Shown: positions 1 through 61,070 of the stretch, one piece after another
How the letters are laid out: each line of letters starts with the position of its first letter
Position numbering within the stretch: position 1 is the stretch's first letter
Origin: Dehalococcoidia bacterium
GTDB taxonomy: Bacteria > Chloroflexota > Dehalococcoidia > DSTF01 > JACRBR01
Reading direction: 5' to 3'
DNA length: 61,070 nt
Assembly (NCBI GenBank): GCA_040902535.1
Contig: JBBDXD010000015.1
Coordinates: forward strand, 1 to 61,070
The notes under the pieces: model-generated
The model's database searches: none
What the model was told of the DNA's origin: nothing
What the model saw: the letters and a program-made list of their open reading frames with translations, nothing else
Position numbers and translations under genes: made by a program

Positions 1-231
1 ATCCCGGAGGACGCTCATTTAGACTGGATCAGTTTTCGGGGGGCAGGTCAGACTGCCAACACTACCTTCCACAGGGCAGGGTCACCATCCAGAATCGAAG
101 GTCTGGCTCTACGCAGGTTTGGGCGTGTTGCTGGTAGTCTCGGCAGGAGCAGTTGTGCTGAGTGGTGAGCCGCGAAAGCATCGTTAGCGCCCCGGCGGTT
201 AAGAAGGGGCACAACGCGCTACAACGTACCC
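1..231. other. Left-edge intergenic stretch
   Basis: I see no convincing gene here. The segment around bases 22-36 (CTGGATCAGTTTTC) resembles motifs I recall from ends of IS21-type insertion sequences, but no transposase or second end is visible, so this is only a hint. A -10-like TACAAC (220-225) lies six bases before the ATG of the next gene. Confidence 0.3.
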
Positions 232-1044
232 ATGACCGACCCCAAAGCACGCGCCATCGAACGCTTCGCCCACGCTGACACTGGCGCGATCGATGCGACG
301 ATGCAGGTGATCCTCGAGACCGCGACCGACACGCCGCTCGTCATCCGCACCCTCCTCGATGCGGCGCGCCCGAACGTCCACGACGGCGCGACGATCTGCG
401 AGCTTGGCTTCGGCACGCCCGGCTGGCTGCTCGATGAGTTGAGGCGCGCGTTTCCGACTACCACGCTGCACGGACTCGATCTGTCGGTGCCGTTCGGGCG
501 CCATGCGCATGACCTCCACGGCGACGCCGTCCGCATCGTCGTCGGCGACATGGAGCGCCTCCCGTTTCGCGACGAATCGTTCGACGTCATCTACACCTGC
601 TGGACGCTCTACTTCATGCCTGACATCGACACGGCGCTCGCAGGCATGCGCGACGCATTGCGCCCCGGCGGACGCCTCATCACTGCGACGAATCACGTCG
701 ATCACATGCAGGAGTACGAGGACCTCGCCACCGAAGCGTTGCAGCGCATCCTCGGCCGCAAACCGGAGCAGGACATGGGCGATCGCTTCTCGGTCGAGAA
801 CGGCGGCGACTTCCTGCGCCGCCACTTCAGCGACGTCACCGTCAACAGTTACGAGGGCGAGATGGTGCTCCGCGATCCGGCGCACTTCGGCCCGTTCTGG
901 GATGCCTACGGCGCCGGCCCGCTCGCGGCCGAAGAGCGCGCGCCGGTCCTCGCGGAACTCCAGCGCCTGGCTGCGGCTCACATCGCGAAGAGCGGCGCCT
1001 TCCGCATGCGACGGCGTGGCGGCGTGCTCGTCGGCATCCGCTAG
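232..1044 (+). CDS. Class I SAM-dependent methyltransferase
   Basis: A 270-residue cytosolic protein with a Rossmann-type methyltransferase core. Motif I is ELGFGTPGW (residues 57-65), followed by an acidic strand end (HGLDLS), the motif DMERLPFRDESFDVIY, and the post-core segment MRDALRPGGRLI. This is the layout of the Methyltransf_11/25 group that acts on small molecules or lipids; the substrate cannot be read from the sequence. The ATG follows TACAAC by six bases and has no Shine-Dalgarno sequence, so the transcript may be leaderless. The downstream regulator gene is 48 bases away with its own promoter, so the two are probably separate units. Confidence 0.82.
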   Translation: MTDPKARAIERFAHADTGAIDATMQVILETATDTPLVIRTLLDAARPNVHDGATICELGFGTPGWLLDELRRAFPTTTLHGLDLSVPFGRHAHDLHGDAVRIVVGDMERLPFRDESFDVIYTCWTLYFMPDIDTALAGMRDALRPGGRLITATNHVDHMQEYEDLATEALQRILGRKPEQDMGDRFSVENGGDFLRRHFSDVTVNSYEGEMVLRDPAHFGPFWDAYGAGPLAAEERAPVLAELQRLAAAHIAKSGAFRMRRRGGVLVGIR

Positions 1045-1052
1045 ACGCCCTC

Positions 1053-1091
1053 TTGACTTCGTGTTCTTACATCTGTCATTATTTCCTGACA
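1053..1091 (+). promoter_or_regulatory. Promoter with overlapping inverted repeat before the winged-helix gene
   Basis: TTGACT (1053-1058) and CATTAT (1077-1082) are separated by 18 bases. An inverted repeat, TGTCA-N8-TGACA (1074-1091), covers the -10 element. Only about four bases would separate the transcription start from the ATG at 1093. The repeat suggests autoregulation by the encoded winged-helix protein; that is inference. Confidence 0.55.
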
Positions 1092-1092
1092 T

Positions 1093-1479
1093 ATGAAGGA
1101 ACACCCGGCCGATAGCTTCGACTCCCCGTCCGAAGACGTCCTGCTCGGCGTCCTTTCTGCGCTCGCGAGTCCGCACCGGCTGCGGATCATCGCTGCGCTC
1201 GAGACCGGCGGCCGCCAGTACGTCAGCCGCCTGGCGAGGCAAATCGGCATGAGCAGACCGCTCCTCATCATGCACCTTCAGCGCCTCGAGGCGGCGAATC
1301 TGGTCTCCAGCAACCTCGAGCTTTCCAGCGATGGCAAGGCCATGAAGTACTACGAAGTCACGCCCTTTGCGCTGCAGATCACGCCGGCCCGGATCGCGGA
1401 AGCAGCGCGCGCGTCGGACCAGGAGCAACCCGGCGTCTCGGAACTCGCGATCGAAACGGAGGAGGACGAAGACCAATGA
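1093..1479 (+). CDS. ArsR-like winged-helix transcriptional regulator
   Basis: 128 residues. The segment from about residue 18 to 95 matches an ArsR-type winged helix: LSALASPHRLRIIAAL, a recognition region (SRLARQIGMSRPLLIMHLQRL) and a wing ending in KAMKYYEVT. No cysteine metal-binding pair is present, so it is probably not a classical arsenic sensor. The stop overlaps the start of the next gene by four bases (ATGA), so both are probably translated from one mRNA; regulator plus small membrane protein is a recurring pairing. The promoter carries an inverted repeat that could be its operator. Confidence 0.8.
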   Translation: MKEHPADSFDSPSEDVLLGVLSALASPHRLRIIAALETGGRQYVSRLARQIGMSRPLLIMHLQRLEAANLVSSNLELSSDGKAMKYYEVTPFALQITPARIAEAARASDQEQPGVSELAIETEEDEDQ

Positions 1480-1800
1480 TCCAGTTCATCACCACCATTC
1501 CCTTATGGCTGCTGCAAGTGGACGACGAACTTAGCGGCGAGGAGACGGCCGTGGCGGTCACCGCCATCGTCACCAGCGGCCTCGTCTTCGCGATCATCGT
1601 CGGCATCGTCGCCTGGCAACTGATCGGCGCCTGGCGCACGCGCATGGCCGTCGGGCGCGAGAAGGCCTACCAGGAACTGAGCGAGGAAATGGAAGTCGCA
1701 GCGCCGCACCGAGACCACCGTCCAGCGCCTCCTCGATGAGATGGTCGATTTGCGCAACCGCACCGCGGAGATCGAACGCATGCTCAAGGAAGTCGGATAG
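1476..1800 (+). pseudogene. Small membrane protein with coiled-coil tail, frameshifted
   Basis: The first frame gives a short N-terminus, one membrane helix (about residues 25-50, VAVTAIVTSGLVFAIIVGIV) and a cytoplasmic stretch ending EKAYQELSEEMEVA. That frame then runs into a low-quality tail and stops at 1739. The next frame continues the expected protein directly: RRTETTVQRLLDEMVDL and RNRTAEIERMLKEVG, ending at TAG 1798-1800. Removing one base near 1697-1700 restores a single protein of about 107 residues. The charged C-terminal helix after a membrane anchor is typical of small partners of ArsR-like regulators. Either a real inactivating insertion or a sequence error. Confidence 0.6.
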
Positions 1801-1825
1801 ACACGACGAGCGACTGGGCGGCGTC

Positions 1826-2128
1826 ATGGTGTTGACGGAGACCGTCACGAAGAAGGGTGAGGAGCCGCACACGCACGTCCACGACGTGGAAGACGAACTG
1901 TTCTACGTGCTGGACGGCAAGCTGACCTTCCATTGCAACGACGCCAGCTATGACGTCGAGGAGCGCGCGTTCGTGTTCGTGCCGAGAGGGACGCCGCACA
2001 CTTACACGATCCGGAGCGACGGCGAGATACGGTTTCTCGTCATGAGTCTGCCCGGAACGTTCGGCGAGCACATCGAGCGGACGGGCGAGCGGATCGATGC
2101 GGCCGGTCCTCGTTTACCCAACGCGTGA
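1826..2128 (+). CDS. Cupin-domain protein, possibly N-terminally truncated
   Basis: The reading frame contains a single conserved beta-barrel cupin: PHTHVHDVEDELFYVLDGKL gives the first metal motif (two His and an acidic residue) and FVPRGTPHTYTI the second with its His. From the ATG at 1826 it has 100 residues, shorter than most cupins of this type, which have another N-terminal strand before the motif. The frame is open further upstream but overlaps the preceding frameshifted gene. It may therefore be truncated. Function unknown; many such proteins are metal-dependent isomerases or dioxygenases, or sensors. Confidence 0.6.
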   Translation: MVLTETVTKKGEEPHTHVHDVEDELFYVLDGKLTFHCNDASYDVEERAFVFVPRGTPHTYTIRSDGEIRFLVMSLPGTFGEHIERTGERIDAAGPRLPNA

Positions 2129-2134
2129 CGTAGC

Positions 2135-2652
2135 GTGCCTTCGCTGCCGATCATCCTCATTGGCCCGATACGCGCGGGGAAGTCGACGCAGGCGGCATGC
2201 TCGCCGAGGCGCTCGGCGTCACGCGCGTCTCGCTCGATACCGTCCGCTACGGCTACTATCGCGAGATCGGGTACGACGACGCACACGCGCAGCAGCTTCG
2301 CGCGAGTGGGGGCGTTGCCGCGATCTCGCCCTATTGGAAGCCCTTCGAGGCATATGGCGTCGAGCGCGTGCTGGCGGATCATCGGCGCGAGGTGATCGAT
2401 TTCGGCGCGGGACACTCGGTGTACGAAGATCCGGCGTTGTTCGAGCGCGTCGAACGCGCGCTCGCGCCGGTGCGCAACGTCGTGCTGCTGCTGCCGTCGT
2501 CCGACCGCGACGCGAGCGGGCGGGCGCTGCGCGAACGGACCGGCGATGTCGTCGCGATGCTTTCGGAAGCGCAGCGGCACGGGTTCTGGGAGGCAGCGGA
2601 GCACTTCGTGACGCACCCAAGCAACTACGCGCTGGCGACGCTCACGGTGTAA
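2135..2652 (+). pseudogene. P-loop kinase-like protein, frameshifted
   Basis: Bases 2135-2190 encode MPSLPIILIGPIRAGKSTQA, a Walker A loop at the very N-terminus. After that, this frame becomes nonsense, while the frame starting at 2197 reads LAEALGVTRVSLDTVRYGYY and continues to a normal C-terminus at 2652. One missing base near 2192-2196 would join them into a protein of about 171 residues. Walker A followed by a helix and S-L-D is the fold of shikimate kinase-like or AAA-type small-molecule kinases. The substrate is unknown. It lies just seven bases behind the cupin gene, so they may form one unit. Confidence 0.6.
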
Positions 2653-2814
2653 CACCGCGGGTGACACGCCGGAAGACACGTGCCGGAAGATCATCGAAGG
2701 GCTCGCGTGACGATCTCCGGCCTCCGACGTCTGACTCCCGCGTCGTCCGCACTCGCCGCCGTCCTGTTGTTAGTTGCATGTCGGCTCGGGGCGGTCGGCT
2801 ACACTAACTTGCGG

Positions 2815-2858
2815 GGGCCCCTAGCTCAGTCTGGTAGAGCAGCGGACTTTTAATCCGT
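2815..2858 (+). pseudogene. Detached 5' half of tRNA-Lys(TTT) (left attachment junction)
   Basis: These 44 bases are identical to the first 44 bases of the complete tRNA-Lys at 6779: acceptor strand GGGCCCC, D arm and anticodon stem-loop up to CTTTTAATCCGT. After 2858 the sequence diverges and no T arm follows, so this copy cannot make a tRNA. A -10-like TACACT (2800-2805) sits just before it, so the original promoter is probably here. I read it as the chromosomal 5' half separated from its 3' half by insertion. Confidence 0.8.
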
Positions 2859-2872
2859 ACGACGAGAGGACA

Positions 2873-2894
2873 GCGGGGGCCGATAAGCCCCCGC
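2873..2894 (+). terminator. GC-rich hairpin just inside unit A
   Basis: An 8-bp perfect stem (GCGGGGGC / GCCCCCGC) with a six-base loop lies 14 bases after the broken tRNA half. There is no T run. It may stop transcription that enters from the still-present tRNA promoter. Confidence 0.4.
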
Positions 2895-2958
2895 CGAATC
2901 CACCATCAAGTGCTTAGTACGAAATCGGGTGACGGGGAGGGACACGAAAGCCCCTCAC

Positions 2959-2967
2959 GTTGCTGTC
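2959..2967 (+). other. Candidate recombinase arm-type site, left end of unit A
   Basis: GTTGCTGTC occurs here and again at 6651-6659 and 6714-6722, close to the other end of unit A. Such short repeats near both ends are the usual form of integrase arm-binding sites. No binding evidence exists beyond the repetition. Confidence 0.35.
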
Positions 2968-2978
2968 ACCTGTAGCTT

Positions 2979-4106
2979 TCAGCGGCCAGAAGCAAGCGCC
3001 GCGTCGAGTATTGCGACAGCCCCGCGCCCCTGCCCTTCGAGCGTGTGCCCGTAGACGTTCAACGTCAGCATCGGAGTCGAGTGTCCAACCAGCTCCGCGA
3101 CCACAGTAGGCGCGATCCCCTGCGCGAGCATGGCGCTGATCGCCGCGTGGCGAAGATCATGGAGCCGCAGACGGGGAAGCCCCGCCGACGACAGGATCGG
3201 CTCGAACACATGGCGCAGCGAGCGCCCGTCGATGTACGACCCGCCAGGCCCGACAAAGACGTGATCGGGACGCTGCCATGTACCGGGGAACGCGAGCCGT
3301 TCCTCGTTCTGCCGGACCTTGTGACGGCGCAACGCCTCGGCTGCGGTGGCCGTCAGCGGCACCGTGCGACGGCTGCGGTCGGTCTTGGGTTCGCAGATGG
3401 TCAGCCCGTCCGGTAGCGGCTGCAACGTGCCGACGATCTTCATGCTCGCGTTCTCGCCCAGGTCGATGTGCTTCCACGTCAGCGCCAGCGCCTCCCCGAG
3501 ACGGCATCCGCTGGTGATAAGCAGCGTCCAGAGGGCCGCGAGACGGTCTGCCTGTGCCACTTCGATGAAGCGCCCGATCTCCGGCATCGACAACACCGTG
3601 ATCTCTTTCCGCTCCACCTTCGGCGCGCTCACGCCTTCGAGGGGGTTACGGGCGAGCTGCCCCCACAACACACCCATCTTGAAACCGCGCTTCATCACCG
3701 CGCGCAGTTGCCGGATGCTGGCCGGTGCCGCCCCGGCGGCGAGCCGATCAGCGAACAATGCCTGAAACTTCGCAGGGGTGGCCTTCGACAGCGGCAACCC
3801 CCCGACGTGCGGGTAGCAGTGGACGCGCAGCAATTGCTCATACCGAACGGCGGTACGAGGACGCAGGCCCGCACGCGCGCCAGCATGCCATTCCTCAAGG
3901 AACTGCTGCACGGTGCGCCGGTCGCTCGTCAGCGGCAGTCCGTCGTCCTTCTTCTTGTTCGCCGCCGTCAGTAGCTTGCTCGCTTCGGCGCGCGTCGATG
4001 CATAGAACGTCTTGCGCCGGCCATCGTCCATGACCAACGCCGCCACCCACCGCTTATCCTTCTTGCGCTGGTAGACGGAACCCTCGCTATTCGCTCGCTT
4101 CGCCAT
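2979..4106 (-). CDS. Tyrosine recombinase (phage-type integrase)
   Basis: 375 residues from the ATG at 4106 (MAKRANSEGSVYQRK). The N-terminus has the basic AP2-like arm-binding region (KRWVAALVMDDGRRKTFYAS), followed by a SAM-like core-binding domain and a C-terminal catalytic domain. Catalytic residues are visible: Arg in SGCRLGEALAL, HDLRH, GHS and the nucleophile Tyr in LNVYGHTLEG. It lies at one end of the element pointing towards the att junction, the normal position for the integrase that mediates insertion. Its start overlaps the end of the upstream unknown gene by 20 bases, so the two are likely cotranscribed. Confidence 0.88.
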   Translation of the reverse strand: MAKRANSEGSVYQRKKDKRWVAALVMDDGRRKTFYASTRAEASKLLTAANKKKDDGLPLTSDRRTVQQFLEEWHAGARAGLRPRTAVRYEQLLRVHCYPHVGGLPLSKATPAKFQALFADRLAAGAAPASIRQLRAVMKRGFKMGVLWGQLARNPLEGVSAPKVERKEITVLSMPEIGRFIEVAQADRLAALWTLLITSGCRLGEALALTWKHIDLGENASMKIVGTLQPLPDGLTICEPKTDRSRRTVPLTATAAEALRRHKVRQNEERLAFPGTWQRPDHVFVGPGGSYIDGRSLRHVFEPILSSAGLPRLRLHDLRHAAISAMLAQGIAPTVVAELVGHSTPMLTLNVYGHTLEGQGRGAVAILDAALASGR

Positions 4107-4683
4107 CGCCAGCCTCCTTTCCGTCCAGCTTGCTCGCCTGCCGCAGCCGTTCATGCATGATCTCGCTCATCTTGTAGGGGAGCAGTGAGACGCCAAACAC
4201 CGCCTCGAACCGGTCGATGTTGTCGCCCATGGCTTCAAGCGCATCATCGAGTTCCGCATACAACTCGCTCAAATTGCCGTCCACGCCGAACCAAGGGGAC
4301 TTTGTCTTTGCGCGGAGGAAGTCAATCTCTGTGCGCGCATCATCCGCGGAGTCATCGCTCTCCGCTATAGAGCGAAGCGCAGCATCGAGCCGTTGCCCTT
4401 CATCTGCGCTCCACCACGAGGCCAACTGGAACTCGACCTGTCGCCGGAGACGCTGGCTTCCGGATCGCTCCGCGGTGTACAGCCACGCGGTTGCCCGCCA
4501 CCGTTGTTCAACCGGCAGCGTTGGCCGAGCCTGCGTCGTCCGCCAGAACCAGCGAGCCACCATGATTAGTGGCCTCTTGCCGCGCACCGACTCCCCTCCC
4601 GGTAGCTGCTGTGAGCCATTCAGATAGGTGAGCAATTCGAGGATCGCCTCGCTCGCCTCCCAGGGCAGGTCGCCGCGCTCCAT
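4087..4683 (-). CDS. Hypothetical protein cotranscribed with the integrase
   Basis: 198 residues, soluble, strongly charged, mainly helical by composition. I recognise no domain. An aromatic and basic segment (MVARWFWRTTQARP) and a long acidic helical part (SELYAELDDALEAMGDNIDR) stand out. The 3' end overlaps the integrase start by 20 bases. Just beyond its 5' end lies the broken-off 3' part of another recombinase gene on the opposite strand, so this two-gene block may itself have inserted into that gene. Confidence 0.6.
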   Translation of the reverse strand: MERGDLPWEASEAILELLTYLNGSQQLPGGESVRGKRPLIMVARWFWRTTQARPTLPVEQRWRATAWLYTAERSGSQRLRRQVEFQLASWWSADEGQRLDAALRSIAESDDSADDARTEIDFLRAKTKSPWFGVDGNLSELYAELDDALEAMGDNIDRFEAVFGVSLLPYKMSEIMHERLRQASKLDGKEAGDGEASE

Positions 4684-4691
4684 GGATTCGG

Positions 4692-4958
4692 GCCAGTGAC
4701 ACTCGCGCGTGTCAGAAGATCGTCGCCGGCGCGGACTCCGAAGACGTGCGCCACATCCTGGGGCACTCCACCCTCATGATGACCGCCCACTACACCGCAG
4801 CCGTGAGCGCCGATGCAGCCGTTGATCGGCTGCGTAACCTCAACAAGACCGTTCGGCCCATCGCATCCGACACCCGCAGCTTGATCCGCGCGTTGCTCGA
4901 CGACCCCGCCGCGCGCCTCGAACTGCTCACGACGCTACTGAAAGACGGTGGGGAATGA
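4692..4958 (+). pseudogene. C-terminal fragment of a tyrosine recombinase
   Basis: Only the last catalytic part remains: QKIVAGADSEDVRHILGHST carries the GH motif and the following segment (MMTAHYTAAVSAD) the Tyr nucleophile. The Arg and His-x-x-Arg motifs that should precede it are missing, and upstream sequence belongs to the opposite-strand unknown gene. The fragment resembles the C-terminus of the intact recombinase downstream (shared DxAVDRxRxL tail). It overlaps that gene by four bases (ATGA), as expected for tandem recombinase operons such as Tn554-like or RIT elements. Confidence 0.7.
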
Positions 4959-5902
4959 ACACCACCGACGCTATCAGCGCATTCTTGGAGCATTGCGTGT
5001 TACGGCGCTTGGCTCCGGGCACGATCCATAACTATCGGGCGAAACTCTCACGCTATCTCGCGCACCTTCCGACCACCGACGACTTCACCGAACCGGCGTT
5101 CGCGGACGTGATGCGGCGTTATATGGAGACACACGCCGCCGGCGGATCGCGGCACCTGTACGCGATCCTTCGCAGCTTCACAGGCTGGCTCTACGCGAAC
5201 AAGCTGGTCACGCACCGCATGGAGACGATCCCCAACCCGAAGAAGCATCTCAAGCCGCCGCGCTACCTCAACGATGAGGAAGTCGCGCTGCTGCTGGACG
5301 CGGCAGGGCGCAGCGTCAGCGGCCAGTCAGTCGTTGAGCGGGCCACGCTGCAATTGATCGTCCGGCTGCTGCTCACGACGGGCTTGCGCGCGGGCGAGCT
5401 ATGCGCGCTCGAATGGCGCGACATCGAGGGTGACGTGCTGCGGATCAGGCACGGCAAGGGAGACAAGGAGCGCGTCGTGCCGCTCGATCCCGCCGTCGCC
5501 GCGCTGCTCGACGCACGACCACGCGGGGGGGAGCGCATCTTCCCCTTCACCACGTCAGCGCTGCGGTCGAGAATCTACGCCCTCGGCAGACGCGCCAATC
5601 TTCGGCTATGGCCTCACTTGCTAAGGCATTCGTTCGCCTGTTCCGCCAGAAGGAGCGGAGCCGACACCGAAGATATCCGGCTTGTCCTGGGGCACACGAA
5701 CCTCCAGATGACGACGCTTTACATCGCCGCTGTGAACGCGGACGTAGCCGTTGACCGCATCCGGTCGCTGGCCCTATTCCCCGCCAACCCAACTATCGCC
5801 GGCGCGCAGGATGAGGACGCGCTGATCAAGGCGTTGCTCGCGAACCCGGCCACAAAGCGCCGCCTCATGGCCGCGCTCTTGAAGGAAATCACCGATGCCT
5901 AG
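4955..5902 (+). CDS. Tyrosine recombinase, XerC/D-like
   Basis: 315 residues. An N-terminal SAM-like domain (residues about 5-90) is followed by a complete catalytic domain: Arg in TGLRAGELCALEW, Lys in GKGDKERVVPL, His-Leu-Leu-Arg-His, GHTN and the Tyr in TTLYIAAV. It starts inside the stop of the truncated recombinase (ATGA) and its end overlaps the next small gene by eight bases, so three genes are translationally coupled. The arrangement recalls multi-recombinase elements where two or three recombinases act together. It may act on the unit itself or on a nested element. Confidence 0.85.
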   Translation: MNTTDAISAFLEHCVLRRLAPGTIHNYRAKLSRYLAHLPTTDDFTEPAFADVMRRYMETHAAGGSRHLYAILRSFTGWLYANKLVTHRMETIPNPKKHLKPPRYLNDEEVALLLDAAGRSVSGQSVVERATLQLIVRLLLTTGLRAGELCALEWRDIEGDVLRIRHGKGDKERVVPLDPAVAALLDARPRGGERIFPFTTSALRSRIYALGRRANLRLWPHLLRHSFACSARRSGADTEDIRLVLGHTNLQMTTLYIAAVNADVAVDRIRSLALFPANPTIAGAQDEDALIKALLANPATKRRLMAALLKEITDA

Positions 5903-6143
5903 CGACCTCGACAGCCCGACCTTCGACTATGCCCGTGCCTACCGCGACACCGGCTGCTCGCTCGCCCCGTCGTGCCTGTCCTGTCCCTTCACGCGCTGCC
6001 GCTACGAGGGCGGACGCCTTACCGACCGTGACAGCGAGATCACCAGGCTCCGCGCGCAGGGTGCCGCCACCACGGCGATCATGGAGCGGTTCGGACTCTC
6101 ACGCCGCAGCGTCTTCCGCGTGCTACAGGGGGAACGCCGATAA
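5895..6143 (+). CDS. Small Cys-rich helix-turn-helix protein
   Basis: 82 residues with two parts. The N-terminal half has four Cys in the pattern C-x5-C-x2-C-x4-C (residues about 21-35: CSLAPSCLSCPFTRC), suitable for a zinc or iron-sulfur site. The C-terminal half is a resolvase-like HTH (EITRLRAQGAATTAIMERFG and SRRSVFRVLQGERR). Start overlaps the recombinase stop, so expression is coupled. By position it could be a regulator of the recombinases or a directionality factor; neither role is shown. Confidence 0.65.
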   Translation: MPSDLDSPTFDYARAYRDTGCSLAPSCLSCPFTRCRYEGGRLTDRDSEITRLRAQGAATTAIMERFGLSRRSVFRVLQGERR

Positions 6144-6228
6144 GGGGACGTGCCTGTACGCCTCCATACTCCTACAATCACAGCCCCGCGAGGGGTCAAT
6201 CGCAACACTGAAACGAGGGGTGCCGGAC

Positions 6229-6639
6229 GTGATCGAAGCAATCGGCGTCATGTTGTTCGGGGCGGTCACATGGGGGGAGGGGTCTATCGTCTGCAAAGAC
6301 CCCGATATTTTTCTCGGCCTTGCTCGCGAACCGCGCACTGGCGCGGCAGTTCGCCTCACCCTCCCGCCGACGCGCTGTGTCTTGCTCTTGGTGGGTGGCG
6401 ACCCAGGCAGGCATGCCGTAGACATTCGCGTTTGTCTGCCCGATGGTCGCAAGCTAAAGGCTTCCGAGGGGGTAATCGACTGGCCCGCGGGCGCACCGTC
6501 TCCCATCTACACGCTTCACACGGAGCTGGTCTTTGACCCGATCGACATTCGAGAACCGGTCGGCGTCTATTGGCTGGAGTTCGATGTCGATGGCCGCACC
6601 GTGACGAGAGCGGGCATCCCCGTCGTTGGCCCGGAATAG
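6229..6639 (+). CDS. Hypothetical beta-rich protein (DUF6941-like)
   Basis: 136 residues from the GTG at 6229, preceded by a purine-rich CGAGGGG. The sequence alternates short strands (VRLTLPPTRCVLLLVGG, VDIRVCLPDGRKL, VYWLEFDVDGRTVTRAGIP) in a way that resembles the DUF6941 group of small phage or island proteins of unknown role. That resemblance is from memory and unverified. It is the last gene in unit A before the rebuilt tRNA. Confidence 0.5.
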   Translation: MIEAIGVMLFGAVTWGEGSIVCKDPDIFLGLAREPRTGAAVRLTLPPTRCVLLLVGGDPGRHAVDIRVCLPDGRKLKASEGVIDWPAGAPSPIYTLHTELVFDPIDIREPVGVYWLEFDVDGRTVTRAGIPVVGPE

Positions 6640-6650
6640 GGCAAGCCCTC

Positions 6651-6740
6651 GTTGCTGTCCGCTGCTGTCAGCGGCTACCGTGGCAGAAGCGAAACGCGCC
6701 TCTTTTGAAGCGGGTTGCTGTCACGGCTGCTGTCAACGGC
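6651..6740 (+). repeat. Repeated GTTGCTGTC / GCTGCTGTCA motifs at right end of unit A
   Basis: GTTGCTGTC at 6651 and 6714 and GCTGCTGTCA at 6661 and 6726 form a roughly 64-base direct duplication (each ends in a CGGCT[AT]CCG-like segment). Together with the copy at 2959 they are good candidates for recombinase arm sites. They lie 40-130 bases before the crossover core. Confidence 0.45.
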
Positions 6741-6778
6741 TTCCGTAACACCCGGAAACAGGCCCGTTTTGAATCTAG

Positions 6779-6855
6779 GGGCCCCTAGCTCAGTCTGGTA
6801 GAGCAGCGGACTTTTAATCCGTCGGTCCAGGGTTCGAATCCCTGGGGGCCCACCA
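6779..6855 (+). tRNA. tRNA-Lys(TTT), complete
   Basis: A 77-base gene with encoded CCA. Acceptor stem GGGCCCC / GGGGCCC, D arm, anticodon loop CTTTTAA (anticodon TTT), T arm CAGGG TTCGAAT CCCTG and discriminator A all fit the cloverleaf. The 5' part matches the detached half at 2815-2858 exactly, the 3' part matches 11732-11776. It sits at the junction of units A and B, so its two halves probably come from different units. It appears functional. Confidence 0.95.
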
Positions 6856-6955
6856 ACTTTGGATGCGCGGGATGTTGGAGGCGGGAAGCGGGACACGCTG
6901 ATCCGCCTCCGTTGGCTTCTGCCCGCGTTTTCAGTTCCAACCGCGTACGCCGCCT

Positions 6956-7351
6956 GTCTGGAACCGCACCCGGGCGGTCGATACTACAGGTACGACGACG
7001 TACACCTACGATGACCTGTATCGGCTGACCGACGTGACCTACCCGAACGCAGACGTGCAGACCTACGACTACGATCCGATGGGTAACCGCACCGAGAAGA
7101 CGCACAACAGCGTCCCGACCGCCTACGGCTATGACGATGCCGACCAGATGACGCTCGCTGGCGGCGTGGCGTACGACTACGACGACAACGGCAACCGGAT
7201 CGAGGCTGGCGCGGACACGTTCGAGTGCGACGCCGAGAACCGGCTCGTCGAGACGAACATCGCCTCGACGACGGGCAGGTACGACTACAACGGCGATGGA
7301 CTGCTCATCACGCGCATGATCGGCGCCGGTGCCGTCTCCTATGCCTGGTGA
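6956..7351 (+). pseudogene. Rhs/YD-repeat protein fragment
   Basis: The frame encodes consecutive YD repeats: YTYDDLYRLTDVTYPNADVQ, YDYDPMGNRTEK, YGYDDADQM, YDYDDNGNRIEAG and RYDYNGDGLL, then stops at 7351. There is no start codon or signal peptide; upstream is the att repeat. Full Rhs proteins have over a thousand residues and end in a core plus toxin domain, neither of which is present. It is therefore an internal fragment, probably left from an Rhs or wall-associated polymorphic-toxin gene truncated during rearrangement. Confidence 0.75.
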
Positions 7352-7393
7352 GCACGGCGAGCGAGCCGGACGGCCTAGCGTTCAGCGACTGGC

Positions 7394-7452
7394 ATCCGAT
7401 CGACGCAGAGAGACCTGCCACGTCTCTGCGTCGATCGGATCGTGGCAGGTCT
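7394..7452 (+). repeat. Interlocked inverted repeats (A-B-A'-B')
   Basis: Arm A (7394-7411) is perfectly complementary to A' (7423-7440), 18 bp. Arm B (7411-7422, AGACCTGCCACG) lies in the loop of A/A' and is perfectly complementary to B' (7441-7452). RNA from this site could form a long H-type pseudoknot; DNA could form either of two alternative cruciforms. No T run follows. The B motif recurs as TGACCTGCCACG at 8251-8262. Confidence 0.8.
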
Positions 7453-7812
7453 TGGAGCAAGTGAAGACGGGCCATCGAGCGGGGCACTAACGAGACCCCG
7501 GGGATCTCAACTCATTCCAATCGATGAGCCCCGAGCTCGGCAGCGCTTATGCTTGGCCCGAAATGAACCGACGTAAGAGTGTCGCAAACGACTTGACAAG
7601 CTCGGTTGGCAGGCGTATCGTCGGCGACGTCAACCGACGGGTCGGTATGCGCCCTATCGGAGTGCCGTGGCCGCGGGCGGCCGCGCCTGCATACCCGTTT
7701 CGCGCGGACATCGAGCGAGCGTAGACCTCAGGCCTCCCCTGCGAGGTTTCCGGGCAAGGAGGGCTACAGTGATCCTTTGTCGCGAACGCGCCAGGCAAAA
7801 GCCAGAACTCAA
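7453..7812. other. Intergenic region after the inverted repeat
   Basis: About 360 bases with no recognisable gene. Short open frames exist on both strands but show no domain or plausible ribosome binding site. Confidence 0.4.
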
Positions 7813-7992
7813 ATGACGACGCTCTCGCCGGCTCGGCTTCGATCCGTGATTGACGGACGCCATCTGCCCGGCCTAACTCGTCGCCAACTCCAAGTCTTGG
7901 CGGCATGTGAAATGGGCTACACCGACGCGCAGATCGCGTGCGGTATCGGTCGGAGTCCCGCGACAATCCGACGTCACCTAGCAGAGTTGTAA
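7813..7992 (+). CDS. Short LuxR-type HTH protein
   Basis: 59 residues from the ATG at 7813. The C-terminal 45 residues read as a GerE/LuxR DNA-binding domain: GLTRRQLQVLAACEMGYTDA followed by QIACGIGRSPATIRRHLAEL. The usual last helix is cut short, and there is no receiver or ligand domain, so this may be a remnant of a larger regulator or a free-standing mini-HTH. It precedes the secreted-protein operon of unit B and could regulate it. No clear Shine-Dalgarno sequence is visible. Confidence 0.5.
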   Translation: MTTLSPARLRSVIDGRHLPGLTRRQLQVLAACEMGYTDAQIACGIGRSPATIRRHLAEL

Positions 7993-8380
7993 CATCGGGT
8001 GTTCGCCCTAACTGGACTCGATCCGACACGTGCGCTTTTGGCGACCTGGACACGGGCGCATTTTCAATGTTGCACACGCCCCTGCCTGCAACTGTTCGCA
8101 GATGACCAAGTCTTTGATCAGAGCGATCAACGCGTTACATCCGGAGTATGAGAATCTAATCGTCGGCCTCGCGCCGGGCCTTGATGACGCTTAAGTATCA
8201 GGCTGGTGCCAGGTCGCAGACGTGGCGGCCTGAATCGAAAGGAGGACAAATGACCTGCCACGCTTGCACGCTCGAAGCATCGGATCCTTGACGTGGCACT
8301 TGCGTAAGCATAAACCCTTCGTCTGAACGATTGACGCTAGCGGCTCAGGAGACGGCCGTGGAATTCGCTCGGAGGTAGCA
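7993..8380 (+). promoter_or_regulatory. Leader region of the secreted-protein operon, with a possible 13-residue ORF
   Basis: 388 bases without a normal gene. A strong ribosome-binding sequence AAAGGAGGACAA precedes an ATG at 8250 that opens a 13-codon frame (MTCHACTLEASDP, stop 8289-8291). It could be a leader peptide. TGACCTGCCACG inside it repeats arm B of the upstream structure, and GACGTGGCAC follows at 8291. The function is speculative. Confidence 0.3.
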
Positions 8381-9247
8381 ATGAATCCATCTCGCTGGTT
8401 CCTGCTTCTACTCGCGCTTTCCTTTGCCTCGATCCCCGCCGTGGCTGGCGCGCAACCATCAGGTTCGGCGTTCGGCGGAACCGTTTGGGTGAATGCGGAG
8501 CCGGCGGATGGGGCAGTCGTCAGGGCGCTGATTGGTGGAGTCGAATGTGCAACGGCCACTGCGATAACACCGGCGGATGGAACTCCGACTTACTCACTGG
8601 TCGTGCCATCACAGCAGGAGAAGGCCGGCTGCGGAGTCGACGGAAGTGAGATCACCTTCGATGTGAACGGGATGGCCGCACATGAAACCGCAGTGTGGAG
8701 TGGTGCTGCGCCAGGCACGTTTCAACCACTTCAACTAACCGCCGGCGGGCGGTTTGCCGCTTACTCTGGAACGATTGTCGGTGCGCGCCGCGGCGACAAA
8801 CTGGAGGTAAGGACGCCAGCTGGCATAGTGTGCGGGTCAAGCGTCCTGCTAGATGTAGCCGGCGCCAACGCCCCGCAGCCATACTCGGTCGTTGTTAAGT
8901 CTGTGGATCTTGTCCCGGGGTGCCCCGACGATAATTCTCTGATTTCGTTTTGGTTGAACGGCTCGAGGATCGGGACAAATGTGAGTTGGCTGCTTGGATT
9001 CCACACGTTAGATTTCGTCGTCCCCGCCAGCGAACCAAGCACGTCTCTCCCCCCCACCGGAGCCGGACCCTCTGCAGAATCGAAGGTCCGCAGCTCCCGC
9101 ACGGTCGTTCTCATCTTCATTTTGTTTGTCACCGGCGTGGCAGTGATCAAGCACCGCAACGTGCCAACCGATCCGAGTAGCCCCGATTACGATTCGGCGA
9201 TCACGTCGATAGCCTTATCTCGTTCTTCCGGCGCGGAGTACGAGTAA
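8381..9247 (+). CDS. Secreted, probably surface-anchored protein with two repeat domains
   Basis: 288 residues. Signal peptide at residues 1-25 (FLLLLALSFASIPAVAGAQP). Two similar domains follow (about 28-120 and 122-212), each with a start like GGTVWVNAEPADGAVVRALI, a conserved Cys in the first third, a pGC motif and a strand of the form ISFWLNGSRIGT. A sortase-like motif LPPTG (about 225) precedes a hydrophobic helix (TVVLIFILFVTGVAVI), but a polar tail of about 30 residues follows the helix, which is unusual for LPXTG proteins. First gene of a three-gene secreted set; the start has GGAGG at suitable distance. Confidence 0.65.
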   Translation: MNPSRWFLLLLALSFASIPAVAGAQPSGSAFGGTVWVNAEPADGAVVRALIGGVECATATAITPADGTPTYSLVVPSQQEKAGCGVDGSEITFDVNGMAAHETAVWSGAAPGTFQPLQLTAGGRFAAYSGTIVGARRGDKLEVRTPAGIVCGSSVLLDVAGANAPQPYSVVVKSVDLVPGCPDDNSLISFWLNGSRIGTNVSWLLGFHTLDFVVPASEPSTSLPPTGAGPSAESKVRSSRTVVLIFILFVTGVAVIKHRNVPTDPSSPDYDSAITSIALSRSSGAEYE

Positions 9248-9260
9248 CAGGAGATTGTCC

Positions 9261-9680
9261 ATGAGACTTCGACTCCAGTATTCGATTGTCATCTTGGCGG
9301 CGAGCCTAGCCCTGAGTGCAGCACTCTTGGTCGCTCGCGCCTCAGAGGAACCCGCTCCGCTCAGCTCCGTCCGACCACAAATCTCGGTGGGGTGGTCGGA
9401 CCCTAACGACCCGCCTCCACCGATCGCTTCCGATCGCGAGCTTCGTGGAGGCTGCTTGGTCCCAAAGGACGCGGTTGAGGTTGTGAACGACACCGGGAAA
9501 CGCGCGGGTGGCCGCGTATTCGATGCTCGCGGTTATCGATTCTACAGTCTCGCAACTGGCAGATGCGTAAAGCTGGCTGGCGCCGAAACGCCACCAGACT
9601 GGGTCACATCCGAACTCGAGAACCTTGAAGTCCCCGTGACGGAATTGGCCCCTTCAGAAGAGGAGGCGGATGTACCATGA
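9261..9680 (+). CDS. Secreted or membrane-anchored protein of unknown function
   Basis: 139 residues from the ATG at 9261, with CAGGAGA upstream. The N-terminus has a hydrophobic segment (YSIVILAASLALSAALLVA) that acts as a signal peptide or anchor. The rest is polar, with two Cys and an acidic C-terminus (ELAPSEEEADVP). I recognise no domain. Its stop overlaps the next start by four bases (ATGA), so translation is coupled to the protease-like protein; it may be a partner, inhibitor or chaperone of that protein. Confidence 0.6.
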   Translation: MRLRLQYSIVILAASLALSAALLVARASEEPAPLSSVRPQISVGWSDPNDPPPPIASDRELRGGCLVPKDAVEVVNDTGKRAGGRVFDARGYRFYSLATGRCVKLAGAETPPDWVTSELENLEVPVTELAPSEEEADVP

Positions 9681-11290
9681 GTCACTTTAGGGTGGTTGCC
9701 AACTCCGCCATTCTGGCCGTAGCTCTGGTTCTGCCGCTCCTAGCAGTCACAGGCAAGGTCACGCTAGGAAGCCACGCGTACGGGCCCGATCACCCGCGCC
9801 CCGTTCGGGCGTCGGGAAACACGGCATACTTTGGTGACGTGACCACTTCAATGCGCACGCACCAGCAGAATGGCATCAACTACTGGAACGCTGTTCCGGA
9901 TAACATCCATCGGTATAACGCCACACAGGTCAGTTACGTCAATGGCGTCCAATACGATCTTCTCTTTGACGCCACAACCGAGGGCGGGACGGATTGCTGG
10001 ATTGACTTGACGCATTGTCTAACGATACCTGTGCAGAACCCTCAAGGGTTCTTCACTCTAGCCCAGCAGTGGCGATTCAAGGACCTCAACGTTGCTGTCG
10101 TGCAGTGGAACACGACACGCTTCGATGATACGAGGCCGGCCATCGGGGGCATTGCATTCAACTCGGTCCTGATGCGACACGAACTCGGGCACGATCAGCT
10201 TCTCGGAGATCATCCGTACACCGAGACAACGTACACTGGACTGATGTGTGGCGTAATTGGTGGCATCAACGGTGGGCAATCACCGACGTGCACCAGCCAA
10301 GCCACCGCGACGTCGTCTGAGCTCGCCACAGCATCGGCCCAGTACATTGCACGCCCGCAGGCACCTACATTGATCAGTGTTGGACCGCGAACTGCGACAA
10401 CAGTCCAGATCAACTTCTCCGGTGCGTCGAACCATGACGGATTCATGCCGTATCGGTCGACCAGCTTGGCCGAGGCGTCTTGGGTTGCACAGACCGTTCA
10501 AAGTGCAGCCTCGACGAGTTACACCTTCACCGGCCTCTCACCGAACACCACGTACAACTTTCGCATTGCAGCAAGGAAAGCCGGGCAAGCGGAGAGTACG
10601 TCCTTCTGGATAGGCGCTTCGACGCTTTCGGCGATCGATTTGGAGGCGACCAACTACTCTCCGCATAAGCCGGCATCATCGAGCGGCACGACAGCGATCA
10701 ACGAAGGCGCCTCATCGACCCAGTTCACGCTTTCCGTAAGGAACAACGGTACTCAGGCGGCGCCGTCGTCCTGGGTCAAGATCCGCTTCGGAGGAAACGA
10801 CCCACCGAGTGGCGGGATCTGTAACATTCCATCGATAGGCCCGGGTGCCACAGTATCGTGTCTAACCGGAGCCGTCCCTTGGACCACTTTGTTTGGTGGT
10901 CCCGTCACCGTCGTCGCCGATTACAACGGGCTTGTCACCGAGTCAAATGAGGGCAACAACACGTACTCGTGGGGCACGATCGCCGTGAAACCAACGGCGC
11001 CCGACAACGCTCGGATATGCACTCCCGCGTGCGATCTCTTCGGTTATGACGATGATTCGAGCATCGAAACTGGGTTCGGGATCATCATCCAGAAGAGATC
11101 GACAAGTTGCAGCAGCGGCACCTGGAGCAGCTACGCCCAGTTCTTGCATCCACCAAAGGGCGGAACCGACGATGTGTACTTCTACAACTTCCCCGCTGGC
11201 GCGTTCCGCATAAAAGTGCAGGCGCTGGGACTCCCTGCGGGCCCGCACTCATCAACCGACACGAGCGCCTGCGTGTTTTTCTCCTCGTAG
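9677..11290 (+). CDS. Secreted zincin-like metallopeptidase with Fn3 and CARDB-like domains
   Basis: 537 residues. Signal peptide (residues 1-34, ILAVALVLPLLAVTG). The N-terminal domain has the zincin motif HELGH followed by DQLLGDH, giving a possible third His ligand, and a later TGLMCG that could be a Met-turn; spacing differs by one from the classical HExxHxxGxxH. Residues about 230-315 form a fibronectin type III domain (YTFTGLSPNTTYNFRIAARK), about 320-435 a CARDB-like domain (TLSVRNNGTQAA, ESNEGNNTY), then a Cys-containing C-terminal domain. No membrane anchor. It probably acts outside the cell on proteins; substrate unknown. Confidence 0.7.
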   Translation: MSHFRVVANSAILAVALVLPLLAVTGKVTLGSHAYGPDHPRPVRASGNTAYFGDVTTSMRTHQQNGINYWNAVPDNIHRYNATQVSYVNGVQYDLLFDATTEGGTDCWIDLTHCLTIPVQNPQGFFTLAQQWRFKDLNVAVVQWNTTRFDDTRPAIGGIAFNSVLMRHELGHDQLLGDHPYTETTYTGLMCGVIGGINGGQSPTCTSQATATSSELATASAQYIARPQAPTLISVGPRTATTVQINFSGASNHDGFMPYRSTSLAEASWVAQTVQSAASTSYTFTGLSPNTTYNFRIAARKAGQAESTSFWIGASTLSAIDLEATNYSPHKPASSSGTTAINEGASSTQFTLSVRNNGTQAAPSSWVKIRFGGNDPPSGGICNIPSIGPGATVSCLTGAVPWTTLFGGPVTVVADYNGLVTESNEGNNTYSWGTIAVKPTAPDNARICTPACDLFGYDDDSSIETGFGIIIQKRSTSCSSGTWSSYAQFLHPPKGGTDDVYFYNFPAGAFRIKVQALGLPAGPHSSTDTSACVFFSS

Positions 11291-11296
11291 CGCATG

Positions 11297-11325
11297 GTAC
11301 GGGGCTGCCGATGGCAGCCCCGTAC
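11297..11325 (+). terminator. Terminator of the secreted-protein operon
   Basis: A perfect 13-bp stem (GTACGGGGCTGCC / GGCAGCCCCGTAC) with a three-base loop, followed by TCTTTCCC, seven bases after the stop codon. Confidence 0.8.
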
Positions 11326-11731
11326 TCTTTCCCTCTCGACCAGTCATCTTCTCCGTTATTCGTTGGCGATCGACGACGTCAATTGGACAACCCCTGCGCG
11401 CTGTGCGTGCAACCTGATGGACAGATGCCGTGCGGGAATGGTTACGAGAACCGTTCCGATGCCTTGCGGGCATCCCCGCTCAAAGATTCAGTTCTGACCA
11501 TCGGTTTCAGCTCCAAGCTTCCAATCCCATGATCGCCCGCGCGCGTCCCGCGTCGATTACGGGTACCTCGCTGATCGATAGGTTCAATTGGACGCTCTCG
11601 CGCGGCCGTCATACAATCCAACGGTCAAATGCCGGCGGGGCAAGACCGCTGGATTCGTCACGGACGCGTACGTCTTCTGTGCTTGACCAGATTCGCGGTT
11701 GACTGACGGACAGACGGAACGGGCTGTGAGC
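11326..11731. other. Right arm of unit B, no gene
   Basis: About 400 bases without a recognisable gene. The last 61 bases (11671-11731) align without gaps to 45361-45420, next to the tRNA-Arg remnant. They are therefore likely a recombination arm. Confidence 0.5.
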
Positions 11732-11776
11732 CTTTTAATCCGTCGGTCCAGGGTTCGAATCCCTGGGGGCCCACCA
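11732..11776 (+). pseudogene. 3' half of tRNA-Lys(TTT) (right attachment junction)
   Basis: From CTTTTAATCCGT to CCA this equals the 3' part of the tRNA-Lys at 6811-6855. The preceding bases (GGGCTGTGAGC) do not form the 5' anticodon stem, D arm or acceptor strand, so no tRNA can be made here. It is probably the original chromosomal 3' half. The match to unit B's left end continues to 11812. Confidence 0.85.
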
Positions 11777-11839
11777 ACTTTGGATGCGGGATGTTGGAGG
11801 CGGGAAGCGGGATGTCCGCGACGGCTCCCGGTGCCCGCC

Positions 11840-12838
11840 CTACGGCTTCAGCTCGATGGGCGTGATGGTCAGTTCGCGGATCTCTCCGTCGCGGACGTAG
11901 CGCAGCGTCATGGCGCGGCCGATCGCTTCCGGCATCATCATGCGCTGCAGGTCGCCCGGGCTCTCGAGCGCGACGCCGTCGAGGTCGAGCAGGAGGTCTT
12001 CGCCCTGCAGGCCGGCAGCGTCCGCGGGGCTGCCCTCGACCACCTCCACGACCTCGATGCCGAAGCGTCGACCTACGACGGACGCTTGTGCGGGCGGCAG
12101 CGGACGTCGGCCGCCGGCGATGCCGACGAGCGCGCGTCGGAACCTCCCCTCGCTCATGAGCGCGGCGATGATCCGGCGCGTTGCCGAGTTGATCGGCACG
12201 GCGAGCCCGAGTCCGGCGCCGGCGACGGCGGTGTTGACGCCGACGACGCGTGACTGCGCGTCGACGAGCGCGCCGCCGGAGTTGCCGGGGTTGAGCGCGG
12301 CATCGGTCTGGATGACGTTTTCGACGATGCGCGTCGCGGATCCGGCGCGCGTCGGCAGTGAGCGACCGAGCGCGCTCACGACGCCGGCGGTGATCGACCC
12401 CGCAAACCCGAGCGGCGTGCCGACGGCGACCACGAGCTGACCGACACGCAGCAGATCGGCATCGCCCAACTCCGCCGAATCGATGTCGCCGCCCTGCGCG
12501 CGCACGACCGCGAGGTCCGAGAGCGGATCGGCGCCCGTCACTTCGAAGTCGAGTTCGCGTCCGTCGGCGAATGACGCGCTGCCCGCGTCCGATCCGGCGA
12601 CGACGTGCGCCGACGTCAGCAAGAAGCCATCGCGCGTGATCGCGACGGCGGAGCCCCAACCGCCGGCCTGGCGTCCGTCACGCGTGCGACGCGTAACGCG
12701 CAGGCTCGCCACTTGCGGCAGCACGCGTTGCGCCACCGTCGTCACGATGGTGGAGTACGCGTCGAGCGCCTCGGCCTCCGCGCGGTCGGTCTGCGCGGCG
12801 ATGCTTGTTTCGCGTCCGTCTGCAACCAGCTCAACCAT
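11840..12838 (-). CDS. HtrA/DegP-family serine protease, no signal peptide
   Basis: 332 residues. A trypsin-like domain carries the full triad: His78 (LTSAHVV), Asp108 (DPLSDLAVV) and Ser187 (NPGNSGGA). A single PDZ domain covers about residues 235-330 (GSPADAAGLQGEDLLLDLDG). Most HtrA proteins have an N-terminal membrane anchor or signal; here the protein starts directly with a soluble helix, so it is predicted cytosolic unless the start is wrong. It lies nine bases behind the upstream gene, in one operon. It is the first chromosomal gene right of the tRNA-Lys array. Confidence 0.88.
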   Translation of the reverse strand: MVELVADGRETSIAAQTDRAEAEALDAYSTIVTTVAQRVLPQVASLRVTRRTRDGRQAGGWGSAVAITRDGFLLTSAHVVAGSDAGSASFADGRELDFEVTGADPLSDLAVVRAQGGDIDSAELGDADLLRVGQLVVAVGTPLGFAGSITAGVVSALGRSLPTRAGSATRIVENVIQTDAALNPGNSGGALVDAQSRVVGVNTAVAGAGLGLAVPINSATRRIIAALMSEGRFRRALVGIAGGRRPLPPAQASVVGRRFGIEVVEVVEGSPADAAGLQGEDLLLDLDGVALESPGDLQRMMMPEAIGRAMTLRYVRDGEIRELTITPIELKP

Positions 12839-12847
12839 GATTCGCTC

Positions 12848-13327
12848 CTAGCGCGGGTTTGGCCCCGCCGCCCTCACTTTCTCAACGTGTACGAGTGCTT
12901 CCTGCAGTTGCTTCAACCAGTCGCCCTCGTGTTCGGCGACGAGCTTCACGCACCAGGCAAGCGCGTCGCTGCGCGTTCGCGCCACGCCGGACGCGATGAG
13001 CGTGTCGAGGACTTCGCGCTCGTCCATGCGGAGGCGCGTCATGACGGGCACGCTGTACGTGGTGAACAACTGCCGCAGGTCGCCGCAGCGCACACCCCAC
13101 GAAACCGCCCGCCCGAACCGCTGCTCCGCTTCGGCGGCGATGCGCATCCGGCGTTCGCGCGTATCCTCCCGGAAGGCGCGGATCGCGTCGGCGGGCGGCA
13201 CCTGGCCGGCGGCGGGCAGCGTCCCGACGATGAGGATTTCCTCGCCATCGGTGCGGATGTCCGCCGGGTCCGAGAACCACTCGTCGGGGATCCGCTTCTG
13301 GAGCCATCGGTCGATGTCTTGCAGCAT
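12848..13327 (-). CDS. Conserved hypothetical protein, helical
   Basis: 159 residues, soluble. The N-terminal part (MLQDIDRWLQKRIPDEWF) is followed by a short beta segment (EEILIVGTLPA) and a long helical region with many Arg and Glu. The C-terminal part (GVARTRSDALAWCVKLVAEH) resembles a ribbon-helix-helix-like tail. I cannot assign a family. It is the first gene of a two-gene operon with the HtrA-type protease, so it may be its regulator, adaptor or substrate. Confidence 0.65.
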   Translation of the reverse strand: MLQDIDRWLQKRIPDEWFSDPADIRTDGEEILIVGTLPAAGQVPPADAIRAFREDTRERRMRIAAEAEQRFGRAVSWGVRCGDLRQLFTTYSVPVMTRLRMDEREVLDTLIASGVARTRSDALAWCVKLVAEHEGDWLKQLQEALVHVEKVRAAGPNPR

Positions 13328-13490
13328 GGGGCGTCTCCTTACCTGATTACATGCTTACATATCGACGAGAGGCGAGTCCAGCGAGCGTCCTGAACAGCCG
13401 AGGGCGGCTGTTCTCCACGCTTCGCGTGACTGTATGGCTGCGGCCTTCGGGATGTGCCCGCGGCGGCGAAGACCTTAGACTGGCGATCCC

Positions 13491-14285
13491 ATGCACGTCA
13501 CTGACCCACGCGCCGAGCTTCTCGAGGCGAATGTATCGGCGTTCCTGCTCGCGATGGGCGGCGCCGGCGGCGGCGATGAGCGCCACGACGCGGAGATCAC
13601 GTGGACGATCGGCGGATCGCCACTCGCTTACCACAATGCCGTCGTGCACTGTGACGCGGAGGGGTCGCGGTCCGACGCGTTGATCGACGAGTGGACGGTG
13701 GCGCTGCGCGCTCGCGCGCTGCCGGGGTCATGGCACGTCTCGCCGCGGATGCGCCCGTCCGATCTCGTCGACCGGCTGCTGGCGCGTGGTTTCGACGACG
13801 GCGGCGACGAACCGGCGATGGCTGCCGACCTTACGGTTGCGCACGACGCATCGCCCGCGGTCGAGCGCTTTACCTGCGAGCGCGTCGCGGACGCCGCAAG
13901 CCTCGATGCGTATCGGCAGGTGCTGGCGGGCGGCTTCGGCGAAGGCCCTCCGGAGGCGGAGTGGGTCGCCGCCGTGTTTAAGCGCATCGGCCTGGGGGAT
14001 GACGTGCCCTGGCGCCATTACGTCGGCAGGCGCGACGGCGCGCCTGTCTCCACGGTGACGCTGTTTCTGACGCCGCCGGCCGCAGGCGTGTACTTCGTCT
14101 GCACGTCGCCGGACGCGCGCAACCAGGGCATCGGCGCGGCGACGACGCAGCACTCGATGCAAGAAGCACGCAGGTTGGGTTGCACGACGGCCGTGCTCGG
14201 GTCGTCACCCATGGGTTACGGCGTGTATGCGCGTCTCGGCTTCGAGGTAGTGTTTCGCTACCGGATCATGGAGTGGAGCCCGTAG
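13491..14285 (+). CDS. GNAT-family N-acetyltransferase
   Basis: 264 residues. The C-terminal half is a GNAT domain: VYFVCTSPDARNQGIGAATT contains the acetyl-CoA motif A (R-N-Q-G-I-G-A), followed by QEARRLGCTTAVLGSSPMG and the C-terminal strand YARLGFEVVFRYRIMEW. The N-terminal half is an additional degenerate GNAT-like or substrate-binding region. It likely acetylates an amine of a small molecule; the target is unknown. TAGACT lies ten bases before the ATG and no Shine-Dalgarno sequence is visible. Confidence 0.82.
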   Translation: MHVTDPRAELLEANVSAFLLAMGGAGGGDERHDAEITWTIGGSPLAYHNAVVHCDAEGSRSDALIDEWTVALRARALPGSWHVSPRMRPSDLVDRLLARGFDDGGDEPAMAADLTVAHDASPAVERFTCERVADAASLDAYRQVLAGGFGEGPPEAEWVAAVFKRIGLGDDVPWRHYVGRRDGAPVSTVTLFLTPPAAGVYFVCTSPDARNQGIGAATTQHSMQEARRLGCTTAVLGSSPMGYGVYARLGFEVVFRYRIMEWSP

Positions 14286-14405
14286 CACGCTGCGAGCTTC
14301 GCCTCGCGCCCTGCACTCTCCGCCACTCATGCTGTTGCCCTGAAGCACAAAACTCGGGGTAGTCCACGCCGGCGTGGTCGCCGGTAGACCGAAGGGGGCG
14401 GATGC

Positions 14406-14411
14406 TATACT
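14406..14411 (+). promoter_or_regulatory. -10 element directly before fabH
   Basis: TATACT ends seven bases before the ATG at 14418, which would put the transcription start at or next to the start codon. No Shine-Dalgarno sequence is present. A convincing -35 is not seen. Confidence 0.45.
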
Positions 14412-14417
14412 CGCGTT

Positions 14418-15470
14418 ATGCCCGCTACGAACCTGATCCACACCCGAATCGCCGGGTTGGGACACTACCTTCCCGAAAGCGTCCTCACCAATACCGACCT
14501 CGAAAAGATGGTCGCCACCTCTGATCAATGGATCCGTGAGCGCACGGGCATCGTCGAGCGGCACGTCGCCGCCCCGCACGAAACCAGCAGCTCGCTCGCG
14601 GTGAACGCCGCCCGCATGGCGCTCGAGCGGGCGCACATCAACGCCGAGGACATCGACCTCGTCATCGCCGCGACGACGACCCCGGATGGGCTCTTCCCGT
14701 CGGTCGCCTCGCTCGTCCAGGACCGCATCGGAGCCACTCGCGCCGGCGCGTTCGATGTCAACGCCGCCTGCGTCGGCTTTCTTTCGGCGCTCGCGGTCGG
14801 GTCGCAGTTCATCGGCACGGGCGCCTATCGACGCGTGCTCGTCGTCGGCACCGAAGTGCTTTCGCGCATCACCAACTGGCAGGACCGCTCGACGTGCGTG
14901 CTCTTCGGCGATGCCGCGGGCGCCGTCGTGCTGGAAGCGGCGGACTTCGGCGGCCCGCTCGGATTCGTGCTGCACAGCGACGGCTCCAAGAAGGAAGCGC
15001 TTTACGCCGAAGGCCCGTGCGGCCCCCGCGACGCCGAAGGCAACGGCGCGCCGCCGCACCTCTGCATGATCAACATGGACGGGCCGGCGATCTTCAAGTT
15101 CGCCGTCCAGGCGATGACACGCGCCGTCCGCGAAGCGCTCGCCAAGTCGCAACTCACGATCGATGACGTCGATCTGCTGGTGCCGCACCAGGCGAACCTT
15201 CGCATCATCGAGGGCACTGCCAAGCATCTCGGCATCCCGCCCGAAAAGGCGCTGATCACCGTGCACAAGTACGGCAACACGTCGTCCGCGTCGATCCCCG
15301 TCGCTCTCAGCGAAGCCGCGCAGGAAGGCCGCATCCCCGAAGGCGCGCGCCTCGCGATCTGCGCGTTCGGCGGCGGCCTAGCGTGGGGCTCGATGATCCT
15401 CGAGTGGAGCACCACCGGCGTCGTCCCGGCGAAACACGAACTCGTGCAAGCAAGCGCCGGCGGCCTCTAA
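14418..15470 (+). CDS. fabH: Beta-ketoacyl-ACP synthase III (KAS III)
   Basis: 350 residues, a full-length thiolase-fold condensing enzyme that joins acetyl-CoA (or another acyl-CoA) with malonyl-ACP to start fatty-acid synthesis. The catalytic triad is visible: Cys118 (NAACVGFL), His257 (PHQAN) and Asn287 (YGNTSSASIP). The N-terminal motif WIRERTGI fits FabH. It is followed after 55 bases by a KAS-like protein; no malonyltransferase or ACP gene is nearby, so this pair is separate from a main fab cluster. It could serve a dedicated acyl or polyketide-like pathway. Confidence 0.93.
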   Translation: MPATNLIHTRIAGLGHYLPESVLTNTDLEKMVATSDQWIRERTGIVERHVAAPHETSSSLAVNAARMALERAHINAEDIDLVIAATTTPDGLFPSVASLVQDRIGATRAGAFDVNAACVGFLSALAVGSQFIGTGAYRRVLVVGTEVLSRITNWQDRSTCVLFGDAAGAVVLEAADFGGPLGFVLHSDGSKKEALYAEGPCGPRDAEGNGAPPHLCMINMDGPAIFKFAVQAMTRAVREALAKSQLTIDDVDLLVPHQANLRIIEGTAKHLGIPPEKALITVHKYGNTSSASIPVALSEAAQEGRIPEGARLAICAFGGGLAWGSMILEWSTTGVVPAKHELVQASAGGL

Positions 15471-15525
15471 CCGCTTCTGTTTCCAGTAGCGTTACCACCG
15501 TCCACCGGCTACCGTTTCCACCGCT

Positions 15526-16686
15526 ATGGCCGATGACATTCGCGTCTGCATCACCGGCGTCGGCGCCGTATCTCCGTTCGGCCGCAGCGCCAACGACCTC
15601 TGGGCTGCGCTCGCGGCGGCCCGCAGCGCCATCGCGTCCGTAACGTCGTTCGATGCATCGGGCCTCGGTTGCCGCATCGCCGGCGAGATCCGCGACTACG
15701 CGCCGCGCCCCGACGTCGACCCCGAAGCCGCCGCCGCCATGGACCGCCGCTCCCTGCTCGCCGCCGACGCCGCCATCCAGGCGCTCGTCGAGGCGGACGT
15801 GCCGATCAACGCCGAGACCGTCTCACAGATCGGCGTCCTCGTCGGCACCGAGATGCCCGAGGGCTCCATCGCCACCGCCGCGCAGGTCGCGCGCACGATT
15901 AGCGCCGCCGGGCCGGTGACGCACTTGTCGAACGGCGCCGCGGGTGGGCTGATGGCGATCGGCGAGGGCGCGGAGTGGATCCGCCGCGAGGAGTGCTCGA
16001 TCGTCCTCGCCGGCGGCGCCGAAGCACCCGTCACGCCCGACGCGCTCGCGCACTTCGATGCGCTGAACATGCTCTCGCGCGCGAACAACGATCCGCAGCA
16101 CGCAGTACGGCCATGGGACGCGCAGCGCAACGGATTCGCTCTGAGCGAAGGCGCCGCGTTCGTCGTGCTGGAAAGCGAGGAGCAGGCGGTGCGCCGTGCC
16201 GCGAACATCCTCGCCTACGTCGAAGGCTACGGCTCGACGTTCAGCCGCGCCCCCGTCGCGCACGCCGCCGCCAATCCGTACGACGCCGGGCGCGCCATGC
16301 AGACCGCGCTCATCAAGTGGGACCTGACGTTGCAGGGCGAAATCGACGTCATCTTCGCATCGGCCGGCGGCGGCGCCATCGATGCCATCGAAGGCCAGGC
16401 GATCCGCCGCGTCTGGGGCCCGAACACCGACAAACTCTGGGCAACCTCGATCAAAGGCGCGCTCGGCCACACGCTCGGCGCCTCGGGCGCGTTTAACGTG
16501 ATCGCCGCCGTCTTCGCGCTGCAGGCCGGGCTGATTCCGCCCACGCTCAACCTCGATGAGCAGGATCCCGACTGCGGCCAGCTCGAAGTCGTCACCGAAG
16601 ACGTCCGCCGCCTCCACGGCACCAAGGCCATGGTCAACGCCATAGGTCGCGGGCACGCCGCAAGCCTGATCGTCGCCCGCCCCTAG
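15526..16686 (+). CDS. KAS II-like protein without nucleophile (chain-length-factor-like)
   Basis: 386 residues with the overall sequence of FabF-type condensing enzymes (ITGVGAVSPFG at the start; KGALGHTLGASGAFNVIAA near the end). The region that should hold the active-site Cys reads SNGAAGGLMAIGEGAE, with Ala138 where Cys is expected. The first active-site His (N-A-H-G-T-S-T in FabF) is replaced by a Ser/Gly-rich stretch around residue 279. Lys310 and His315 remain. It should not condense by itself. Known parallels are chain-length factors that pair with an active KS, and decarboxylating KS domains. Pairing with the adjacent FabH is plausible. Confidence 0.8.
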   Translation: MADDIRVCITGVGAVSPFGRSANDLWAALAAARSAIASVTSFDASGLGCRIAGEIRDYAPRPDVDPEAAAAMDRRSLLAADAAIQALVEADVPINAETVSQIGVLVGTEMPEGSIATAAQVARTISAAGPVTHLSNGAAGGLMAIGEGAEWIRREECSIVLAGGAEAPVTPDALAHFDALNMLSRANNDPQHAVRPWDAQRNGFALSEGAAFVVLESEEQAVRRAANILAYVEGYGSTFSRAPVAHAAANPYDAGRAMQTALIKWDLTLQGEIDVIFASAGGGAIDAIEGQAIRRVWGPNTDKLWATSIKGALGHTLGASGAFNVIAAVFALQAGLIPPTLNLDEQDPDCGQLEVVTEDVRRLHGTKAMVNAIGRGHAASLIVARP

Positions 16687-16732
16687 CTTTCACACTCCCG
16701 CACGTCCACGATTGCGCTCAACCGTGGTGGAT

Positions 16733-16778
16733 GATCGTGCAGAAGTCACAATTGCTATGATCGTGCACAAAGCACAAC
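16733..16778 (+). promoter_or_regulatory. Direct-repeat operator and -10 of the antitoxin gene
   Basis: Two near-identical 20-base boxes, GATCGTGCAGAAGTCACAAT (16733-16752) and GATCGTGCACAAAGCACAAC (16759-16778), flank and overlap a -10-like TATGAT (16756-16761). AGGAGG follows at 16780-16785. This is the expected arrangement for antitoxin autorepression. Confidence 0.6.
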
Positions 16779-16791
16779 TAGGAGGACCACG

Positions 16792-17100
16792 ATGAAACGC
16801 ACCGTCACCGCCGTCGAAGCCCGCCGCAACCTGGGTGAACTGCTCGAACAGGTCTACTACCGCGGCGACGAGATCGTCATCGAACGCGCCGGCAAGCCCA
16901 TGGCCACCCTGGTGCCAGCAGGCCGCGCCGTGGCGATGGACATATCGCGCGATGAGTCGCGCGCATGGATCGCCGACTGGATGCAGCGCAACGCCGAGCT
17001 CAACAAGGATCTCACTGAAGAGGAAGTCGAACGTCTCGTCAATCAAGAGGTGAAGGCAGTCCGGGCTGCCTCCAAGCGGCGACGCGCCAAGTCGGCTTGA
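16792..17100 (+). CDS. Phd/YefM-family antitoxin
   Basis: 102 residues. The N-terminal DNA-binding fold is typical: VTAVEARRNLGELLEQV, RGDEIVIERAGKPMATLVP. The C-terminal half (RAWIADWMQRNAELNKDLTE and onwards) is helical and basic, likely the toxin-binding part. A strong AGGAGG precedes the ATG and the promoter carries a direct-repeat operator. The stop overlaps the probable TTG start of the PIN-domain toxin (TTGA), as in many VapBC-type pairs. The antitoxin frame is intact although its toxin is frameshifted. Confidence 0.85.
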   Translation: MKRTVTAVEARRNLGELLEQVYYRGDEIVIERAGKPMATLVPAGRAVAMDISRDESRAWIADWMQRNAELNKDLTEEEVERLVNQEVKAVRAASKRRRAKSA

Positions 17101-17526
17101 AGGTCGTCGTCGACACAAACGTCGTGGTCAGCGCTCTCATGTACCCGGCATCCACATCGGGTTCGGTCCTTATGAACTGCGTACAAGGGCGCGCGGAATG
17201 GATTATCAGCGCGCCGCTACTCAACGATAGATGTGGTGCTTGGCCGCGAAGCTATCCTTAAGCGAGTCGACGGCGGCATAGCCAGTGTCAGACGGTTCCA
17301 ACGTGAAGTCTTAGCGAGCGCACAGATCGTCGAGCCGCACAGACGCGTTCACGCTGCACGCGATCCGGCAGACGACAAGTTCCTCGAAGCAGCGATCGCC
17401 GGCGACGCGCGCTACATCATCACCGGCGATCAGGATCTGCTCGTGCTCGGCTCGTTTGAAGGCGTGAGCATCGTCACGCCCGCTCAGTTCCTGGAGTTGT
17501 TGCCGGCGACGGAGTCAGAGGCCTGA
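17097..17526 (+). pseudogene. PIN-domain toxin (VapC-like), frameshifted
   Basis: From the TTG at 17097 the frame reads VVVDTNVVVSALMYPASTSG and goes on to ISAPLLN at 17225, then hits a stop at 17268. The +1 frame continues the domain: IDVVLGREAILKRV, DPADDKFLEAAIAGDARYII, TGDQDLL, ending at 17526. One extra base near 17226 separates them. The first Asp (VVVDTN) and the late Asp cluster (DPADDKF, TGDQD) of the nuclease site are present. If repaired, it would be about 142 residues and would probably cleave RNA. As written the toxin is inactive. Confidence 0.75.
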
Positions 17527-17533
17527 TCCCACA

Positions 17534-17821
17534 TCAAGCCTGATGCCGTTCGCCGTCCACGCTCTCGCCACCACCGGCGATCGGCGGGATCAGCTCCACG
17601 CGATCGCCGTCCGACAAGACGTGGTCCGCGGCGATCATCTCCTCGCCGACCGCGCACACGAGCGTGTTCATGAACGGCTCGACCTGCGGGTACTCATCGA
17701 CGAGTCGATCGCGCAACGTCGCGATCGTCGCGCCCGCCGGCAACGCCATCTCGATGTCAGACTTCCCGACAAGCCCTTGCAGCCCCGCGAAGAGCCGCAC
17801 GTTCACGTTCATCGCCGGCAC
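17534..17821 (-). CDS. MoaD/ThiS-family sulfur carrier with C-terminal extension
   Basis: About 92-95 residues (ATG at 17821 or, more likely, 17812). The beta-grasp signature is clear: VNVRLFAGLQGLVG, ATIATLRDRLVDEYPQ and the end ELIPPIAGGG. MoaD and ThiS normally end in Gly-Gly, whose C-terminus is adenylated and thiolated. Here GGG is followed by about ten further residues (ESVDGERHQA), which would have to be removed. It is the last gene of an ars operon, 21 bases after arsC, an unusual place for a molybdopterin-type sulfur carrier. No MoeB or MoaE is nearby. Confidence 0.75.
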   Translation of the reverse strand: MPAMNVNVRLFAGLQGLVGKSDIEMALPAGATIATLRDRLVDEYPQVEPFMNTLVCAVGEEMIAADHVLSDGDRVELIPPIAGGGESVDGERHQA

Positions 17822-17842
17822 CCGGCGTTCAGCATCACGCGC

Positions 17843-18295
17843 TCAAACAGCATCATCGAAGTCGTCCTCATCGTCGTCCAGATCCGCGTCGGTGACGCCA
17901 ATCTCATCGAGCAACGCCCGCACGCGGTCGGCGATCTCGTCGCGGATCGCGCGCACCTCATCGACCGGCTTGCCCGATGGATCGTCGACCTCCCAGTCGA
18001 CGTAGCGCTTGCCGGGGTACACAGGACAGGCGTCGCCGCAACCCATCGTCACCACGACGTCCGCGGCCGCGACCGCCGCGTCCTGCAACAGCTTCGGCGT
18101 CGCGTGCGACAGGTCGACGCCCACCTCGCGCATCACCTCTGCCACCGCCGGATGCAGCGCCGAAGCGGGCTGCGACCCCGCCGATCGTACGTCGACGCGC
18201 CCGCGGGCCATCAGCGCGGTCAACGCGGCGGCCATCTGCGACCGCCCCGCGTTGTGTACGCACACGAACAGCACCGCGGGCACATCGACACTCAT
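17843..18295 (-). CDS. arsC: Arsenate reductase, low-molecular-weight phosphatase type
   Basis: 150 residues. The nucleophile loop CVHNAGRSQ (Cys12, Arg18) is the C-x5-R motif of the tyrosine-phosphatase fold. Cys86 and Cys90 in MGCGDACPVYPGK are the resolving pair of thioredoxin-coupled ArsC, and WEVDDPSGKP carries the general-acid Asp. It reduces arsenate to arsenite, which the upstream ArsM can then methylate. The tail is strongly acidic (DLDDDEDDFDDAV), an odd extension. Only three bases separate it from arsM, so expression is coupled. Confidence 0.9.
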   Translation of the reverse strand: MSVDVPAVLFVCVHNAGRSQMAAALTALMARGRVDVRSAGSQPASALHPAVAEVMREVGVDLSHATPKLLQDAAVAAADVVVTMGCGDACPVYPGKRYVDWEVDDPSGKPVDEVRAIRDEIADRVRALLDEIGVTDADLDDDEDDFDDAV

Positions 18296-18298
18296 CGA

Positions 18299-19042
18299 TT
18301 AGCAGCAACCACCTGCGTTTCGGGGCTTGTGCGCGGAAATCGTCGCACTGTACCACGGCTTCTCGCCGACCTTGCTGCGGCTGTCGACGCTGACGTTCGT
18401 GAAGCCCGCCTGCACGAGGCGGCCCAGGTAGTCAGACTCCAGCAGCGCGCCCGCCGCGCAGCCCGCCCACAGCGACAGGTCGTCGCGCTCTTCGCTCGAA
18501 AGGTCGCGCGACAGCACGATGTCGCTGACGTGGAAGCGCCCGCCCGGCGCCAGCACGCGGAACGACTCGCGGAACACCGCGTCCTTATCCGGCGACAGGT
18601 TGATCACGCAGTTCGAGATGATCACGTCCACCTTCGCGTCGTCGATCGGCATCGACTCCATCTCGCCCTTGCGAAACTCGACGTTCGTCGCGCCGAGCTT
18701 GTCGCGGTTGGCGTTCGCCAGCGCCAGCATGTCGTCCGTCATGTCGAGGCCGATGACGCGGCCACGCTCGCCGACCGCCTTCGCCGCGATGAAGCAATCG
18801 AGCCCGGCGCCGGAGCCCAGGTCGACGACGACCTCACCCTCGCGCAGGCCGGCGATCGCCGTCGGGTTACCGCAGCCGTACGACGTCACCGTCTCCGGCA
18901 GGTCGGCGACCTCGTCGACGACGTACAGCTTGTCGCGATAGCCCTTGCTGTCCGTCCCGCAACACGACGACGCCACCTCGCGCGCGCGGCCGCCGTAGTG
19001 CTCCTTCACCGCTTCCTTGATCTCGTCCGCTGTTCGGGCCAT
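18299..19042 (-). CDS. arsM: Arsenite S-adenosylmethionine methyltransferase
   Basis: 247 residues. Methyltransferase motif I is [12 protein letters not shown]. The arsenic-binding Cys are in the expected places: Cys57 (SYGCGNP), Cys145 ([12 protein letters not shown]) and Cys195 (WAGCAAGAL); an early pair Cys27-Cys28 and a C-terminal Cys-Cys add further thiols. The enzyme methylates arsenite to methylated arsenicals, partly volatile. It stands between arsR and arsC in one operon. This gives a detoxification route of reduction followed by methylation, with no efflux pump (ArsB/Acr3) in the window. Confidence 0.92.
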
Positions 19043-19116
19043 GACAGAACCTCCTGCTGTGCTAATCGGATTTTACCGATAACCGGATGAAACAAAAACG
19101 GCGCGCCCGCGGGCCA

Positions 19117-19419
19117 TCAGCAACAAGCGTCGCTGAGCGCGCCGAATTCCCGCTTGAGCCATGCCAGCGCCTGGGGCTCCAGGCAGTAGCACGTGTTCGG
19201 ACCCTCGATCGTCCCGCGGACGATGCCGGCGTCCTTCAGCACCTTCAGGTGCTCGGATACCGTCGACTGCGCCAGCGGCAGCTCGTCGACGAGGTCGCCG
19301 CAGACGCACGCCTGCCGCGCCGCCAGCAGCTTCACGATGCGGAACCGCGCCGGATGCGCAATCGCCCGCAGCATCGCCACCGTCCGCGCCTCCTCCCGGG
19401 TCTGCTCGATCACCTTCAT
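19117..19419 (-). CDS. arsR: ArsR-family arsenic-responsive repressor
   Basis: 100 residues. Winged helix with ACVCGDLVDELPLAQSTVSE: Cys38 and Cys40 in the CxC arrangement of arsenite sensors at the start of the recognition region, with HLKVLKDAGIV next. A C-terminal Cys pair (DACC) may add ligands. It is the first gene of arsR-arsM-arsC-moaD and should repress this operon until arsenite binds. The 74-base gap before arsM holds CGGATTTTACCGATAACCGG, a possible second regulatory or promoter site. Confidence 0.92.
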   Translation of the reverse strand: MKVIEQTREEARTVAMLRAIAHPARFRIVKLLAARQACVCGDLVDELPLAQSTVSEHLKVLKDAGIVRGTIEGPNTCYCLEPQALAWLKREFGALSDACC

Positions 19420-19525
19420 ATCGGGAATTTACGATGACATCGACGAAAAGTCAAGACAACAGGAGTGGGGATACTGGCCAAACCCCCTGGAACTGCTCGT
19501 GCGGCCCCAGATTTCGCGATATCGA

Positions 19526-19531
19526 TACAAT
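19526..19531 (+). promoter_or_regulatory. -10 element directly before darT
   Basis: TACAAT ends eight bases before the ATG at 19540 and no ribosome binding site lies between, so a leaderless mRNA is likely. The divergent arsR promoter must lie within the same 120 bases. Confidence 0.4.
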
Positions 19532-19539
19532 ATAGGCCA

Positions 19540-20168
19540 ATGCCGCCAATATTCCACATCACTCCATATGATAACTCGCCTCGATCATTGACCGCGGCGA
19601 GCTCTGCTGCGATAAGCGCCGCATTGAGTTGAGGATCACCCGAAGAAACATCGCGCACACGAATATAAAAGAGTGGCGCGCGGAGACCGACGTTCCCGTC
19701 GGGCCAAAGGGCACCCTGGACGATTACGTACCGTTCTACTTCGCGCCCCGATCGCCAATGCTGCTCTCCATCCACGGGGGCCACGTCGACGGGTACGCCG
19801 GCGGGCAGAGACGAATCATGCACATAGTTTCAACTTGCGAGGCAGTGGCTGAGCACGGGTTGCCTTTCGTCTTCACGGATGGGCATGCACCCATGGCGCC
19901 ACTGAGCCGCTTCTACGACGACCTTTGCGAGCTTGATAGAGTTGACTGGAGCGTTATGCCGTTGACTTACTGGAACGACACACAGGCGCAGCCGGACCGC
20001 AAAAGGAAGCGGCAGGCCGAGTTCCTAGTTTATAGGTCGTTCCCATGGACCCTCGTGACCGAGATCGGCGTTATCAATGCGACTGCAAAAGAAGTGGTTG
20101 ACGGGATCGTCGCGGCGGGGGATCATCGCCCGAAGGTAGTTGTGCGACCCGGCTGGTACTACAACTGA
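19540..20168 (+). pseudogene. darT: DarT-family ssDNA ADP-ribosyltransferase toxin, frameshifted near its start
   Basis: The ATG at 19540 opens MPPIFHITPYDN, the typical DarT N-terminus with the NAD-binding His. At 19575 the frame breaks: one base lower, the sequence continues LASIIDRGELCCDKRRIELR and runs to 20168 as a complete DarT (DYVPFYFAPRSPML, GGQRRIMHIV, RFYDDLCELD, KRQAEFLVYRSFPW with the catalytic Glu). A single missing base explains it. Repaired length is about 209 residues, normal for the family. The intact enzyme ADP-ribosylates thymidine in single-stranded DNA. As written, the start of the protein is lost and the toxin is probably inactive. Confidence 0.85.
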
Positions 20169-20181
20169 GGCACATGCAAAC

Positions 20182-21249
20182 ATGATCGAACAGGTAAGGG
20201 GAAACCTGCTTGAGGCCGATGCTGAGGCGCTGGTCAATACAGTGAACACTGTAGGGATCATGGGCAAAGGCATCGCCCTACAGTTCCGCCAAGCATACCC
20301 CGAGGTGTACGCCGAGTACCGACGCGCATGTGCTCACGACGAATTGCGCCCGGGCTCCGTCCAAGTTGTTCCGATCCAGCGGCTAGGCGGACCGAAGTAC
20401 GTCATTAACGTCCCGACCAAGCGCCATTGGAAGGGCAAAGCGCGACTCACAGACATTGACTCAGGACTGCGCGCACTAACGAAGGCCATTCGGGAATATG
20501 GAATTACATCAGTAGCGGTACCTCCGCTCGGTTGCGGTAACGGCGGTCTGGACTGGCGCGATGTCGAACCGCGCATTAGGCGGGTGCTGGGTTCGCTCGA
20601 TGGGGTTCGCGTCCTCGTTTACCCACCCGACGGAGCACCGGCAGCTAATCGGATGCCAGTTGCGACGAAGAGACCAAGGATGACGGCGGTACGTGCCGCG
20701 ATCATCCTGCTGCTGAAACGCTACGGCATGCCTGGCTATAAACTTAGCCTTCTCGAGATCCAGAAGCTCGCGTATCTGCTCGAAAAGGGCGGCGAGCCGC
20801 TAAGGCTCGACTTCGCAAAGGACAAGTTCGGGCCTTACTCGGAGAAGCTCCATCACGTATTGCAACCCCTTGAGGGCCATTACATCCGTGGTTACGGTGA
20901 TCGAAGCGCCAACTCGTCTATCGCAGTTACTGACGAGGCTGTTCACGAAGCGATGCTTGCCCTCGAAGGGCACACGGACTCCCAACAACACTTGCATGAT
21001 GTGGCGAAAGTTATTCAGGGGTTCGAGACCCCGTACGGCATGGAGCTGTTGGCCACCGTGCATTGGGTGGCGAATGAGGATGAGTCGGCTGCAGCTGATG
21101 CCCGTGCAGCAGTTCAGGCGGTCCACCGATGGAACGCGCGCAAGCGGCGGACCTTCACGCCGAAGCACATTGAGGTCGCATGGCAGCGACTGTCCGACGC
21201 CGGGTGGCTACGTGCTGGCCAGGTGCCCTCAAGCGACCCAGCGCCGTAG
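20182..21249 (+). CDS. darG: DarG-family macrodomain antitoxin
   Basis: 355 residues from the ATG at 20182. The N-terminal macrodomain (about 1-150) has GNLLEADAEALVNTVNTVGI, MGKGIALQFR and the loop VAVPPLGCGNGGLDW, which binds ADP-ribose and removes it from DNA. The C-terminal region (from about 165, PGYKLSLLEIQKLAYLLEKG) is the DUF4065-like or helical part that holds DarT directly. It follows darT by 13 bases in one operon. The antitoxin is complete although the toxin is frameshifted. GC is lower than the flanks, in line with acquisition as a defence or TA module. Confidence 0.9.
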   Translation: MIEQVRGNLLEADAEALVNTVNTVGIMGKGIALQFRQAYPEVYAEYRRACAHDELRPGSVQVVPIQRLGGPKYVINVPTKRHWKGKARLTDIDSGLRALTKAIREYGITSVAVPPLGCGNGGLDWRDVEPRIRRVLGSLDGVRVLVYPPDGAPAANRMPVATKRPRMTAVRAAIILLLKRYGMPGYKLSLLEIQKLAYLLEKGGEPLRLDFAKDKFGPYSEKLHHVLQPLEGHYIRGYGDRSANSSIAVTDEAVHEAMLALEGHTDSQQHLHDVAKVIQGFETPYGMELLATVHWVANEDESAAADARAAVQAVHRWNARKRRTFTPKHIEVAWQRLSDAGWLRAGQVPSSDPAP

Positions 21250-21452
21250 CTCGTTACCGTACCTGCTTCGCGCAAGGGCGGGCACGTTCACGACGAGCTA
21301 GCTCAACGCATCAAGGAGCCACCACTTCGTCCGACGAATCCGGTTGCCGTTCAGCTTCCGTTAGCCCTTGAGCCGAGAGAGCACACGCTCGGTGGACACG
21401 CGCTTCCCTGTGAACCGCCTTCCAGTCTTAAGGGGCGGCTCCGGCGGCCCCC

Positions 21453-21986
21453 TCACCCACGCTCCGCACGAAACAAGTTGATCGGCGCAGGAATCCCCTT
21501 CATCACCACCGGCCCCAACTGCTCGAGCTGCACGCCCGAAAGCCGCCCCTCCGCTCCCTTCACCGTCGACTCAGACGCCAGCACCTCACCGGAACTCGCC
21601 AAATTGACGATGCGCGACGCCACGTTCACGTCGTGCCCGACGAGATCCGTGCCGCGCCGCGACTGCCGCCCCGTGTGCATGCCGATGCGCACCCACAACG
21701 CCAGGTCCTCGTCGCTGGTCTCCGTCTCGAACCGCTCCTGCAGCCGCAGCCCCGTCTCGATCGCGTCGCAAGCGTCATCGAACCAGAGCATCAGCCCATC
21801 GCCCAGTTCCTTCACGATGCGGCCGCTGTCCGACAACTCCTCCCGCACGATCGCCTCCTGGCGCGCGAGCAGCGCCACCGCATCGCCGTCGCCGCGCGCC
21901 GCAGTGAACTCCGTGAACCCGACGATGTCCGTGAACATCACGGTCCCCGCAACGACGCTCGCCTCTGCCGCCGTCGCCGCCGTCAT
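21453..21986 (-). CDS. Class III adenylate/guanylate cyclase catalytic-domain protein
   Basis: 177 residues, a stand-alone cyclase homology domain. Metal-binding Asp are in MFTDIVGFTEF and KELGDGLMLWF; the transition-state Asn and Arg are in GHDVNVASRIVNLA. The dimer would make cAMP or a related nucleotide. No sensor, HAMP or membrane part is attached. The ATG overlaps the stop of the upstream DUF4097-type gene (ATGA), so the two are translated together. The stretch 21250-21452 downstream holds no gene. Confidence 0.85.
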   Translation of the reverse strand: MTAATAAEASVVAGTVMFTDIVGFTEFTAARGDGDAVALLARQEAIVREELSDSGRIVKELGDGLMLWFDDACDAIETGLRLQERFETETSDEDLALWVRIGMHTGRQSRRGTDLVGHDVNVASRIVNLASSGEVLASESTVKGAEGRLSGVQLEQLGPVVMKGIPAPINLFRAERG

Positions 21987-22705
21987 GCCGGCACGACCTC
22001 GATCGACCCCGACAGCGAATGCGCTTCGATGCGGCAGTCGCGCCCTTCCGCGAAGTCGCAGCGCACGCTGCCGCGCGTCTTGAACAGCGTGTGCGGCTCC
22101 GTGCCCGCCGGCAGTACGATACGCATCTTGCCGGAGATCGTCTTCAGCGCGATCACGCCGTCACCCAGCGCATTCAGGTCGATGCTGCCGCTGACGGTCT
22201 TCGCGCGCACGTCGCCGAGCACGCGGTCGAACTTGATCGACCCGGACACGCTCTGCGCGTACGCTGTATCGACGTCGCCGCCGTAGATCCTGCCGCTGAC
22301 CGCGTTGAGGCGGCAGCGCCCGCGGCACCTGCCGACGGTGACCTTGCCGGAAAGCGAGCGCGCGTCGAGTTCCTCGGCGTCGTCGACCTCGATGTCGCCG
22401 CTCATCGTCGTGATGCTGATCGCGCCGAGTTTGCCCTGCATGCGGACGGAACCCGATTGCGTCCCGACCTGCACGTCGGTGTCGATCGGCGCCCGCACGG
22501 TCAGCGTCTTCGTGCCGCCGCGGCCCGAGCGCACCATCAGCGCGCCGCCGCCGTCTTCGACCCGCGTCTCGACGTCGTCCGTCTCGACTTCAATGTCCTC
22601 GCGCGCTTCCGCGATCACGAGCACCTTGCCCGACCGCGACTGCAGGCGCAGCGTCACCCCCACGGGCAGATCGAGCCGGCTTGTCTCCACGTCACGCCTC
22701 CTCAC
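21983..22705 (-). CDS. DUF4097-type beta-helix protein
   Basis: 240 residues built from repeated short strands with the recurring motif xSGxIxxx (TTMSGDIEVDDAEELDARSL, SVSGSIKFDRVLGDVRAKTV, SLSGSIEVVP). This is the pattern of the DUF4097 / putative adhesin family, predicted to form a right-handed beta-helix. No signal peptide is visible, so the protein is probably cytosolic or peripheral here. It is the first gene of a two-gene unit with the cyclase-domain protein. Related proteins often accompany regulators of envelope stress; no direct role can be derived. Confidence 0.75.
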   Translation of the reverse strand: MRRRDVETSRLDLPVGVTLRLQSRSGKVLVIAEAREDIEVETDDVETRVEDGGGALMVRSGRGGTKTLTVRAPIDTDVQVGTQSGSVRMQGKLGAISITTMSGDIEVDDAEELDARSLSGKVTVGRCRGRCRLNAVSGRIYGGDVDTAYAQSVSGSIKFDRVLGDVRAKTVSGSIDLNALGDGVIALKTISGKMRIVLPAGTEPHTLFKTRGSVRCDFAEGRDCRIEAHSLSGSIEVVPA

Positions 22706-22938
22706 CGCCTACGCTGGCGATGGTGTCGGGTATTGTCGCTCTCAACACGCCCGCCGCTCAACCCGCTTCCAAATGCAGAATGCGTAAGGCAGCCCGACTC
22801 ACCCGCTCCATATCGGGCGTAGAGCCTCTGCGCCGTCCGGGCCGCCGGCCCTCGGTGGAGCGCACGTCGTTCGACTCCGAGCCGCTAGGAGAAGGCCTTT
22901 TTTCGGTTCGAACCGTGAGTCCTACAGCTCGCGTCGCC

Positions 22939-22944
22939 TACAAT
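22939..22944 (+). promoter_or_regulatory. -10 element directly before the DUF5678-like gene
   Basis: TACAAT ends seven bases before the ATG at 22952 without any ribosome binding site, another leaderless candidate. Confidence 0.4.
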
Positions 22945-22951
22945 ACACGTG

Positions 22952-23224
22952 ATGGATCCTGACGTTGTTGACATCATTGGAGATCCCGGCGTCCTCGAAA
23001 AGGAACTCGAGGCGTTCCGGGAAAGCGCGCGCGTCTTGTCGTCGAAACAGCGCCACCTGATCGCTCGCTACCCCAAGCGTTGGGTCGCGATCTACGAAGG
23101 AGACGTCGCTGCCGATGCTGCAACGCTGCACGAATTAATGGCTGAGATCGAAGATCGCGGTCTGCCTCGCGGCCACATGATCGTGCGCTACATCGACAAG
23201 AACCCTCGCAAGATGATCCTCTAG
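22952..23224 (+). CDS. Small DUF5678-like protein
   Basis: 90 residues from the ATG at 22952. An N-terminal helical part (LEKELEAFRESARVLSSKQ) leads to the motif RYPKRWVAIYEGDVAADAAT and an ending GLPRGHMIVRYIDKNPR, which fits the small DUF5678 family often found with an aspartyl-protease-like partner. That assignment is from the motif alone. It lies six bases before the retropepsin-like gene, in the same operon. Function unknown; some such pairs have been considered TA-like. Confidence 0.65.
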   Translation: MDPDVVDIIGDPGVLEKELEAFRESARVLSSKQRHLIARYPKRWVAIYEGDVAADAATLHELMAEIEDRGLPRGHMIVRYIDKNPRKMIL

Positions 23225-23230
23225 CCAGCG

Positions 23231-23722
23231 GTGCTGCACGGACGCTTTGGCGATACTACGGGCAGACCATATCTCGAAGGGCGAGTCTACTTCCCGCGAT
23301 TTCGCCTGCATGGCGACGTCTCGTTTCTGGTCGACACCGGCGCCGACACAAGCCTCATCTCAGCTACTGACGCCATTCAAATCGGCATCGACTTCAGTGC
23401 CATCTCTCGAACGTCTGAAGCGCAGGGCATCGGAGGCATCGTAACCAGCTTCGTCGAGCCGGCGATCATTGTCTTCATCGAGCATGGTGTGGCGATCTGG
23501 GGGTATCGTGAAGACCTTGAAATTCTCCCACCACCTGACGCCGACGCGCACGACGGTTCGGAATTGATCGACGATCCGGATGAGTCTCTCAAACTGCCAT
23601 CGCTGCTCGGCCGCGAGATATTGGACCGTTGGCGCATGGTGTACCAGCCGTCAGCGGACGAATTGTCCTTCGAAGTCGTGTCAGCTGATTTCACGATCGA
23701 CCGTCGCACCTCCTCTCGATGA
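23231..23722 (+). CDS. Retropepsin-like aspartyl protease
   Basis: 163 residues from a GTG start. The active-site motif is FLVDTGADTSLIS (Asp35), the second hallmark LPSLLGREILDRW the hydrophobic-hydrophobic-Gly signature near the end. This matches single-domain retroviral-type proteases that work as dimers. No signal peptide, so a cytosolic target is likely. It directly follows the DUF5678-like gene (six bases); the small protein may be its substrate or partner. This pairing recurs in environmental genomes, from memory. Confidence 0.75.
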   Translation: MLHGRFGDTTGRPYLEGRVYFPRFRLHGDVSFLVDTGADTSLISATDAIQIGIDFSAISRTSEAQGIGGIVTSFVEPAIIVFIEHGVAIWGYREDLEILPPPDADAHDGSELIDDPDESLKLPSLLGREILDRWRMVYQPSADELSFEVVSADFTIDRRTSSR

Positions 23723-23742
23723 ACACGAAGCGGGCGTGCCCC

Positions 23743-25221
23743 TCACTCCCGCCGCCGCAACTGCGGAAACAAGATCACTTCCCGTATCGACGTGTTGCCC
23801 GTCAAAATCATCACCAGCCGGTCGATGCCCATCCCGAATCCGCCCGTCGGTGGCATCCCGTGCTCCAGCGCGATCAGAAACTCCTCGTCCAACGTCTCCA
23901 CTTCTTCGATGCCCGCGGCAGCCAGCCGCGCCTGCGTCTCCAGGCGCTCGCGCTGGTCGACGGGGTCGTTCAGCTCCGAGTACGCGTTGCCGATCTCGAA
24001 CCCTGCCATGAACACCTCGAACCGCTCGACGATGCCCGGCTCGCCGGCCTTGCTCTTCGCCAGCGGCGAGATCTCCTTCGGATAGTCGAGCAGGAACGTC
24101 GGCTGGATCAGCTTCGGCTCGACGTACACCGAAACCGCCTCTTCGAGCAGCTTGCCCCATGACCAGCCGGCGTCGACCTCGATCTTCCGGCGCTGCAACT
24201 CCCCGAGCAGCGCGTCACGCGTGCGAAACTCCTCGAAGTCGATGCCCGCGTGCTCGATCAACGCCTCGCGCATCGTGACGCGACGCCACGGCGGCGCCAG
24301 CTCGATCTCGTGCTCACCGAAGCGGATCACGGTGGAGCCGAGCACGTCGCTCGCCATGCCGGACACCATCTCCTCCGCCATCGCAGCGACCGCCTGATAG
24401 TCGGCGTACGCCTCGTACGTTTCGAGCATCGTGAACTCGGGGTTGTACTTCCACGACACGCCTTCGTTGCGGAAGATGCGGCTCATCTCGTACACGCGGT
24501 CGAAGCCGCCGATGATCAGCCGCTTGAGGTGCAGCTCAAGCGAGATGCGCAGGTAAAAATCCTGGTCGAGCGCGCGATGATGCGTGACGAACGGCGTCGC
24601 GGCCGCGCCGCCTGCCTCCGCCTGCAGCACCGGCGTGTCCACTTCGATGAAGCCGCGTTCGTCCAGGAATCGGCGTATCCACGAGAGGACGCGCGCGCGC
24701 GTGCGAAAGATCTCGCGCACCTCCGCATTCGCCATCAGGTCCAGGTAGCGTTGCCGGTAGCGGATCTCGATGTCCTCGATGCCGTGCCACTTCTCCGGCG
24801 GCGGCCGCAGCGCCTTCGACACCATGGCGAACTCGCGCACCTCGACGCTCACTTCGCCGGCGCGCGTGCGCATCAGCGGACCGCTCGCCGCCATGAAGTC
24901 TCCCAGGTCGAAGTCGTCGAGCTGTTCGAACGCGTCGCCGAGCACGTCGCGCTTGAAGAACGCCTGGATGCGTCCCGTGCCGTCGCGCAGGTCCATGAAC
25001 GCCGCCTTGCCCATGTCGCGACGCGCCGTGACGCGTCCGGTGACGCTCACGTGCGGAGCGTCCCCGGCGCTGCCTGCCGCCTCCCACGCCTCGAACGCCG
25101 CGACGGCCTCCTCCGACGTATGCGTGCGCACGACGCGCGGCGGATACGGGTCGATGCCGCGCGCGCGGATCCGCTGCAGTTTCTCCATCCGTTGCGCGAT
25201 CAGTTCATCTTCGCCCGGCAT
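23743..25221 (-). CDS. lysS: Lysyl-tRNA synthetase, class II
   Basis: 492 residues, normal family length. N-terminal OB fold for anticodon binding ([20 protein letters not shown]), class II motif 2 ([20 protein letters not shown]) and motif 3 ([14 protein letters not shown]) are all present. It charges tRNA-Lys, including the tRNA-Lys(TTT) whose gene holds the mobile array in this window. greA lies upstream on the same strand, but a hairpin terminator (25303-25326) separates the two, so lysS probably also has its own promoter. Confidence 0.97.
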
Positions 25222-25302
25222 CGTCTGTCACCTTCCGCGTCAGGCCGCCCCAAGTCGGTTTTACCGCTCGATACTAGTGCATACACCGCAAGGCACGAGA
25301 AA

Positions 25303-25326
25303 GGGCGGTCGCCGCAACGACCGCCC
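25303..25326 (-). terminator. Terminator between greA and lysS
   Basis: A 9-bp stem (GGGCGGTCG / CGACCGCCC) with a six-base loop, followed on the minus strand by TTTCTCG, 28 bases after the greA stop. Confidence 0.7.
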
Positions 25327-25353
25327 CTTGCATCCTGATCGTGCGGTCGCGCG

Positions 25354-25824
25354 CTAACTGATCTTCGTGATCTTCAGCGTCACCAGGCCCTTCGGCACGT
25401 TCACCTGCACCTCTTCGTTGACCTTCTTGCCCATCAGCGCGCGCCCCACCGGCGACTCGTTGCTGATCCGGCCGTCGCGCGGATCAGCCTCCGCCGGCCC
25501 GACGATCGTGTACTCGCTTAACCCTCCATCGCTGCTCTTCACCTTGACGGTGCTGCCGAGGATGACGAGCTTCGACTTGTGCGCGCCGTCTTCATCGATG
25601 ATCGCCGCGTTCTGGATCAGCGCCTGGAGCTGTTGGATGCGCCCCTCGACCATTGCCTGCTCGTTCTTCGCGTCCTCATACTCGGCGTTGTTCTGCGTGC
25701 TCGAAAGTTCCTTCGCCTGCTTGATCTTCTCGGCGACCTCGGGCCGCCGCACCGTCTCCAGGTGGCGCAGTTCGCGCTCGATCTTCGTCAGACCTTCGCG
25801 TGTAATGGGCTGAGGCTTGTCCAT
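25354..25824 (-). CDS. greA: Transcription elongation factor GreA
   Basis: 156 residues. The N-terminal coiled coil (about 5-75: ELRHLETVRRPEVAEKIKQA, DAKNEQAMVEGRIQQLQALI) carries the acidic tip residues, and the C-terminal FKBP-like domain ends with PVGRALMGKKVNEEVQVNVP. It rescues backtracked RNA polymerase by stimulating transcript cleavage. The 5' leader has a consensus promoter followed at once by an intrinsic terminator, so part of transcription should end before the gene. Confidence 0.96.
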   Translation of the reverse strand: MDKPQPITREGLTKIERELRHLETVRRPEVAEKIKQAKELSSTQNNAEYEDAKNEQAMVEGRIQQLQALIQNAAIIDEDGAHKSKLVILGSTVKVKSSDGGLSEYTIVGPAEADPRDGRISNESPVGRALMGKKVNEEVQVNVPKGLVTLKITKIS

Positions 25825-25900
25825 GGTGTCCCCCGTTCCGTCGGCGTCAATGCTGTTAGACGCTTCGGCTGGAGCAAGCTGTGGGCGATCCGGAAACGAG

Positions 25901-25927
25901 AAAAAAACTGAGGCGCCGGGCCTCAGT
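25901..25927 (-). terminator. Intrinsic terminator in the greA leader
   Basis: On the minus strand CTGAGGC-N5-GCCTCAG is followed by seven T (25907-25901). It lies about 10 to 36 bases after the predicted start of transcription and 77 bases before the greA start codon. It could act as an attenuator producing a very short RNA. Confidence 0.75.
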
Positions 25928-25943
25928 AGCGGTTCGTCGCGGG

Positions 25944-25972
25944 ATTATACAGCCGTCCGTAGGGCCTGTAAA
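25944..25972 (-). promoter_or_regulatory. Consensus promoter for greA
   Basis: TTTACA (25967-25972) and TATAAT (25944-25949) on the minus strand are separated by exactly 17 bases. Start of transcription would be near 25937. The rest of the 327-base gap (25973-26151) contains no gene that I can support. Confidence 0.8.
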
Positions 25973-26151
25973 GGCTCCAATGTTGCACTTTCATTGCTAC
26001 CCCGCCGCTGCTCCGCCGAAGGTGGACATCTATGATTTGCCCTTTGCGGGCTGCATCGCCACACTTCCCCGCGTGACCGGCCACCGGCCGTCGCGCCAGA
26101 TCCGACACGGAGGTACGGGCCGCTCAGCGCCACGCCGGCGCGCGGCCGCAT

Positions 26152-27831
26152 ATGGCTAGCGAGCAGCGGGGTCCGTTCGACCGGATCCTCAAGACCACCA
26201 CCCCACCCCCGGCCGGCGAGCCCGAACGCCGCGACCGTTCCGCCATCTACATCGGCGGCACGATCATCGGACTCGCGATCCTCCTGCTCGTGCTCGTGTT
26301 GCCGCCCATCTCGATCCTCAGCGGCGATGGCAGCGCGGACATCCCGAGCGGCCCCGGCGATGCTGATTCGTTGAGTTCCGAACGGCGCGGCGGCGTCCCC
26401 AAACTTCCCGCCGGCCTCGAAGCCGTCAGCGGACTCTTCGACATGTCAGCGCCCGAAGATCAGCGCGGCGCCTCCGCGATCACGATCAGCCTCGATGAGG
26501 CGCAGACCGACGCGCGCAACCTCGCCCTCTACTCCTATATCGACAGCGCCTGGCAGCGCCTCAGCGATGTGACGCTCGTCGCGAACGGCGACGCCGTGCG
26601 TGGCGAACTCGGCGCGCTGCCCGGCAACGTCATCGTCCTGCGCCGCAGCGCGACGCTGCTGCAGGTCGCCGGCTCGATCCCCGCCGGCACGAACATCGAT
26701 CCCGGTGCGGAGGCGGTGCTCACAACGCTGCACCCGATCGTCTTCATTCCCGCCGATGATGGCGCGCTTGCAGGCGAGCCGCCCGCCGTGCCGGGGCCCG
26801 CGTACCGCGTCGTGCCGGGCCTCGTCGCACCCGTGCCCGAGGTCGTCGACAACATCCTCCGCTCGACGGAACTGCGGCCCGCGCACGCCACCGCGATCGC
26901 CGCCCAGGTCACGCAGGGCAACTACGCCGGCATCCTCGTCGACTATCGCAACGTCAACGAGACGCTCGGCGAGCAGTACACCGATTTCGTCCGCCAACTC
27001 GCCGATGCGCTGCACGCCGATGGCCGCACCCTCACCCTGTTGCTGCCCATGCCGCTCAGGGAGGGCGGCGAGATGCAGACCGGCGCCTTCGACTGGGAAG
27101 CGCTCGGCGGACTCGCCGATAGCATCGAGATGCTCGGCGAACCCGACCAGGAACTCTACTTCCAGCGCACCGAAGAAGCGCTCGACTACATCGTCGAGCG
27201 CGTCGACCGCAGCAAGGTCCTGATCACCGTCACCACGTTGAGCACAGAGCGCGGCGGCGATGGCCTGCGCACGCTCCCCTTCAACGACGCCATGGCGCTC
27301 GCCAGCCAGATCAGCGTCGTCAACGAAGGGGAGATCGTGCCCAACGCGCAGGTGCCGCTCATCGCCCGCAACCTGGCGCAGAGCGAGGGCTCGAGCGGCC
27401 TCCACTGGGACGACGCCGCGCGATCCGTGACGTTTGCCTACCCCGGCCTCGGCGGCCGACGCACCGCCTGGGTCGCCAACCAGTTCAGCATCCGCTTCCG
27501 GCTCGAACTGGCGCAGCGCTACAACCTGGGCGGCGTCGCCTTCAACGACGTCTCCGTCGAAAGCGGCGGCGCCAACGTCTGGCCGGCCGTGCAGGAGATC
27601 GCCGACACCGGCAGCACGACGCTCTCGAAGCCGAACGGCGAGCTGTTCGTGCCGCAGTGGTCCGCCAACCAGGGCACCGTTAGCCCGGCAACCGGCGACG
27701 CCGTCACATGGACATCGCCCGCCGATCCCGGCACCTACGAGATCACGATCATCATCAGCGATGGCGTGCTTCGCCTGGCGCAACGCTCGGCGCTAAACGT
27801 CGTGCCGCCGCCCGCCGCCGAAGGCGAGTAG
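26152..27831 (+). CDS. Membrane-anchored GH18-like barrel protein with degenerate active site
   Basis: 559 residues. A cytoplasmic N-terminus of about 30 residues, one membrane helix (about 32-55: IYIGGTIIGLAILLLVLVLP), then a large extracellular part. Residues about 220-500 resemble a GH18 TIM barrel: GNYAGILVDYRNVNETLGEQ corresponds to the catalytic strand, but the DxxDxDxE motif is lost (VDYRN). Later segments ALDYIVERVDRSKVLITVTT and YNLGGVAFNDVSVES fit the same fold. It probably binds rather than cleaves a polysaccharide. A Pro/Ser-rich linker follows the membrane helix; a C-terminal beta domain ends the protein. Confidence 0.65.
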   Translation: MASEQRGPFDRILKTTTPPPAGEPERRDRSAIYIGGTIIGLAILLLVLVLPPISILSGDGSADIPSGPGDADSLSSERRGGVPKLPAGLEAVSGLFDMSAPEDQRGASAITISLDEAQTDARNLALYSYIDSAWQRLSDVTLVANGDAVRGELGALPGNVIVLRRSATLLQVAGSIPAGTNIDPGAEAVLTTLHPIVFIPADDGALAGEPPAVPGPAYRVVPGLVAPVPEVVDNILRSTELRPAHATAIAAQVTQGNYAGILVDYRNVNETLGEQYTDFVRQLADALHADGRTLTLLLPMPLREGGEMQTGAFDWEALGGLADSIEMLGEPDQELYFQRTEEALDYIVERVDRSKVLITVTTLSTERGGDGLRTLPFNDAMALASQISVVNEGEIVPNAQVPLIARNLAQSEGSSGLHWDDAARSVTFAYPGLGGRRTAWVANQFSIRFRLELAQRYNLGGVAFNDVSVESGGANVWPAVQEIADTGSTTLSKPNGELFVPQWSANQGTVSPATGDAVTWTSPADPGTYEITIIISDGVLRLAQRSALNVVPPPAAEGE

Positions 27832-27840
27832 CGCGTCCCC

Positions 27841-28413
27841 ATGCGCGTGATCGCCGGCTCCGCACGCGGGCGCGCGCTCAAAAGCCCGCCGAAACCGAAA
27901 GCCGCCGGCAAGCCCGGCATCCGCCCCACATCCGACATGGTCCGCGGCGTCATCTTCGACATGCTCGATGCCCTCGGAGCCGACTATCAGCGCGTGCTCG
28001 ACCTCTATGCGGGCACCGGCGCGCTCGGCATCGAAGCGCTCAGCCGCGGCGAGGGCACGGCCGACTTCGTCGACAGCGACGGCACCGCAGCCAACGTCAT
28101 CACCGAGAACCTCCGCGCCACCGGGTTCGCCGCGCGCGCGAGGCTGCACCGCTTCGATGCGAAGCAGGCCGTGTCAAGGCTCCAGGGTCCGTACACCCTC
28201 GTCCTCTCGGACCCCCCGTATTACGATGAGGACGCCTTCGAGGCGGCGCGCGCCGTCGCGGAGTCGCCGCTCGCCACCGACGCGACGGTGATCGTCGTCG
28301 AGCACGAGCGGCGCAGCGCCCCGCCCGATGCGCTCGGGCCGCTGCCGCTCTACCGTTCGAGGCGGCACGGCGATACGGTCGTGTCGATCTACGCGCAGGA
28401 GGATGCCGAGTGA
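27841..28413 (+). CDS. rsmD: 16S rRNA (guanine966-N2)-methyltransferase
   Basis: 190 residues. The N-terminus MRVIAGSARGRALKSP and the following RPTSDMVRGVIFDMLDALG are the family hallmarks; motif I is VLDLYAGTGALGIEALSRG and the catalytic N-methylation motif is SDPPYY. It methylates G966 in the small-subunit rRNA. It lies nine bases after the GH18-like gene and overlaps coaD by four bases (GTGA), the well-known rsmD-coaD pair. Confidence is high. Confidence 0.95.
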   Translation: MRVIAGSARGRALKSPPKPKAAGKPGIRPTSDMVRGVIFDMLDALGADYQRVLDLYAGTGALGIEALSRGEGTADFVDSDGTAANVITENLRATGFAARARLHRFDAKQAVSRLQGPYTLVLSDPPYYDEDAFEAARAVAESPLATDATVIVVEHERRSAPPDALGPLPLYRSRRHGDTVVSIYAQEDAE

Positions 28414-28892
28414 TTGTCGCGATCTATCCGGGCCGCTTCGACCCCGTCACCAACGGCCACCGCGGCATCGCCCGCCGCGCGGCGCGCCTCTTCGATCGCG
28501 TGATCGTCGCCCCCGTCGAACTGCACGAGAGCAACTCGCTCTTCCCAACAAACGTGCGCTGCGACATGTTTCGCGAAGCCATCGCCGACTGCCCGAACAT
28601 CGAAGTGCAGTCGTACTCGGGCCTCACCGTCGACTTCGCGAAAGCGCAGGGCGCGACCGTCATCGTCCGCTCCATGCGCGCCGTCACCGACTTCGAGGCC
28701 GAGTTCGACATGGCGCTCATGAACCAGAAGATGGCGCCGGGTATCGAATCGATCTATCTGATGGCCAGTTTGGAGCACCTCTTCATCAGCGGTACGCGCA
28801 TTCGCGAGGTATCCGCGCTGGGGTATGATGTGTCCGACTTGGTACCGCCGCACGTCTGGAAGGCGTTGCAGGCCAAGTTCCACAAGACTTGA
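28410..28892 (+). CDS. coaD: Phosphopantetheine adenylyltransferase
   Basis: 160 residues with GTG start inside the rsmD stop. Nucleotidyltransferase motif PGRFDPVTNGHRGIARRAAR holds the TNGH active site; later SGTRIREVSALG is the ISSTxVR-like motif. It makes dephospho-CoA from phosphopantetheine and ATP in CoA biosynthesis. Translationally coupled to rsmD. The downstream coiled-coil gene follows after 82 bases. Confidence 0.95.
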   Translation: MIVAIYPGRFDPVTNGHRGIARRAARLFDRVIVAPVELHESNSLFPTNVRCDMFREAIADCPNIEVQSYSGLTVDFAKAQGATVIVRSMRAVTDFEAEFDMALMNQKMAPGIESIYLMASLEHLFISGTRIREVSALGYDVSDLVPPHVWKALQAKFHKT

Positions 28893-28974
28893 TCGGTGCG
28901 CCCGCGCAGGCGCCGTGACCTAACGAACGGACCGCCGACGGGCATTCGCGCCGCGGCACGCAGGGAGGTGCGCC

Positions 28975-29505
28975 ATCGACTCGCTACACCTGATCGACCG
29001 GCTCGAAGAGATGGTGGCGGAGGGCCGCCGAATGCCTATCGGCGCCGGCGTCGTCGTCGACCGCAGGCGCCTGCTCGACCTCGTCGACCAGATGCGCGCC
29101 GCACTGCCCAACGAGATCAAGGAAGCCGAAGACATCCTCCGCCGCCGCGATGAGATCATGCGCCGCGCCGACGAGGAAGCGCAGATCAAGGTGCGCCGCG
29201 GACAGGAGCAGGTCGAACAGCTCCTGGAACACGAATCGATCGTGCACGAGGCGCAGGCCCGCGCGGAGATGATCGTCCGCGAGGCCGAAGCGCGCGGCGA
29301 CCGCATGCTTCTCGACTCCGAACAGCAGGGCCGCTCACGCATGGCCGAAGCAGACAAGCTTGCCGGCGAGCAGATGGACGAAGCGGACCGCTACGCCCTC
29401 GAGATGCTCCGCCGCCTCGACGACCAGCTCCAGGCATTCACAAAGAACGTCAAAACCGCCCTCGACTCGCTGGAAACCCGCCCCGTCGAAGCCGGCGTAG
29501 AGTAG
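28975..29505 (+). CDS. Coiled-coil protein (ATP-synthase B / DivIVA-like), apparent ATC start
   Basis: The conserved protein begins DSLHLIDRLEEMVAEGRRMP, whose frame has no ATG, GTG or TTG before it. An ATC at 28975 lies six bases after a strong AGGGAGG (28962-28968), an ideal spacing, so initiation there (176 residues) is the simplest reading; otherwise the first ATG is 29011 (164 residues). The rest is a long Glu/Arg-rich coiled coil (EAEDILRRRDEIMRRADEEA and following heptads), soluble. Similar proteins follow coaD in related genomes, from memory. Possibly a cell-division or envelope scaffold. Confidence 0.65.
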   Translation: MDSLHLIDRLEEMVAEGRRMPIGAGVVVDRRRLLDLVDQMRAALPNEIKEAEDILRRRDEIMRRADEEAQIKVRRGQEQVEQLLEHESIVHEAQARAEMIVREAEARGDRMLLDSEQQGRSRMAEADKLAGEQMDEADRYALEMLRRLDDQLQAFTKNVKTALDSLETRPVEAGVE

Positions 29506-29871
29506 CCCGCGCGAGGCGAATGATCCCGTCATTTAGAGCGCACAATCCCGTCATTCAGAGCGAAGCGAAGAATCTCCCAGCACGACAACCTGCATCGCGC
29601 AGCCCCAACCACCCAACGCAGCACCGACGAAAAGTAGGGACGTACCTTCAGGTCCGTCCGCGCGCGGATGCTCCCGCGCGCAGGGGCGGGGCGGCGACGC
29701 TCGGTGACACGCGACGCACCCGATCACCACGCACCCGTCATTCAGAGCAAAGCGAAGAATCTCCCATCACGGCAGACATGAATAGCAACCGGCCCATGCA
29801 CCGCACGACCGAAAGCGAACCTTGGATCCAATCTCGTAGTCAAGCGGGCTTTCAGCCCGCGATGCCGAGTC
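29506..29871. repeat. Intergenic repeat cluster 1
   Basis: 366 bases without a gene. Contains a partial GTCATTTAGAGCGCACAA (29528), full repeats GTCATTCAGAGCGAAGCGAA... at 29550-29579 and 29737-29767, and a longer unit of about 85 bases (about 29610-29693) that recurs at about 50994-51080. A GCGGGCT-TTC-AGCCCGC hairpin lies at 29851-29867. Confidence 0.8.
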
Positions 29872-30804
29872 TCAGCCCGCAGCGACCGGCGACAGCGCGA
29901 AGCGCACGCCGGTAAGCTCCTCAGACATCTCCCAGAGCCGCCTCGCCGCTGCTTCGTCCTTCGATGCCGGCGTCGAATCGACCTTCTCCGGGTAGCCGCG
30001 CTGCTCGAAGAAGCCGTCCGGTCCGTAGTACTCGCCGCCCTCGACGTCGGGAACCGTCGCCGCGTACAGCGTCGGCAACGCGCCCTTCTCGGCGCTCTGC
30101 GCGAGGACCACGTTCGTGATCGACATCAAGAAGCGCTCGTGTGCCGGCACTGCGGCCGACTGCAGGTTCGTCGCGGCATAGCCCGGGTGCGCCGCGACGC
30201 TGCGCACGAGAGACGACACGGCGCGAAGACGCCGGTCCAACTCAAACGCGAACAGCAAGTTCGCGAGCTTCGACTGCCCGTACGCGCTCCAGCGCCCGTA
30301 CTTCTTCTCGCCCTGCAGATCATCGAAGGCCATGCGCCCCATGCGATGCGCCCCGCTGCTCACCGTCACCACGCGTGCGCCGTCCCGCGTCATGTGCCCG
30401 AGCAGCAGGCCCGTCAGCGCGAAGTGCCCCAGATGGTTCGTGCCGAACTGCATCTCGAAGCCGTCTTCGGTGAGCCGCCGCGGCGCCCCCATCACGCCGG
30501 CGTTGTTGATCAGCAGGTCCAGCGACCCGTGCTCCGCTCCGAAGCGCGCCCCGAACTCACGCACCGACGCCAGGCTGCCGAGATCAAGCGCGGCGCACGT
30601 CACCGAAGCCCCCCGCGCCGCAACCGCGATCTCTCGCACGGCCACCGCCCCCTTCTCGACGTTGCGGCAGGCCAAGATCACCCGCGCGCCCGCCTTCGCC
30701 AGCTCGCGCGCCGTCACCAGCCCGAGGCCGCTGTTGGCGCCTGTCACCACCGCCGTGCGCCCGCTCTGATCGGGGATCTGTGCCGCTGTCCACTTTGTGC
30801 TCAT
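29872..30804 (-). CDS. Short-chain dehydrogenase/reductase, retinol-dehydrogenase-like
   Basis: 310 residues. NAD(P) motif TAVVTGANSGLG at residues 17-28, NNAGVMG, Ser in VVTVSSGAHRMG and catalytic YGQSK. Length and the C-terminal part (DGFFEQRGYPEKVDSTPASK) match the long SDR group that includes retinol dehydrogenases and protochlorophyllide reductase-like enzymes; related members oxidise or reduce various lipophilic alcohols. The motif CRNVEKG after the second strand suggests NADPH preference. It stands next to a second SDR in the same orientation, 102 bases away. Confidence 0.88.
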   Translation of the reverse strand: MSTKWTAAQIPDQSGRTAVVTGANSGLGLVTARELAKAGARVILACRNVEKGAVAVREIAVAARGASVTCAALDLGSLASVREFGARFGAEHGSLDLLINNAGVMGAPRRLTEDGFEMQFGTNHLGHFALTGLLLGHMTRDGARVVTVSSGAHRMGRMAFDDLQGEKKYGRWSAYGQSKLANLLFAFELDRRLRAVSSLVRSVAAHPGYAATNLQSAAVPAHERFLMSITNVVLAQSAEKGALPTLYAATVPDVEGGEYYGPDGFFEQRGYPEKVDSTPASKDEAAARRLWEMSEELTGVRFALSPVAAG

Positions 30805-30906
30805 GCCCGCCTCCTGCTGACGATGATCCTACTCCCCACGTCAAGACTCCCGCTCAAGTAACACCGGCCACCACTCACCAGCGACCAGCGACCAACCACC
30901 AGTCAA

Positions 30907-31743
30907 TTAGTCCCACCAGTCCAGCGTCTGCCGCATCGCCGCCTCGAAACCCTCGAAGTCCGTCTGCTTCCGCACCGCGCCGATCAGCTGCGCGTCGCCG
31001 CCGACCAGCCATCGCAATCGCGGCGTGTCTGTGTACGCCGCTTCGACGATTGTCTTCGCGACGTCCTGCGGGTCGTTGACCACTTCCGGGTTCGAAAGCT
31101 TCCCGCGAGCGACGTGAAAACGTTCCGACGTCCCCCAGTACGGCGATGTCTCGTTGAAGCGCTTCGCCCGTACGATGTTGCCGCCGAACGAAGTCTCGAA
31201 CGCGCCCGGCTCGATCAGCGCCACGCGCACGCCGAACGGCCGCACCTCGTAGTGCATCGTCTCCGTGATCGCCTCCAGCGCGTGCTTCGACGCGGAGTAG
31301 TAGCCCGCATACGGCACGCCTACGATCCCGGCGACCGACGACAGGTTGATGATCGTGCCGGCGCCGCGCTTCCGCATGTCCGGCAGCACCGACTTGATCA
31401 CACGCAGCGTGCCGATGACGTTCGTCTCGAACTGGCGGCGCACTTCGTCTTCGCTCGCATCCTCGACCGACGACCGCACTTCGAAGCCGGCGTTGTTCAC
31501 CAGCACGTCGATCGGCGCCGCCTTCTGCGCTTCGGCGATCGCCGCATCGATCGACGACTGGTCGAGCAGGTCGAGCCGCAGCACCTGCACGTCCAGACTC
31601 TCCTTCGCCGCCGCCGCCTGCAGGTCGCCTGCTTTCGACGTGTCACGCATCGTCGCGAAGACGTGGTCGCCGCGACGCGCGAACTCCAACGCCGCCAACA
31701 GCCCGAAGCCGCTGCTGCACCCGGTAATCAGTACGTTCGACAT
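30907..31743 (-). CDS. Classical short-chain dehydrogenase
   Basis: 278 residues. Cofactor motif VLITGCSSGFGLLAALEFAR, NNAGFE, Ser in IINLSSVAGIVG and catalytic YYSASKHALEA are complete. The sequence belongs to the common family often annotated as SDR-family oxidoreductase; the acid after the second strand and Arg33 (MRDTSKAG) favour NADPH. The substrate is unknown. A G-run and tandem repeats start 15 bases before its start codon, so its promoter region is unusual. Confidence 0.88.
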   Translation of the reverse strand: MSNVLITGCSSGFGLLAALEFARRGDHVFATMRDTSKAGDLQAAAAKESLDVQVLRLDLLDQSSIDAAIAEAQKAAPIDVLVNNAGFEVRSSVEDASEDEVRRQFETNVIGTLRVIKSVLPDMRKRGAGTIINLSSVAGIVGVPYAGYYSASKHALEAITETMHYEVRPFGVRVALIEPGAFETSFGGNIVRAKRFNETSPYWGTSERFHVARGKLSNPEVVNDPQDVAKTIVEAAYTDTPRLRWLVGGDAQLIGAVRKQTDFEGFEAAMRQTLDWWD

Positions 31744-31757
31744 GTGTCTCTCCTTAC

Positions 31758-32066
31758 TCTGTGGCGGGGGGGGGGGGGGGGGTTTTCCCCCCCGCGACTC
31801 CGACGCTCGTTACGCACAACACATCGCCTCCGCATCCTGTAGCGGGGGCGTTCCGCCCGCGACCCCAACCTCATCCACCAGCCTGCCCACGCACGCACAT
31901 CGCCCACGCATCCTGTGGCGCGGTCTTTCAGCCCGCGACCCCAACCTCATCCGCCAGCCTGCCTACGCCGCAACATTGCCCACGCATCCTGTGGCGCGGT
32001 CTTTCAGCCCGCGACTCCAACCCTCAACCACCAGCCCGCTTACGCCCGCAACATCGCCCACGCACA
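31758..32066. repeat. Tandem 75-80 bp repeats with a G17 run
   Basis: Four diverged copies start at about 31758, 31838, 31913 and 31989, each running from CTGTGGCG...CCCGCGAC to ACATCGCCCACGCA. The last copy reaches into the 3' end of the TetR gene, so the unit seems derived from that gene end. The first copy contains 17 G (31766-31782), then TTTT and seven C, which can fold back. Confidence 0.8.
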
Positions 32067-32648
32067 TTCCTCAGACGTCGCGACATCCTTCTTCCTGTAC
32101 GTCAGTCCGTCTTCGCCGGCGGCCTTCACGAGCCCGGTGAAGGCGCCAAACACCAGCGCGATCAACATCTCCGGCCTGGCGCGCCGCACGGCACCCGCCG
32201 CTTGCGCCCGTCGCACGTACGCCGCCGCGGCGCTGACGATCGCCTCGCCCATCGCATGACTGCGCGCGTCGAGATATGCCTGGTGGTGCTGCGTCTCGAG
32301 AAACGCGAAGGCGTCCGGATGCTCCGACGCGAAACGCCACAATCCGTCCCACCAGTGATGAAACTCCGCGCGCGCATCGCCCATCGGCGATGCCGGCGTC
32401 AGCCGTGCCGCCATCGCCATCTTCCAGTACTGGTACAGGCCGTTCACGAGCGCAGCCTTGTCATCGAAATACCGATAGATCGTGCCCGCGCCGACGCCCG
32501 CCCGTTCGGCGATCAGCGGCACGGGCGTCCCATCGAACGTGCGCTCGGCGAACAACGCCAGCGCCGCATCCAGGATGGCGTCGCGTTTGTCGGCGTCCCC
32601 GGTGGTGGGGGCGGCAGCGGTCTGCGTTCTCACGGAATGAATATTCAT
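32040..32648 (-). CDS. TetR-family transcriptional regulator
   Basis: 202 residues from the ATG at 32648. The N-terminal HTH is clear: RDAILDAALALFAERTFDGT followed by VPLIAERAGVGAGTIYRYFD, with the recognition helix GAGTIYRYF. The C-terminal half is the ligand-binding helical domain, with His/Trp-rich FHHWWDGLWRF. A perfect 18-bp palindrome (32634-32651) covers the start codon, so self-repression is very likely. It may also control the divergent small ORF and Fic gene or the neighbouring SDRs. An alternative ATG exists at 32669. Confidence 0.88.
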   Translation of the reverse strand: MNIHSVRTQTAAAPTTGDADKRDAILDAALALFAERTFDGTPVPLIAERAGVGAGTIYRYFDDKAALVNGLYQYWKMAMAARLTPASPMGDARAEFHHWWDGLWRFASEHPDAFAFLETQHHQAYLDARSHAMGEAIVSAAAAYVRRAQAAGAVRRARPEMLIALVFGAFTGLVKAAGEDGLTYRKKDVATSEECAWAMLRA

Positions 32649-32651
32649 TCC
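32634..32651 (-). promoter_or_regulatory. Palindromic operator over the tetR start codon
   Basis: GGAATGAATATTCATTCC is a perfect palindrome of 18 bp and contains the ATG of the TetR gene. TetR proteins commonly bind such sites; bound repressor would block ribosome access regions at DNA level by preventing transcription. Confidence 0.7.
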
Positions 32652-32722
32652 GACGCGGCTTAGAGTCAACCGCCCCCGGAAGTTCCGGAAACTGCCTGGA
32701 CGCCGCGGGGGTGGACATTCGC

Positions 32723-32839
32723 ATGGACATTATGAAGGCAATCTACGCCTTCCGTCGCATCTATGATAGATTGGACAATATAGCGGACATCATTACGGAC
32801 ATGGCGATGGACAATACCACGGACATCGAAGGAGGTTAA
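32723..32839 (+). CDS. 38-residue ORF before fic, possible antitoxin-like peptide
   Basis: The ATG at 32723 (or GTG at 32711) opens a 38-codon frame ending seven bases before fic (stop 32837-32839). The peptide is amphipathic (MDIMKAIYAFRRIYDRLDNI, then ADIITDMAMDNTTDIEGG). Its end TTDIEG fits the inhibitory pattern (S/T)-x3-E-(G/N) of Fic antitoxins. The DNA, however, is a series of GGACA boxes (seven in about 115 bases), which could instead be binding sites. Coding status is uncertain. Confidence 0.4.
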   Translation: MDIMKAIYAFRRIYDRLDNIADIITDMAMDNTTDIEGG

Positions 32840-32845
32840 GGTCAA

Positions 32846-33970
32846 TTGCCAACTTGGGACGTTCAGTTTGACTGCCGACTCGATACTAAGAAGCTAGAGA
32901 TTGTGGCCGATCTGGCCAAGATCGACGCGCTCTCGACGGTCATCCACGGCATCCCGCTTCCCCCAGCTGTCCAGGCGCACATAGACAGCCTGAACATCCT
33001 CCGAGCCGTACGGGGCACGACGGGGATCGAAGGCACCGAGGTTAGCGAAGCCGAGGTTCAGGAGATCATCCGTGCTCCACAAAGACAGGTGCTTTCTGAC
33101 GCACGGCACAGGGCGGAACTCGAGGTTCGCAATGCCGAGCATGTGATGCGGTTTGTTCCTTGGGCAGTGAAGCAAGAGCCTCATTATCCGGTGACCGAGC
33201 ACCTGATTTGCGAGATCCATAGGCTGACTACAGAAGGTATTGATTACCCGAACAATCAGCCGGGTATGTATCGCAGTCACAGCGTCACCGTAGGTACGTA
33301 TGTCCCTCCTCGCGAATATCACGACGTGCGTCGGCTCATGGCGGAGTTCGTCGATTGGTTCAATGGAGGCCCTCCGCGAGGATGGCATCCTGCGGTCCGC
33401 GCCGTCGCGGCACACTTCTATCTCATCAGCATCCATCCCTTCGGTGATGGAAACGGGAGGACTGCTCGCGGCTTAGAGAGCTACCTGCTTTATCAAGGCG
33501 GGATCAACGCCCGGGGCTTCTATTCACTTGCAAACTACTACTACCAGCGTCGACCAGAATATGTCGCCATGCTCGACCATGTTAGGTTTGACACCAACGG
33601 CGACATCACTCCGTTTATCCAGTTCGCGCTCGACGGATTGGTCACCGAACAGGAAGCGGTTCACCGTGAAATCCTCGCCGAGGTAACGATCATGGCGTTT
33701 CGAGATTTCGCCAGAGCGCAATTAACTCAGGACGGGAAGCTCGGCACAAAGGCGGGACAAAGAATGTTTCACTTCCTGCTTGGACTTCCCGGGGATGCTG
33801 TATCTATCCGCGAATTGCGGATGGGCGGTCATCCCCTGTCTCAGCTGTATCACGGAGTCGGCGCGAAAACGCTTAGCCGCGACCTCAACTATCTTAGTGA
33901 GAAGGAACTCATAAAGATCGATGCGGGCCAGATCCGCGCCAACGTGCAGATCATGCAGGAGTTCATGTAG
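32846..33970 (+). CDS. Fic-domain protein (AMPylase-type)
   Basis: 374 residues from a TTG at 32846, with GGAGG ten bases before. The Fic motif HPFGDGNGRTAR (His197 to Arg208) is complete, so adenylylation or related nucleotide transfer to a protein Ser/Thr/Tyr is possible. The N-terminal part has TTGIEG (residues 58-63), the intramolecular inhibitory motif of class II Fic proteins, whose Glu blocks ATP. The C-terminal segment (about 290-374) is a winged-helix-like domain (TLSRDLNYLSEKELIKIDAG). Lower GC than the flanks suggests acquisition. Confidence 0.88.
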   Translation: MPTWDVQFDCRLDTKKLEIVADLAKIDALSTVIHGIPLPPAVQAHIDSLNILRAVRGTTGIEGTEVSEAEVQEIIRAPQRQVLSDARHRAELEVRNAEHVMRFVPWAVKQEPHYPVTEHLICEIHRLTTEGIDYPNNQPGMYRSHSVTVGTYVPPREYHDVRRLMAEFVDWFNGGPPRGWHPAVRAVAAHFYLISIHPFGDGNGRTARGLESYLLYQGGINARGFYSLANYYYQRRPEYVAMLDHVRFDTNGDITPFIQFALDGLVTEQEAVHREILAEVTIMAFRDFARAQLTQDGKLGTKAGQRMFHFLLGLPGDAVSIRELRMGGHPLSQLYHGVGAKTLSRDLNYLSEKELIKIDAGQIRANVQIMQEFM

Positions 33971-34097
33971 CGCGATCCGTTACTTGGATCTCTCCACCTT
34001 GCCTTAGCGCCCTCCTTCGCGATCTCGAGCGACGCTTGGCGCTCTGCCCGGCGGCGGACGTATAGTAACGCCCACCGCCCACAGCAGGAGCCACGCC

Positions 34098-34691
34098 ATG
34101 AACATCGCCATCGTGCTCTTTCCTGATATGGAAGAACTCGACTTCGCCGGCCCGCTCGAGGTCTTCGGCATGGCCTCCAAGGTCATGTACAAGGATTGGC
34201 GCGTCTTCACCGTCGCCCAGGAGCCAGTCGTCAAAGGCGCCATCGGCCTCTCCGTCAACGTCGACTGCACCTTCGACGACGCCCCCCACGCCGATGTCAT
34301 CGTCGTGCCCGGCGGCTTCGGCACCCGCCCCGGCATGGACAACGAACAGCTCATCGGCTACATCCGCCGCGCCGGCGAAGCGGCCCAGTACGTGACGTCG
34401 GTCTGCACGGGCGCCTTCCTGTTGCACCGCGCGGGCTTCCTCAAGGGCCGCCGCGCCACGACCTACTGGGCGCAACGCCAACAACTCGCCGATCTTGGCG
34501 ATGTCGAAGTCGCCGCCGAGCGCTGGGTGCACGATGGAAACGTTATCACCGCCGCCGGCGTCTCCGCGGGCATCGATATGGCCCTCTACCTCGTTGGCGT
34601 TATCAAGGGCGCCGACGAGGCGCGAAGGCTGCAGAAAGCCATCGAATACGACCCCTCACCGCCCTACGCAGAGGCGCCCACGCCCGCATAG
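34098..34691 (+). CDS. DJ-1/PfpI-family protein, isonitrile-hydratase-like
   Basis: 197 residues. The fold marker VVPGGFGTRPGMD and the nucleophile elbow VTSVCTGAFLLHRAGFLKGR (Cys about 103) are present, followed by ATTYWAQRQQL and AAGVSAGIDMALYLV. This combination is that of isonitrile hydratase-type and AraC-N-terminal-type members of the DJ-1 superfamily. The acid Glu near residue 14 (MEELDFAG) fits. The actual substrate is unknown. TATAGT at 34061-34066 may be its -10; AGGAG precedes the ATG. Confidence 0.85.
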   Translation: MNIAIVLFPDMEELDFAGPLEVFGMASKVMYKDWRVFTVAQEPVVKGAIGLSVNVDCTFDDAPHADVIVVPGGFGTRPGMDNEQLIGYIRRAGEAAQYVTSVCTGAFLLHRAGFLKGRRATTYWAQRQQLADLGDVEVAAERWVHDGNVITAAGVSAGIDMALYLVGVIKGADEARRLQKAIEYDPSPPYAEAPTPA

Positions 34692-34906
34692 CTGCATCGC
34701 GCATGCCCCGCGCCTCGCTCCGTGCTGCTACGTGCGTGCGATGTTTTGACGCAGCCATGTCATGCCCGCTTGTCGCGCGTCATTGGCGGTATCGATGCAC
34801 CATTGCAATTGTTACCGCCGAAATCGCGCCCCGTACCTTCTTCCTTCATTGGTACGCTCTATTGAAGCCGCACGTACACGTCCGTGACGGCCGAGGAGCC
34901 GCTTTT

Positions 34907-36211
34907 ATGCGCGTGGCGCAGCGGGGAGAACAGCATATTCACCAGCTCGATGAGAGCATCGAGGACGTCGCGAGTCAGCTCGATGACCTCCGCCCGGGCG
35001 AAGGCGCGCTCGACGCCACCGGCGTTCGCCGCCTCAGGGCGAGTCTCGATGAGTTGCGCGCCGCCGAAACGGCGCTCGTGCGGGACCACCGCCAGCTTGC
35101 TGCCGAGCGTGATCGCTCGAGCCAGGAGCGCGCCCGCTACCGCGCACTGTTCGATGAAAGCAACGAAGCCTGCATCGTCACCGACGGCGCTGGCTTCGTC
35201 CTGGAAGCGAACCGCGCCGCCGCCGAACTCGCGAATCGCAGTACGGCGGAACTCGCGCGGCTGCCGATTGCGGCGCTGCTCGGCGGCGAAGGCCGTCGTC
35301 ACGTGCCGATGCTCCTCGAGCGCGTGCGGCGTGAAGGCCGCGTCAGCGACATGCCCCTTCGCGTACGCCGCGACGGTCATACCCGCGATGTCCTCGCGTG
35401 CATCTGCCTGATCGGCGGCAGCGGCCGCTCGGCCAACATCGCCTGGCACCTGCGCGATGATGGCAGCGAGTCGCTCGACCACGTCGAACTGGAGCGCCGC
35501 ATCCGCGAACGCACCATCGAACTCGAGGAGGCCCACGGCGCGCGCGATGAGTTCCTCAGCCTCATGTCGCACGAACTGAAGACGCCGATCGCCGTCATCG
35601 CCGGCAACGCCGAAGTGCTCGCCCGCCGCGAATCCGTGCTGTCTCCCGATCAACGCACGGAAGCGCTCACGGACATCCGCAACGAGGCGTCGCGCCTGCA
35701 ACGCGTCGTCGATAACTTGCTCGCGCTCGCCCGTCTCGAACGCGGACAGCAGATCGGACGTGAGCCGGTCGACATCGAGCCGATCATTCGCGAACGGACG
35801 GAGCATCATCACGCCGAGTGGCCGGAGCGCGAATTCGTCATCGATGTCGCCGCCGGCCTCCCCCTCGTCGATGCCGCCCGCGCCTACGTGTCGCAGGCGC
35901 TGCGCAACCTCATCACCAACGCGGAACAGCACAGCCCTCCCGAGAGGCCGATCGAGGTCCGCGCATGGGCTGAGGATGGCGGTGTAGTCGTCACGGTCGT
36001 CGACAGCGGCGCCGGCGTCACCGAGGAGCAGATCGACCGGCTGTTCGGCGCGTTTCACCGCCCGTCAGATGGCGATGCCCCGCTCCACGGCGCCGGCCTC
36101 GGCCTCGCGGTGACGCGCCGGCTGATCGAAGAACAGCACGGCCGCCTGTCCGTCGAGCGCATCGATGGCGGCGGCATGGCGTTCTCCTTCTGGCTCCCCG
36201 CACACGACTAG
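34907..36211 (+). CDS. Soluble PAS-containing sensor histidine kinase
   Basis: 434 residues from the ATG at 34907 (GAGGAG nine bases before). N-terminal coiled coil (about 15-75), a PAS domain (about 80-185: YRALFDESNEACIVTDGAGF), HisKA with the phospho-acceptor in FLSLMSHELKTPIAV (His about 221), and HATPase (LRNLITNAEQHS, VDSGAGV, GAGLGLAVTRRLI). No membrane helix is present, so it senses a cytosolic signal. No response regulator is adjacent, making it an orphan kinase. The region 34692-34906 before it has no gene. Confidence 0.88.
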   Translation: MRVAQRGEQHIHQLDESIEDVASQLDDLRPGEGALDATGVRRLRASLDELRAAETALVRDHRQLAAERDRSSQERARYRALFDESNEACIVTDGAGFVLEANRAAAELANRSTAELARLPIAALLGGEGRRHVPMLLERVRREGRVSDMPLRVRRDGHTRDVLACICLIGGSGRSANIAWHLRDDGSESLDHVELERRIRERTIELEEAHGARDEFLSLMSHELKTPIAVIAGNAEVLARRESVLSPDQRTEALTDIRNEASRLQRVVDNLLALARLERGQQIGREPVDIEPIIRERTEHHHAEWPEREFVIDVAAGLPLVDAARAYVSQALRNLITNAEQHSPPERPIEVRAWAEDGGVVVTVVDSGAGVTEEQIDRLFGAFHRPSDGDAPLHGAGLGLAVTRRLIEEQHGRLSVERIDGGGMAFSFWLPAHD

Positions 36212-36836
36212 GCGCAGCAGCACCACCATCGCGCCCTCGACGACGCCGGTTAGCCACTCGTCATCAGCAACTGTCATTCAGAGCGAAGCTAACTGTCATT
36301 CAGAGCCAAGCTAACTGTCATTCAGAGCGAAGCGAAGAATCTCCCACCGCGCCAATCAACTGCGGAGAAGGACGCGGAATAACGTCATCCTGAGCGCACG
36401 CGAAGGATCCCGTCACGACCACCACCGTCGCACCGCACACCAACGCCCCGCATACCGTCATTCAGAGCGCAGCGAAGAATCTCCCACACAGCGCCAATCA
36501 GATGCACACAGACCGGCGGACACCCTGCAATCACCCGAACCCACCACCACATCCAACATTTGCGCCCATCTGTGTCCATCTGTGGATACCCCCCCAAACG
36601 CCGCACGCGCGACCTCTCCAGACATCCAACATCTGTGCCATCTGCGTCCATCTGCGGATAACCCCCAACGACACTCTCCGCGCGCGCGACCTCCCGCTTC
36701 CCGCTTCCCGCCTCCCGCATCCATCTCACGCGCCTTGCTTGTCAACCACCCCCATCGCTAAGATGCTGGTGGGCGGCATTCCCCGAGAAGATGCCGCTTT
36801 TGTATTGGTGGCGTTCCCCCAGCCCCGCGGGAGACT
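36212..36836. repeat. Intergenic repeat cluster 2
   Basis: About 625 bases without a gene. GTCATTCAGAGC-type repeats start at 36273, 36294 and 36317 (two truncated, one full), a GTCATCCTGAGC-type at 36384 and another full copy at 36457. Then two rounds of CATCTGTGTCCATCTGTGGATA-like text (36560-36665), a CCCGCTTCCCGCTTCCCGCC run (36697-36719) and the pyrG leader. Confidence 0.8.
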
Positions 36837-38492
36837 ATGCCGAAGTTCATTTTCGTGACCGGTGGAGTCGTCAGCTCCGTCGGCAAGGGCATCACCACAG
36901 CCGCCCTCGGTCGCATCCTCAAGAGCCGCAACGTCTCCGTCTCCATCCAGAAGCTCGACCCCTATCTCAACGTCGACCCCGGCACCATGTCGCCCTACCA
37001 GCACGGCGAAGTCTTCGTCACCAGCGACGGCGCCGAGACCGACCTCGACCTCGGCCACTACGAGCGCTTCATCGATGAAGAGCTGACGAAGGCAAGCTCC
37101 GTCACGCAGGGCCAGATCTACCAGTCCGTGATCGCCCGCGAGCGCAAAGGCGAATTCCTCGGCGGCACGATCCAGGCGATCCCGCACGTCACCAACGAGA
37201 TCAAGGCGCGCGTCCGCCATCTCGCGCGCGAGACCGAAGCGCAGGTGCTGATCGTCGAAGTCGGCGGCACCGTCGGTGACATCGAAGGTCAGCCCTTCCT
37301 CGAAGCGATTCGCCAGATCCGCCGCGAAGAAGCCGCGCACGACACGCTGTCGATCCACGTGACGTTCCTGCCGCACGTCGGCTCGACGAACGAACTGAAG
37401 ACCAAGCCGACGCAGCACAGCGTCCGCGAACTGCGCGGCGCCGGCATCCAGCCCGATGTCATCCTCTGCCGCGCCGACCACGAAGTCACCGCCGACATTC
37501 GCCGCAAGATCGCCCTGTTCTGCGACGTCGACGAGCGCGGCGTCATCTCGCTGCCGACCGTCGAGAGCATCTACCAGGTGCCGATCCTGCTGCAGGACGA
37601 AAATCTCGGCGACTACGTCATCGAGCAGCTTCGCCTCGACGCGTCGGCCCGCGACCTGGCGCCATGGCGCGAAATGGTGGACCGCCTGCAAAACCCGCAC
37701 GGCGAGATAACGATCACCGTCGTCGGCAAGTACGTCGAGCTGCACGATGCGTATCTCTCGATCAAGGAAGCGCTGATCCACGCCGGCATCGCGCACCAGG
37801 TGCGCGTCAACATCCGCTGGGTGCACAGCGAACGCCTCGAACAGGAGCCCGTGACAACGCTCCTCGACGACGTCGAGGGCATCCTCGTCTGCCCCGGCTT
37901 CGGCGGCCGCGGCATTGAAGGGAAGCTCGAAGCGGCGCGATACGCGCGCGAAAACAAGATCCCCTACCTGGGCGTTTGCCTGGGCATGCAGATGATGGTG
38001 ATCGAGTATGCGCGCAACGTCCTCGGCCTGATCGGCGCCAACAGCACCGAGATCAACCACCAGACGCCGCATCCCGTCATCAGCATGCTCAGCGAGCAAC
38101 TCGGCATCGAAGATCTCGGCGGCACGATGCGCCTCGGCGGCTACGCCTGCAAGCTCATCCCCGGCACAAAAGCCGCCGCGGCTTACGGCGTCGACGAGGT
38201 CGTCGAGCGGCACCGCCATCGCTACGAGTTCAACAACGCCTACCGCGAGCAACTCGCCGATGCCGGCCTAATCGCCAGCGGCACGTCGCCCGACGGCAGC
38301 CTCGTCGAGATCAGCGAGATCGTCGACCATCCGTTCATGGTCGGCTCGCAGTTCCACCCGGAGTTCCGCTCGCGCCCCGACCGGCCGCAGCCGCTGTTCC
38401 GCGACTTCATCGGCGCCGCCAAGCTGCTGCGCCAGGGCGTCGATGCCGGCATCCTCGAGCCGGAACGCGCGAGAGCTGCCGCGCGAGAGTGA
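36837..38492 (+). CDS. pyrG: CTP synthase
   Basis: 551 residues. The N-terminal synthase domain begins FVTGGVVSSVGKGITTAALG (ATP loop), with KLDPYLNVDPGTMSPYQHGE and SDGAETDLDLGHYERF. The C-terminal glutaminase has the nucleophile in YLGVCLGMQMMVIEYARN and His-Glu in SQFHPEFRSRP. It aminates UTP to CTP. The stop overlaps the GTG of the next membrane-protein gene. Essential housekeeping gene, full length. Confidence 0.97.
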   Translation: MPKFIFVTGGVVSSVGKGITTAALGRILKSRNVSVSIQKLDPYLNVDPGTMSPYQHGEVFVTSDGAETDLDLGHYERFIDEELTKASSVTQGQIYQSVIARERKGEFLGGTIQAIPHVTNEIKARVRHLARETEAQVLIVEVGGTVGDIEGQPFLEAIRQIRREEAAHDTLSIHVTFLPHVGSTNELKTKPTQHSVRELRGAGIQPDVILCRADHEVTADIRRKIALFCDVDERGVISLPTVESIYQVPILLQDENLGDYVIEQLRLDASARDLAPWREMVDRLQNPHGEITITVVGKYVELHDAYLSIKEALIHAGIAHQVRVNIRWVHSERLEQEPVTTLLDDVEGILVCPGFGGRGIEGKLEAARYARENKIPYLGVCLGMQMMVIEYARNVLGLIGANSTEINHQTPHPVISMLSEQLGIEDLGGTMRLGGYACKLIPGTKAAAAYGVDEVVERHRHRYEFNNAYREQLADAGLIASGTSPDGSLVEISEIVDHPFMVGSQFHPEFRSRPDRPQPLFRDFIGAAKLLRQGVDAGILEPERARAAARE

Positions 38493-38965
38493 CCAGCGTC
38501 CAGATCCTGAGCATGCTGCACTGGCTCTCGCTGTTCCTCATGACAGCGGGGCTCGGCGCTGTCATGATCCCGCTCTGGCGCGGCTGGTCCGACGACAACC
38601 TCGACCGCCGCCTCGTCGCGTTCGAAGATGCGTACACGGGCCACAAGACCGCGCTGCTCCCCGGCACGATCGCCGTCGGCGCCACAGGCGTCTTCCTCGC
38701 CGCCGATGCCGGCTACAACTTCTTCACCACCGGCTGGCTGCTCGCGCTCGAAGTCGCCTACCTCGTCGTCCTGCTGATCTGCGTGCCGCTGCTCGGCCAC
38801 GCCCTCAACCAGATCGAGATCGAAACCCTCAAGTCGAAAAAGAAAAACGAACCCACCCCCGGCCTGCAAGAACTCCTCGAAGACAACGTCCCCATCGCCA
38901 TCTCGCTGCTGATCCTCTTCCTGCTCCCCGTCATGGTGTGGCTAGCAGAATTCAAACCCTTCTAG
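38489..38965 (+). CDS. Integral membrane protein, DUF2269-like
   Basis: 158 residues from the GTG at 38489, overlapping the pyrG stop (GTGA). Four hydrophobic helices: about 7-27 (LHWLSLFLMTAGLGAVMIPL), 52-72 (TALLPGTIAVGATGVFLAAD), 78-102 (TGWLLALEVAYLVVLLICV) and 135-155 (AISLLILFLLPVMVWLAEF). The pattern of helices with a conserved His (LHWLSLF) resembles DUF2269-type predicted membrane proteins, some of which bind haem. This is by pattern only. It is coupled to pyrG by position, not by known function. Confidence 0.65.
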   Translation: MTSVQILSMLHWLSLFLMTAGLGAVMIPLWRGWSDDNLDRRLVAFEDAYTGHKTALLPGTIAVGATGVFLAADAGYNFFTTGWLLALEVAYLVVLLICVPLLGHALNQIEIETLKSKKKNEPTPGLQELLEDNVPIAISLLILFLLPVMVWLAEFKPF

Positions 38966-39073
38966 TGGTGTCGGCCTTTCGGGCTGTCAGTCTGTCGGCC
39001 TGTCAGTATGCCAGGAGATAGCGACTGCGGATGAGGACGATGCCCTCCGTGGTGCGCAGCGTCGCCACACGAT

Positions 39074-39445
39074 TCACACGTACGGATCTTCATGCTTTCC
39101 GGCGCCTCCGCGTGGATTCCGTGTCTCGGTGACTTTCCCAAACTGCTTGTAGCCGCCTGAGGGCTGATGCGGTCGTGGCGACCGGCCGTTACGCGTTCCG
39201 TCGCCCGTGTCATCTTTCGGGTCGAAACCCTCCGCCATGAGTTGCCAGTAAGTGTCGTCGGCCTTTCGCCGGTGGATCTGACCATCACTGAAGACTCCAA
39301 GGCACAATTGGCACAAGCCGCGACGGATGTATCGATCCCCCGGAGTCTGGCTTTCGCAGCCGCGGAGCCACCGTACGGCGGCCGCGGAACGATGTGCGTG
39401 TCCCCAACAACCTTCTCCGACACCGTTGTCCATGCGGATTACCAC
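39074..39445 (-). CDS. Possible small zinc-ribbon protein
   Basis: 123 residues if real. RGCESQTPGDRYIRRGLCQL with a following C gives C-x14-C-x2-C spacing reminiscent of phage or island zinc-ribbon proteins (GC...RGLC..C). No clear ribosome binding site and the second half has low complexity. The flanking 38966-39070 includes CTGTCAGTCTGTCGGCCTGTCAG repeats. Weak candidate. Confidence 0.25.
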   Translation of the reverse strand: MVIRMDNGVGEGCWGHAHRSAAAVRWLRGCESQTPGDRYIRRGLCQLCLGVFSDGQIHRRKADDTYWQLMAEGFDPKDDTGDGTRNGRSPRPHQPSGGYKQFGKVTETRNPRGGAGKHEDPYV

Positions 39446-39669
39446 TGCAGTTCGCTCGCACGTTGTCTACCTTTTGTCAAGCCGGAGTGTCAAGGTGTTG
39501 ACCCGGGGCGACCGGCAGTACTGCTGCACCAACGCCCAGTCGCTAAAGATCTCCTCCCCCTCACCCAAAAGCGCTACCCCCTCCTCCCCCCGCCGCGCGG
39601 CGACTGACGACCCGCCTCCACCGAAACTCTCCTCACATCAACAGTCGAGAAGACGCCAAAAGCGGCGCA
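39446..39669. other. Intergenic region
   Basis: Pyrimidine-rich, with CCCCTCCTCCCCCCGCC tracts; no gene seen. Confidence 0.35.
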
Positions 39670-39676
39670 AAACAAA

Positions 39677-39704
39677 GGAGACGGCTCCCGCGGAAGCCGT
39701 CTCC
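39677..39704 (-). terminator. Terminator of the RibD-type reductase gene
   Basis: A perfect 10-bp stem (GGAGACGGCT / AGCCGTCTCC) with eight-base loop, followed on the minus strand by TTTGTTTTG. It lies about 70 bases after the stop codon at 39777. Confidence 0.8.
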
Positions 39705-39776
39705 ACATCTACTACATTTCGGCGCGAGGGGAAGTCATTCGAACGCCTGCTTCAACACCGCCACGCCGCGCGCTTC

Positions 39777-40439
39777 CTAACGCTCCTCGGCCATCTTCTC
39801 GCGCCGCGCGACTTCCGCGTCCGTCGATTCCTCGAGCGCAAACGATCCCGTGGGGAGCGCGTCGCCCCGGCCATAGGTGAGGATCACCACGCCGGTAGTC
39901 GAGGTCTTGCTGTCGAGAAGCTTGAGACCGGCAGGGATCGTGCCGTCCCCGAACAGCCGCTTGCCCTTGCCGATCACCACCGGCGAGATCCACACGCCAA
40001 ATTCGTCGATGAGGTCGTGGCGGAGCAAGGTCTGGATCAACTCGCTGCTCCCGAGGATCCGAAGTTCGTGCCCATCCGCCTCCTTGAGTTTCGCGATCTC
40101 CTGCGGCACGTCGCCGGAGATGATCGTCGAGTTATTCCAGCCGGCTTTGGTGAGCGTCGTCGAGACGACGTACTTCTTCGCGCTGTTCAGTTCCGCGGCG
40201 CCCGGTTCGTCGGTCGCGTATGGCCAGTGCGCGGCGAAGACCTCGTACGTCTTGCGGCCCAGCAGCAGCTCGGACGGCCGTGCCATCGACTCGCCCATGA
40301 CGCGCCCCATCATGTCGTTCCAGTACGGCGCCGACCAGCCGCCATGCTCAAACCCGCCGGTCGGGTCCTCCTCGGGCCCGCCGGGCGCCTGCATGACGCC
40401 GTCAAGCGTGACAAACGTCTGCACGCTCAGTTTTCTCAT
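39777..40439 (-). CDS. Dihydrofolate-reductase-like (RibD C-terminal) protein
   Basis: 220 residues from the ATG at 40439. The N-terminus KLSVQTFVTLDGVMQAPGG is typical for the RibD C-terminal / YwjB-YyaP family; further markers are LLLGRKTYEVFAAHWPY, KYVVSTTLTKAGWNNSTIIS and ELRILGSSELIQTLLRHDLI. Members are NADPH-binding reductases related to deaminase-reductase RibD; the physiological substrate is mostly unknown. A tRNA-Ala gene lies 48 bases upstream on the same strand. Confidence 0.87.
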   Translation of the reverse strand: MRKLSVQTFVTLDGVMQAPGGPEEDPTGGFEHGGWSAPYWNDMMGRVMGESMARPSELLLGRKTYEVFAAHWPYATDEPGAAELNSAKKYVVSTTLTKAGWNNSTIISGDVPQEIAKLKEADGHELRILGSSELIQTLLRHDLIDEFGVWISPVVIGKGKRLFGDGTIPAGLKLLDSKTSTTGVVILTYGRGDALPTGSFALEESTDAEVARREKMAEER

Positions 40440-40487
40440 CGCGAACTCCGATGTTGGATTGACCATGGAAGCGGACCGATGGAAAGT

Positions 40488-40563
40488 TGGTGGAGCCGAG
40501 GGGGCTCGAACCCCTGACCTCAACACTGCCAGTGTTGCGCTCTCCCAATTGAGCTACGGCCCC
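40488..40563 (-). tRNA. tRNA-Ala(GGC)
   Basis: On the minus strand GGGGCCG pairs with CGGCTCC (one G-T pair), the D arm is GCTC-N-GAGC, the anticodon arm is AACAC-TGGCAGT-like with anticodon GGC, the T arm GGGG-TTCGAGC-CCCC, and CCA is encoded (40488-40490). No attachment-type duplication is present around this tRNA. Confidence 0.93.
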
Positions 40564-40690
40564 ACGCAATGCGGCTCCTGCATGGTAACAACCGCCCCAG
40601 ACCACTGCCACCCAAAGCCACGCCCGCCACCGCGCTAGCTGACCGCTGTTCGCTGACGTCTGACTCGCTGAAAGCTGACCGCTGAAAGCT

Positions 40691-40819
40691 CTAATGCGGC
40701 GCCGAAGGCTCGATCGGCCCCCCGTACGGATCACGCCCGTTCAAGATGATCAACACCACCACGAGCGCACTCACAACAACCGCCGAGATCAGCGCAAACT
40801 TCAACAACACGCGCAACAT
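40691..40819 (-). CDS. 42-residue single-helix membrane protein
   Basis: ATG at 40819, stop TAG at 40693-40691. The peptide is one basic residue pair, a hydrophobic helix (FALISAVVVSALVVVLIILN) and a short polar tail (GRDPYGGPIEPSAPH). The composition and clean ends suggest a real small membrane protein, but the upstream sequence has only a weak GGTGAG as ribosome binding site. Function unknown. Confidence 0.5.
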   Translation of the reverse strand: MLRVLLKFALISAVVVSALVVVLIILNGRDPYGGPIEPSAPH

Positions 40820-41129
40820 GATGCACTCACCGCCAACAACATCCTATCTGTGCCATCTGCGTCATCTGCGGACAACCCCCATGACCCCGTCCGAACCAGC
40901 CATACCGCCAGTCGCCCGCGCAAAAGTATCTTCCACCCAATTCACCATCTGTGCCATCTGTGCCCATCTGTGGATACCCCCAACGGCACTGCCCGAACAA
41001 GCAGCAGCGCAGCCCTTGCCGTGCGTACGTGCTACATTCGTGCAGCGCCGGTGCAGCGCCGGTGCAGCGCCCGCTGCGTGCAGCGCCGCTGCCGCCTGCT
41101 TCTCTCGTTTCTGAGTAGGGAGTAACGAG
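40820..41129. repeat. Intergenic repeat cluster 3
   Basis: About 310 bases with CATCTGCGTCATCTGCGGACA and CATCTGTGCCCATCTGTGGATA-like units (40850-40980) and three to four GTGCAGCGCCG units (41041-41090) before the ABM gene. The stretch 40630-40690 upstream contains CTGACCGCTGAAAGCT repeats. No gene. Confidence 0.7.
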
Positions 41130-41438
41130 ATGTCTCCTCACATCACCCACTTCAAAATGCGCGCCAAACCCGGCCACCGGCAGGACGTGATCGACCACTT
41201 CGACCGCTGGCTCCGCGAGCGCCGGCCCGGCCTCGGAGGATTCGTCCGCACCGTGCTCTGCTCCAACATCAACGACCCCGATGAGTTCATGGGGTACGCC
41301 ATGTTCGCCGACAAGAAGACCTACGATGCGAACTCCAACGCGCCGGAGCAACACGCCTGGTACGAACAACTGCGTTCCCACCTCGTCAGCGACCCCGAGT
41401 GGTTCGACGGCACGCTCGAACGCCAGAGGATGGGCTGA
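41130..41438 (+). CDS. Antibiotic-biosynthesis-monooxygenase (ABM) domain protein
   Basis: 102 residues, a single dimeric alpha-beta barrel: ITHFKMRAKPGHRQDVIDHF, then GFVRTVLCSNINDPDEFMGY and HAWYEQLRSHLV. This is the usual ABM / YgiN-like fold without cofactor. Many act on quinones or similar aromatic compounds, others are stand-alone sensors. AGTAACGAG precedes the ATG. It is 33 bases before the PIG-L gene, so possibly one unit with it and the PLP decarboxylase. Confidence 0.75.
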   Translation: MSPHITHFKMRAKPGHRQDVIDHFDRWLRERRPGLGGFVRTVLCSNINDPDEFMGYAMFADKKTYDANSNAPEQHAWYEQLRSHLVSDPEWFDGTLERQRMG

Positions 41439-41471
41439 CATGCGCGCCGCACCCGGTGCGCGGACCGCGCA

Positions 41472-42287
41472 ATGCCGCTGAGGATGCTGTGCGTCGTCGC
41501 CCATCCCGATGACGAGTCACTCGGATTGGGCGGCATCCTCGCGAAATACGGCGCTGAAGGTGTCGAGACGCACGTCGTGACGGCGACGCGCGGCGAACGC
41601 GGCTGGTTCGGCCCGTCCGAAGAAAACCCCGGCCCCCAGGCGCTCGCGCAGATCCGCGAACAAGAACTGCACGACGCCGCTCGCGTGCTCGGCGTACACG
41701 AGGTGACCCTCCTCGACTACCACGACGGCGAACTGGATCGCGCCGATCAGGCCGTGCTCCTGCGCCAGATCGTCGGGCACATTCGCCGCATCCGTCCGGA
41801 CGTCGTCGTCGCCTTCGACCACAACGGCGTCTACGGCCACCCCGACCACATCGCCGCGACGCGCGCAACGACGGCCGCCACCGTCGCCGCCGCCGATGCC
41901 AACTTCGATGCATCGTCGTCGGCGCCGCCGCACAGCGTCGCCAAGCTCTACTACTTCGCGTGGACGAGCGGCGTCCAGGAGGCGTACGAGCGCGCCTTCG
42001 GCGATCTCGTCATGACTATCGACGGCGTCGAGCGCCGCGCCGTCCCCTGGCCGCACTGGACGATCTCGACCTGGATCGACACCGACGCCTACTGGCAACG
42101 CGTGTGGCAGGCGATCCAGTGCCACCGCTCCCAATTGCCCGGCTATCAGAAGCTGCTCGACCTCCCCGACGAATACCACCAGGTGCTATGGGGCACCATG
42201 ACGTTCCACCGCGTCTACAGCCTCGTGCCTGTCAGCGACCCAGAAGACGATCTGTTCGCCGGCCTTCGCGACGAGCGCCCGGCATGA
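41472..42287 (+). CDS. LmbE/PIG-L-type deacetylase
   Basis: 271 residues. Zinc motif VAHPDDESLGLGGIL near the N-terminus and the second GHPDHIAATRAT around residue 120 are both present, as is the general-base Asp. Enzymes of this fold remove acetyl groups from N-acetylglucosaminyl compounds, for example in mycothiol or bacillithiol synthesis. The specific substrate is unknown here. The stop overlaps the start of the decarboxylase gene by four bases (ATGA). Confidence 0.88.
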   Translation: MPLRMLCVVAHPDDESLGLGGILAKYGAEGVETHVVTATRGERGWFGPSEENPGPQALAQIREQELHDAARVLGVHEVTLLDYHDGELDRADQAVLLRQIVGHIRRIRPDVVVAFDHNGVYGHPDHIAATRATTAATVAAADANFDASSSAPPHSVAKLYYFAWTSGVQEAYERAFGDLVMTIDGVERRAVPWPHWTISTWIDTDAYWQRVWQAIQCHRSQLPGYQKLLDLPDEYHQVLWGTMTFHRVYSLVPVSDPEDDLFAGLRDERPA

Positions 42288-43792
42288 ACGACGCAGACCG
42301 CGCCGCCCTGCGCGCGCGCCTCGTGCATCCCCTCGTCGACTTCGACTGGGACGCTGAGCGCTGGCGCGCGTACGGCGAGCGCCTGCTCGACGTGCTCGCC
42401 GCGGCGTCGACCAACTGGGATCAGCGCCCGCCCGCTCCCCTCCCCGCCGACGACGTCGCCGCGTCGTTCGACGGCCCGCTCCCGGCCAGCGGCATCCCGT
42501 TCGACGATCTCATCGACCGCATCGAGCGCGACGTCGTGCCGTCGAGCGCGTTCAACGGTCATCCGCGCTGGCTCGCCTACATCATGGGCTCGCCGACGCC
42601 CGTCTCCGTCCTCGGCAGTCTCGCGGCCGCGGCGCTCAATCAGAACACCGGCCTCTGGCGCGTGACGCCGTCCGCCACTGCCATCGAATTGCAGACGATC
42701 CGCTGGATCGCGAACATGCTCGGCCTGCCCTCGACGAGTGAAGGGATCTTCGTCAGCGGCGGCCAGATGGCCAACATCGTCGCCCACGCCGTCATCCGTG
42801 ATGCGATGGCGCCGTGGGACGTGCGACGATACGGCGCCCGCGGCCCGGACGGCAACGCGCCTCGGATGCGCGTCTACGCGAGCAGCGAGTTGCACTACTG
42901 TCACGAGCAGGCGGCCGAACTGCTCGGCATGGGCCGCGACGCGATCCGCTCCGTGCCCGTCGACGATGGCTATCGCATGCGCCTCGACGCGCTCACGCAG
43001 ATGATCGCCGAAGATCGCGCCCGCGGCGACTTGCCGATCGCGATCGTCGCCACCGCCGGCACCGTCGGTACAGGCGCCGTCGATCCGATCGGTGGGCTGC
43101 TCCAGGCGGCGCGCGACGAGAAGCTCTGGCTGCATGTCGACGGCGCATACGGCGCCTTCGCCGTCCTCGCCGAAAGCGCGCCGTCCGATCTCGCCGCCCT
43201 CGCCGGCGTCGACTCCGTCGCCTGCGATCCGCACAAGTGGCTCTACTCCGCGATCGATGCAGGCGTCGTGCTCATGCGCGAGTCCGGACGCCTCGAACGC
43301 TCTTTCGCGTTCCACGCGTCGTACTTGCAGACCGCCGAGGCCGGCGCGCGCGTCGACCTGCTCGAGCGCTCGCCCGAAAACTCGCGCCCGCAGCGTGCCC
43401 TCAAAGTCTGGCTCGCGCTCCAGGCCTTCGGCCGCGACGGCTACGCCGCCATGATTGAGTACAACCTCCAACTCGCCGCCTACCTCGAAGCGCTCGTGCT
43501 CGCGACGCCCGGCCTCGTGCTCGCGGCGCCGCGCGGCCTCTCGATCGTCTGCTGGCGCGTCGAACCGCCCGGCATCGAAGGCGCCGCGCTCGACCAACTG
43601 CAACATCAGGTGATCACCGAACTCGAGCATCGCGGCATCGCCATGATCTCGAACACACGTCTGCAAGACGGCCGCACCGCCCTCCGCGCCTGCATCACAA
43701 ACTTCCGCACCCGCCCCGATGACATCGACGCCATCGTGAACGCCACCGCCGAGATCGCCGCCGAACTCACCGCCCGCCAACCCTCATCCTGA
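42284..43792 (+). CDS. Group II PLP-dependent decarboxylase
   Basis: 502 residues from the ATG at 42284. PLP-binding features: NTGLWRVTPSATAIELQTIR, VSGGQMANIVAHAVIRDAM, the aromatic-stacking His region SSELHYCHEQAAELLGMG, LWLHVDGAYGAFA and the Schiff-base Lys in DPHKWLYS (about residue 318). These are the motifs of aromatic amino acid / glutamate / diaminobutyrate decarboxylases. Which amino acid is used cannot be told. It is translationally coupled to a PIG-L deacetylase. Confidence 0.88.
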   Translation: MNDADRAALRARLVHPLVDFDWDAERWRAYGERLLDVLAAASTNWDQRPPAPLPADDVAASFDGPLPASGIPFDDLIDRIERDVVPSSAFNGHPRWLAYIMGSPTPVSVLGSLAAAALNQNTGLWRVTPSATAIELQTIRWIANMLGLPSTSEGIFVSGGQMANIVAHAVIRDAMAPWDVRRYGARGPDGNAPRMRVYASSELHYCHEQAAELLGMGRDAIRSVPVDDGYRMRLDALTQMIAEDRARGDLPIAIVATAGTVGTGAVDPIGGLLQAARDEKLWLHVDGAYGAFAVLAESAPSDLAALAGVDSVACDPHKWLYSAIDAGVVLMRESGRLERSFAFHASYLQTAEAGARVDLLERSPENSRPQRALKVWLALQAFGRDGYAAMIEYNLQLAAYLEALVLATPGLVLAAPRGLSIVCWRVEPPGIEGAALDQLQHQVITELEHRGIAMISNTRLQDGRTALRACITNFRTRPDDIDAIVNATAEIAAELTARQPSS

Positions 43793-44305
43793 GCAGCGCC
43801 CGCAAACCCGTCATCCTGAAGCCAGCCACCGAAACGCGTCATCCTGAGCAAGCGAAGCGCCACGAAGGATCTCCTCGCACCCACCGCCCCGCACACCGCC
43901 GCCCCGCATAATGTCATCCTGAGCAAGCAACGCGCCGCGAAGGATCCCATCGCGGCGACACCCGCCGTCCCGCAGACAAACCGCTGACACCTGACAGACT
44001 GACCGCTGATAGCTGACCGCAGCGCAGCGACCCGTCATCCTGAGCAAGCGAAGCGCCCGCGAAGGATCCCATCGCGGCGACCACGCCCCTCAACACGCAT
44101 CATCGCCGCATCGCGCGCAACACAACTCCCCCTCTCCGCCCGACGGAGAGGGGGCCGGGGGGTGAGGTCCGCCCATCGCGGCGACCACGCCCCTCAACAC
44201 GCATCATCGCCGCATCGCGCGCAACACAACTCCCCCTCTCCGCCCGACGGAGAGGGGGCCGGGGGGTGAGGTCCGCCCATCGCGGCGACCACCCCTCAAC
44301 AAGCA
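43793..44305. repeat. Intergenic repeat cluster 4, including a 104-bp tandem duplication
   Basis: About 513 bases without a gene. Five GTCATCCTGAGC-type repeats (43790-44070), a CTGACCGCTGATAGCTGACCGC stretch (43983-44020) and two copies of a 104-bp unit (about 44097-44302), each containing the hairpin CCCCCTCTCCG...CGGAGAGGGGG followed by a G-rich GGGGGGTGAGG. The hairpin recurs, reversed, at 60398-60440. Confidence 0.85.
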
Positions 44306-45163
44306 TCACTGCCACACCGCTTGGAGTGGTTGGTAGCTGAGCAGGATGATGCCCTCCTGCTCGATGATGGCGCGGGCTTCGGTGGAGATAGCAAAGTCAA
44401 AGTCCGCCTGCCGCACCGGCCAGCCTTCCGGCTCGATGGTCTGTAATTCGGGTGTGCCGAGGCCGGGGTGCAGCGCCCACTCGCTCAGCCCCGCCGGGAG
44501 GTCGCGCAGCAATTGGGCGAACTGCGCCGGTTTAGTCGCGGTGTCGAAGCCCACGGAGCTGTCCAGAAAGTCGTAGTCGTTGGTAGGCAGGCCCTGCCGC
44601 TGCACCTTGTCAATGAAAGGTCGCTCGCGGACGCGCAGGGCGAGGCCGTATTCCTTCGCCAGACCGAACATCACCTCCAGGATCTCAGGCCAGCGGTCGA
44701 TGCGGATGGAATGCCAGTCCAGGTGGGTCGGCATGAGGCCCGCCGCCAGAACAGTGTCGATCTGGGCGCGGAATTCCACTTCCAATTCGTCCAGCCGAGC
44801 ACGAGCAAAAAACTCGGCCATGCGATCCCAGTTGTAGAAGTGGCCCGTCTCGTCCACCAGCGAGGACACGTCGTCCCGGCAACTGAGCGTCTTCCAACGA
44901 TAGTGGAGGCTGTCGCCCACGGCGGTCAGGTGAACGCCGAACGGGATCTCGGGATGGGCGGACAGCCACCGCATCGCGTGGAGTGCCCAGGCACAGGGAA
45001 CCATCAGGGTCGTGGACGTGACCACCCCTGACGTGAGCGAGCGCGTGATCGCCGCGTTGACGGCGTGGCACATGCCGAAGTCGTCGGCGTTGATGATCAA
45101 TAAGCGGGCGTCGTCGGGATAGCCGAGCAACCGGTTGGTGTGATGCTGGTTGGGTTGACTCAT
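44306..45163 (-). CDS. ChbG/YdjC-family carbohydrate deacetylase
   Basis: 285 residues. Metal site: Asp-Asp in LLIINADDFGMCHAVNAAIT, His in IPFGVHLTAVGDS and His-x-x-x-His-like THLDWHSIRID. The C-terminal His in SEWALHPGLGTPE completes the YdjC pattern. These enzymes deacetylate chito-oligosaccharides or related sugars. GC is lower than in its neighbours, and just upstream lies an att-like junction with tRNA-Arg sequence, so the gene may be part of an acquired island. Confidence 0.87.
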   Translation of the reverse strand: MSQPNQHHTNRLLGYPDDARLLIINADDFGMCHAVNAAITRSLTSGVVTSTTLMVPCAWALHAMRWLSAHPEIPFGVHLTAVGDSLHYRWKTLSCRDDVSSLVDETGHFYNWDRMAEFFARARLDELEVEFRAQIDTVLAAGLMPTHLDWHSIRIDRWPEILEVMFGLAKEYGLALRVRERPFIDKVQRQGLPTNDYDFLDSSVGFDTATKPAQFAQLLRDLPAGLSEWALHPGLGTPELQTIEPEGWPVRQADFDFAISTEARAIIEQEGIILLSYQPLQAVWQ

Positions 45164-45420
45164 CGCTCCGTTCCTGACGGGCCCCGACCGGACACTGAGT
45201 ACGCGATGCGTACGCCGACGCAGGTGGTGCAGTAGCGAACTTCCGGATCCATGCGAAGATTGTAGCCACGCGGGTCTTTCACGTGACTTCTGAGCATTGA
45301 TCTAATCCTATGGTCTCGCCTGCTAGGCATCGAGACCACAGGACTCGTTTGAGTCCGACACGCTCTCGGTCTTCATGCAGATTCACGGTTGCCCGCCGGG
45401 CATGAAGATTCGGTAGCGAG
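45164..45420. other. Recombination-arm-like region upstream of the tRNA-Arg remnant
   Basis: No gene. Contains the inverted repeats GGTCTCG...CGAGACC (45312-45336) and CTTCATGC...GCATGAAG (45371-45407). Bases 45361-45420 align without gaps to 11671-11730, the arm at the right end of unit B (about 44 of 70 identical when the core is included, hand count). Confidence 0.5.
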
Positions 45421-45466
45421 CCTTCTAATCCGATGGTCGCCGGTTCGACCCCTGCCCAGAAACCAA
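45421..45466 (+). pseudogene. 3' part of a tRNA-Arg(TCT)-like gene (attachment-type junction)
   Basis: CCTTCTAATCCGATGG is the anticodon loop (TCT) and 3' stem, GGTTCGACC the T loop region and CCCAGAAACCA an acceptor end with CCA. The 5' anticodon stem, D arm and acceptor 5' strand are missing; the preceding bases (GGTAGCGAG) do not pair. The T stem has a mismatch. It is a remnant, cut at the same place as the tRNA-Lys half at 11732. Confidence 0.65.
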
Positions 45467-45560
45467 ACACAAATCGGCAAGACAACAAGCGAGGCCCCCA
45501 AACGGAGGCCCCACTTAAAACTTACAACTGAAAACTGACAACCGGCGCGCTACGCGCGCC

Positions 45561-47582
45561 CTACTTCGCCCCGATAGCGTCCGCCACGTCCCCGATCTCC
45601 AGCTCTTCGAGCTTCTTGCGGGATGGCGTCGCCGTCGCGGCGTCCCAGCCTGCGGCGGCCAGGAACTCCTGCTCCAGCGTCTTCGTGTCCAGCGACAGGT
45701 CCTTGTGCGGACCCGCCTCCAGCGCCTGCGCGCCCCACAGCCGCCCCGGCACCCGCCGCTGCGTGACGATGTCGCCCTCGCGCACGCTGAACGCCATCCG
45801 CAAATTGCCGATGCGTTCGCCGGTCTTGATCAGCTCCTCGCGCGTCGTGTCCCAGCCCGTCTCGCTGTTGATCCACTCCGGGATGCGGTCGTTCGGCGCG
45901 CCCATCATGATGAACATGCACATGCCGGCCGAGTTCACAACGTGCATGTAGTTCGCGCGCCCCTGGTGGTGGTCGCCGCGCCCCGCCGCGACCGTGCGGT
46001 TCTGCACGCCCGGCGCCAGGTTCCACGCCGGCCGCGATGCCCCTTCATACTGCGTGTGCCGCGCCGGCGTCGGGTCTAGCTTGTACGTCGTGAAGTACTC
46101 CGGCTGCAGCTTTGGGTCGTGCATCGGCAACTCTTCGCCGCCGACCTCCATCGCGAACTCGACCGACTTCGGTCCGATCTTGTCCGATGCCGCCTTCACG
46201 CCGTCGCCGAAGATCTCCCCCAGCGACCCTTCCTTCTTGCCGATCTTGTGCAGCGCCTCGATGATTGCGTCCGAGTTGCCCCAGCGCAGGTCAATGCCGT
46301 CGGTGTCTTCCTTCGTGATGAGGCCGTTCTCGTAGCACTCCATCGCGAACGCCACCGTCGCACCCGCGGCGATCGTGTCGACGCCGTACTGATTGCACAG
46401 GTGGTTCGCGTAGTGCAGGGCGTTGATGTCGTTGTTCAACATCATCGTCCCGAATGACGTCATCGTCTCGTACTCCGCGCGGTGCGTGTGCTTCGGGTAC
46501 GGGTACCGCGCGTCGTTCGCGATCTCGGCGTCCGCCTTGTTGTCGTTCTCGATCTTCTTCAGCTGCGACTCGAGCGGCTGCTTCTGGTCATCCGCCGCCG
46601 ACGCGAGCTGCGCCTTCAACTCCGAAGCTTTCGTCTCGCGCTTCGCGATGCGCACCTTCGCCTGGTTCTCCTGGTCGTCCCATGCGTGCGACTCGCCGCC
46701 GCAGGCGACAGGGCAGTGCCAGCACGCGTACTTCTTCTCCATGCGGCGGTTGACGTTGTCACCGGAGAGCACCATGCCCTGCGGGAAGTCCACCATCCCG
46801 ACGCCGCCCCAGTTCTTCACCGGCGCGTCGCCCGACATCGCCGAACCGTTCGTGATGCCCGTCGTGCCGTACGTGCGGAAGAAGTTCGTGATCGGCTTCG
46901 CGAACTCGTCCAGCGACTGCCGCACCTGCTTCATGATCTCCGGACTCGAACCGATGATGTTCTTCGAAGCGTTGACGACGATCGCCTTCACGTTCTTCGA
47001 GCCCATCACCGCGCCCAGGCCACTGCGCGCCGCCAACCGGCCGCGCTCGTTGCAGATGCCGGCCATCAACGACTGGTTCTCACCCGCCGGACCGATGCAA
47101 GCGACGCTCGCCTTCTTGCCGTGACGCTCCTTCAGTTTCATCTCGACGTCGATCGCGTTCATGCCCCACAGATCGGCGGCGTCCTTGATCTCCACCTTGT
47201 CGTCTTCGATGTGTACGTACACCGGCTTCGACGACTTCTCGTACAGCATGATGCCGTCCCAGCCCGCGTTCTTCAGGTACGGGCCAAAGTCGCCGCCCGC
47301 GTTCGCGTCGCCCCAGCCGCCCGTCTTCGGCGACTTCGCGACGGCCTGGTAGCGAATGCCGAAAAACGGCGTGCCGGTCAGCAGCCCGGGAAAGAGTCCG
47401 AGCACGTTCTCCGGGCCCAACGGGTTCGCACCTTTCGGGATGCGGTCGAACATCAGCCGGGAGCCGATGCCGTACCCGCCGAGGTACTTGCGGTACATGT
47501 CTTCGGGGATCTGCTCCACTTCGACCGTGCCGGAGTTGAGCCGCACGTTCAGCATCTTGCCGTTGATCGCGCCGTTGAGCAT
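45561..47582 (-). CDS. Aldehyde:ferredoxin oxidoreductase-family tungsten/molybdenum enzyme
   Basis: 673 residues from the ATG at 47582 (GGAAGGAGC before it). N-terminal pterin-binding domain with GTPFFGIRYQAVAKSPKTGG and GDANAGGDFGPYLKNAGWDG. The 4Fe-4S ligands are Cys287, Cys290, Cys294 (CWHCPVACGG) and Cys555 (NSAGMCMF). The enzyme oxidises aldehydes or reduces acids with ferredoxin. Between residues about 301 and 362 there is an extra Lys/Glu/Ala-rich helical segment not typical for the family. No ferredoxin or MoaD gene is adjacent. Confidence 0.92.
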   Translation of the reverse strand: MLNGAINGKMLNVRLNSGTVEVEQIPEDMYRKYLGGYGIGSRLMFDRIPKGANPLGPENVLGLFPGLLTGTPFFGIRYQAVAKSPKTGGWGDANAGGDFGPYLKNAGWDGIMLYEKSSKPVYVHIEDDKVEIKDAADLWGMNAIDVEMKLKERHGKKASVACIGPAGENQSLMAGICNERGRLAARSGLGAVMGSKNVKAIVVNASKNIIGSSPEIMKQVRQSLDEFAKPITNFFRTYGTTGITNGSAMSGDAPVKNWGGVGMVDFPQGMVLSGDNVNRRMEKKYACWHCPVACGGESHAWDDQENQAKVRIAKRETKASELKAQLASAADDQKQPLESQLKKIENDNKADAEIANDARYPYPKHTHRAEYETMTSFGTMMLNNDINALHYANHLCNQYGVDTIAAGATVAFAMECYENGLITKEDTDGIDLRWGNSDAIIEALHKIGKKEGSLGEIFGDGVKAASDKIGPKSVEFAMEVGGEELPMHDPKLQPEYFTTYKLDPTPARHTQYEGASRPAWNLAPGVQNRTVAAGRGDHHQGRANYMHVVNSAGMCMFIMMGAPNDRIPEWINSETGWDTTREELIKTGERIGNLRMAFSVREGDIVTQRRVPGRLWGAQALEAGPHKDLSLDTKTLEQEFLAAAGWDAATATPSRKKLEELEIGDVADAIGAK

Positions 47583-47812
47583 CGCAGAAGCTCCTTCCAG
47601 GAAGCGTACGCGGAGGTTAGTCCGCCGGAATCTGCTGGGGACACTACAGGCCGCGTTCGTTATGTGGAAGCGCGGCCCCGTGCGGAGATTATAAAGCAAT
47701 ACCCGCCTTAAGCGCGTTATGCCACCCCCGGCACAACGGTTGGCTGTGCGGAGCATCCGCCATACGATGCGCGACGGAGGCGGAGCATGACGGCACGACA
47801 CCCGCGGAATGG

Positions 47813-48427
47813 ATGCAAGCCTGGTCCTCCGTCATCCTCGTACCTGTTGCCATTCTGGGTTTCGGCGCGACACTTCTCGCGCTCGCGCAGAATCGAAACC
47901 GCCAGGAGATTGAGATCGAGGGCTACATTCGCGTAGACGCTGGCCCGGAGACTGGCACGGACGATTACGACATCCCCATCGACATCGTCTTTCGCTCCAC
48001 CACCGAGATTCACGCATTCGGCGAACAAGACGATCAGCACGAAACCGCAGTCGCGTGGTATCGCAACCTGCAGACGCATCCCCTCGGCATTGTGTACGGC
48101 ATCGTCGGTCGCTTGTCCGGCCATGCAACTACCCCCGATGGACACGTCTTTGCCATCGAGCAGCAGCAACGCATCGCCTACCTTGAGCCCGGTCGATGCG
48201 TGCAGCTTGGTGTCGTTCGCTTTCCACGCAACTGGGAAGTGGAGATCCGGGTGGACGCCGTTCAATATCGAAACGCGAACTGGGACGGGCGCACTCCCGA
48301 GCACGGTCGAACCGAGTATCGGTACGAAAACGGACAATCGATGATGGTGCCTTGGTCGAATCCCCGCGACGTGCTCCGGGACCGCATCGCCCGGCGCAAT
48401 CCATTCCGGACGGACAAGTTTGTATAA
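47813..48427 (+). CDS. Hypothetical protein with N-terminal membrane helix
   Basis: 204 residues. Residues 5-25 form a membrane helix (SSVILVPVAILGFGATLLAL), followed by a basic turn (QNRNRQ) and a soluble, beta-rich domain with IEGYIRVDAG, DIPIDIVFRSTTEIHAFG and RIAYLEPGRCVQLGVVRFPR. I recognise no family. It is followed directly by an extended -10 (TGTATAAT) for the next small ORF, which lies within its last codons. Confidence 0.6.
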   Translation: MQAWSSVILVPVAILGFGATLLALAQNRNRQEIEIEGYIRVDAGPETGTDDYDIPIDIVFRSTTEIHAFGEQDDQHETAVAWYRNLQTHPLGIVYGIVGRLSGHATTPDGHVFAIEQQQRIAYLEPGRCVQLGVVRFPRNWEVEIRVDAVQYRNANWDGRTPEHGRTEYRYENGQSMMVPWSNPRDVLRDRIARRNPFRTDKFV

Positions 48428-48438
48428 TAGTGCGGAGG
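48420..48438 (+). promoter_or_regulatory. Extended -10 and ribosome binding site of the 41-residue ORF
   Basis: TGTATAAT (48420-48427) is an extended -10 sequence that overlaps the end of the previous gene. GCGGAGG follows at 48432-48438, five bases before the ATG at 48443. Confidence 0.5.
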
Positions 48439-48442
48439 CAAG

Positions 48443-48568
48443 ATGGCCGAGAAAGCTGCCCGTATCACTAAGAAGATCGGATCCCGATATCCGGATGTCT
48501 TCCGCGGCACAAAAGTGATCTCGCGGGTCGTGGAAGTTCGGCGACCTCCAACCAAGAAGCCCTCCTGA
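48443..48568 (+). CDS. 41-residue basic protein
   Basis: ATG at 48443, stop at 48566-48568. Sequence MAEKAARITKKIGSRYPDVF, then RGTKVISRVVEVRRPPTKKP and S: ten Lys/Arg in the first 32 residues, no membrane helix. Good Shine-Dalgarno spacing and an extended -10. Its stop overlaps a CTG from which the HIT protein frame is open, so it may act as a translational lead for that gene. I know no family. Confidence 0.5.
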   Translation: MAEKAARITKKIGSRYPDVFRGTKVISRVVEVRRPPTKKPS

Positions 48569-49014
48569 GCCCGACAGCCGGCGCCGACCCCGACTGCCCC
48601 TTCTGCGCCATCGCCGCCGGCGCCCAGGCCGACCCGATCGTCTACCAGGACGACCACACGCTCGCCTTCGTCGATATGAGGCAACCGTCGGAAGGCCACA
48701 CGCTCGTCATACCGAAGCGGCACATCCGCAACCTCTACGAGCTCGACGACGACACCGCAGGCCACCTGATGCGCACCGTCGTCCGCGTGTCGCGCGCCGT
48801 CCGCGACGCCTTTGCCTGCGAAGGCATGAGCCACTGGATCTCCACCGATCCCGCGGGCGGCCAGGAGGTCCACCATCTGCACATCCACATCATGCCCCGC
48901 CGCCCCGGCGATGGCCTCCTGCGCAAATACTCGACGCCCCCAGCGACCCCACCCCAAGACGACCGCGAACGCCAGGCCGTCGCCATCCGCGCCGCAATCA
49001 TAGATTTGCAATAA
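48565..49014 (+). CDS. HIT-family nucleotide-binding protein, start unclear
   Basis: The conserved protein begins near DPDCPFCAIAAG and runs to 49014. It has the HIT triad in EVHHLHIHIMPRR, the segment HTLVIPKRHIRNLYEL and the zinc pair CPFC. No ATG, GTG or TTG exists in frame between the upstream stop and the conserved start; the frame is open from a CTG at 48565 that overlaps the previous stop (CTGA). A CTG start or a small sequence error must be assumed. HIT hydrolases cleave AMP from nucleotide conjugates. Confidence 0.75.
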   Translation: MSPTAGADPDCPFCAIAAGAQADPIVYQDDHTLAFVDMRQPSEGHTLVIPKRHIRNLYELDDDTAGHLMRTVVRVSRAVRDAFACEGMSHWISTDPAGGQEVHHLHIHIMPRRPGDGLLRKYSTPPATPPQDDRERQAVAIRAAIIDLQ

Positions 49015-49132
49015 CCACCAGCGACCAGCCACCAGCGACCAGCGACCAGCCACCAGCGACCAGCCACCAGCGACCAGCCACCAGCGACAGCCACCAGCGA
49101 CCAGCGACCAGCGACCAGCGACCAGCGACCAA
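49014..49132 (+). repeat. Tandem GACCAGCCACCAGC repeats
   Basis: About nine units of (GA)CCAGC(GA/CA)CCA in 119 bases, no unique spacers. A shorter stretch of the same text is at 30868-30900. Confidence 0.85.
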
Positions 49133-49154
49133 TCCGCTACGCTGAGATCGCCCC

Positions 49155-49835
49155 ATGATCACGACACGAGCCGCTACCACCGCCATTGCCCTGCTAACCA
49201 TCGCGCTCGTCGCCGCGATCGCGCTCGCACTGCAAGCCGCCACCGGCGCGCTGCTTCCCTTCGACCGCGCCATCTCCGACGAACTGCAGCACGTCCCCGG
49301 CGGCCGCCTCTACGAACCGATCGCGGATCTGCTCGCGCTCGGCGTCATCGAGTACACGTTGCTCTTCGCGGCGGCCGCATACGCCTGGCGAGCCGGCGGC
49401 AGGCTGTTGGCGTGCTCCGTCGTGCTCGTGCTCGTCGCGCGCACGCTCAACACGCCACTGAAAGAGTTGATCGATCGCCCGCGACCCGGCGCCGACGACA
49501 TGCTCATCCGCGAGCCCGCCGGCGGCCACGGCTTTCCGAGCGGCCACTCGTCGACGGTCATCCTCGTGTACGGCTACGCTGCCGTCGTCTGCGCGCGTCA
49601 CGCCACGATGCAGATCGGCGCCGTTGCCGTCGCACTCGCGCTCGCCGTCGTCGCGCTCATCGGATGGGATCGCGTCTACGATGGCGCCCACTGGCCATCC
49701 GATGTCCTCGGCGGCTACGCGACCGGCGCGACGCTGCTCATCATCGCCATCGCAGGCCCTGCCGTCGCGATGCAGTTGTGGCATCGGCGGCGACCCGCGC
49801 ATGTTGGACATTCACAGATGAGCGGTCTAGGCTGA
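49155..49835 (+). CDS. PAP2-family phosphatase
   Basis: 226 residues with five to six membrane helices. The three signature motifs are KELIDRPRP, GFPSGHSSTVIL and RVYDGAHWPSDVLGGY, containing the His nucleophile and the second His-Asp pair. Such enzymes dephosphorylate phosphatidate, undecaprenyl diphosphate or related lipids at the outer face of the membrane. It stands between HIT and PAC2 genes with the tandem repeat before it. Confidence 0.9.
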   Translation: MITTRAATTAIALLTIALVAAIALALQAATGALLPFDRAISDELQHVPGGRLYEPIADLLALGVIEYTLLFAAAAYAWRAGGRLLACSVVLVLVARTLNTPLKELIDRPRPGADDMLIREPAGGHGFPSGHSSTVILVYGYAAVVCARHATMQIGAVAVALALAVVALIGWDRVYDGAHWPSDVLGGYATGATLLIIAIAGPAVAMQLWHRRRPAHVGHSQMSGLG

Positions 49836-49839
49836 TCGC

Positions 49840-50712
49840 ATGGAGATGGAACAGCTTCCGGAGCTCGAACGCCCGAACGTGATCGCCGCGTTCCAAGGCT
49901 GGAACGACGCCGGCCAGGCCGCTACCACCGCCGTCCGCTACCTCGTCGAAGCGTGGAGCGCGAAGCAGTTCGCCCACATCGACCCCGACGAGTACTACAG
50001 CTTCACCGACACCCGCCCCACGATCCGCATCGTCGAGGGCACGTCGCGCGACCTGACCTGGCCCGGCAACGAGTTTTTCTACTTCAAAGGCCAGGGCAAC
50101 TCCCCCGCCGCCGTCATGATGATCGGCCAGGAGCCCAACCTGAAATGGCGCGCGTTCTGCGGCGAGATCATCAACCTCGCGCGCGCCGTCAACGCGCGCC
50201 GCATCGTCACGCTTGGCGCCCTGATCACGGAGTCCGTGCACACGCGGCCCGTGCCGCTCACCGGCTTCTCGACTGACTCCATCGTGCAGAACAAGCTCAT
50301 CAGCAAGAGCATCACCCGCTCGAGCTACGAAGGCCCCACGGGCATCGTCGGCGTCCTGCACAGCGCCTGCATCAACGCCGAAATGCCGACGGCGAGCCTC
50401 TGGGCCGGCACGCCCTACTACCTCGGCTCGACGCCCAACCCCAAAACCGCCCTCGGCCTCCTCGAATCGATCGACGACCTCCTCGAACTGAACATCAACC
50501 TCAACGAACTGAAGGCCGTCGCCGAAGAGTTCGAACGCCAGGTGAGCATGGCCGTGCACGACAACGCCGAGATCCAGGAGCGCATCCAGTCCCTCGAGCA
50601 GGCCTTCGACGCATCGCCGACGCAACAGCCGCCGCCCCAGTTCCCCCCCACCGGCGCCCTCATCGACGACCTAGAACAATTCCTAAGGCGCCAGCGCGAA
50701 GAAGGCACGTAG
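49840..50712 (+). CDS. PAC2-family protein
   Basis: 290 residues. The N-terminus RPNVIAAFQGWNDAGQAATT and VRYLVEAW is typical of PAC2 (proteasome assembly chaperone 2) family proteins; further IVTLGALITESVHTRPVPLT and GPTGIVGVLHSACINAEMPT. Archaeal and actinobacterial members are linked to proteasome assembly. No proteasome genes are in the window. C-terminal region is helical (FERQVSMAVHDNAEIQERIQ). Only four bases after the PAP2 gene. Confidence 0.85.
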   Translation: MEMEQLPELERPNVIAAFQGWNDAGQAATTAVRYLVEAWSAKQFAHIDPDEYYSFTDTRPTIRIVEGTSRDLTWPGNEFFYFKGQGNSPAAVMMIGQEPNLKWRAFCGEIINLARAVNARRIVTLGALITESVHTRPVPLTGFSTDSIVQNKLISKSITRSSYEGPTGIVGVLHSACINAEMPTASLWAGTPYYLGSTPNPKTALGLLESIDDLLELNINLNELKAVAEEFERQVSMAVHDNAEIQERIQSLEQAFDASPTQQPPPQFPPTGALIDDLEQFLRRQREEGT

Positions 50713-51205
50713 CTCGCACGCCGTCATTCAGAGCGAAGCGAAGAATCCCGTCATGCAACGCGCAACCGCATCACGCCGGCGCACACCTCGTACACATCAT
50801 TCAGAGCGAAGCGAAGAATCTCCCAACACGACACTCTCCATCACACACCCCAACCGCCACCACGCCGTCATTCAGAGCGAAGCGAAGAATCTCCCAGCAC
50901 GACACTCTCCATCACACACCCCAACCGCCACCACGCCGTCATTCAGAGCGAAGCGAAGAATCTCCTAGCACGACACTCTCCATCACACACCCCAACCCAC
51001 CAACGCAGCACCGACGAAAAGTAGGCACGAAGCTTCAGCTCCGTCCGCGCGCCGATGTTCCGGCGCGCAAGGGGCGGGGTGGAAAACGTGCGGCTGGCCA
51101 GCCCCACCGAGCGCGCGCTTACAGCCCGCCCGCCATCAATCCGATCTCATCTGTGACCATCTGCGTCCATCTGCGTCCATCTGCGTCCATCTGCGGATAA
51201 GAAAA
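50713..51205. repeat. Intergenic repeat cluster 5
   Basis: About 490 bases. GTCATTCAGAGCGAAGCGAA-type copies at 50723, 50797, 50868 and 50937, three of them in a 70-bp unit that also repeats CACGACACTCTCCATCACAC. Then the 85-bp unit shared with 29610-29693 (here about 50994-51080) and four rounds of CCATCTGCGT (51150-51200). No gene. Confidence 0.85.
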
Positions 51206-51967
51206 CTAAGAACCCCATTCCGCCACCAACAAATACCGGCTCACCGTCAACACCAACCCCGCATCCGTCCGCACCGCATCTTCGAGCGCCAGCAAACGCT
51301 CGATGTCACGCTCGACGTCGAACGACGGCCACTCCCACGGCGTCACAAGCATCATGAACACGAAGTCGCCCAGCGTGCCGTACGCGAGCTTCCAGTCGTG
51401 CTCCCGCACCTCCACCGCGTATCCCGCCGCCCGAAACGCAGCCCGATACTCGCCGAGATGGTCGCCCCAGTCCGTCTTGTCCGGAAAAAACCGCTTCGCT
51501 TCCACCCACTGGTTGCGCCACACCTGCTGCGTGACGAACGCGCCGCGGCCGCCCAGCACGCGCCTGATCTCGTTCGGGTCGATGCCTTCGTGACGATCGA
51601 GCACCAGGTCGAACGATGCGTCGCAAAACGGCAACACGCTGCTCCGTGCGCGGACGACGTCCACGCCCACCGGCCGCAGCCGATCGCGCGCCACCGGCGC
51701 ATTGACGTGCCAGCGCTCCGTCGCGACGACCCCCGCTCGCGGCAGCGCAACGATCTGCGACAACACCTCGCCACCGCCCGTCGCTACATCCAGCACCCGG
51801 CCGGCGCGCGCTGCACGCTCGCGGCAGATCGCCACGTAGTCCCACGCCGGCGGCGCCTCGATCTCCCGCACGTCCAGAAAATCGAAGTTCCACCCGGAGA
51901 AACTGCGCGCCCGCTCAACGTATGGCGCCAACGCCCCCAGCGCGACAGCCCGGCGATCGTGACCCAC
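51206..51967 (-). CDS. Class I methyltransferase
   Basis: 253 residues. Motif I is VLDVATGGGEVLSQI (about 58-72), then ATERWHVNAPVARDRL, motif III RARSSVLPFCDASFDLVLDR and HEGIDPNEIRRVLGGRGAFV. The family acts on small molecules; substrate unknown. The C-terminal part has FVFMMLVTPWEWPSFD. It is 52 bases before (in minus-strand order, downstream of) parB, separated by repeats CTTACAACTTGAAACT. Confidence 0.82.
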   Translation of the reverse strand: MGHDRRAVALGALAPYVERARSFSGWNFDFLDVREIEAPPAWDYVAICRERAARAGRVLDVATGGGEVLSQIVALPRAGVVATERWHVNAPVARDRLRPVGVDVVRARSSVLPFCDASFDLVLDRHEGIDPNEIRRVLGGRGAFVTQQVWRNQWVEAKRFFPDKTDWGDHLGEYRAAFRAAGYAVEVREHDWKLAYGTLGDFVFMMLVTPWEWPSFDVERDIERLLALEDAVRTDAGLVLTVSRYLLVAEWGS

Positions 51968-52019
51968 CAGCCACTCCCCGCCCGATACTTACGACTTGAA
52001 ACTTACAACTTGAAACTGC

Positions 52020-52913
52020 TCACGAAGTGAGCCGCGCGATCAGCCCCTCCAACTCCTCGTCGCTATGAAACCTGATCACAATTCGCCCGCCCTGCTTGCT
52101 CTTCGTCAACGCCACGCGCGTGCCCAGCGCGACGCGCAACTTCGACTCCAGGTCCCGCACGTGCGCGTCACGCGGCTGCGGCATCGTCGCCACGCGCGGT
52201 CCCGACGTGTGCTCCTGCGTCGAAAGGATGCGCAACGCCCGCGCGATGTCTTCCGCGTCGCGCACGCTCATGCCCTCCGACACGATCTTCCGCCACGCGT
52301 CGAGCCGCTCCGTCTCGTTCTCGATCGCCAGCAGCGCCCGCGCGTGACCGGCGCTGATCTGTCCCGAGGCGATGCTCGCGCGAATGTCCGTCGCCAGCGA
52401 CAGCAGGCGCACCACGTTCGCGACCGCGGTCCGGCTGCGCCCGACGCGCTTGGCGATCTGCTCCTGCGTCATGCTGAACTCGTCCGACAGGCGCTTGAAC
52501 GCCGTCGCCTCTTCGATCGGGTTCAGGTCCTCCCGCTGCAGGTTCTCGACGAGCGCCAGCTCGAGGAATTCGTTGCCCGCCGCCTCCCTGATCACCACCG
52601 GCATCTTTTCGATGCCCGCGATCCGCGCCGCCTGCAGTCGCCGTTCTCCGGCGATCAGTTGGTACGCCATCGGCCCCAGGTCGGACGGCCTCTGCGTCAC
52701 GATCACCGGCTGCAACACGCCATGCTCGCGGATGCTCTCCGCCAATTCCTTGAGCGCCGCCGCGTCAAAATGCAGGCGCGGCTGCTCCGGGTTCGGCGTG
52801 ATCAGATCGATGTCGACCACATCGACTCCGCCGCCGCTCCCACTGCCCGCACTCGTCTGCGGAATCAACGCCGACAATCCACGCCCCAGCGCCGGCCTAT
52901 GCGATGAACTCAT
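52020..52913 (-). CDS. parB: Chromosome partitioning protein ParB
   Basis: 297 residues. N-terminus RPALGRGLSALIPQ is typical, followed by the ParB/Srx CTPase domain (QPRLHFDAAALKELAESIRE, LIAGERRLQAARIAG with the GERR motif), NLQREDLNPIEEATAF and the HTH domain (MTQEQIAKRVGRSRTAVANV). The C-terminal dimerisation part ends with GRIVIRFHSDEELEGLIARL. It binds parS; two perfect parS sites are at 58118 and 58166. parA is upstream on the same strand. Confidence 0.96.
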   Translation of the reverse strand: MSSSHRPALGRGLSALIPQTSAGSGSGGGVDVVDIDLITPNPEQPRLHFDAAALKELAESIREHGVLQPVIVTQRPSDLGPMAYQLIAGERRLQAARIAGIEKMPVVIREAAGNEFLELALVENLQREDLNPIEEATAFKRLSDEFSMTQEQIAKRVGRSRTAVANVVRLLSLATDIRASIASGQISAGHARALLAIENETERLDAWRKIVSEGMSVRDAEDIARALRILSTQEHTSGPRVATMPQPRDAHVRDLESKLRVALGTRVALTKSKQGGRIVIRFHSDEELEGLIARLTS

Positions 52914-53100
52914 GCGATGACTCCCTTCACAGGCGGATCACTGAGCGACGTGCTCCAGCCTCCAGCCTCCAGCCTCCAGCCTCCAATAGTCCCGCGCCCA
53001 GCGCGGGATACCACGTCCAGCGCCGCCATGCGATGAACTCATGCGAAATCTCCTATCGCACGACGGCCGACAACGGTTTCCCGCTTCCCGCTTCTCGCTT
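52914..53100. repeat. Gap between parA and parB with CCTCCAGCCTCCAG repeats
   Basis: 187 bases. Four CAGCCTCC units (52956-52985) and a CCCGCTTCCCGCTTCTCGCTTC run (53080-53101). No gene. Confidence 0.7.
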
Positions 53101-53877
53101 CTAACTTCTCACCTCCGCCACGCTCGAACCCGCGATCAACTCCTGCGCAAATTCCTCGTACGCCTTGCTCGCGCGCGATGACGGATCGTATTTCGCGATC
53201 GGGAGACCGTGGCTCGGCGCCTCGCTGAGACGCACGCTGCGCGGAATGATCGTCTTAAACGTGTTTGAAAAGTGCGATCGCACTTCATCGGCAACCTGCT
53301 GCGAAAGGTTCGTGCGTCCGTCGAACATCGTCAGCAGCAACCCGCGCAACCGCAGACGCGAGTTCAAATTGCGGCGCACTAACTCCAGCGTCGATGTGAG
53401 CTGGCTCAATCCCTCAAGCGCCAGGTACTCGCACTGCACCGGCACGATCACTTCGTCCGCCGCGGTGAGCGCATTCACCGTGAGCAGCCCGAGCGATGGT
53501 GGGCAGTCGATCAAGATGTAGTCGTACGATCCGCGCAGCGTGTCGATGGCGCGCTTCAGCCGAAACTCGCGCGCCATCATCGGCACCAACTCCACTTCCG
53601 CCCCGGCCAGCGCGGGCGTCGCCGGCGCGAGCATCAAGCCATCGATGCCCGTTTCGACGACGATGTCGCGCGCCGCTACGTCGCTGACCACGACGTCATA
53701 CGTGCTCGCGCCGTCGATGCGTATGCCGAGGCCCGCGCTGGAGTTCGCCTGCGGGTCAAAGTCGAAGATCAGGACGCTCTTATGATGCTTAGCAAGCGAT
53801 GCTCCAAGGTTGATCGCCGTGGTCGTCTTCCCGACGCCGCCCTTCTGGTTCGCCAGCGCAATCACCGTCGTACTCAC
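53101..53877 (-). CDS. parA: Chromosome partitioning ATPase ParA (Soj-like)
   Basis: 258 residues from the GTG at 53877 (VSTTVIALANQKGGVGKTTT). The deviant Walker A KGGVGKTT, Walker A' (FDFDPQANSSAGLG) and Walker B (YILIDCPPSLGLLTVNAL) are present, as is the C-terminal SEAPSHGLPIAKYDPSSRAS. The frame is open for another 50 codons upstream, but those codons only translate repeat DNA, so the GTG was chosen. Works with ParB on parS. Confidence 0.95.
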   Translation of the reverse strand: MSTTVIALANQKGGVGKTTTAINLGASLAKHHKSVLIFDFDPQANSSAGLGIRIDGASTYDVVVSDVAARDIVVETGIDGLMLAPATPALAGAEVELVPMMAREFRLKRAIDTLRGSYDYILIDCPPSLGLLTVNALTAADEVIVPVQCEYLALEGLSQLTSTLELVRRNLNSRLRLRGLLLTMFDGRTNLSQQVADEVRSHFSNTFKTIIPRSVRLSEAPSHGLPIAKYDPSSRASKAYEEFAQELIAGSSVAEVRS

Positions 53878-54192
53878 GCGCAGATCTCGACCGCGCGACC
53901 CGCAGCGGAAAAATAACGCTCGCCCGTAAGACGCGCACCGCTCAATGACGTGGACCTCGTGCGATCCCGTTTCACGTTTCCCGCTTCCCGCTTCCCGCTT
54001 CTCGTTTCTTCCACATGAGCCGCGCACCGCTCAACGAAGCGGATCGTAGGGACGTAGCTTTAGCTGCGTCCGAACTGCACGCGTAACCACAACAAGCGCG
54101 CCATGAAACGCAGCCACCGCAACACGCACCGCCCACTCGATCCCGCTTCACGCTTCCCGCTTCTCACTTCCTAACAGCGTCCCGCTTCCCAA
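53878..54192. repeat. Intergenic repeats upstream of parA
   Basis: About 315 bases. Two TTCCCGCTTCCCGCTT runs (53970-54005, 54146-54175) and the hairpin GGACGTAGCT-TT-AGCTGCGTCC (54049-54070), similar to parts of the repeats at 29640 and 51025. No gene. Confidence 0.7.
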
Positions 54193-55059
54193 TCACGGCT
54201 TCTCGCTCCCAAAGCGCAGCGTGATCTCCGGATGCTCCCGCATGTGCCGCTCGATCTCCCCGCGTTCCGGCATCGCCGCCGCGCCCACGCCGCCCACCGA
54301 TACGCTGGCTGCAGCACCACCGAACCGCGTCGCTTCCGCCAGGTCGCCGGTTTCGTGCAAGCGTATCAGGAACGCCGTAGCGAATGTATCGCCCGCGCCT
54401 GTAGGATCGACCTCTTCCTGCGGGAACGCCTCGATCTCGCCCCACTCGCCGGCAGAGCACACGCGGGCGCCACGCCGCGCACGCGTCATCACCACCGTCG
54501 GCGCCTCGGCGGACCAGCGATCGAGCATCGCTTCATCACCGCCGAGGTCCTCGTCCGATACGAAGACGACGTCCGCGCCGCGCCAGAACGGCACTCCGCT
54601 CCAGTCCGTCTTGCGCACGTTGCCTTCGGCATCCAGTTCCCGTAGCCACCCCTGCGCCGAAACGCCTACCAGCGACGCATCGGAGAACACCGCCGCGAAG
54701 TCCGGCGGCGCCTCCCCCAGCACCGGCCCGACAAGCACGACCGGCGCGACGCGCCAGCCCTCCGGCACATCTTCCGCGCGCATCGGGGCGCCGCGAGTGA
54801 CAACTCGCTGTTTGCGCTGGCCTTCGCGATACGTATTCTCGAAGCTCGTCGTCTCAGAGGAACCGGCGTCGACGATCTCGGCGAACGCCATGCGCGCGTC
54901 CAGGCCCAAATCGTGTGCCGTCCGCGTCACGACGCCGACGCGCAGACCCAGGCGGTGCGCCTGCACGGCTGCGAACGTCACCGTGCCGCCGAGTTCCCAG
55001 CCGCCGGGGACGACGTCGCGGACGAAATGGCCCGCCACGACGAAGTCAGGCGCGGCCAC
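54193..55059 (-). CDS. PfkB-family sugar or nucleoside kinase
   Basis: 288 residues. The C-terminal signature DPTGAGDTFATAFLIRLHET holds the anion hole and catalytic Asp; the N-terminal GG motif is at GWELGGTVTFAAVQAHRLGL. The family phosphorylates sugars, nucleosides or cofactors. The substrate is not evident. It lies downstream of jag, with 12 bases between them, so it probably belongs to the rpmH-jag operon. Confidence 0.88.
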   Translation of the reverse strand: MAAPDFVVAGHFVRDVVPGGWELGGTVTFAAVQAHRLGLRVGVVTRTAHDLGLDARMAFAEIVDAGSSETTSFENTYREGQRKQRVVTRGAPMRAEDVPEGWRVAPVVLVGPVLGEAPPDFAAVFSDASLVGVSAQGWLRELDAEGNVRKTDWSGVPFWRGADVVFVSDEDLGGDEAMLDRWSAEAPTVVMTRARRGARVCSAGEWGEIEAFPQEEVDPTGAGDTFATAFLIRLHETGDLAEATRFGGAAASVSVGGVGAAAMPERGEIERHMREHPEITLRFGSEKP

Positions 55060-55071
55060 GCACGAGCCCGT

Positions 55072-55869
55072 TCACTTGCGCGGCTGGATCGAGATCTTGC
55101 GCCCCTCGCCCTCGCCCGTGCTCGACGTCGTCACGTAGCGGTCGTCCGCCAGCGCCAGGTGGATGATGCGACGCTCGTTCGGGGGCATCGGCTCGAGCTG
55201 CACCGGACGCTTTGTGCGCTTCACCTGGTCCGCCATCTTGCGCGCCAGGCCGGTGAGCGAGCGCTCGCGGCGCCGCCGGTAGCCTTCGACGTCGACGGTA
55301 AAGAAGGATTGTTCGCTGAGTTGCCGCCCGACCATCACGTTCAGCAGATACTGCAGCGATTGCAGCGTCTCCCCGCGCCGCCCGATCAGGATGCCAAGGT
55401 CGTCGCCTTCGATGTCGAGCACTGCCTTCGCCATGCCGACGCCGTCGCCGGGCGTCTCCGCATCGCGGATCGACACGTCCGCTTCGATCCCCATCATGGC
55501 CAGCATCTGGTCGAGCATCTGCGCCGCGAACTCGGCGTCATCCTCTTCGTCTTCGTCTTCCTCGCCCTCGGCTGCCTCGCCCGAAGCAGGAGCATCGACG
55601 CGCTCGTTCCCGGTGGCCGGCGCGTCATCTTGGTCATCGTCGTCGTCAGCATCGTCGCCAGCCCCGTCGTCGGCGTCATCGTCAGCATCGTCATCGTCAC
55701 CGAGGAGGCGGACGCGCACGCGCGCCTGCTCCCCGCCGATGCCGAGACGGCCCGCCTTGCCCTCGCTCAGCACCTCAACGTCGACGGAGTCGCGGCCGAC
55801 TCCGAGTTCGTCGAGTGCGTGCTCGATAGCTTCGTCTATTGTCTTACCGCTTGCCTCGACGCCGGCCAT
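55072..55869 (-). CDS. jag: Jag/KhpB RNA-binding protein
   Basis: 265 residues from the ATG at 55869. Jag_N domain (1-50: SGKTIDEAIEHALDELGVGR, GRLGIGGEQARVRVRLL), a highly acidic linker (about 57-110, nearly all Asp and Glu), a KH domain (LDIEGDDLGILIGRRGETLQ) and an R3H domain ending PPNERRIIHLALADDRYV. It is coupled to yidC (26-base overlap). The linker is about 55 residues, longer and more acidic than in many homologues. It may regulate division-related mRNAs with KhpA. Confidence 0.92.
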   Translation of the reverse strand: MAGVEASGKTIDEAIEHALDELGVGRDSVDVEVLSEGKAGRLGIGGEQARVRVRLLGDDDDADDDADDGAGDDADDDDDQDDAPATGNERVDAPASGEAAEGEEDEDEEDDAEFAAQMLDQMLAMMGIEADVSIRDAETPGDGVGMAKAVLDIEGDDLGILIGRRGETLQSLQYLLNVMVGRQLSEQSFFTVDVEGYRRRRERSLTGLARKMADQVKRTKRPVQLEPMPPNERRIIHLALADDRYVTTSSTGEGEGRKISIQPRK

Positions 55870-56803
55870 GTCGCTTCCTTCGCGTCTCAGACCGGTCGCG
55901 CGCGACCGGCTCCGTGCTGGTTTCCTTTGCAGCGCCGTCCTCCGGCGCGGGTTCTTCTTCCGTCTTCGTCTTTGCGGCCGCCGCCGCCGCATCGTCGGGG
56001 CGGACGCTCTTCGCCGGCTGTGGCTGGGCAGGCGGCCCGAACGACAGCAGGTTCCGCCAATCCAGGCGACGCCCCGCGTAGAAGTACTGCATGACGATGC
56101 CGGCGGCGTTGGAGACGGCCCAGTACAGCGACAACCCGGACGGCACCGTCGTGCTGATCCAGCCGAACATCAACGGCAGCATCCACGTCATCATCTGCTG
56201 CGTCTGCTGCTGCTGCTGTTGCTGCTGCGTCATCTGGCCGCTGGTGACCGGGCGCGGCGTGATCATCTTCTGCTGCACGTACATCGTCACCGCAACGACG
56301 ATCGGCAGAATGAACGTCGGATCGTTTTGCGCCAGGTTCCAGATCCCCAGGTGGTTGTCGAGCGGCACAGCGGTCAGCACATAGTCGATGGGGTAGAGCC
56401 GCTCCGAGAGCGTCACGAAGCTTTCCGGCGTCTCGCCGAGCGACAGCCGGATCACCTGGTACAGCGCGATCCAGATCGGGAACTGCACCAACATCGGCAG
56501 CAGGCAGCCGAGGGGATTGACGCCGGCCTCGCGGTAGAGCGCCATCATCTCCTGCTGCATCTTCTTCGGGTCTTTGCCCTTGTACTTCTTCTGCAGCTCC
56601 GCGACCTTCGGCTGGATCTGCTGCATGGCGCGGCTCTGCTTGTACTGCTTCGCCGTCAGCGGCCAGGTGATGCCCCGCATGATCAGCGTGAACGCGATGA
56701 TCGCCATTCCGAAGCTGCCGCCAAACAACCGCGCGAGCGCGACGAGCATGTTCGTCATCGGATCGACGAGGAAGAAGTCAAACAGCGTGAAGAACAGGTC
56801 CAC
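55844..56803 (-). CDS. yidC: Membrane protein insertase YidC/Oxa1
   Basis: 319 residues. Helices and motifs: GMAIIAFTLIMRGITWPLTA, then KQYKQSRAMQQIQPKVAELQ and KKYKGKDPKKMQQEMMALYR, GCLLPMLVQFPIWIALYQVI with the hydrophilic-groove features, and a C-terminal tail rich in Lys/Arg/Glu after YFYAGRRLDWRN. A Gln-rich stretch (MTQQQQQQQQTQQMM) lies in the loop before the fourth helix. It inserts membrane proteins with or without Sec. The end overlaps jag by 26 bases. Confidence 0.95.
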   Translation of the reverse strand: MDLFFTLFDFFLVDPMTNMLVALARLFGGSFGMAIIAFTLIMRGITWPLTAKQYKQSRAMQQIQPKVAELQKKYKGKDPKKMQQEMMALYREAGVNPLGCLLPMLVQFPIWIALYQVIRLSLGETPESFVTLSERLYPIDYVLTAVPLDNHLGIWNLAQNDPTFILPIVVAVTMYVQQKMITPRPVTSGQMTQQQQQQQQTQQMMTWMLPLMFGWISTTVPSGLSLYWAVSNAAGIVMQYFYAGRRLDWRNLLSFGPPAQPQPAKSVRPDDAAAAAAKTKTEEEPAPEDGAAKETSTEPVARDRSETRRKRHGRRRGKR

Positions 56804-56809
56804 AGTCGC

Positions 56810-58165
56810 TTACCTGGTGAGCGGATATGTGTTAGCGGTCAGGTTTTCGGTCGCGTCTATCACGTAGAGCGTCGCGTCGCGGGGCACGACAAAGACTGCG
56901 CCATCGTCATCGGGTGTAAGGTTCGATTCGATCGTACTTCCGACGACGAGCGCGCCCCCGACGCGTTCGCCCGTCTGAAGATCCAACTTGAAGACGTCAC
57001 CATCGCGGGCGGCGACGATCAGGCTGTCCTCGACGACGGCGGGCGCGGATCGCACGGGCGCGCCGGCATCGAAGGTCCAGACTTCTTCGCCGTCGTCCTC
57101 GTTCACAGCGTACACCTTGCCATCGAGGCTGGGCGCGAAGACCATCCCGTCCGCGACGGCGGGCTGGCCCCAGAACCAGTTGTCGGCGGCGATCGACCAG
57201 CGCATGACGCCATCGGCGGTGTTCACCGCGTAGAGCTTCTTATCGAACGAACCGATGTAGACCGTGTCGCCGCTGACGGTCGCGCTGGCAGCGATGCCGG
57301 CGCCGGCGCTGTCGAAGGACCACGTCTCGTTGCCTTCGGCGTCCAGCTTGTGGAGGACGCCATCCATGGAGGAGACGTAGATGGCGCTTTCGGCGATGGT
57401 GGGTGTCGCCCAGACCTCGCCGGAGGTCTCGAAGCGCCAGACGAACTCGCCGGACTCCGCTCCCACAGCGAAGACTTCCTCGCCCTTGGTGCCGAAAAAG
57501 ATCGTGTCGCCGTCAATGGCGACGCCGCCGACCATCTCGTCCCCGGTCTCGATGATCCACCGTGCCTGGCCGGTGGCCGTCTCGATGGCGAACACCCAGC
57601 CGCCGAACGCGCCCACGTACGCGGTCTCGGCGTCGCTGGAGATGGCGATCTCGCCATAGAGCGCGCGCACATCGCGGAGGCCGCGGTTTTCGGTATCGCG
57701 CGTGTCGTCGATGAAGTCATTGATGGCGTTTCGCTGCTCGTCCCCCACGGCGTCCGTAAGGGCGTCCCTGAGGGCATCATCGCTGCCGCCGGACACCGTG
57801 AGGCCCTCGGCGAGGGAGATGAGGTCTTCCTTCTGCTGTTCCGTGACCTCGAGCGCATCGATCAGCTCGAGCAGACCCTCGAGGCGCTGCTGGCTGATCG
57901 GGTAGGAGTTGCGGTCTTCGGGCGGAAATTGCCACTGGACGAAGCTAGATTCGGGCCGGACGGCGTAGACGTGCGACTTATGCGGCGCCAGGACAAACTC
58001 GCGGTCCCCGACGACGACGGGCCTGGCGGGCGCCCAGCCTCGGGGGCCGGGAGGGTTGCCGCAGGCGGCGAGCAGCAGCGCCGAGCCGGCGAGGGCCAGC
58101 AGCACGCGCGGCCAAATTGTTTCACGTGAAACATTGCGGGGGAGGCGGGGGGTCAGTTTCGGCAT
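56810..58165 (-). CDS. PQQ/BamB-like beta-propeller lipoprotein
   Basis: 451 residues from the ATG at 58165 (TTG at 58186 gives 458). A lipobox LLAAC follows a hydrophobic signal (RVLLALAGSALLLAAC). The rest has repeated propeller blades of the form GxVFAIETATGQARWIIETG, KLYAVNTADGVMRWSI, KVYAVNEDDGEEVWTFDAGA. It lies between yidD and yidC, where no propeller usually sits; BamB-like proteins help barrel assembly in diderms, while in monoderms their role is open. Two parS sites lie within its 5' end. Confidence 0.85.
   Translation of the reverse strand: MPKLTPRLPRNVSRETIWPRVLLALAGSALLLAACGNPPGPRGWAPARPVVVGDREFVLAPHKSHVYAVRPESSFVQWQFPPEDRNSYPISQQRLEGLLELIDALEVTEQQKEDLISLAEGLTVSGGSDDALRDALTDAVGDEQRNAINDFIDDTRDTENRGLRDVRALYGEIAISSDAETAYVGAFGGWVFAIETATGQARWIIETGDEMVGGVAIDGDTIFFGTKGEEVFAVGAESGEFVWRFETSGEVWATPTIAESAIYVSSMDGVLHKLDAEGNETWSFDSAGAGIAASATVSGDTVYIGSFDKKLYAVNTADGVMRWSIAADNWFWGQPAVADGMVFAPSLDGKVYAVNEDDGEEVWTFDAGAPVRSAPAVVEDSLIVAARDGDVFKLDLQTGERVGGALVVGSTIESNLTPDDDGAVFVVPRDATLYVIDATENLTANTYPLTR
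58118..58133. promoter_or_regulatory. parS: parS site 1
   Basis: TGTTTCACGTGAAACA, a perfect 16-bp palindrome equal to the known parS consensus. It encodes VSRET in the propeller lipoprotein. Confidence 0.95.
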
Positions 58166-58181
58166 TGTTTCACGTGAAACA
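58166..58181. promoter_or_regulatory. parS: parS site 2
   Basis: A second identical 16-bp palindrome, 48 bp from the first, directly before the ATG at 58165. If the upstream TTG is the start, this copy is coding as well. Confidence 0.95.
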
Positions 58182-58182
58182 T

Positions 58183-58425
58183 TCAAACGCGTGAACGGGC
58201 GTCACGGTGCGCGCGCTCCGGCACAGGGTCGAAGCCGCCATCGTTCAGGGGGTTGCAGCGCAAGATGCGCCAGGCAGCCATGCCTGAGCCACGGACGGCG
58301 CCAAAGGTCTCGATAGCTTCGCAGGCGTAGTGCGAGCAGGTGGGCTGGAAGCGGCAACTGGGCGACATGCCGGGCGAGATCCGGCGCTGATAGAAGCGGA
58401 TCGCGGTGAGCGCCAGTCTCTTCAC
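58183..58425 (-). CDS. yidD: Membrane protein insertion efficiency factor YidD
   Basis: 80 residues. The signature is RFYQRRISPGMSPSCRFQPT followed by CSHYACEAIETFGAVRGSGM and RCNPLNDGGFDPVP, with the conserved Cys. It assists YidC in membrane insertion. The stop overlaps the possible TTG start of the propeller gene and the start overlaps the rnpA stop by four bases. Confidence 0.95.
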   Translation of the reverse strand: MKRLALTAIRFYQRRISPGMSPSCRFQPTCSHYACEAIETFGAVRGSGMAAWRILRCNPLNDGGFDPVPERAHRDARSRV

Positions 58426-58781
58426 AACGTCTCCTCCAGGGCACCGGCCAACGGTTGCAGCGCGCCGCCTCGTGCGAGGAGTGAAGCGAGAGCGCGGTTC
58501 AACTCGTGGGAATCGGCGTCTGCCGCAGCCTTGCGGGCCCCGATGATGATGTCGAGTCCGGGCTTCACATCGAGCTTGCGGGCAGCCTCGCGGAGCCGGC
58601 GCTTGACTCGATTGCGGACGACCGCGCCACCGACGACCTTTCCCGCGACGAAGCCGAACCTTGTTATGTCGCCTTCGTTGGGGTGGATGCGTACGACGAG
58701 CAGTCGATTGCCCTGGGCTCGACCGGTGCGATAGACGGCGGCGAAGTCCTTACGCCTGCGCAGCCGTTGGTCTCGATGCAT
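58422..58781 (-). CDS. rnpA: Ribonuclease P protein component
   Basis: 119 residues from the ATG at 58781. N-terminus RLRRRKDFAAVYRTGRAQGN is conserved, as is the RNR motif region VGGAVVRNRVKRRLREAARK that contacts the RNA subunit. A longer frame to 58811 exists but does not match family length. Part of the rpmH operon. Confidence 0.94.
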   Translation of the reverse strand: MHRDQRLRRRKDFAAVYRTGRAQGNRLLVVRIHPNEGDITRFGFVAGKVVGGAVVRNRVKRRLREAARKLDVKPGLDIIIGARKAAADADSHELNRALASLLARGGALQPLAGALEETL

Positions 58782-58831
58782 GCCGGCGGAGCGCCCAACC
58801 AGGGGCGGCATCGCGCCTCCCGGGACGTGCT

Positions 58832-58972
58832 TTAGACGACGACCAGCCGCTTGCGACCCTTCTGGCGGCGGTTGCGCAGGACGTTGCGTCCGCCTGGCGA
58901 GGCCATGCGGTGCAGGAATCCGTGGCGCCGGCGCCGAGGGATGCGCTTGGGCTGGTACGTACGCTTGGGCAC
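58832..58972 (-). CDS. rpmH: Ribosomal protein L34
   Basis: 46 residues from a GTG at 58972: [20 protein letters not shown], then [20 protein letters not shown] and KRLVVV. AAGGAGG lies six bases before the start. It is the first gene of the operon rpmH-rnpA-yidD-propeller-yidC-jag(-pfkB). Confidence 0.96.
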
Positions 58973-59013
58973 GTCTCCTCCTTCAGACAGTAAGCCCATG
59001 CCGGGCGGGGCTC

Positions 59014-59042
59014 AGTATAGGGTGAGCAGCAGGGTGGGACAA
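59014..59042 (-). promoter_or_regulatory. Promoter of the rpmH operon
   Basis: TTGTCC (59037-59042) and TATACT (59014-59019) on the minus strand with a 17-base spacer. The leader to the GTG is about 35 bases. The remaining 59043-59301 shows no gene and no clear DnaA boxes. Confidence 0.75.
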
Positions 59043-59301
59043 CCGGACCAGGTCACATGTGCCGGGCCGGCGCCGGCGCCGGCTGCGGTCAAGTTTGGAA
59101 TTTTCTTCGGGTCCCAACATAAGAGTCTTGAACCAGCAGGGGGAAGGGCGGAGGATGGCGGCGAGGGACATCCCAAGCGATCAGCCTCCAGTTCCCGAAG
59201 CTGCGCATACGAGTGCAAATCGCGGTCATGCGGCTTGTCCGGCGAATTGCGTACCTGTACATTCGCTTTGGCGGATTCCTTCCTAGTCCTGGCGGCATGA
59301 C

Positions 59302-60309
<1,008 letters not shown>

Positions 60310-60341
60310 GGCGAAGCTAGCAGGATTTATTGAGGAGGGCG

Positions 60342-60370
60342 GCCCCGGAGGGATCCGGGGCTGTCTTTTC
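60342..60370 (+). terminator. Terminator after the LPXTG gene
   Basis: A 7-bp stem (GCCCCGG / CCGGGGC) with six-base loop, followed by TGTCTTTTC. Confidence 0.75.
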
Positions 60371-61070
60371 GTTGTTGGGAGTGTTCTGCGCGAGGAGGAC
60401 CTCACCCCCCGGCCCCTCTCCGTCGGGCGGAGAGGGGGAGCTTGGTGAGGAGTGCCGTTTGGCGTGCGGTGTCTTTCTGGTTTGAGGTCGTCTGGCTGGG
60501 AGATTCTTCGCTTCGCTCTGAATGACGGTATGCGGCGCGCCGGTGTGCGGTACGGTCGGTGTCGCCGTGAAGGGATGCTTCGCGTGCGCTACGGATGACG
60601 GTACGCGGAGTGGTGGTGTGCGGGGTGGCGGGTGTCGTCTGACGGGATGCTTCGCGCGCGCTCAGGATGACGGTATGCGGAGTGGTGGTGTGCGGTGCGG
60701 TCGGTGTCGCCGTGACGGGATCCTTCGCCTTCGCTCAGGATGACGGTATGCGGAGTGGTGGTGTGCGGGGTGGCGGGTGTCGTCGTGACGGGATGCTTCG
60801 CGCGCTCAGGATGACGGTATGCGGAGTGGTGGTGTGCGGGGTGGCGGGTGTCGTCGTGACGGGATCCTTCGCATGCGCTCAGGATGACGTTATGCGGCGG
60901 TTGGTGTGCGGGTCGAGGTTGTCGTGTTGGGAGATTCTTCGCTTCGCTCTGAATGACGGCGTGGTGGTGATCGGTGCGTTGCACGGCGGAATCCTTCGCG
61001 TGCGCTCAGGGTTGCCGTGCTGGGAGATTCTTCGCTGCGCTCTGAATGACGGCGTGGTGGTGATCGGTGC
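60371..61070. repeat. Right-edge repeat cluster (reversed orientation)
   Basis: About 700 bases with no gene. The CCCTCTCCG hairpin at 60398-60440 reads as the reverse complement of the copies at 44 kb. At least eight GATTCTTCGCTTCGCTCTGA- or GATCCTTCGC...CTCAGGATGAC-type copies (60500-61052) are all reverse-complement to the copies between 29 and 51 kb. The units alternate with GGTATGCGGAGTGGTGGTGT. Confidence 0.9.

Follow-up and report, generated by a model that had tools for sequence, protein, structure and literature searches.

When a genomic island integrates into a tRNA gene, it is nearly always the 3' half that is restored, so that the host promoter is kept. In the Islander catalogue, 159 of 3919 islands (~4%) carry a 5' fragment, 125 tandems are recorded and the anticodon loop is among the usual integration sites (PMC4383910). 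According to a review of archaeal recombinases, a rebuilt bacterial tRNA uses its original promoter with very few exceptions and use of the 5' half is seldom met in bacteria; the 5'-half users are the archaeal pTN3 group, where the integrase promoter reportedly drives the restored tRNA (PMC8371274). In Dehalococcoides, islands stand in tandem at a single RNA gene, ssrA, and some are devoid of an integration module (PMC3146451). In ICEclc and ICEKp1, an outward promoter at the far end of the element serves the excised (circular) state (PMC2704930, PMC13023037). In a small search of the open-access literature, no account of a tRNA gene shared by 5'- and 3'-restoring elements came to light.

The locus described here lies in a Dehalococcoidia bacterium, in a window of 61,070 nt (C15:1-61070) from a 28-contig draft assembly (3.18 Mb, 96% complete). 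We propose, with a probability of about 0.83, that two unrelated tyrosine-integrase elements occupy the anticodon loop of an apparently single-copy tRNA-Lys(TTT) gene, unit A restoring its 5' side and unit B its 3' side.

A tRNA-Lys(TTT) gene between two partial copies

The tRNA sequences and their surroundings are arranged as follows.

2735-2814, plus strand: native upstream region of tRNA-Lys(TTT) with a -10-like TACACT, from comparison with five relatives
2814-2858, plus strand: disused tRNA-Lys(TTT) 5' half and core, attL of unit A (exact 45-nt repeat)
6779-6855, plus strand: functional tRNA-Lys(TTT) (ARAGORN; RF00005, 72.6 bits)
6811-6893, plus strand: unit B-borne 3' half and 38 bp of flank (repeat with 11732-11812)
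11732-11812, plus strand: displaced native 3' half and native flank, attR of unit B (repeat; border as in the family)

The middle gene is the single full tRNA-Lys(TTT) that ARAGORN recognizes in the window. Its 5' half belongs to an exact 45-nt repeat (2814-2858 and 6778-6822), and its 3' half to exact repeats of 57 nt (6811-6867 and 11732-11788) and 27 nt (6867-6893 and 11786-11812), which form one repeat of 81/83 nt with a 2-nt indel, covering the 3' half and the 38 bp flank. The overlap of the 5' and 3' repeats defines 12 bases, CTTTTAATCCGT, common to all three tRNA copies. Since these repeats are exact, long and coincide with the boundaries of the tRNA halves, they are not due to chance. 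The original prediction of a 5' half, a full gene and a right-hand 3' half sharing one core is thus borne out, and the arrangement is confirmed as a real observation. The middle gene draws its 5' half from unit A and its 3' half from unit B, attR of the former and attL of the latter overlapping within it.

Across the whole assembly, a pattern made of the TTT anticodon loop and T arm occurs at 6812, at 11733 and in one unrelated-looking match, and AGCGGACTTTTAATCCGT is found at 2841 and 6805 only. No second TTT tRNA gene was recognizable in the assembly; the Lys(CTT) tRNA gene of the same genome lies on contig C9. Read together with the left end of unit A (2815-2882), the left half still passes as a tRNA, with 35 bits against a gathering cut-off of 29. 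The 38 bp flank corresponds in part to a dispersed intergenic repeat present in 26 copies at ≤3 mismatches.

Unit A and the polarity of its integrase family

Unit A (2859-6822) has a GC content of 64.5%, versus 59.6% in unit B and 65-67% in the flanks, and contains the following features.

2859-2978, plus strand: left (distal) end of unit A, with one arm-like site GTTGCTGTCA at 2959
2979-4154, minus strand: tyrosine integrase, Phage_integrase and SAM-like N-terminal domains (Pfam 1.1e-17; PHROG integrase 4.4e-68)
4087-4683, minus strand: ORF of 198 aa without family match
4746-4958, plus strand: ORF for a truncated C-terminal recombinase fragment
4955-5902, plus strand: second tyrosine recombinase, XerA/XerC-like
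5895-6143, plus strand: small helix-turn-helix protein (HTH_7, 4.8e-5)
6229-6639, plus strand: ORF weakly like DUF6941, its stop beside the right arm sites
6640-6777, plus strand: right (tRNA-proximal) end of unit A, with arm-like sites and the core-adjacent motif TTTTGAATCT

The unit combines a tRNA fragment repeated in the same orientation at both ends, an internal tyrosine integrase, in which the R, HxxR and Y residues are present by inspection, and restoration of the 5' half. Putative arm-type sites of the integrase family are found at both ends: besides the site at 2959, the right end contains four arm-like sites of the types GTTGCTGTC and GCTGCTGTCA (6651, 6661, 6714 and 6726), all in one orientation, as in a 12-kb element of genome G017.

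Relatives of the integrase occur in 104 of the 294 genomes of the class (E≤1e-30); one scan of genome contigs with this protein as query gave a single distant match. Among 30 family loci, 15 have an intact tRNA gene within ~250 bp of the integrase stop. This tRNA points towards the integrase in 12 of the 15, as expected for 3' restoration, and away from it, as expected for 5' restoration, in the other three (L139, tRNA-Lys; L151, tRNA-Arg; L157, tRNA-Ser). The integrase-proximal end follows a fixed order, in which the tRNA is succeeded by a TTTCGTATCTAA-like motif, often a hairpin, paired TTGACAGCAA and TGACAGCAAC repeats and the integrase stop, and the family ends bear GTTGCTGTCA-type repeats. 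At the right end of unit A this order recurs, starting from the 5' end of the tRNA and reading outwards. Restoration of the 5' half is proven in two relatives, at tRNA-Ser(TGA) in G210 and tRNA-Arg(CCT) in G017, where an exact solitary copy of nt 1-39 of the tRNA lies beyond the element, at a distance of 48.2 kb and 12.1 kb, respectively. At the three loci pointing away, no strong hairpin was seen by inspection between integrase and tRNA and both genes run in the same direction, so that read-through is possible. We thus propose that unit A, in an integrase family whose members usually restore 3' ends, is the variant of 5' polarity.

Unit A encodes two intact recombinases and a truncated third, and its DNA at 4727-4828 is 73% identical to that at 5656-5757. 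In the proven 5'-restoring relatives the integrase adjoins the tRNA, whereas that of unit A is found at the opposite end from the functional tRNA, and unit A may therefore be rearranged or composite. Taken further, these features would fit two decayed elements, the left one with the integrase and the right one with the Xer-like recombinase, bracketed by 5' halves by chance; that arm sites of the integrase-proximal type stand at 6640-6777 with no integrase stop beside them points the same way. However, the arm-like repeats at the two ends are of one type and one orientation, as in the intact G017 element, and the repeat search did not find the core again anywhere from 2859 to 6777, making this reading unlikely. 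We infer that unit A, as a single element, was inserted by its own integrase.

Unit B and its conserved right end

Unit B (6823-11743) carries cargo genes and a structured right end.

7034-7351, plus strand: truncated RHS/YD-repeat fragment
8381-9247, plus strand: cargo ORF of 288 aa without family match
9255-9680, plus strand: cargo ORF of 141 aa without family match
9677-11290, plus strand: cargo ORF for a secreted-looking protein with fn3 and CARDB domains
11580-11731, plus strand: right end with an outward promoter-like TTGGAC-TACAAT, a hairpin (11615-11658) and an AGATTC motif

No integrase was detected among its proteins by Pfam, PHROG and further family scans, and the scanned proteins of units A and B include no conjugation genes, the criterion for an ICE. 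The affiliation of unit B comes from its right end (11612-11738), homologues of which form element right ends in G001 and G010. A covariance model of this region gave 16 matches in 7 of the 294 genomes, most of them directly preceding a displaced 3' half, that of tRNA-Arg(TCT) being commoner than that of tRNA-Lys(TTT); the loop cores of these two tRNAs differ by one base. Such right ends before displaced tRNA-Lys or tRNA-Arg 3' halves are found in G001, G002, G003, G007 and G010 and elsewhere in the present genome, and the border at 11731/11732 coincides with the element border in the other genomes. The 16 sequences share an outward promoter-like consensus, TTGNNN-17/18-TNNAAT, and a hairpin in which 82.9% of cells are paired, versus 21-50% when the structure is slid, with double changes at five pairs; an earlier fold based on four sequences showed almost no covariation. 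The alignment therefore supports a hairpin, of which a DNA dyad would give the same picture. Unit B thus displays a conserved right end, with promoter-like motif and hairpin, before a displaced 3' half.

An integrase-bearing member of this group resides at tRNA-Arg(TCT) in the same genome (G000:C10), its integrase oriented in the tRNA direction and its right end located 5.5 kb further on, followed by the displaced 3' half. The integrase lies directly downstream of the tRNA in this member and in two others (G001:C35 and G001:C38) and is absent from unit B, which, lacking a cognate integrase, can only be a non-autonomous derivative. With att-like ends and no integrase, it is a candidate cis-mobilisable element, in which no arm-like repeat common to both ends was seen. 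In a circular form, the right-end promoter would be directed into the tRNA 3' half and the integrase.

Other interpretations of such ends were considered. A D-armless tRNA-like RNA at the displaced 3' halves was rejected here, the anticodon stem being unpaired at 11732, and the right end had no Rfam match beyond tRNA-derived or chance ones. Similar-looking leaders in G012 and G017 are better explained by arm-like repeats, present at both ends, than by an RNA.

How unit B entered the site can be read in two ways. Since it encodes no integrase and its repeat extends 38 bp past the tRNA, more than site-specific restoration requires, a circle could have entered by homologous recombination through the 81-bp shared segment. 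The right border, however, falls exactly at the loop core, as in the integrase-bearing relatives, and we regard homologous entry as improbable. Site-specific entry would imply that unit B either was integrated by an integrase acting in trans or has lost its own. The identity of the 38-bp flank at the left end of unit B is in itself unusual.

The prediction had assigned opposite restoration to the two units, stacked in tandem at the anticodon loop. The evidence from relatives independently supports the tandem; 5' restoration by unit A is well supported by the family ends and its two proven relatives, and 3' restoration by unit B with about 38 flanking bases by the 81-nt repeat and the right-end family.

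Native promoter, two-sided stacks and known systems

In five genomes of the same family (G001, G003, G004, G006 and G007), a TACACT motif is located 8-15 nt before the intact tRNA-Lys gene. In the window, this motif precedes the left half and is absent before the middle gene, in agreement with the prediction that the original promoter stayed at the dead left half. The accompanying claim, a dependence of the active tRNA on sequence supplied by an element, is shown for its 5' half and upstream DNA and may also apply to its transcription start. A promoter scan found no sigma-70 promoter before 6779, and read-through is accordingly put forward: the adjoining genes, encoding the Xer-like recombinase, the small HTH protein and the DUF6941-like ORF, all point at the tRNA, which would be transcribed either from unit A in this way or from an unrecognised promoter.

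We infer the following order of events. The attP of element A would have carried nt 1-44 of the tRNA, so that its integration would have left the native promoter on the disused half at 2814-2858, the working gene then combining the 5' half of A with the 3' half of the host. Element B, an integrase-less member of the family usually present at tRNA-Arg(TCT), would have supplied the 3' half now used and pushed the native one to 11732.

Related arrangements exist in other genomes. In G259, tRNA-Lys(TTT) has an integrase of the 'away' type and, 1.7 kb downstream, a displaced 3' half in degenerate form, making up a related two-sided stack like that of the window, on a contig which stops before the position where a dead 5' half could be seen. 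G012 probably contains another one, its dead 5' half and displaced 3' halves lying on separate contigs. Upstream of its solitary half lies a region of which ~125 bp recur, in diverged form, before its working gene; the element there thus seems to have brought a promoter copy, which unit A did not. Displaced 3' halves follow the intact tRNA-Lys gene in the same order in G010 (two), G012 (two), G016 and G017 (two), and no integrase was found in the tRNA-Lys units (1.2-5.4 kb) of G010, G012 and G017. Solitary 5' halves occur in G011 (two) and G012.

These comparisons bear on two further readings. The middle tRNA could be ancestral and the halves pieces of unrelated duplications, as no uninterrupted site was found in relatives outside the genus; these relatives have non-syntenic flanking genes, which accounts for the empty site not being seen. 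The halves are delimited precisely by the tRNA ends and the anticodon-loop core, only the left half is preceded by the native -10, the border at 11731/11732 is an element border in other genomes and other members of the integrase family provide proven cases of this geometry, all of which makes this reading very improbable. An assembly chimera at the repeated tRNA, conceivable in a 28-contig draft with repeats (45 and 81 nt) that do not reach the length of a read pair, is hardly credible given the element-specific features at every junction (arm sites, conserved right end) and the similar arrangements in independently assembled genomes.

Under the double-insertion reading, an apparently single-copy and presumably essential tRNA appears to owe its 5' half and the region upstream to element DNA; should the promoter be element-borne as well, a mobile element would here have directly taken charge of an essential gene. 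A tentative and rather doubtful extension is that the tRNA-Lys(UUU) gene of this lineage serves as a two-sided docking site, where 5'-type elements would stack upstream and 3'-type elements downstream. On this view the apparently only copy would now be transcribed from element DNA, so that any imprecise loss of A would be lethal and A would be protected from deletion.

The locus is a rare combination of known processes, insertion at the front half being rare and the two-sided stack unusual. The most useful new piece is an integrase family with both polarities: as one family restores either side, the polarity switch becomes testable.

As in Islander islands, a regenerated tRNA and displaced fragments mark the element ends; the Islander rules require an integrase in every tandem member, whereas unit B has none, and the available portion of the Islander description does not discuss 5' and 3' fragments around one common tRNA (PMC4383910). 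In Dehalococcoides, the repeats are all downstream of ssrA, whereas here elements flank the tRNA on both sides. Compared with pTN3-like integrases, the present family is bacterial and mostly 3'-restoring, and the unit A integrase faces away from the tRNA. Unit B is reminiscent of ICEclc and ICEKp1: in its integrase-bearing relatives, int lies directly downstream of the tRNA, a gene that unit B would have lost, and the outward promoter at the far end, here recognized from sequence, would face int in a circle, by analogy with the circular-form promoters of these two elements.

Tracts within element A and at its left edge

Together with the first 24 bases of element A (2859-6822), the disused tRNA-Lys 5' half forms a stretch (2815-2882) which scores 35 bits as a tRNA, above the cut-off of 29, because GGGGGCC of the element is able to pair with the acceptor strand. 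Possibly, the native promoter drives a tRNA-like transcript from this stretch. Further inside the element, a truncated copy of a recombinase C-terminus (4727-4958) adjoins the intact Xer-like recombinase and shares 73% DNA identity with 5656-5902 across 102 bp.

Element B, its family ends and a dispersed repeat

In the integrase-less element B (6823-11743), the tract 7034-7440 comprises a truncated RHS/YD-repeat fragment and, beyond it, an 18-bp inverted repeat whose arms match perfectly (7394-7411 / 7423-7440). RHS-like sequence is also present beside a B-type right end (conserved promoter and hairpin) in G001, contig C62 (L046:102-1022, locus coordinates). At 45301-45475, the window contains a second such right end, which precedes a displaced tRNA-Arg(TCT) 3' half (CCTTCTAATCCGATGGTCGCCGGTTCGACCCCTGCCCAGAAACCA). 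Since no full tRNA-Arg was found anywhere in the window by ARAGORN, it is an orphan element end.

A heptad-like intergenic repeat (GGATGCGGGAGGCGGGAAGCGGGA) occurs at 6863-6893, 11782-11823 and 36699-36722; 26 copies with at most 3 mismatches are dispersed across the genome, against none in the reversed control.

tRNA remnants and stacked units in relatives

In L054 (G017, contig C76), at ~6880-7000, a tRNA-Gly(CCC)-like 3' half, judged by eye, lies on the reverse strand directly upstream of the promoter in the right end of a tRNA-Lys element, as if two attachment remnants abutted. G011 possesses a tRNA-Lys-like gene (L042:4774-4844; 92% identity to Lys(TTT)) whose anticodon loop is damaged, the intact gene being located 5.2 kb downstream. 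In L044 (G010, contig C251), tRNA-Lys is followed by a cassette-like stack of two units of 1.2 and 2.3 kb, both devoid of integrase and each containing one gene for a secreted-looking protein.
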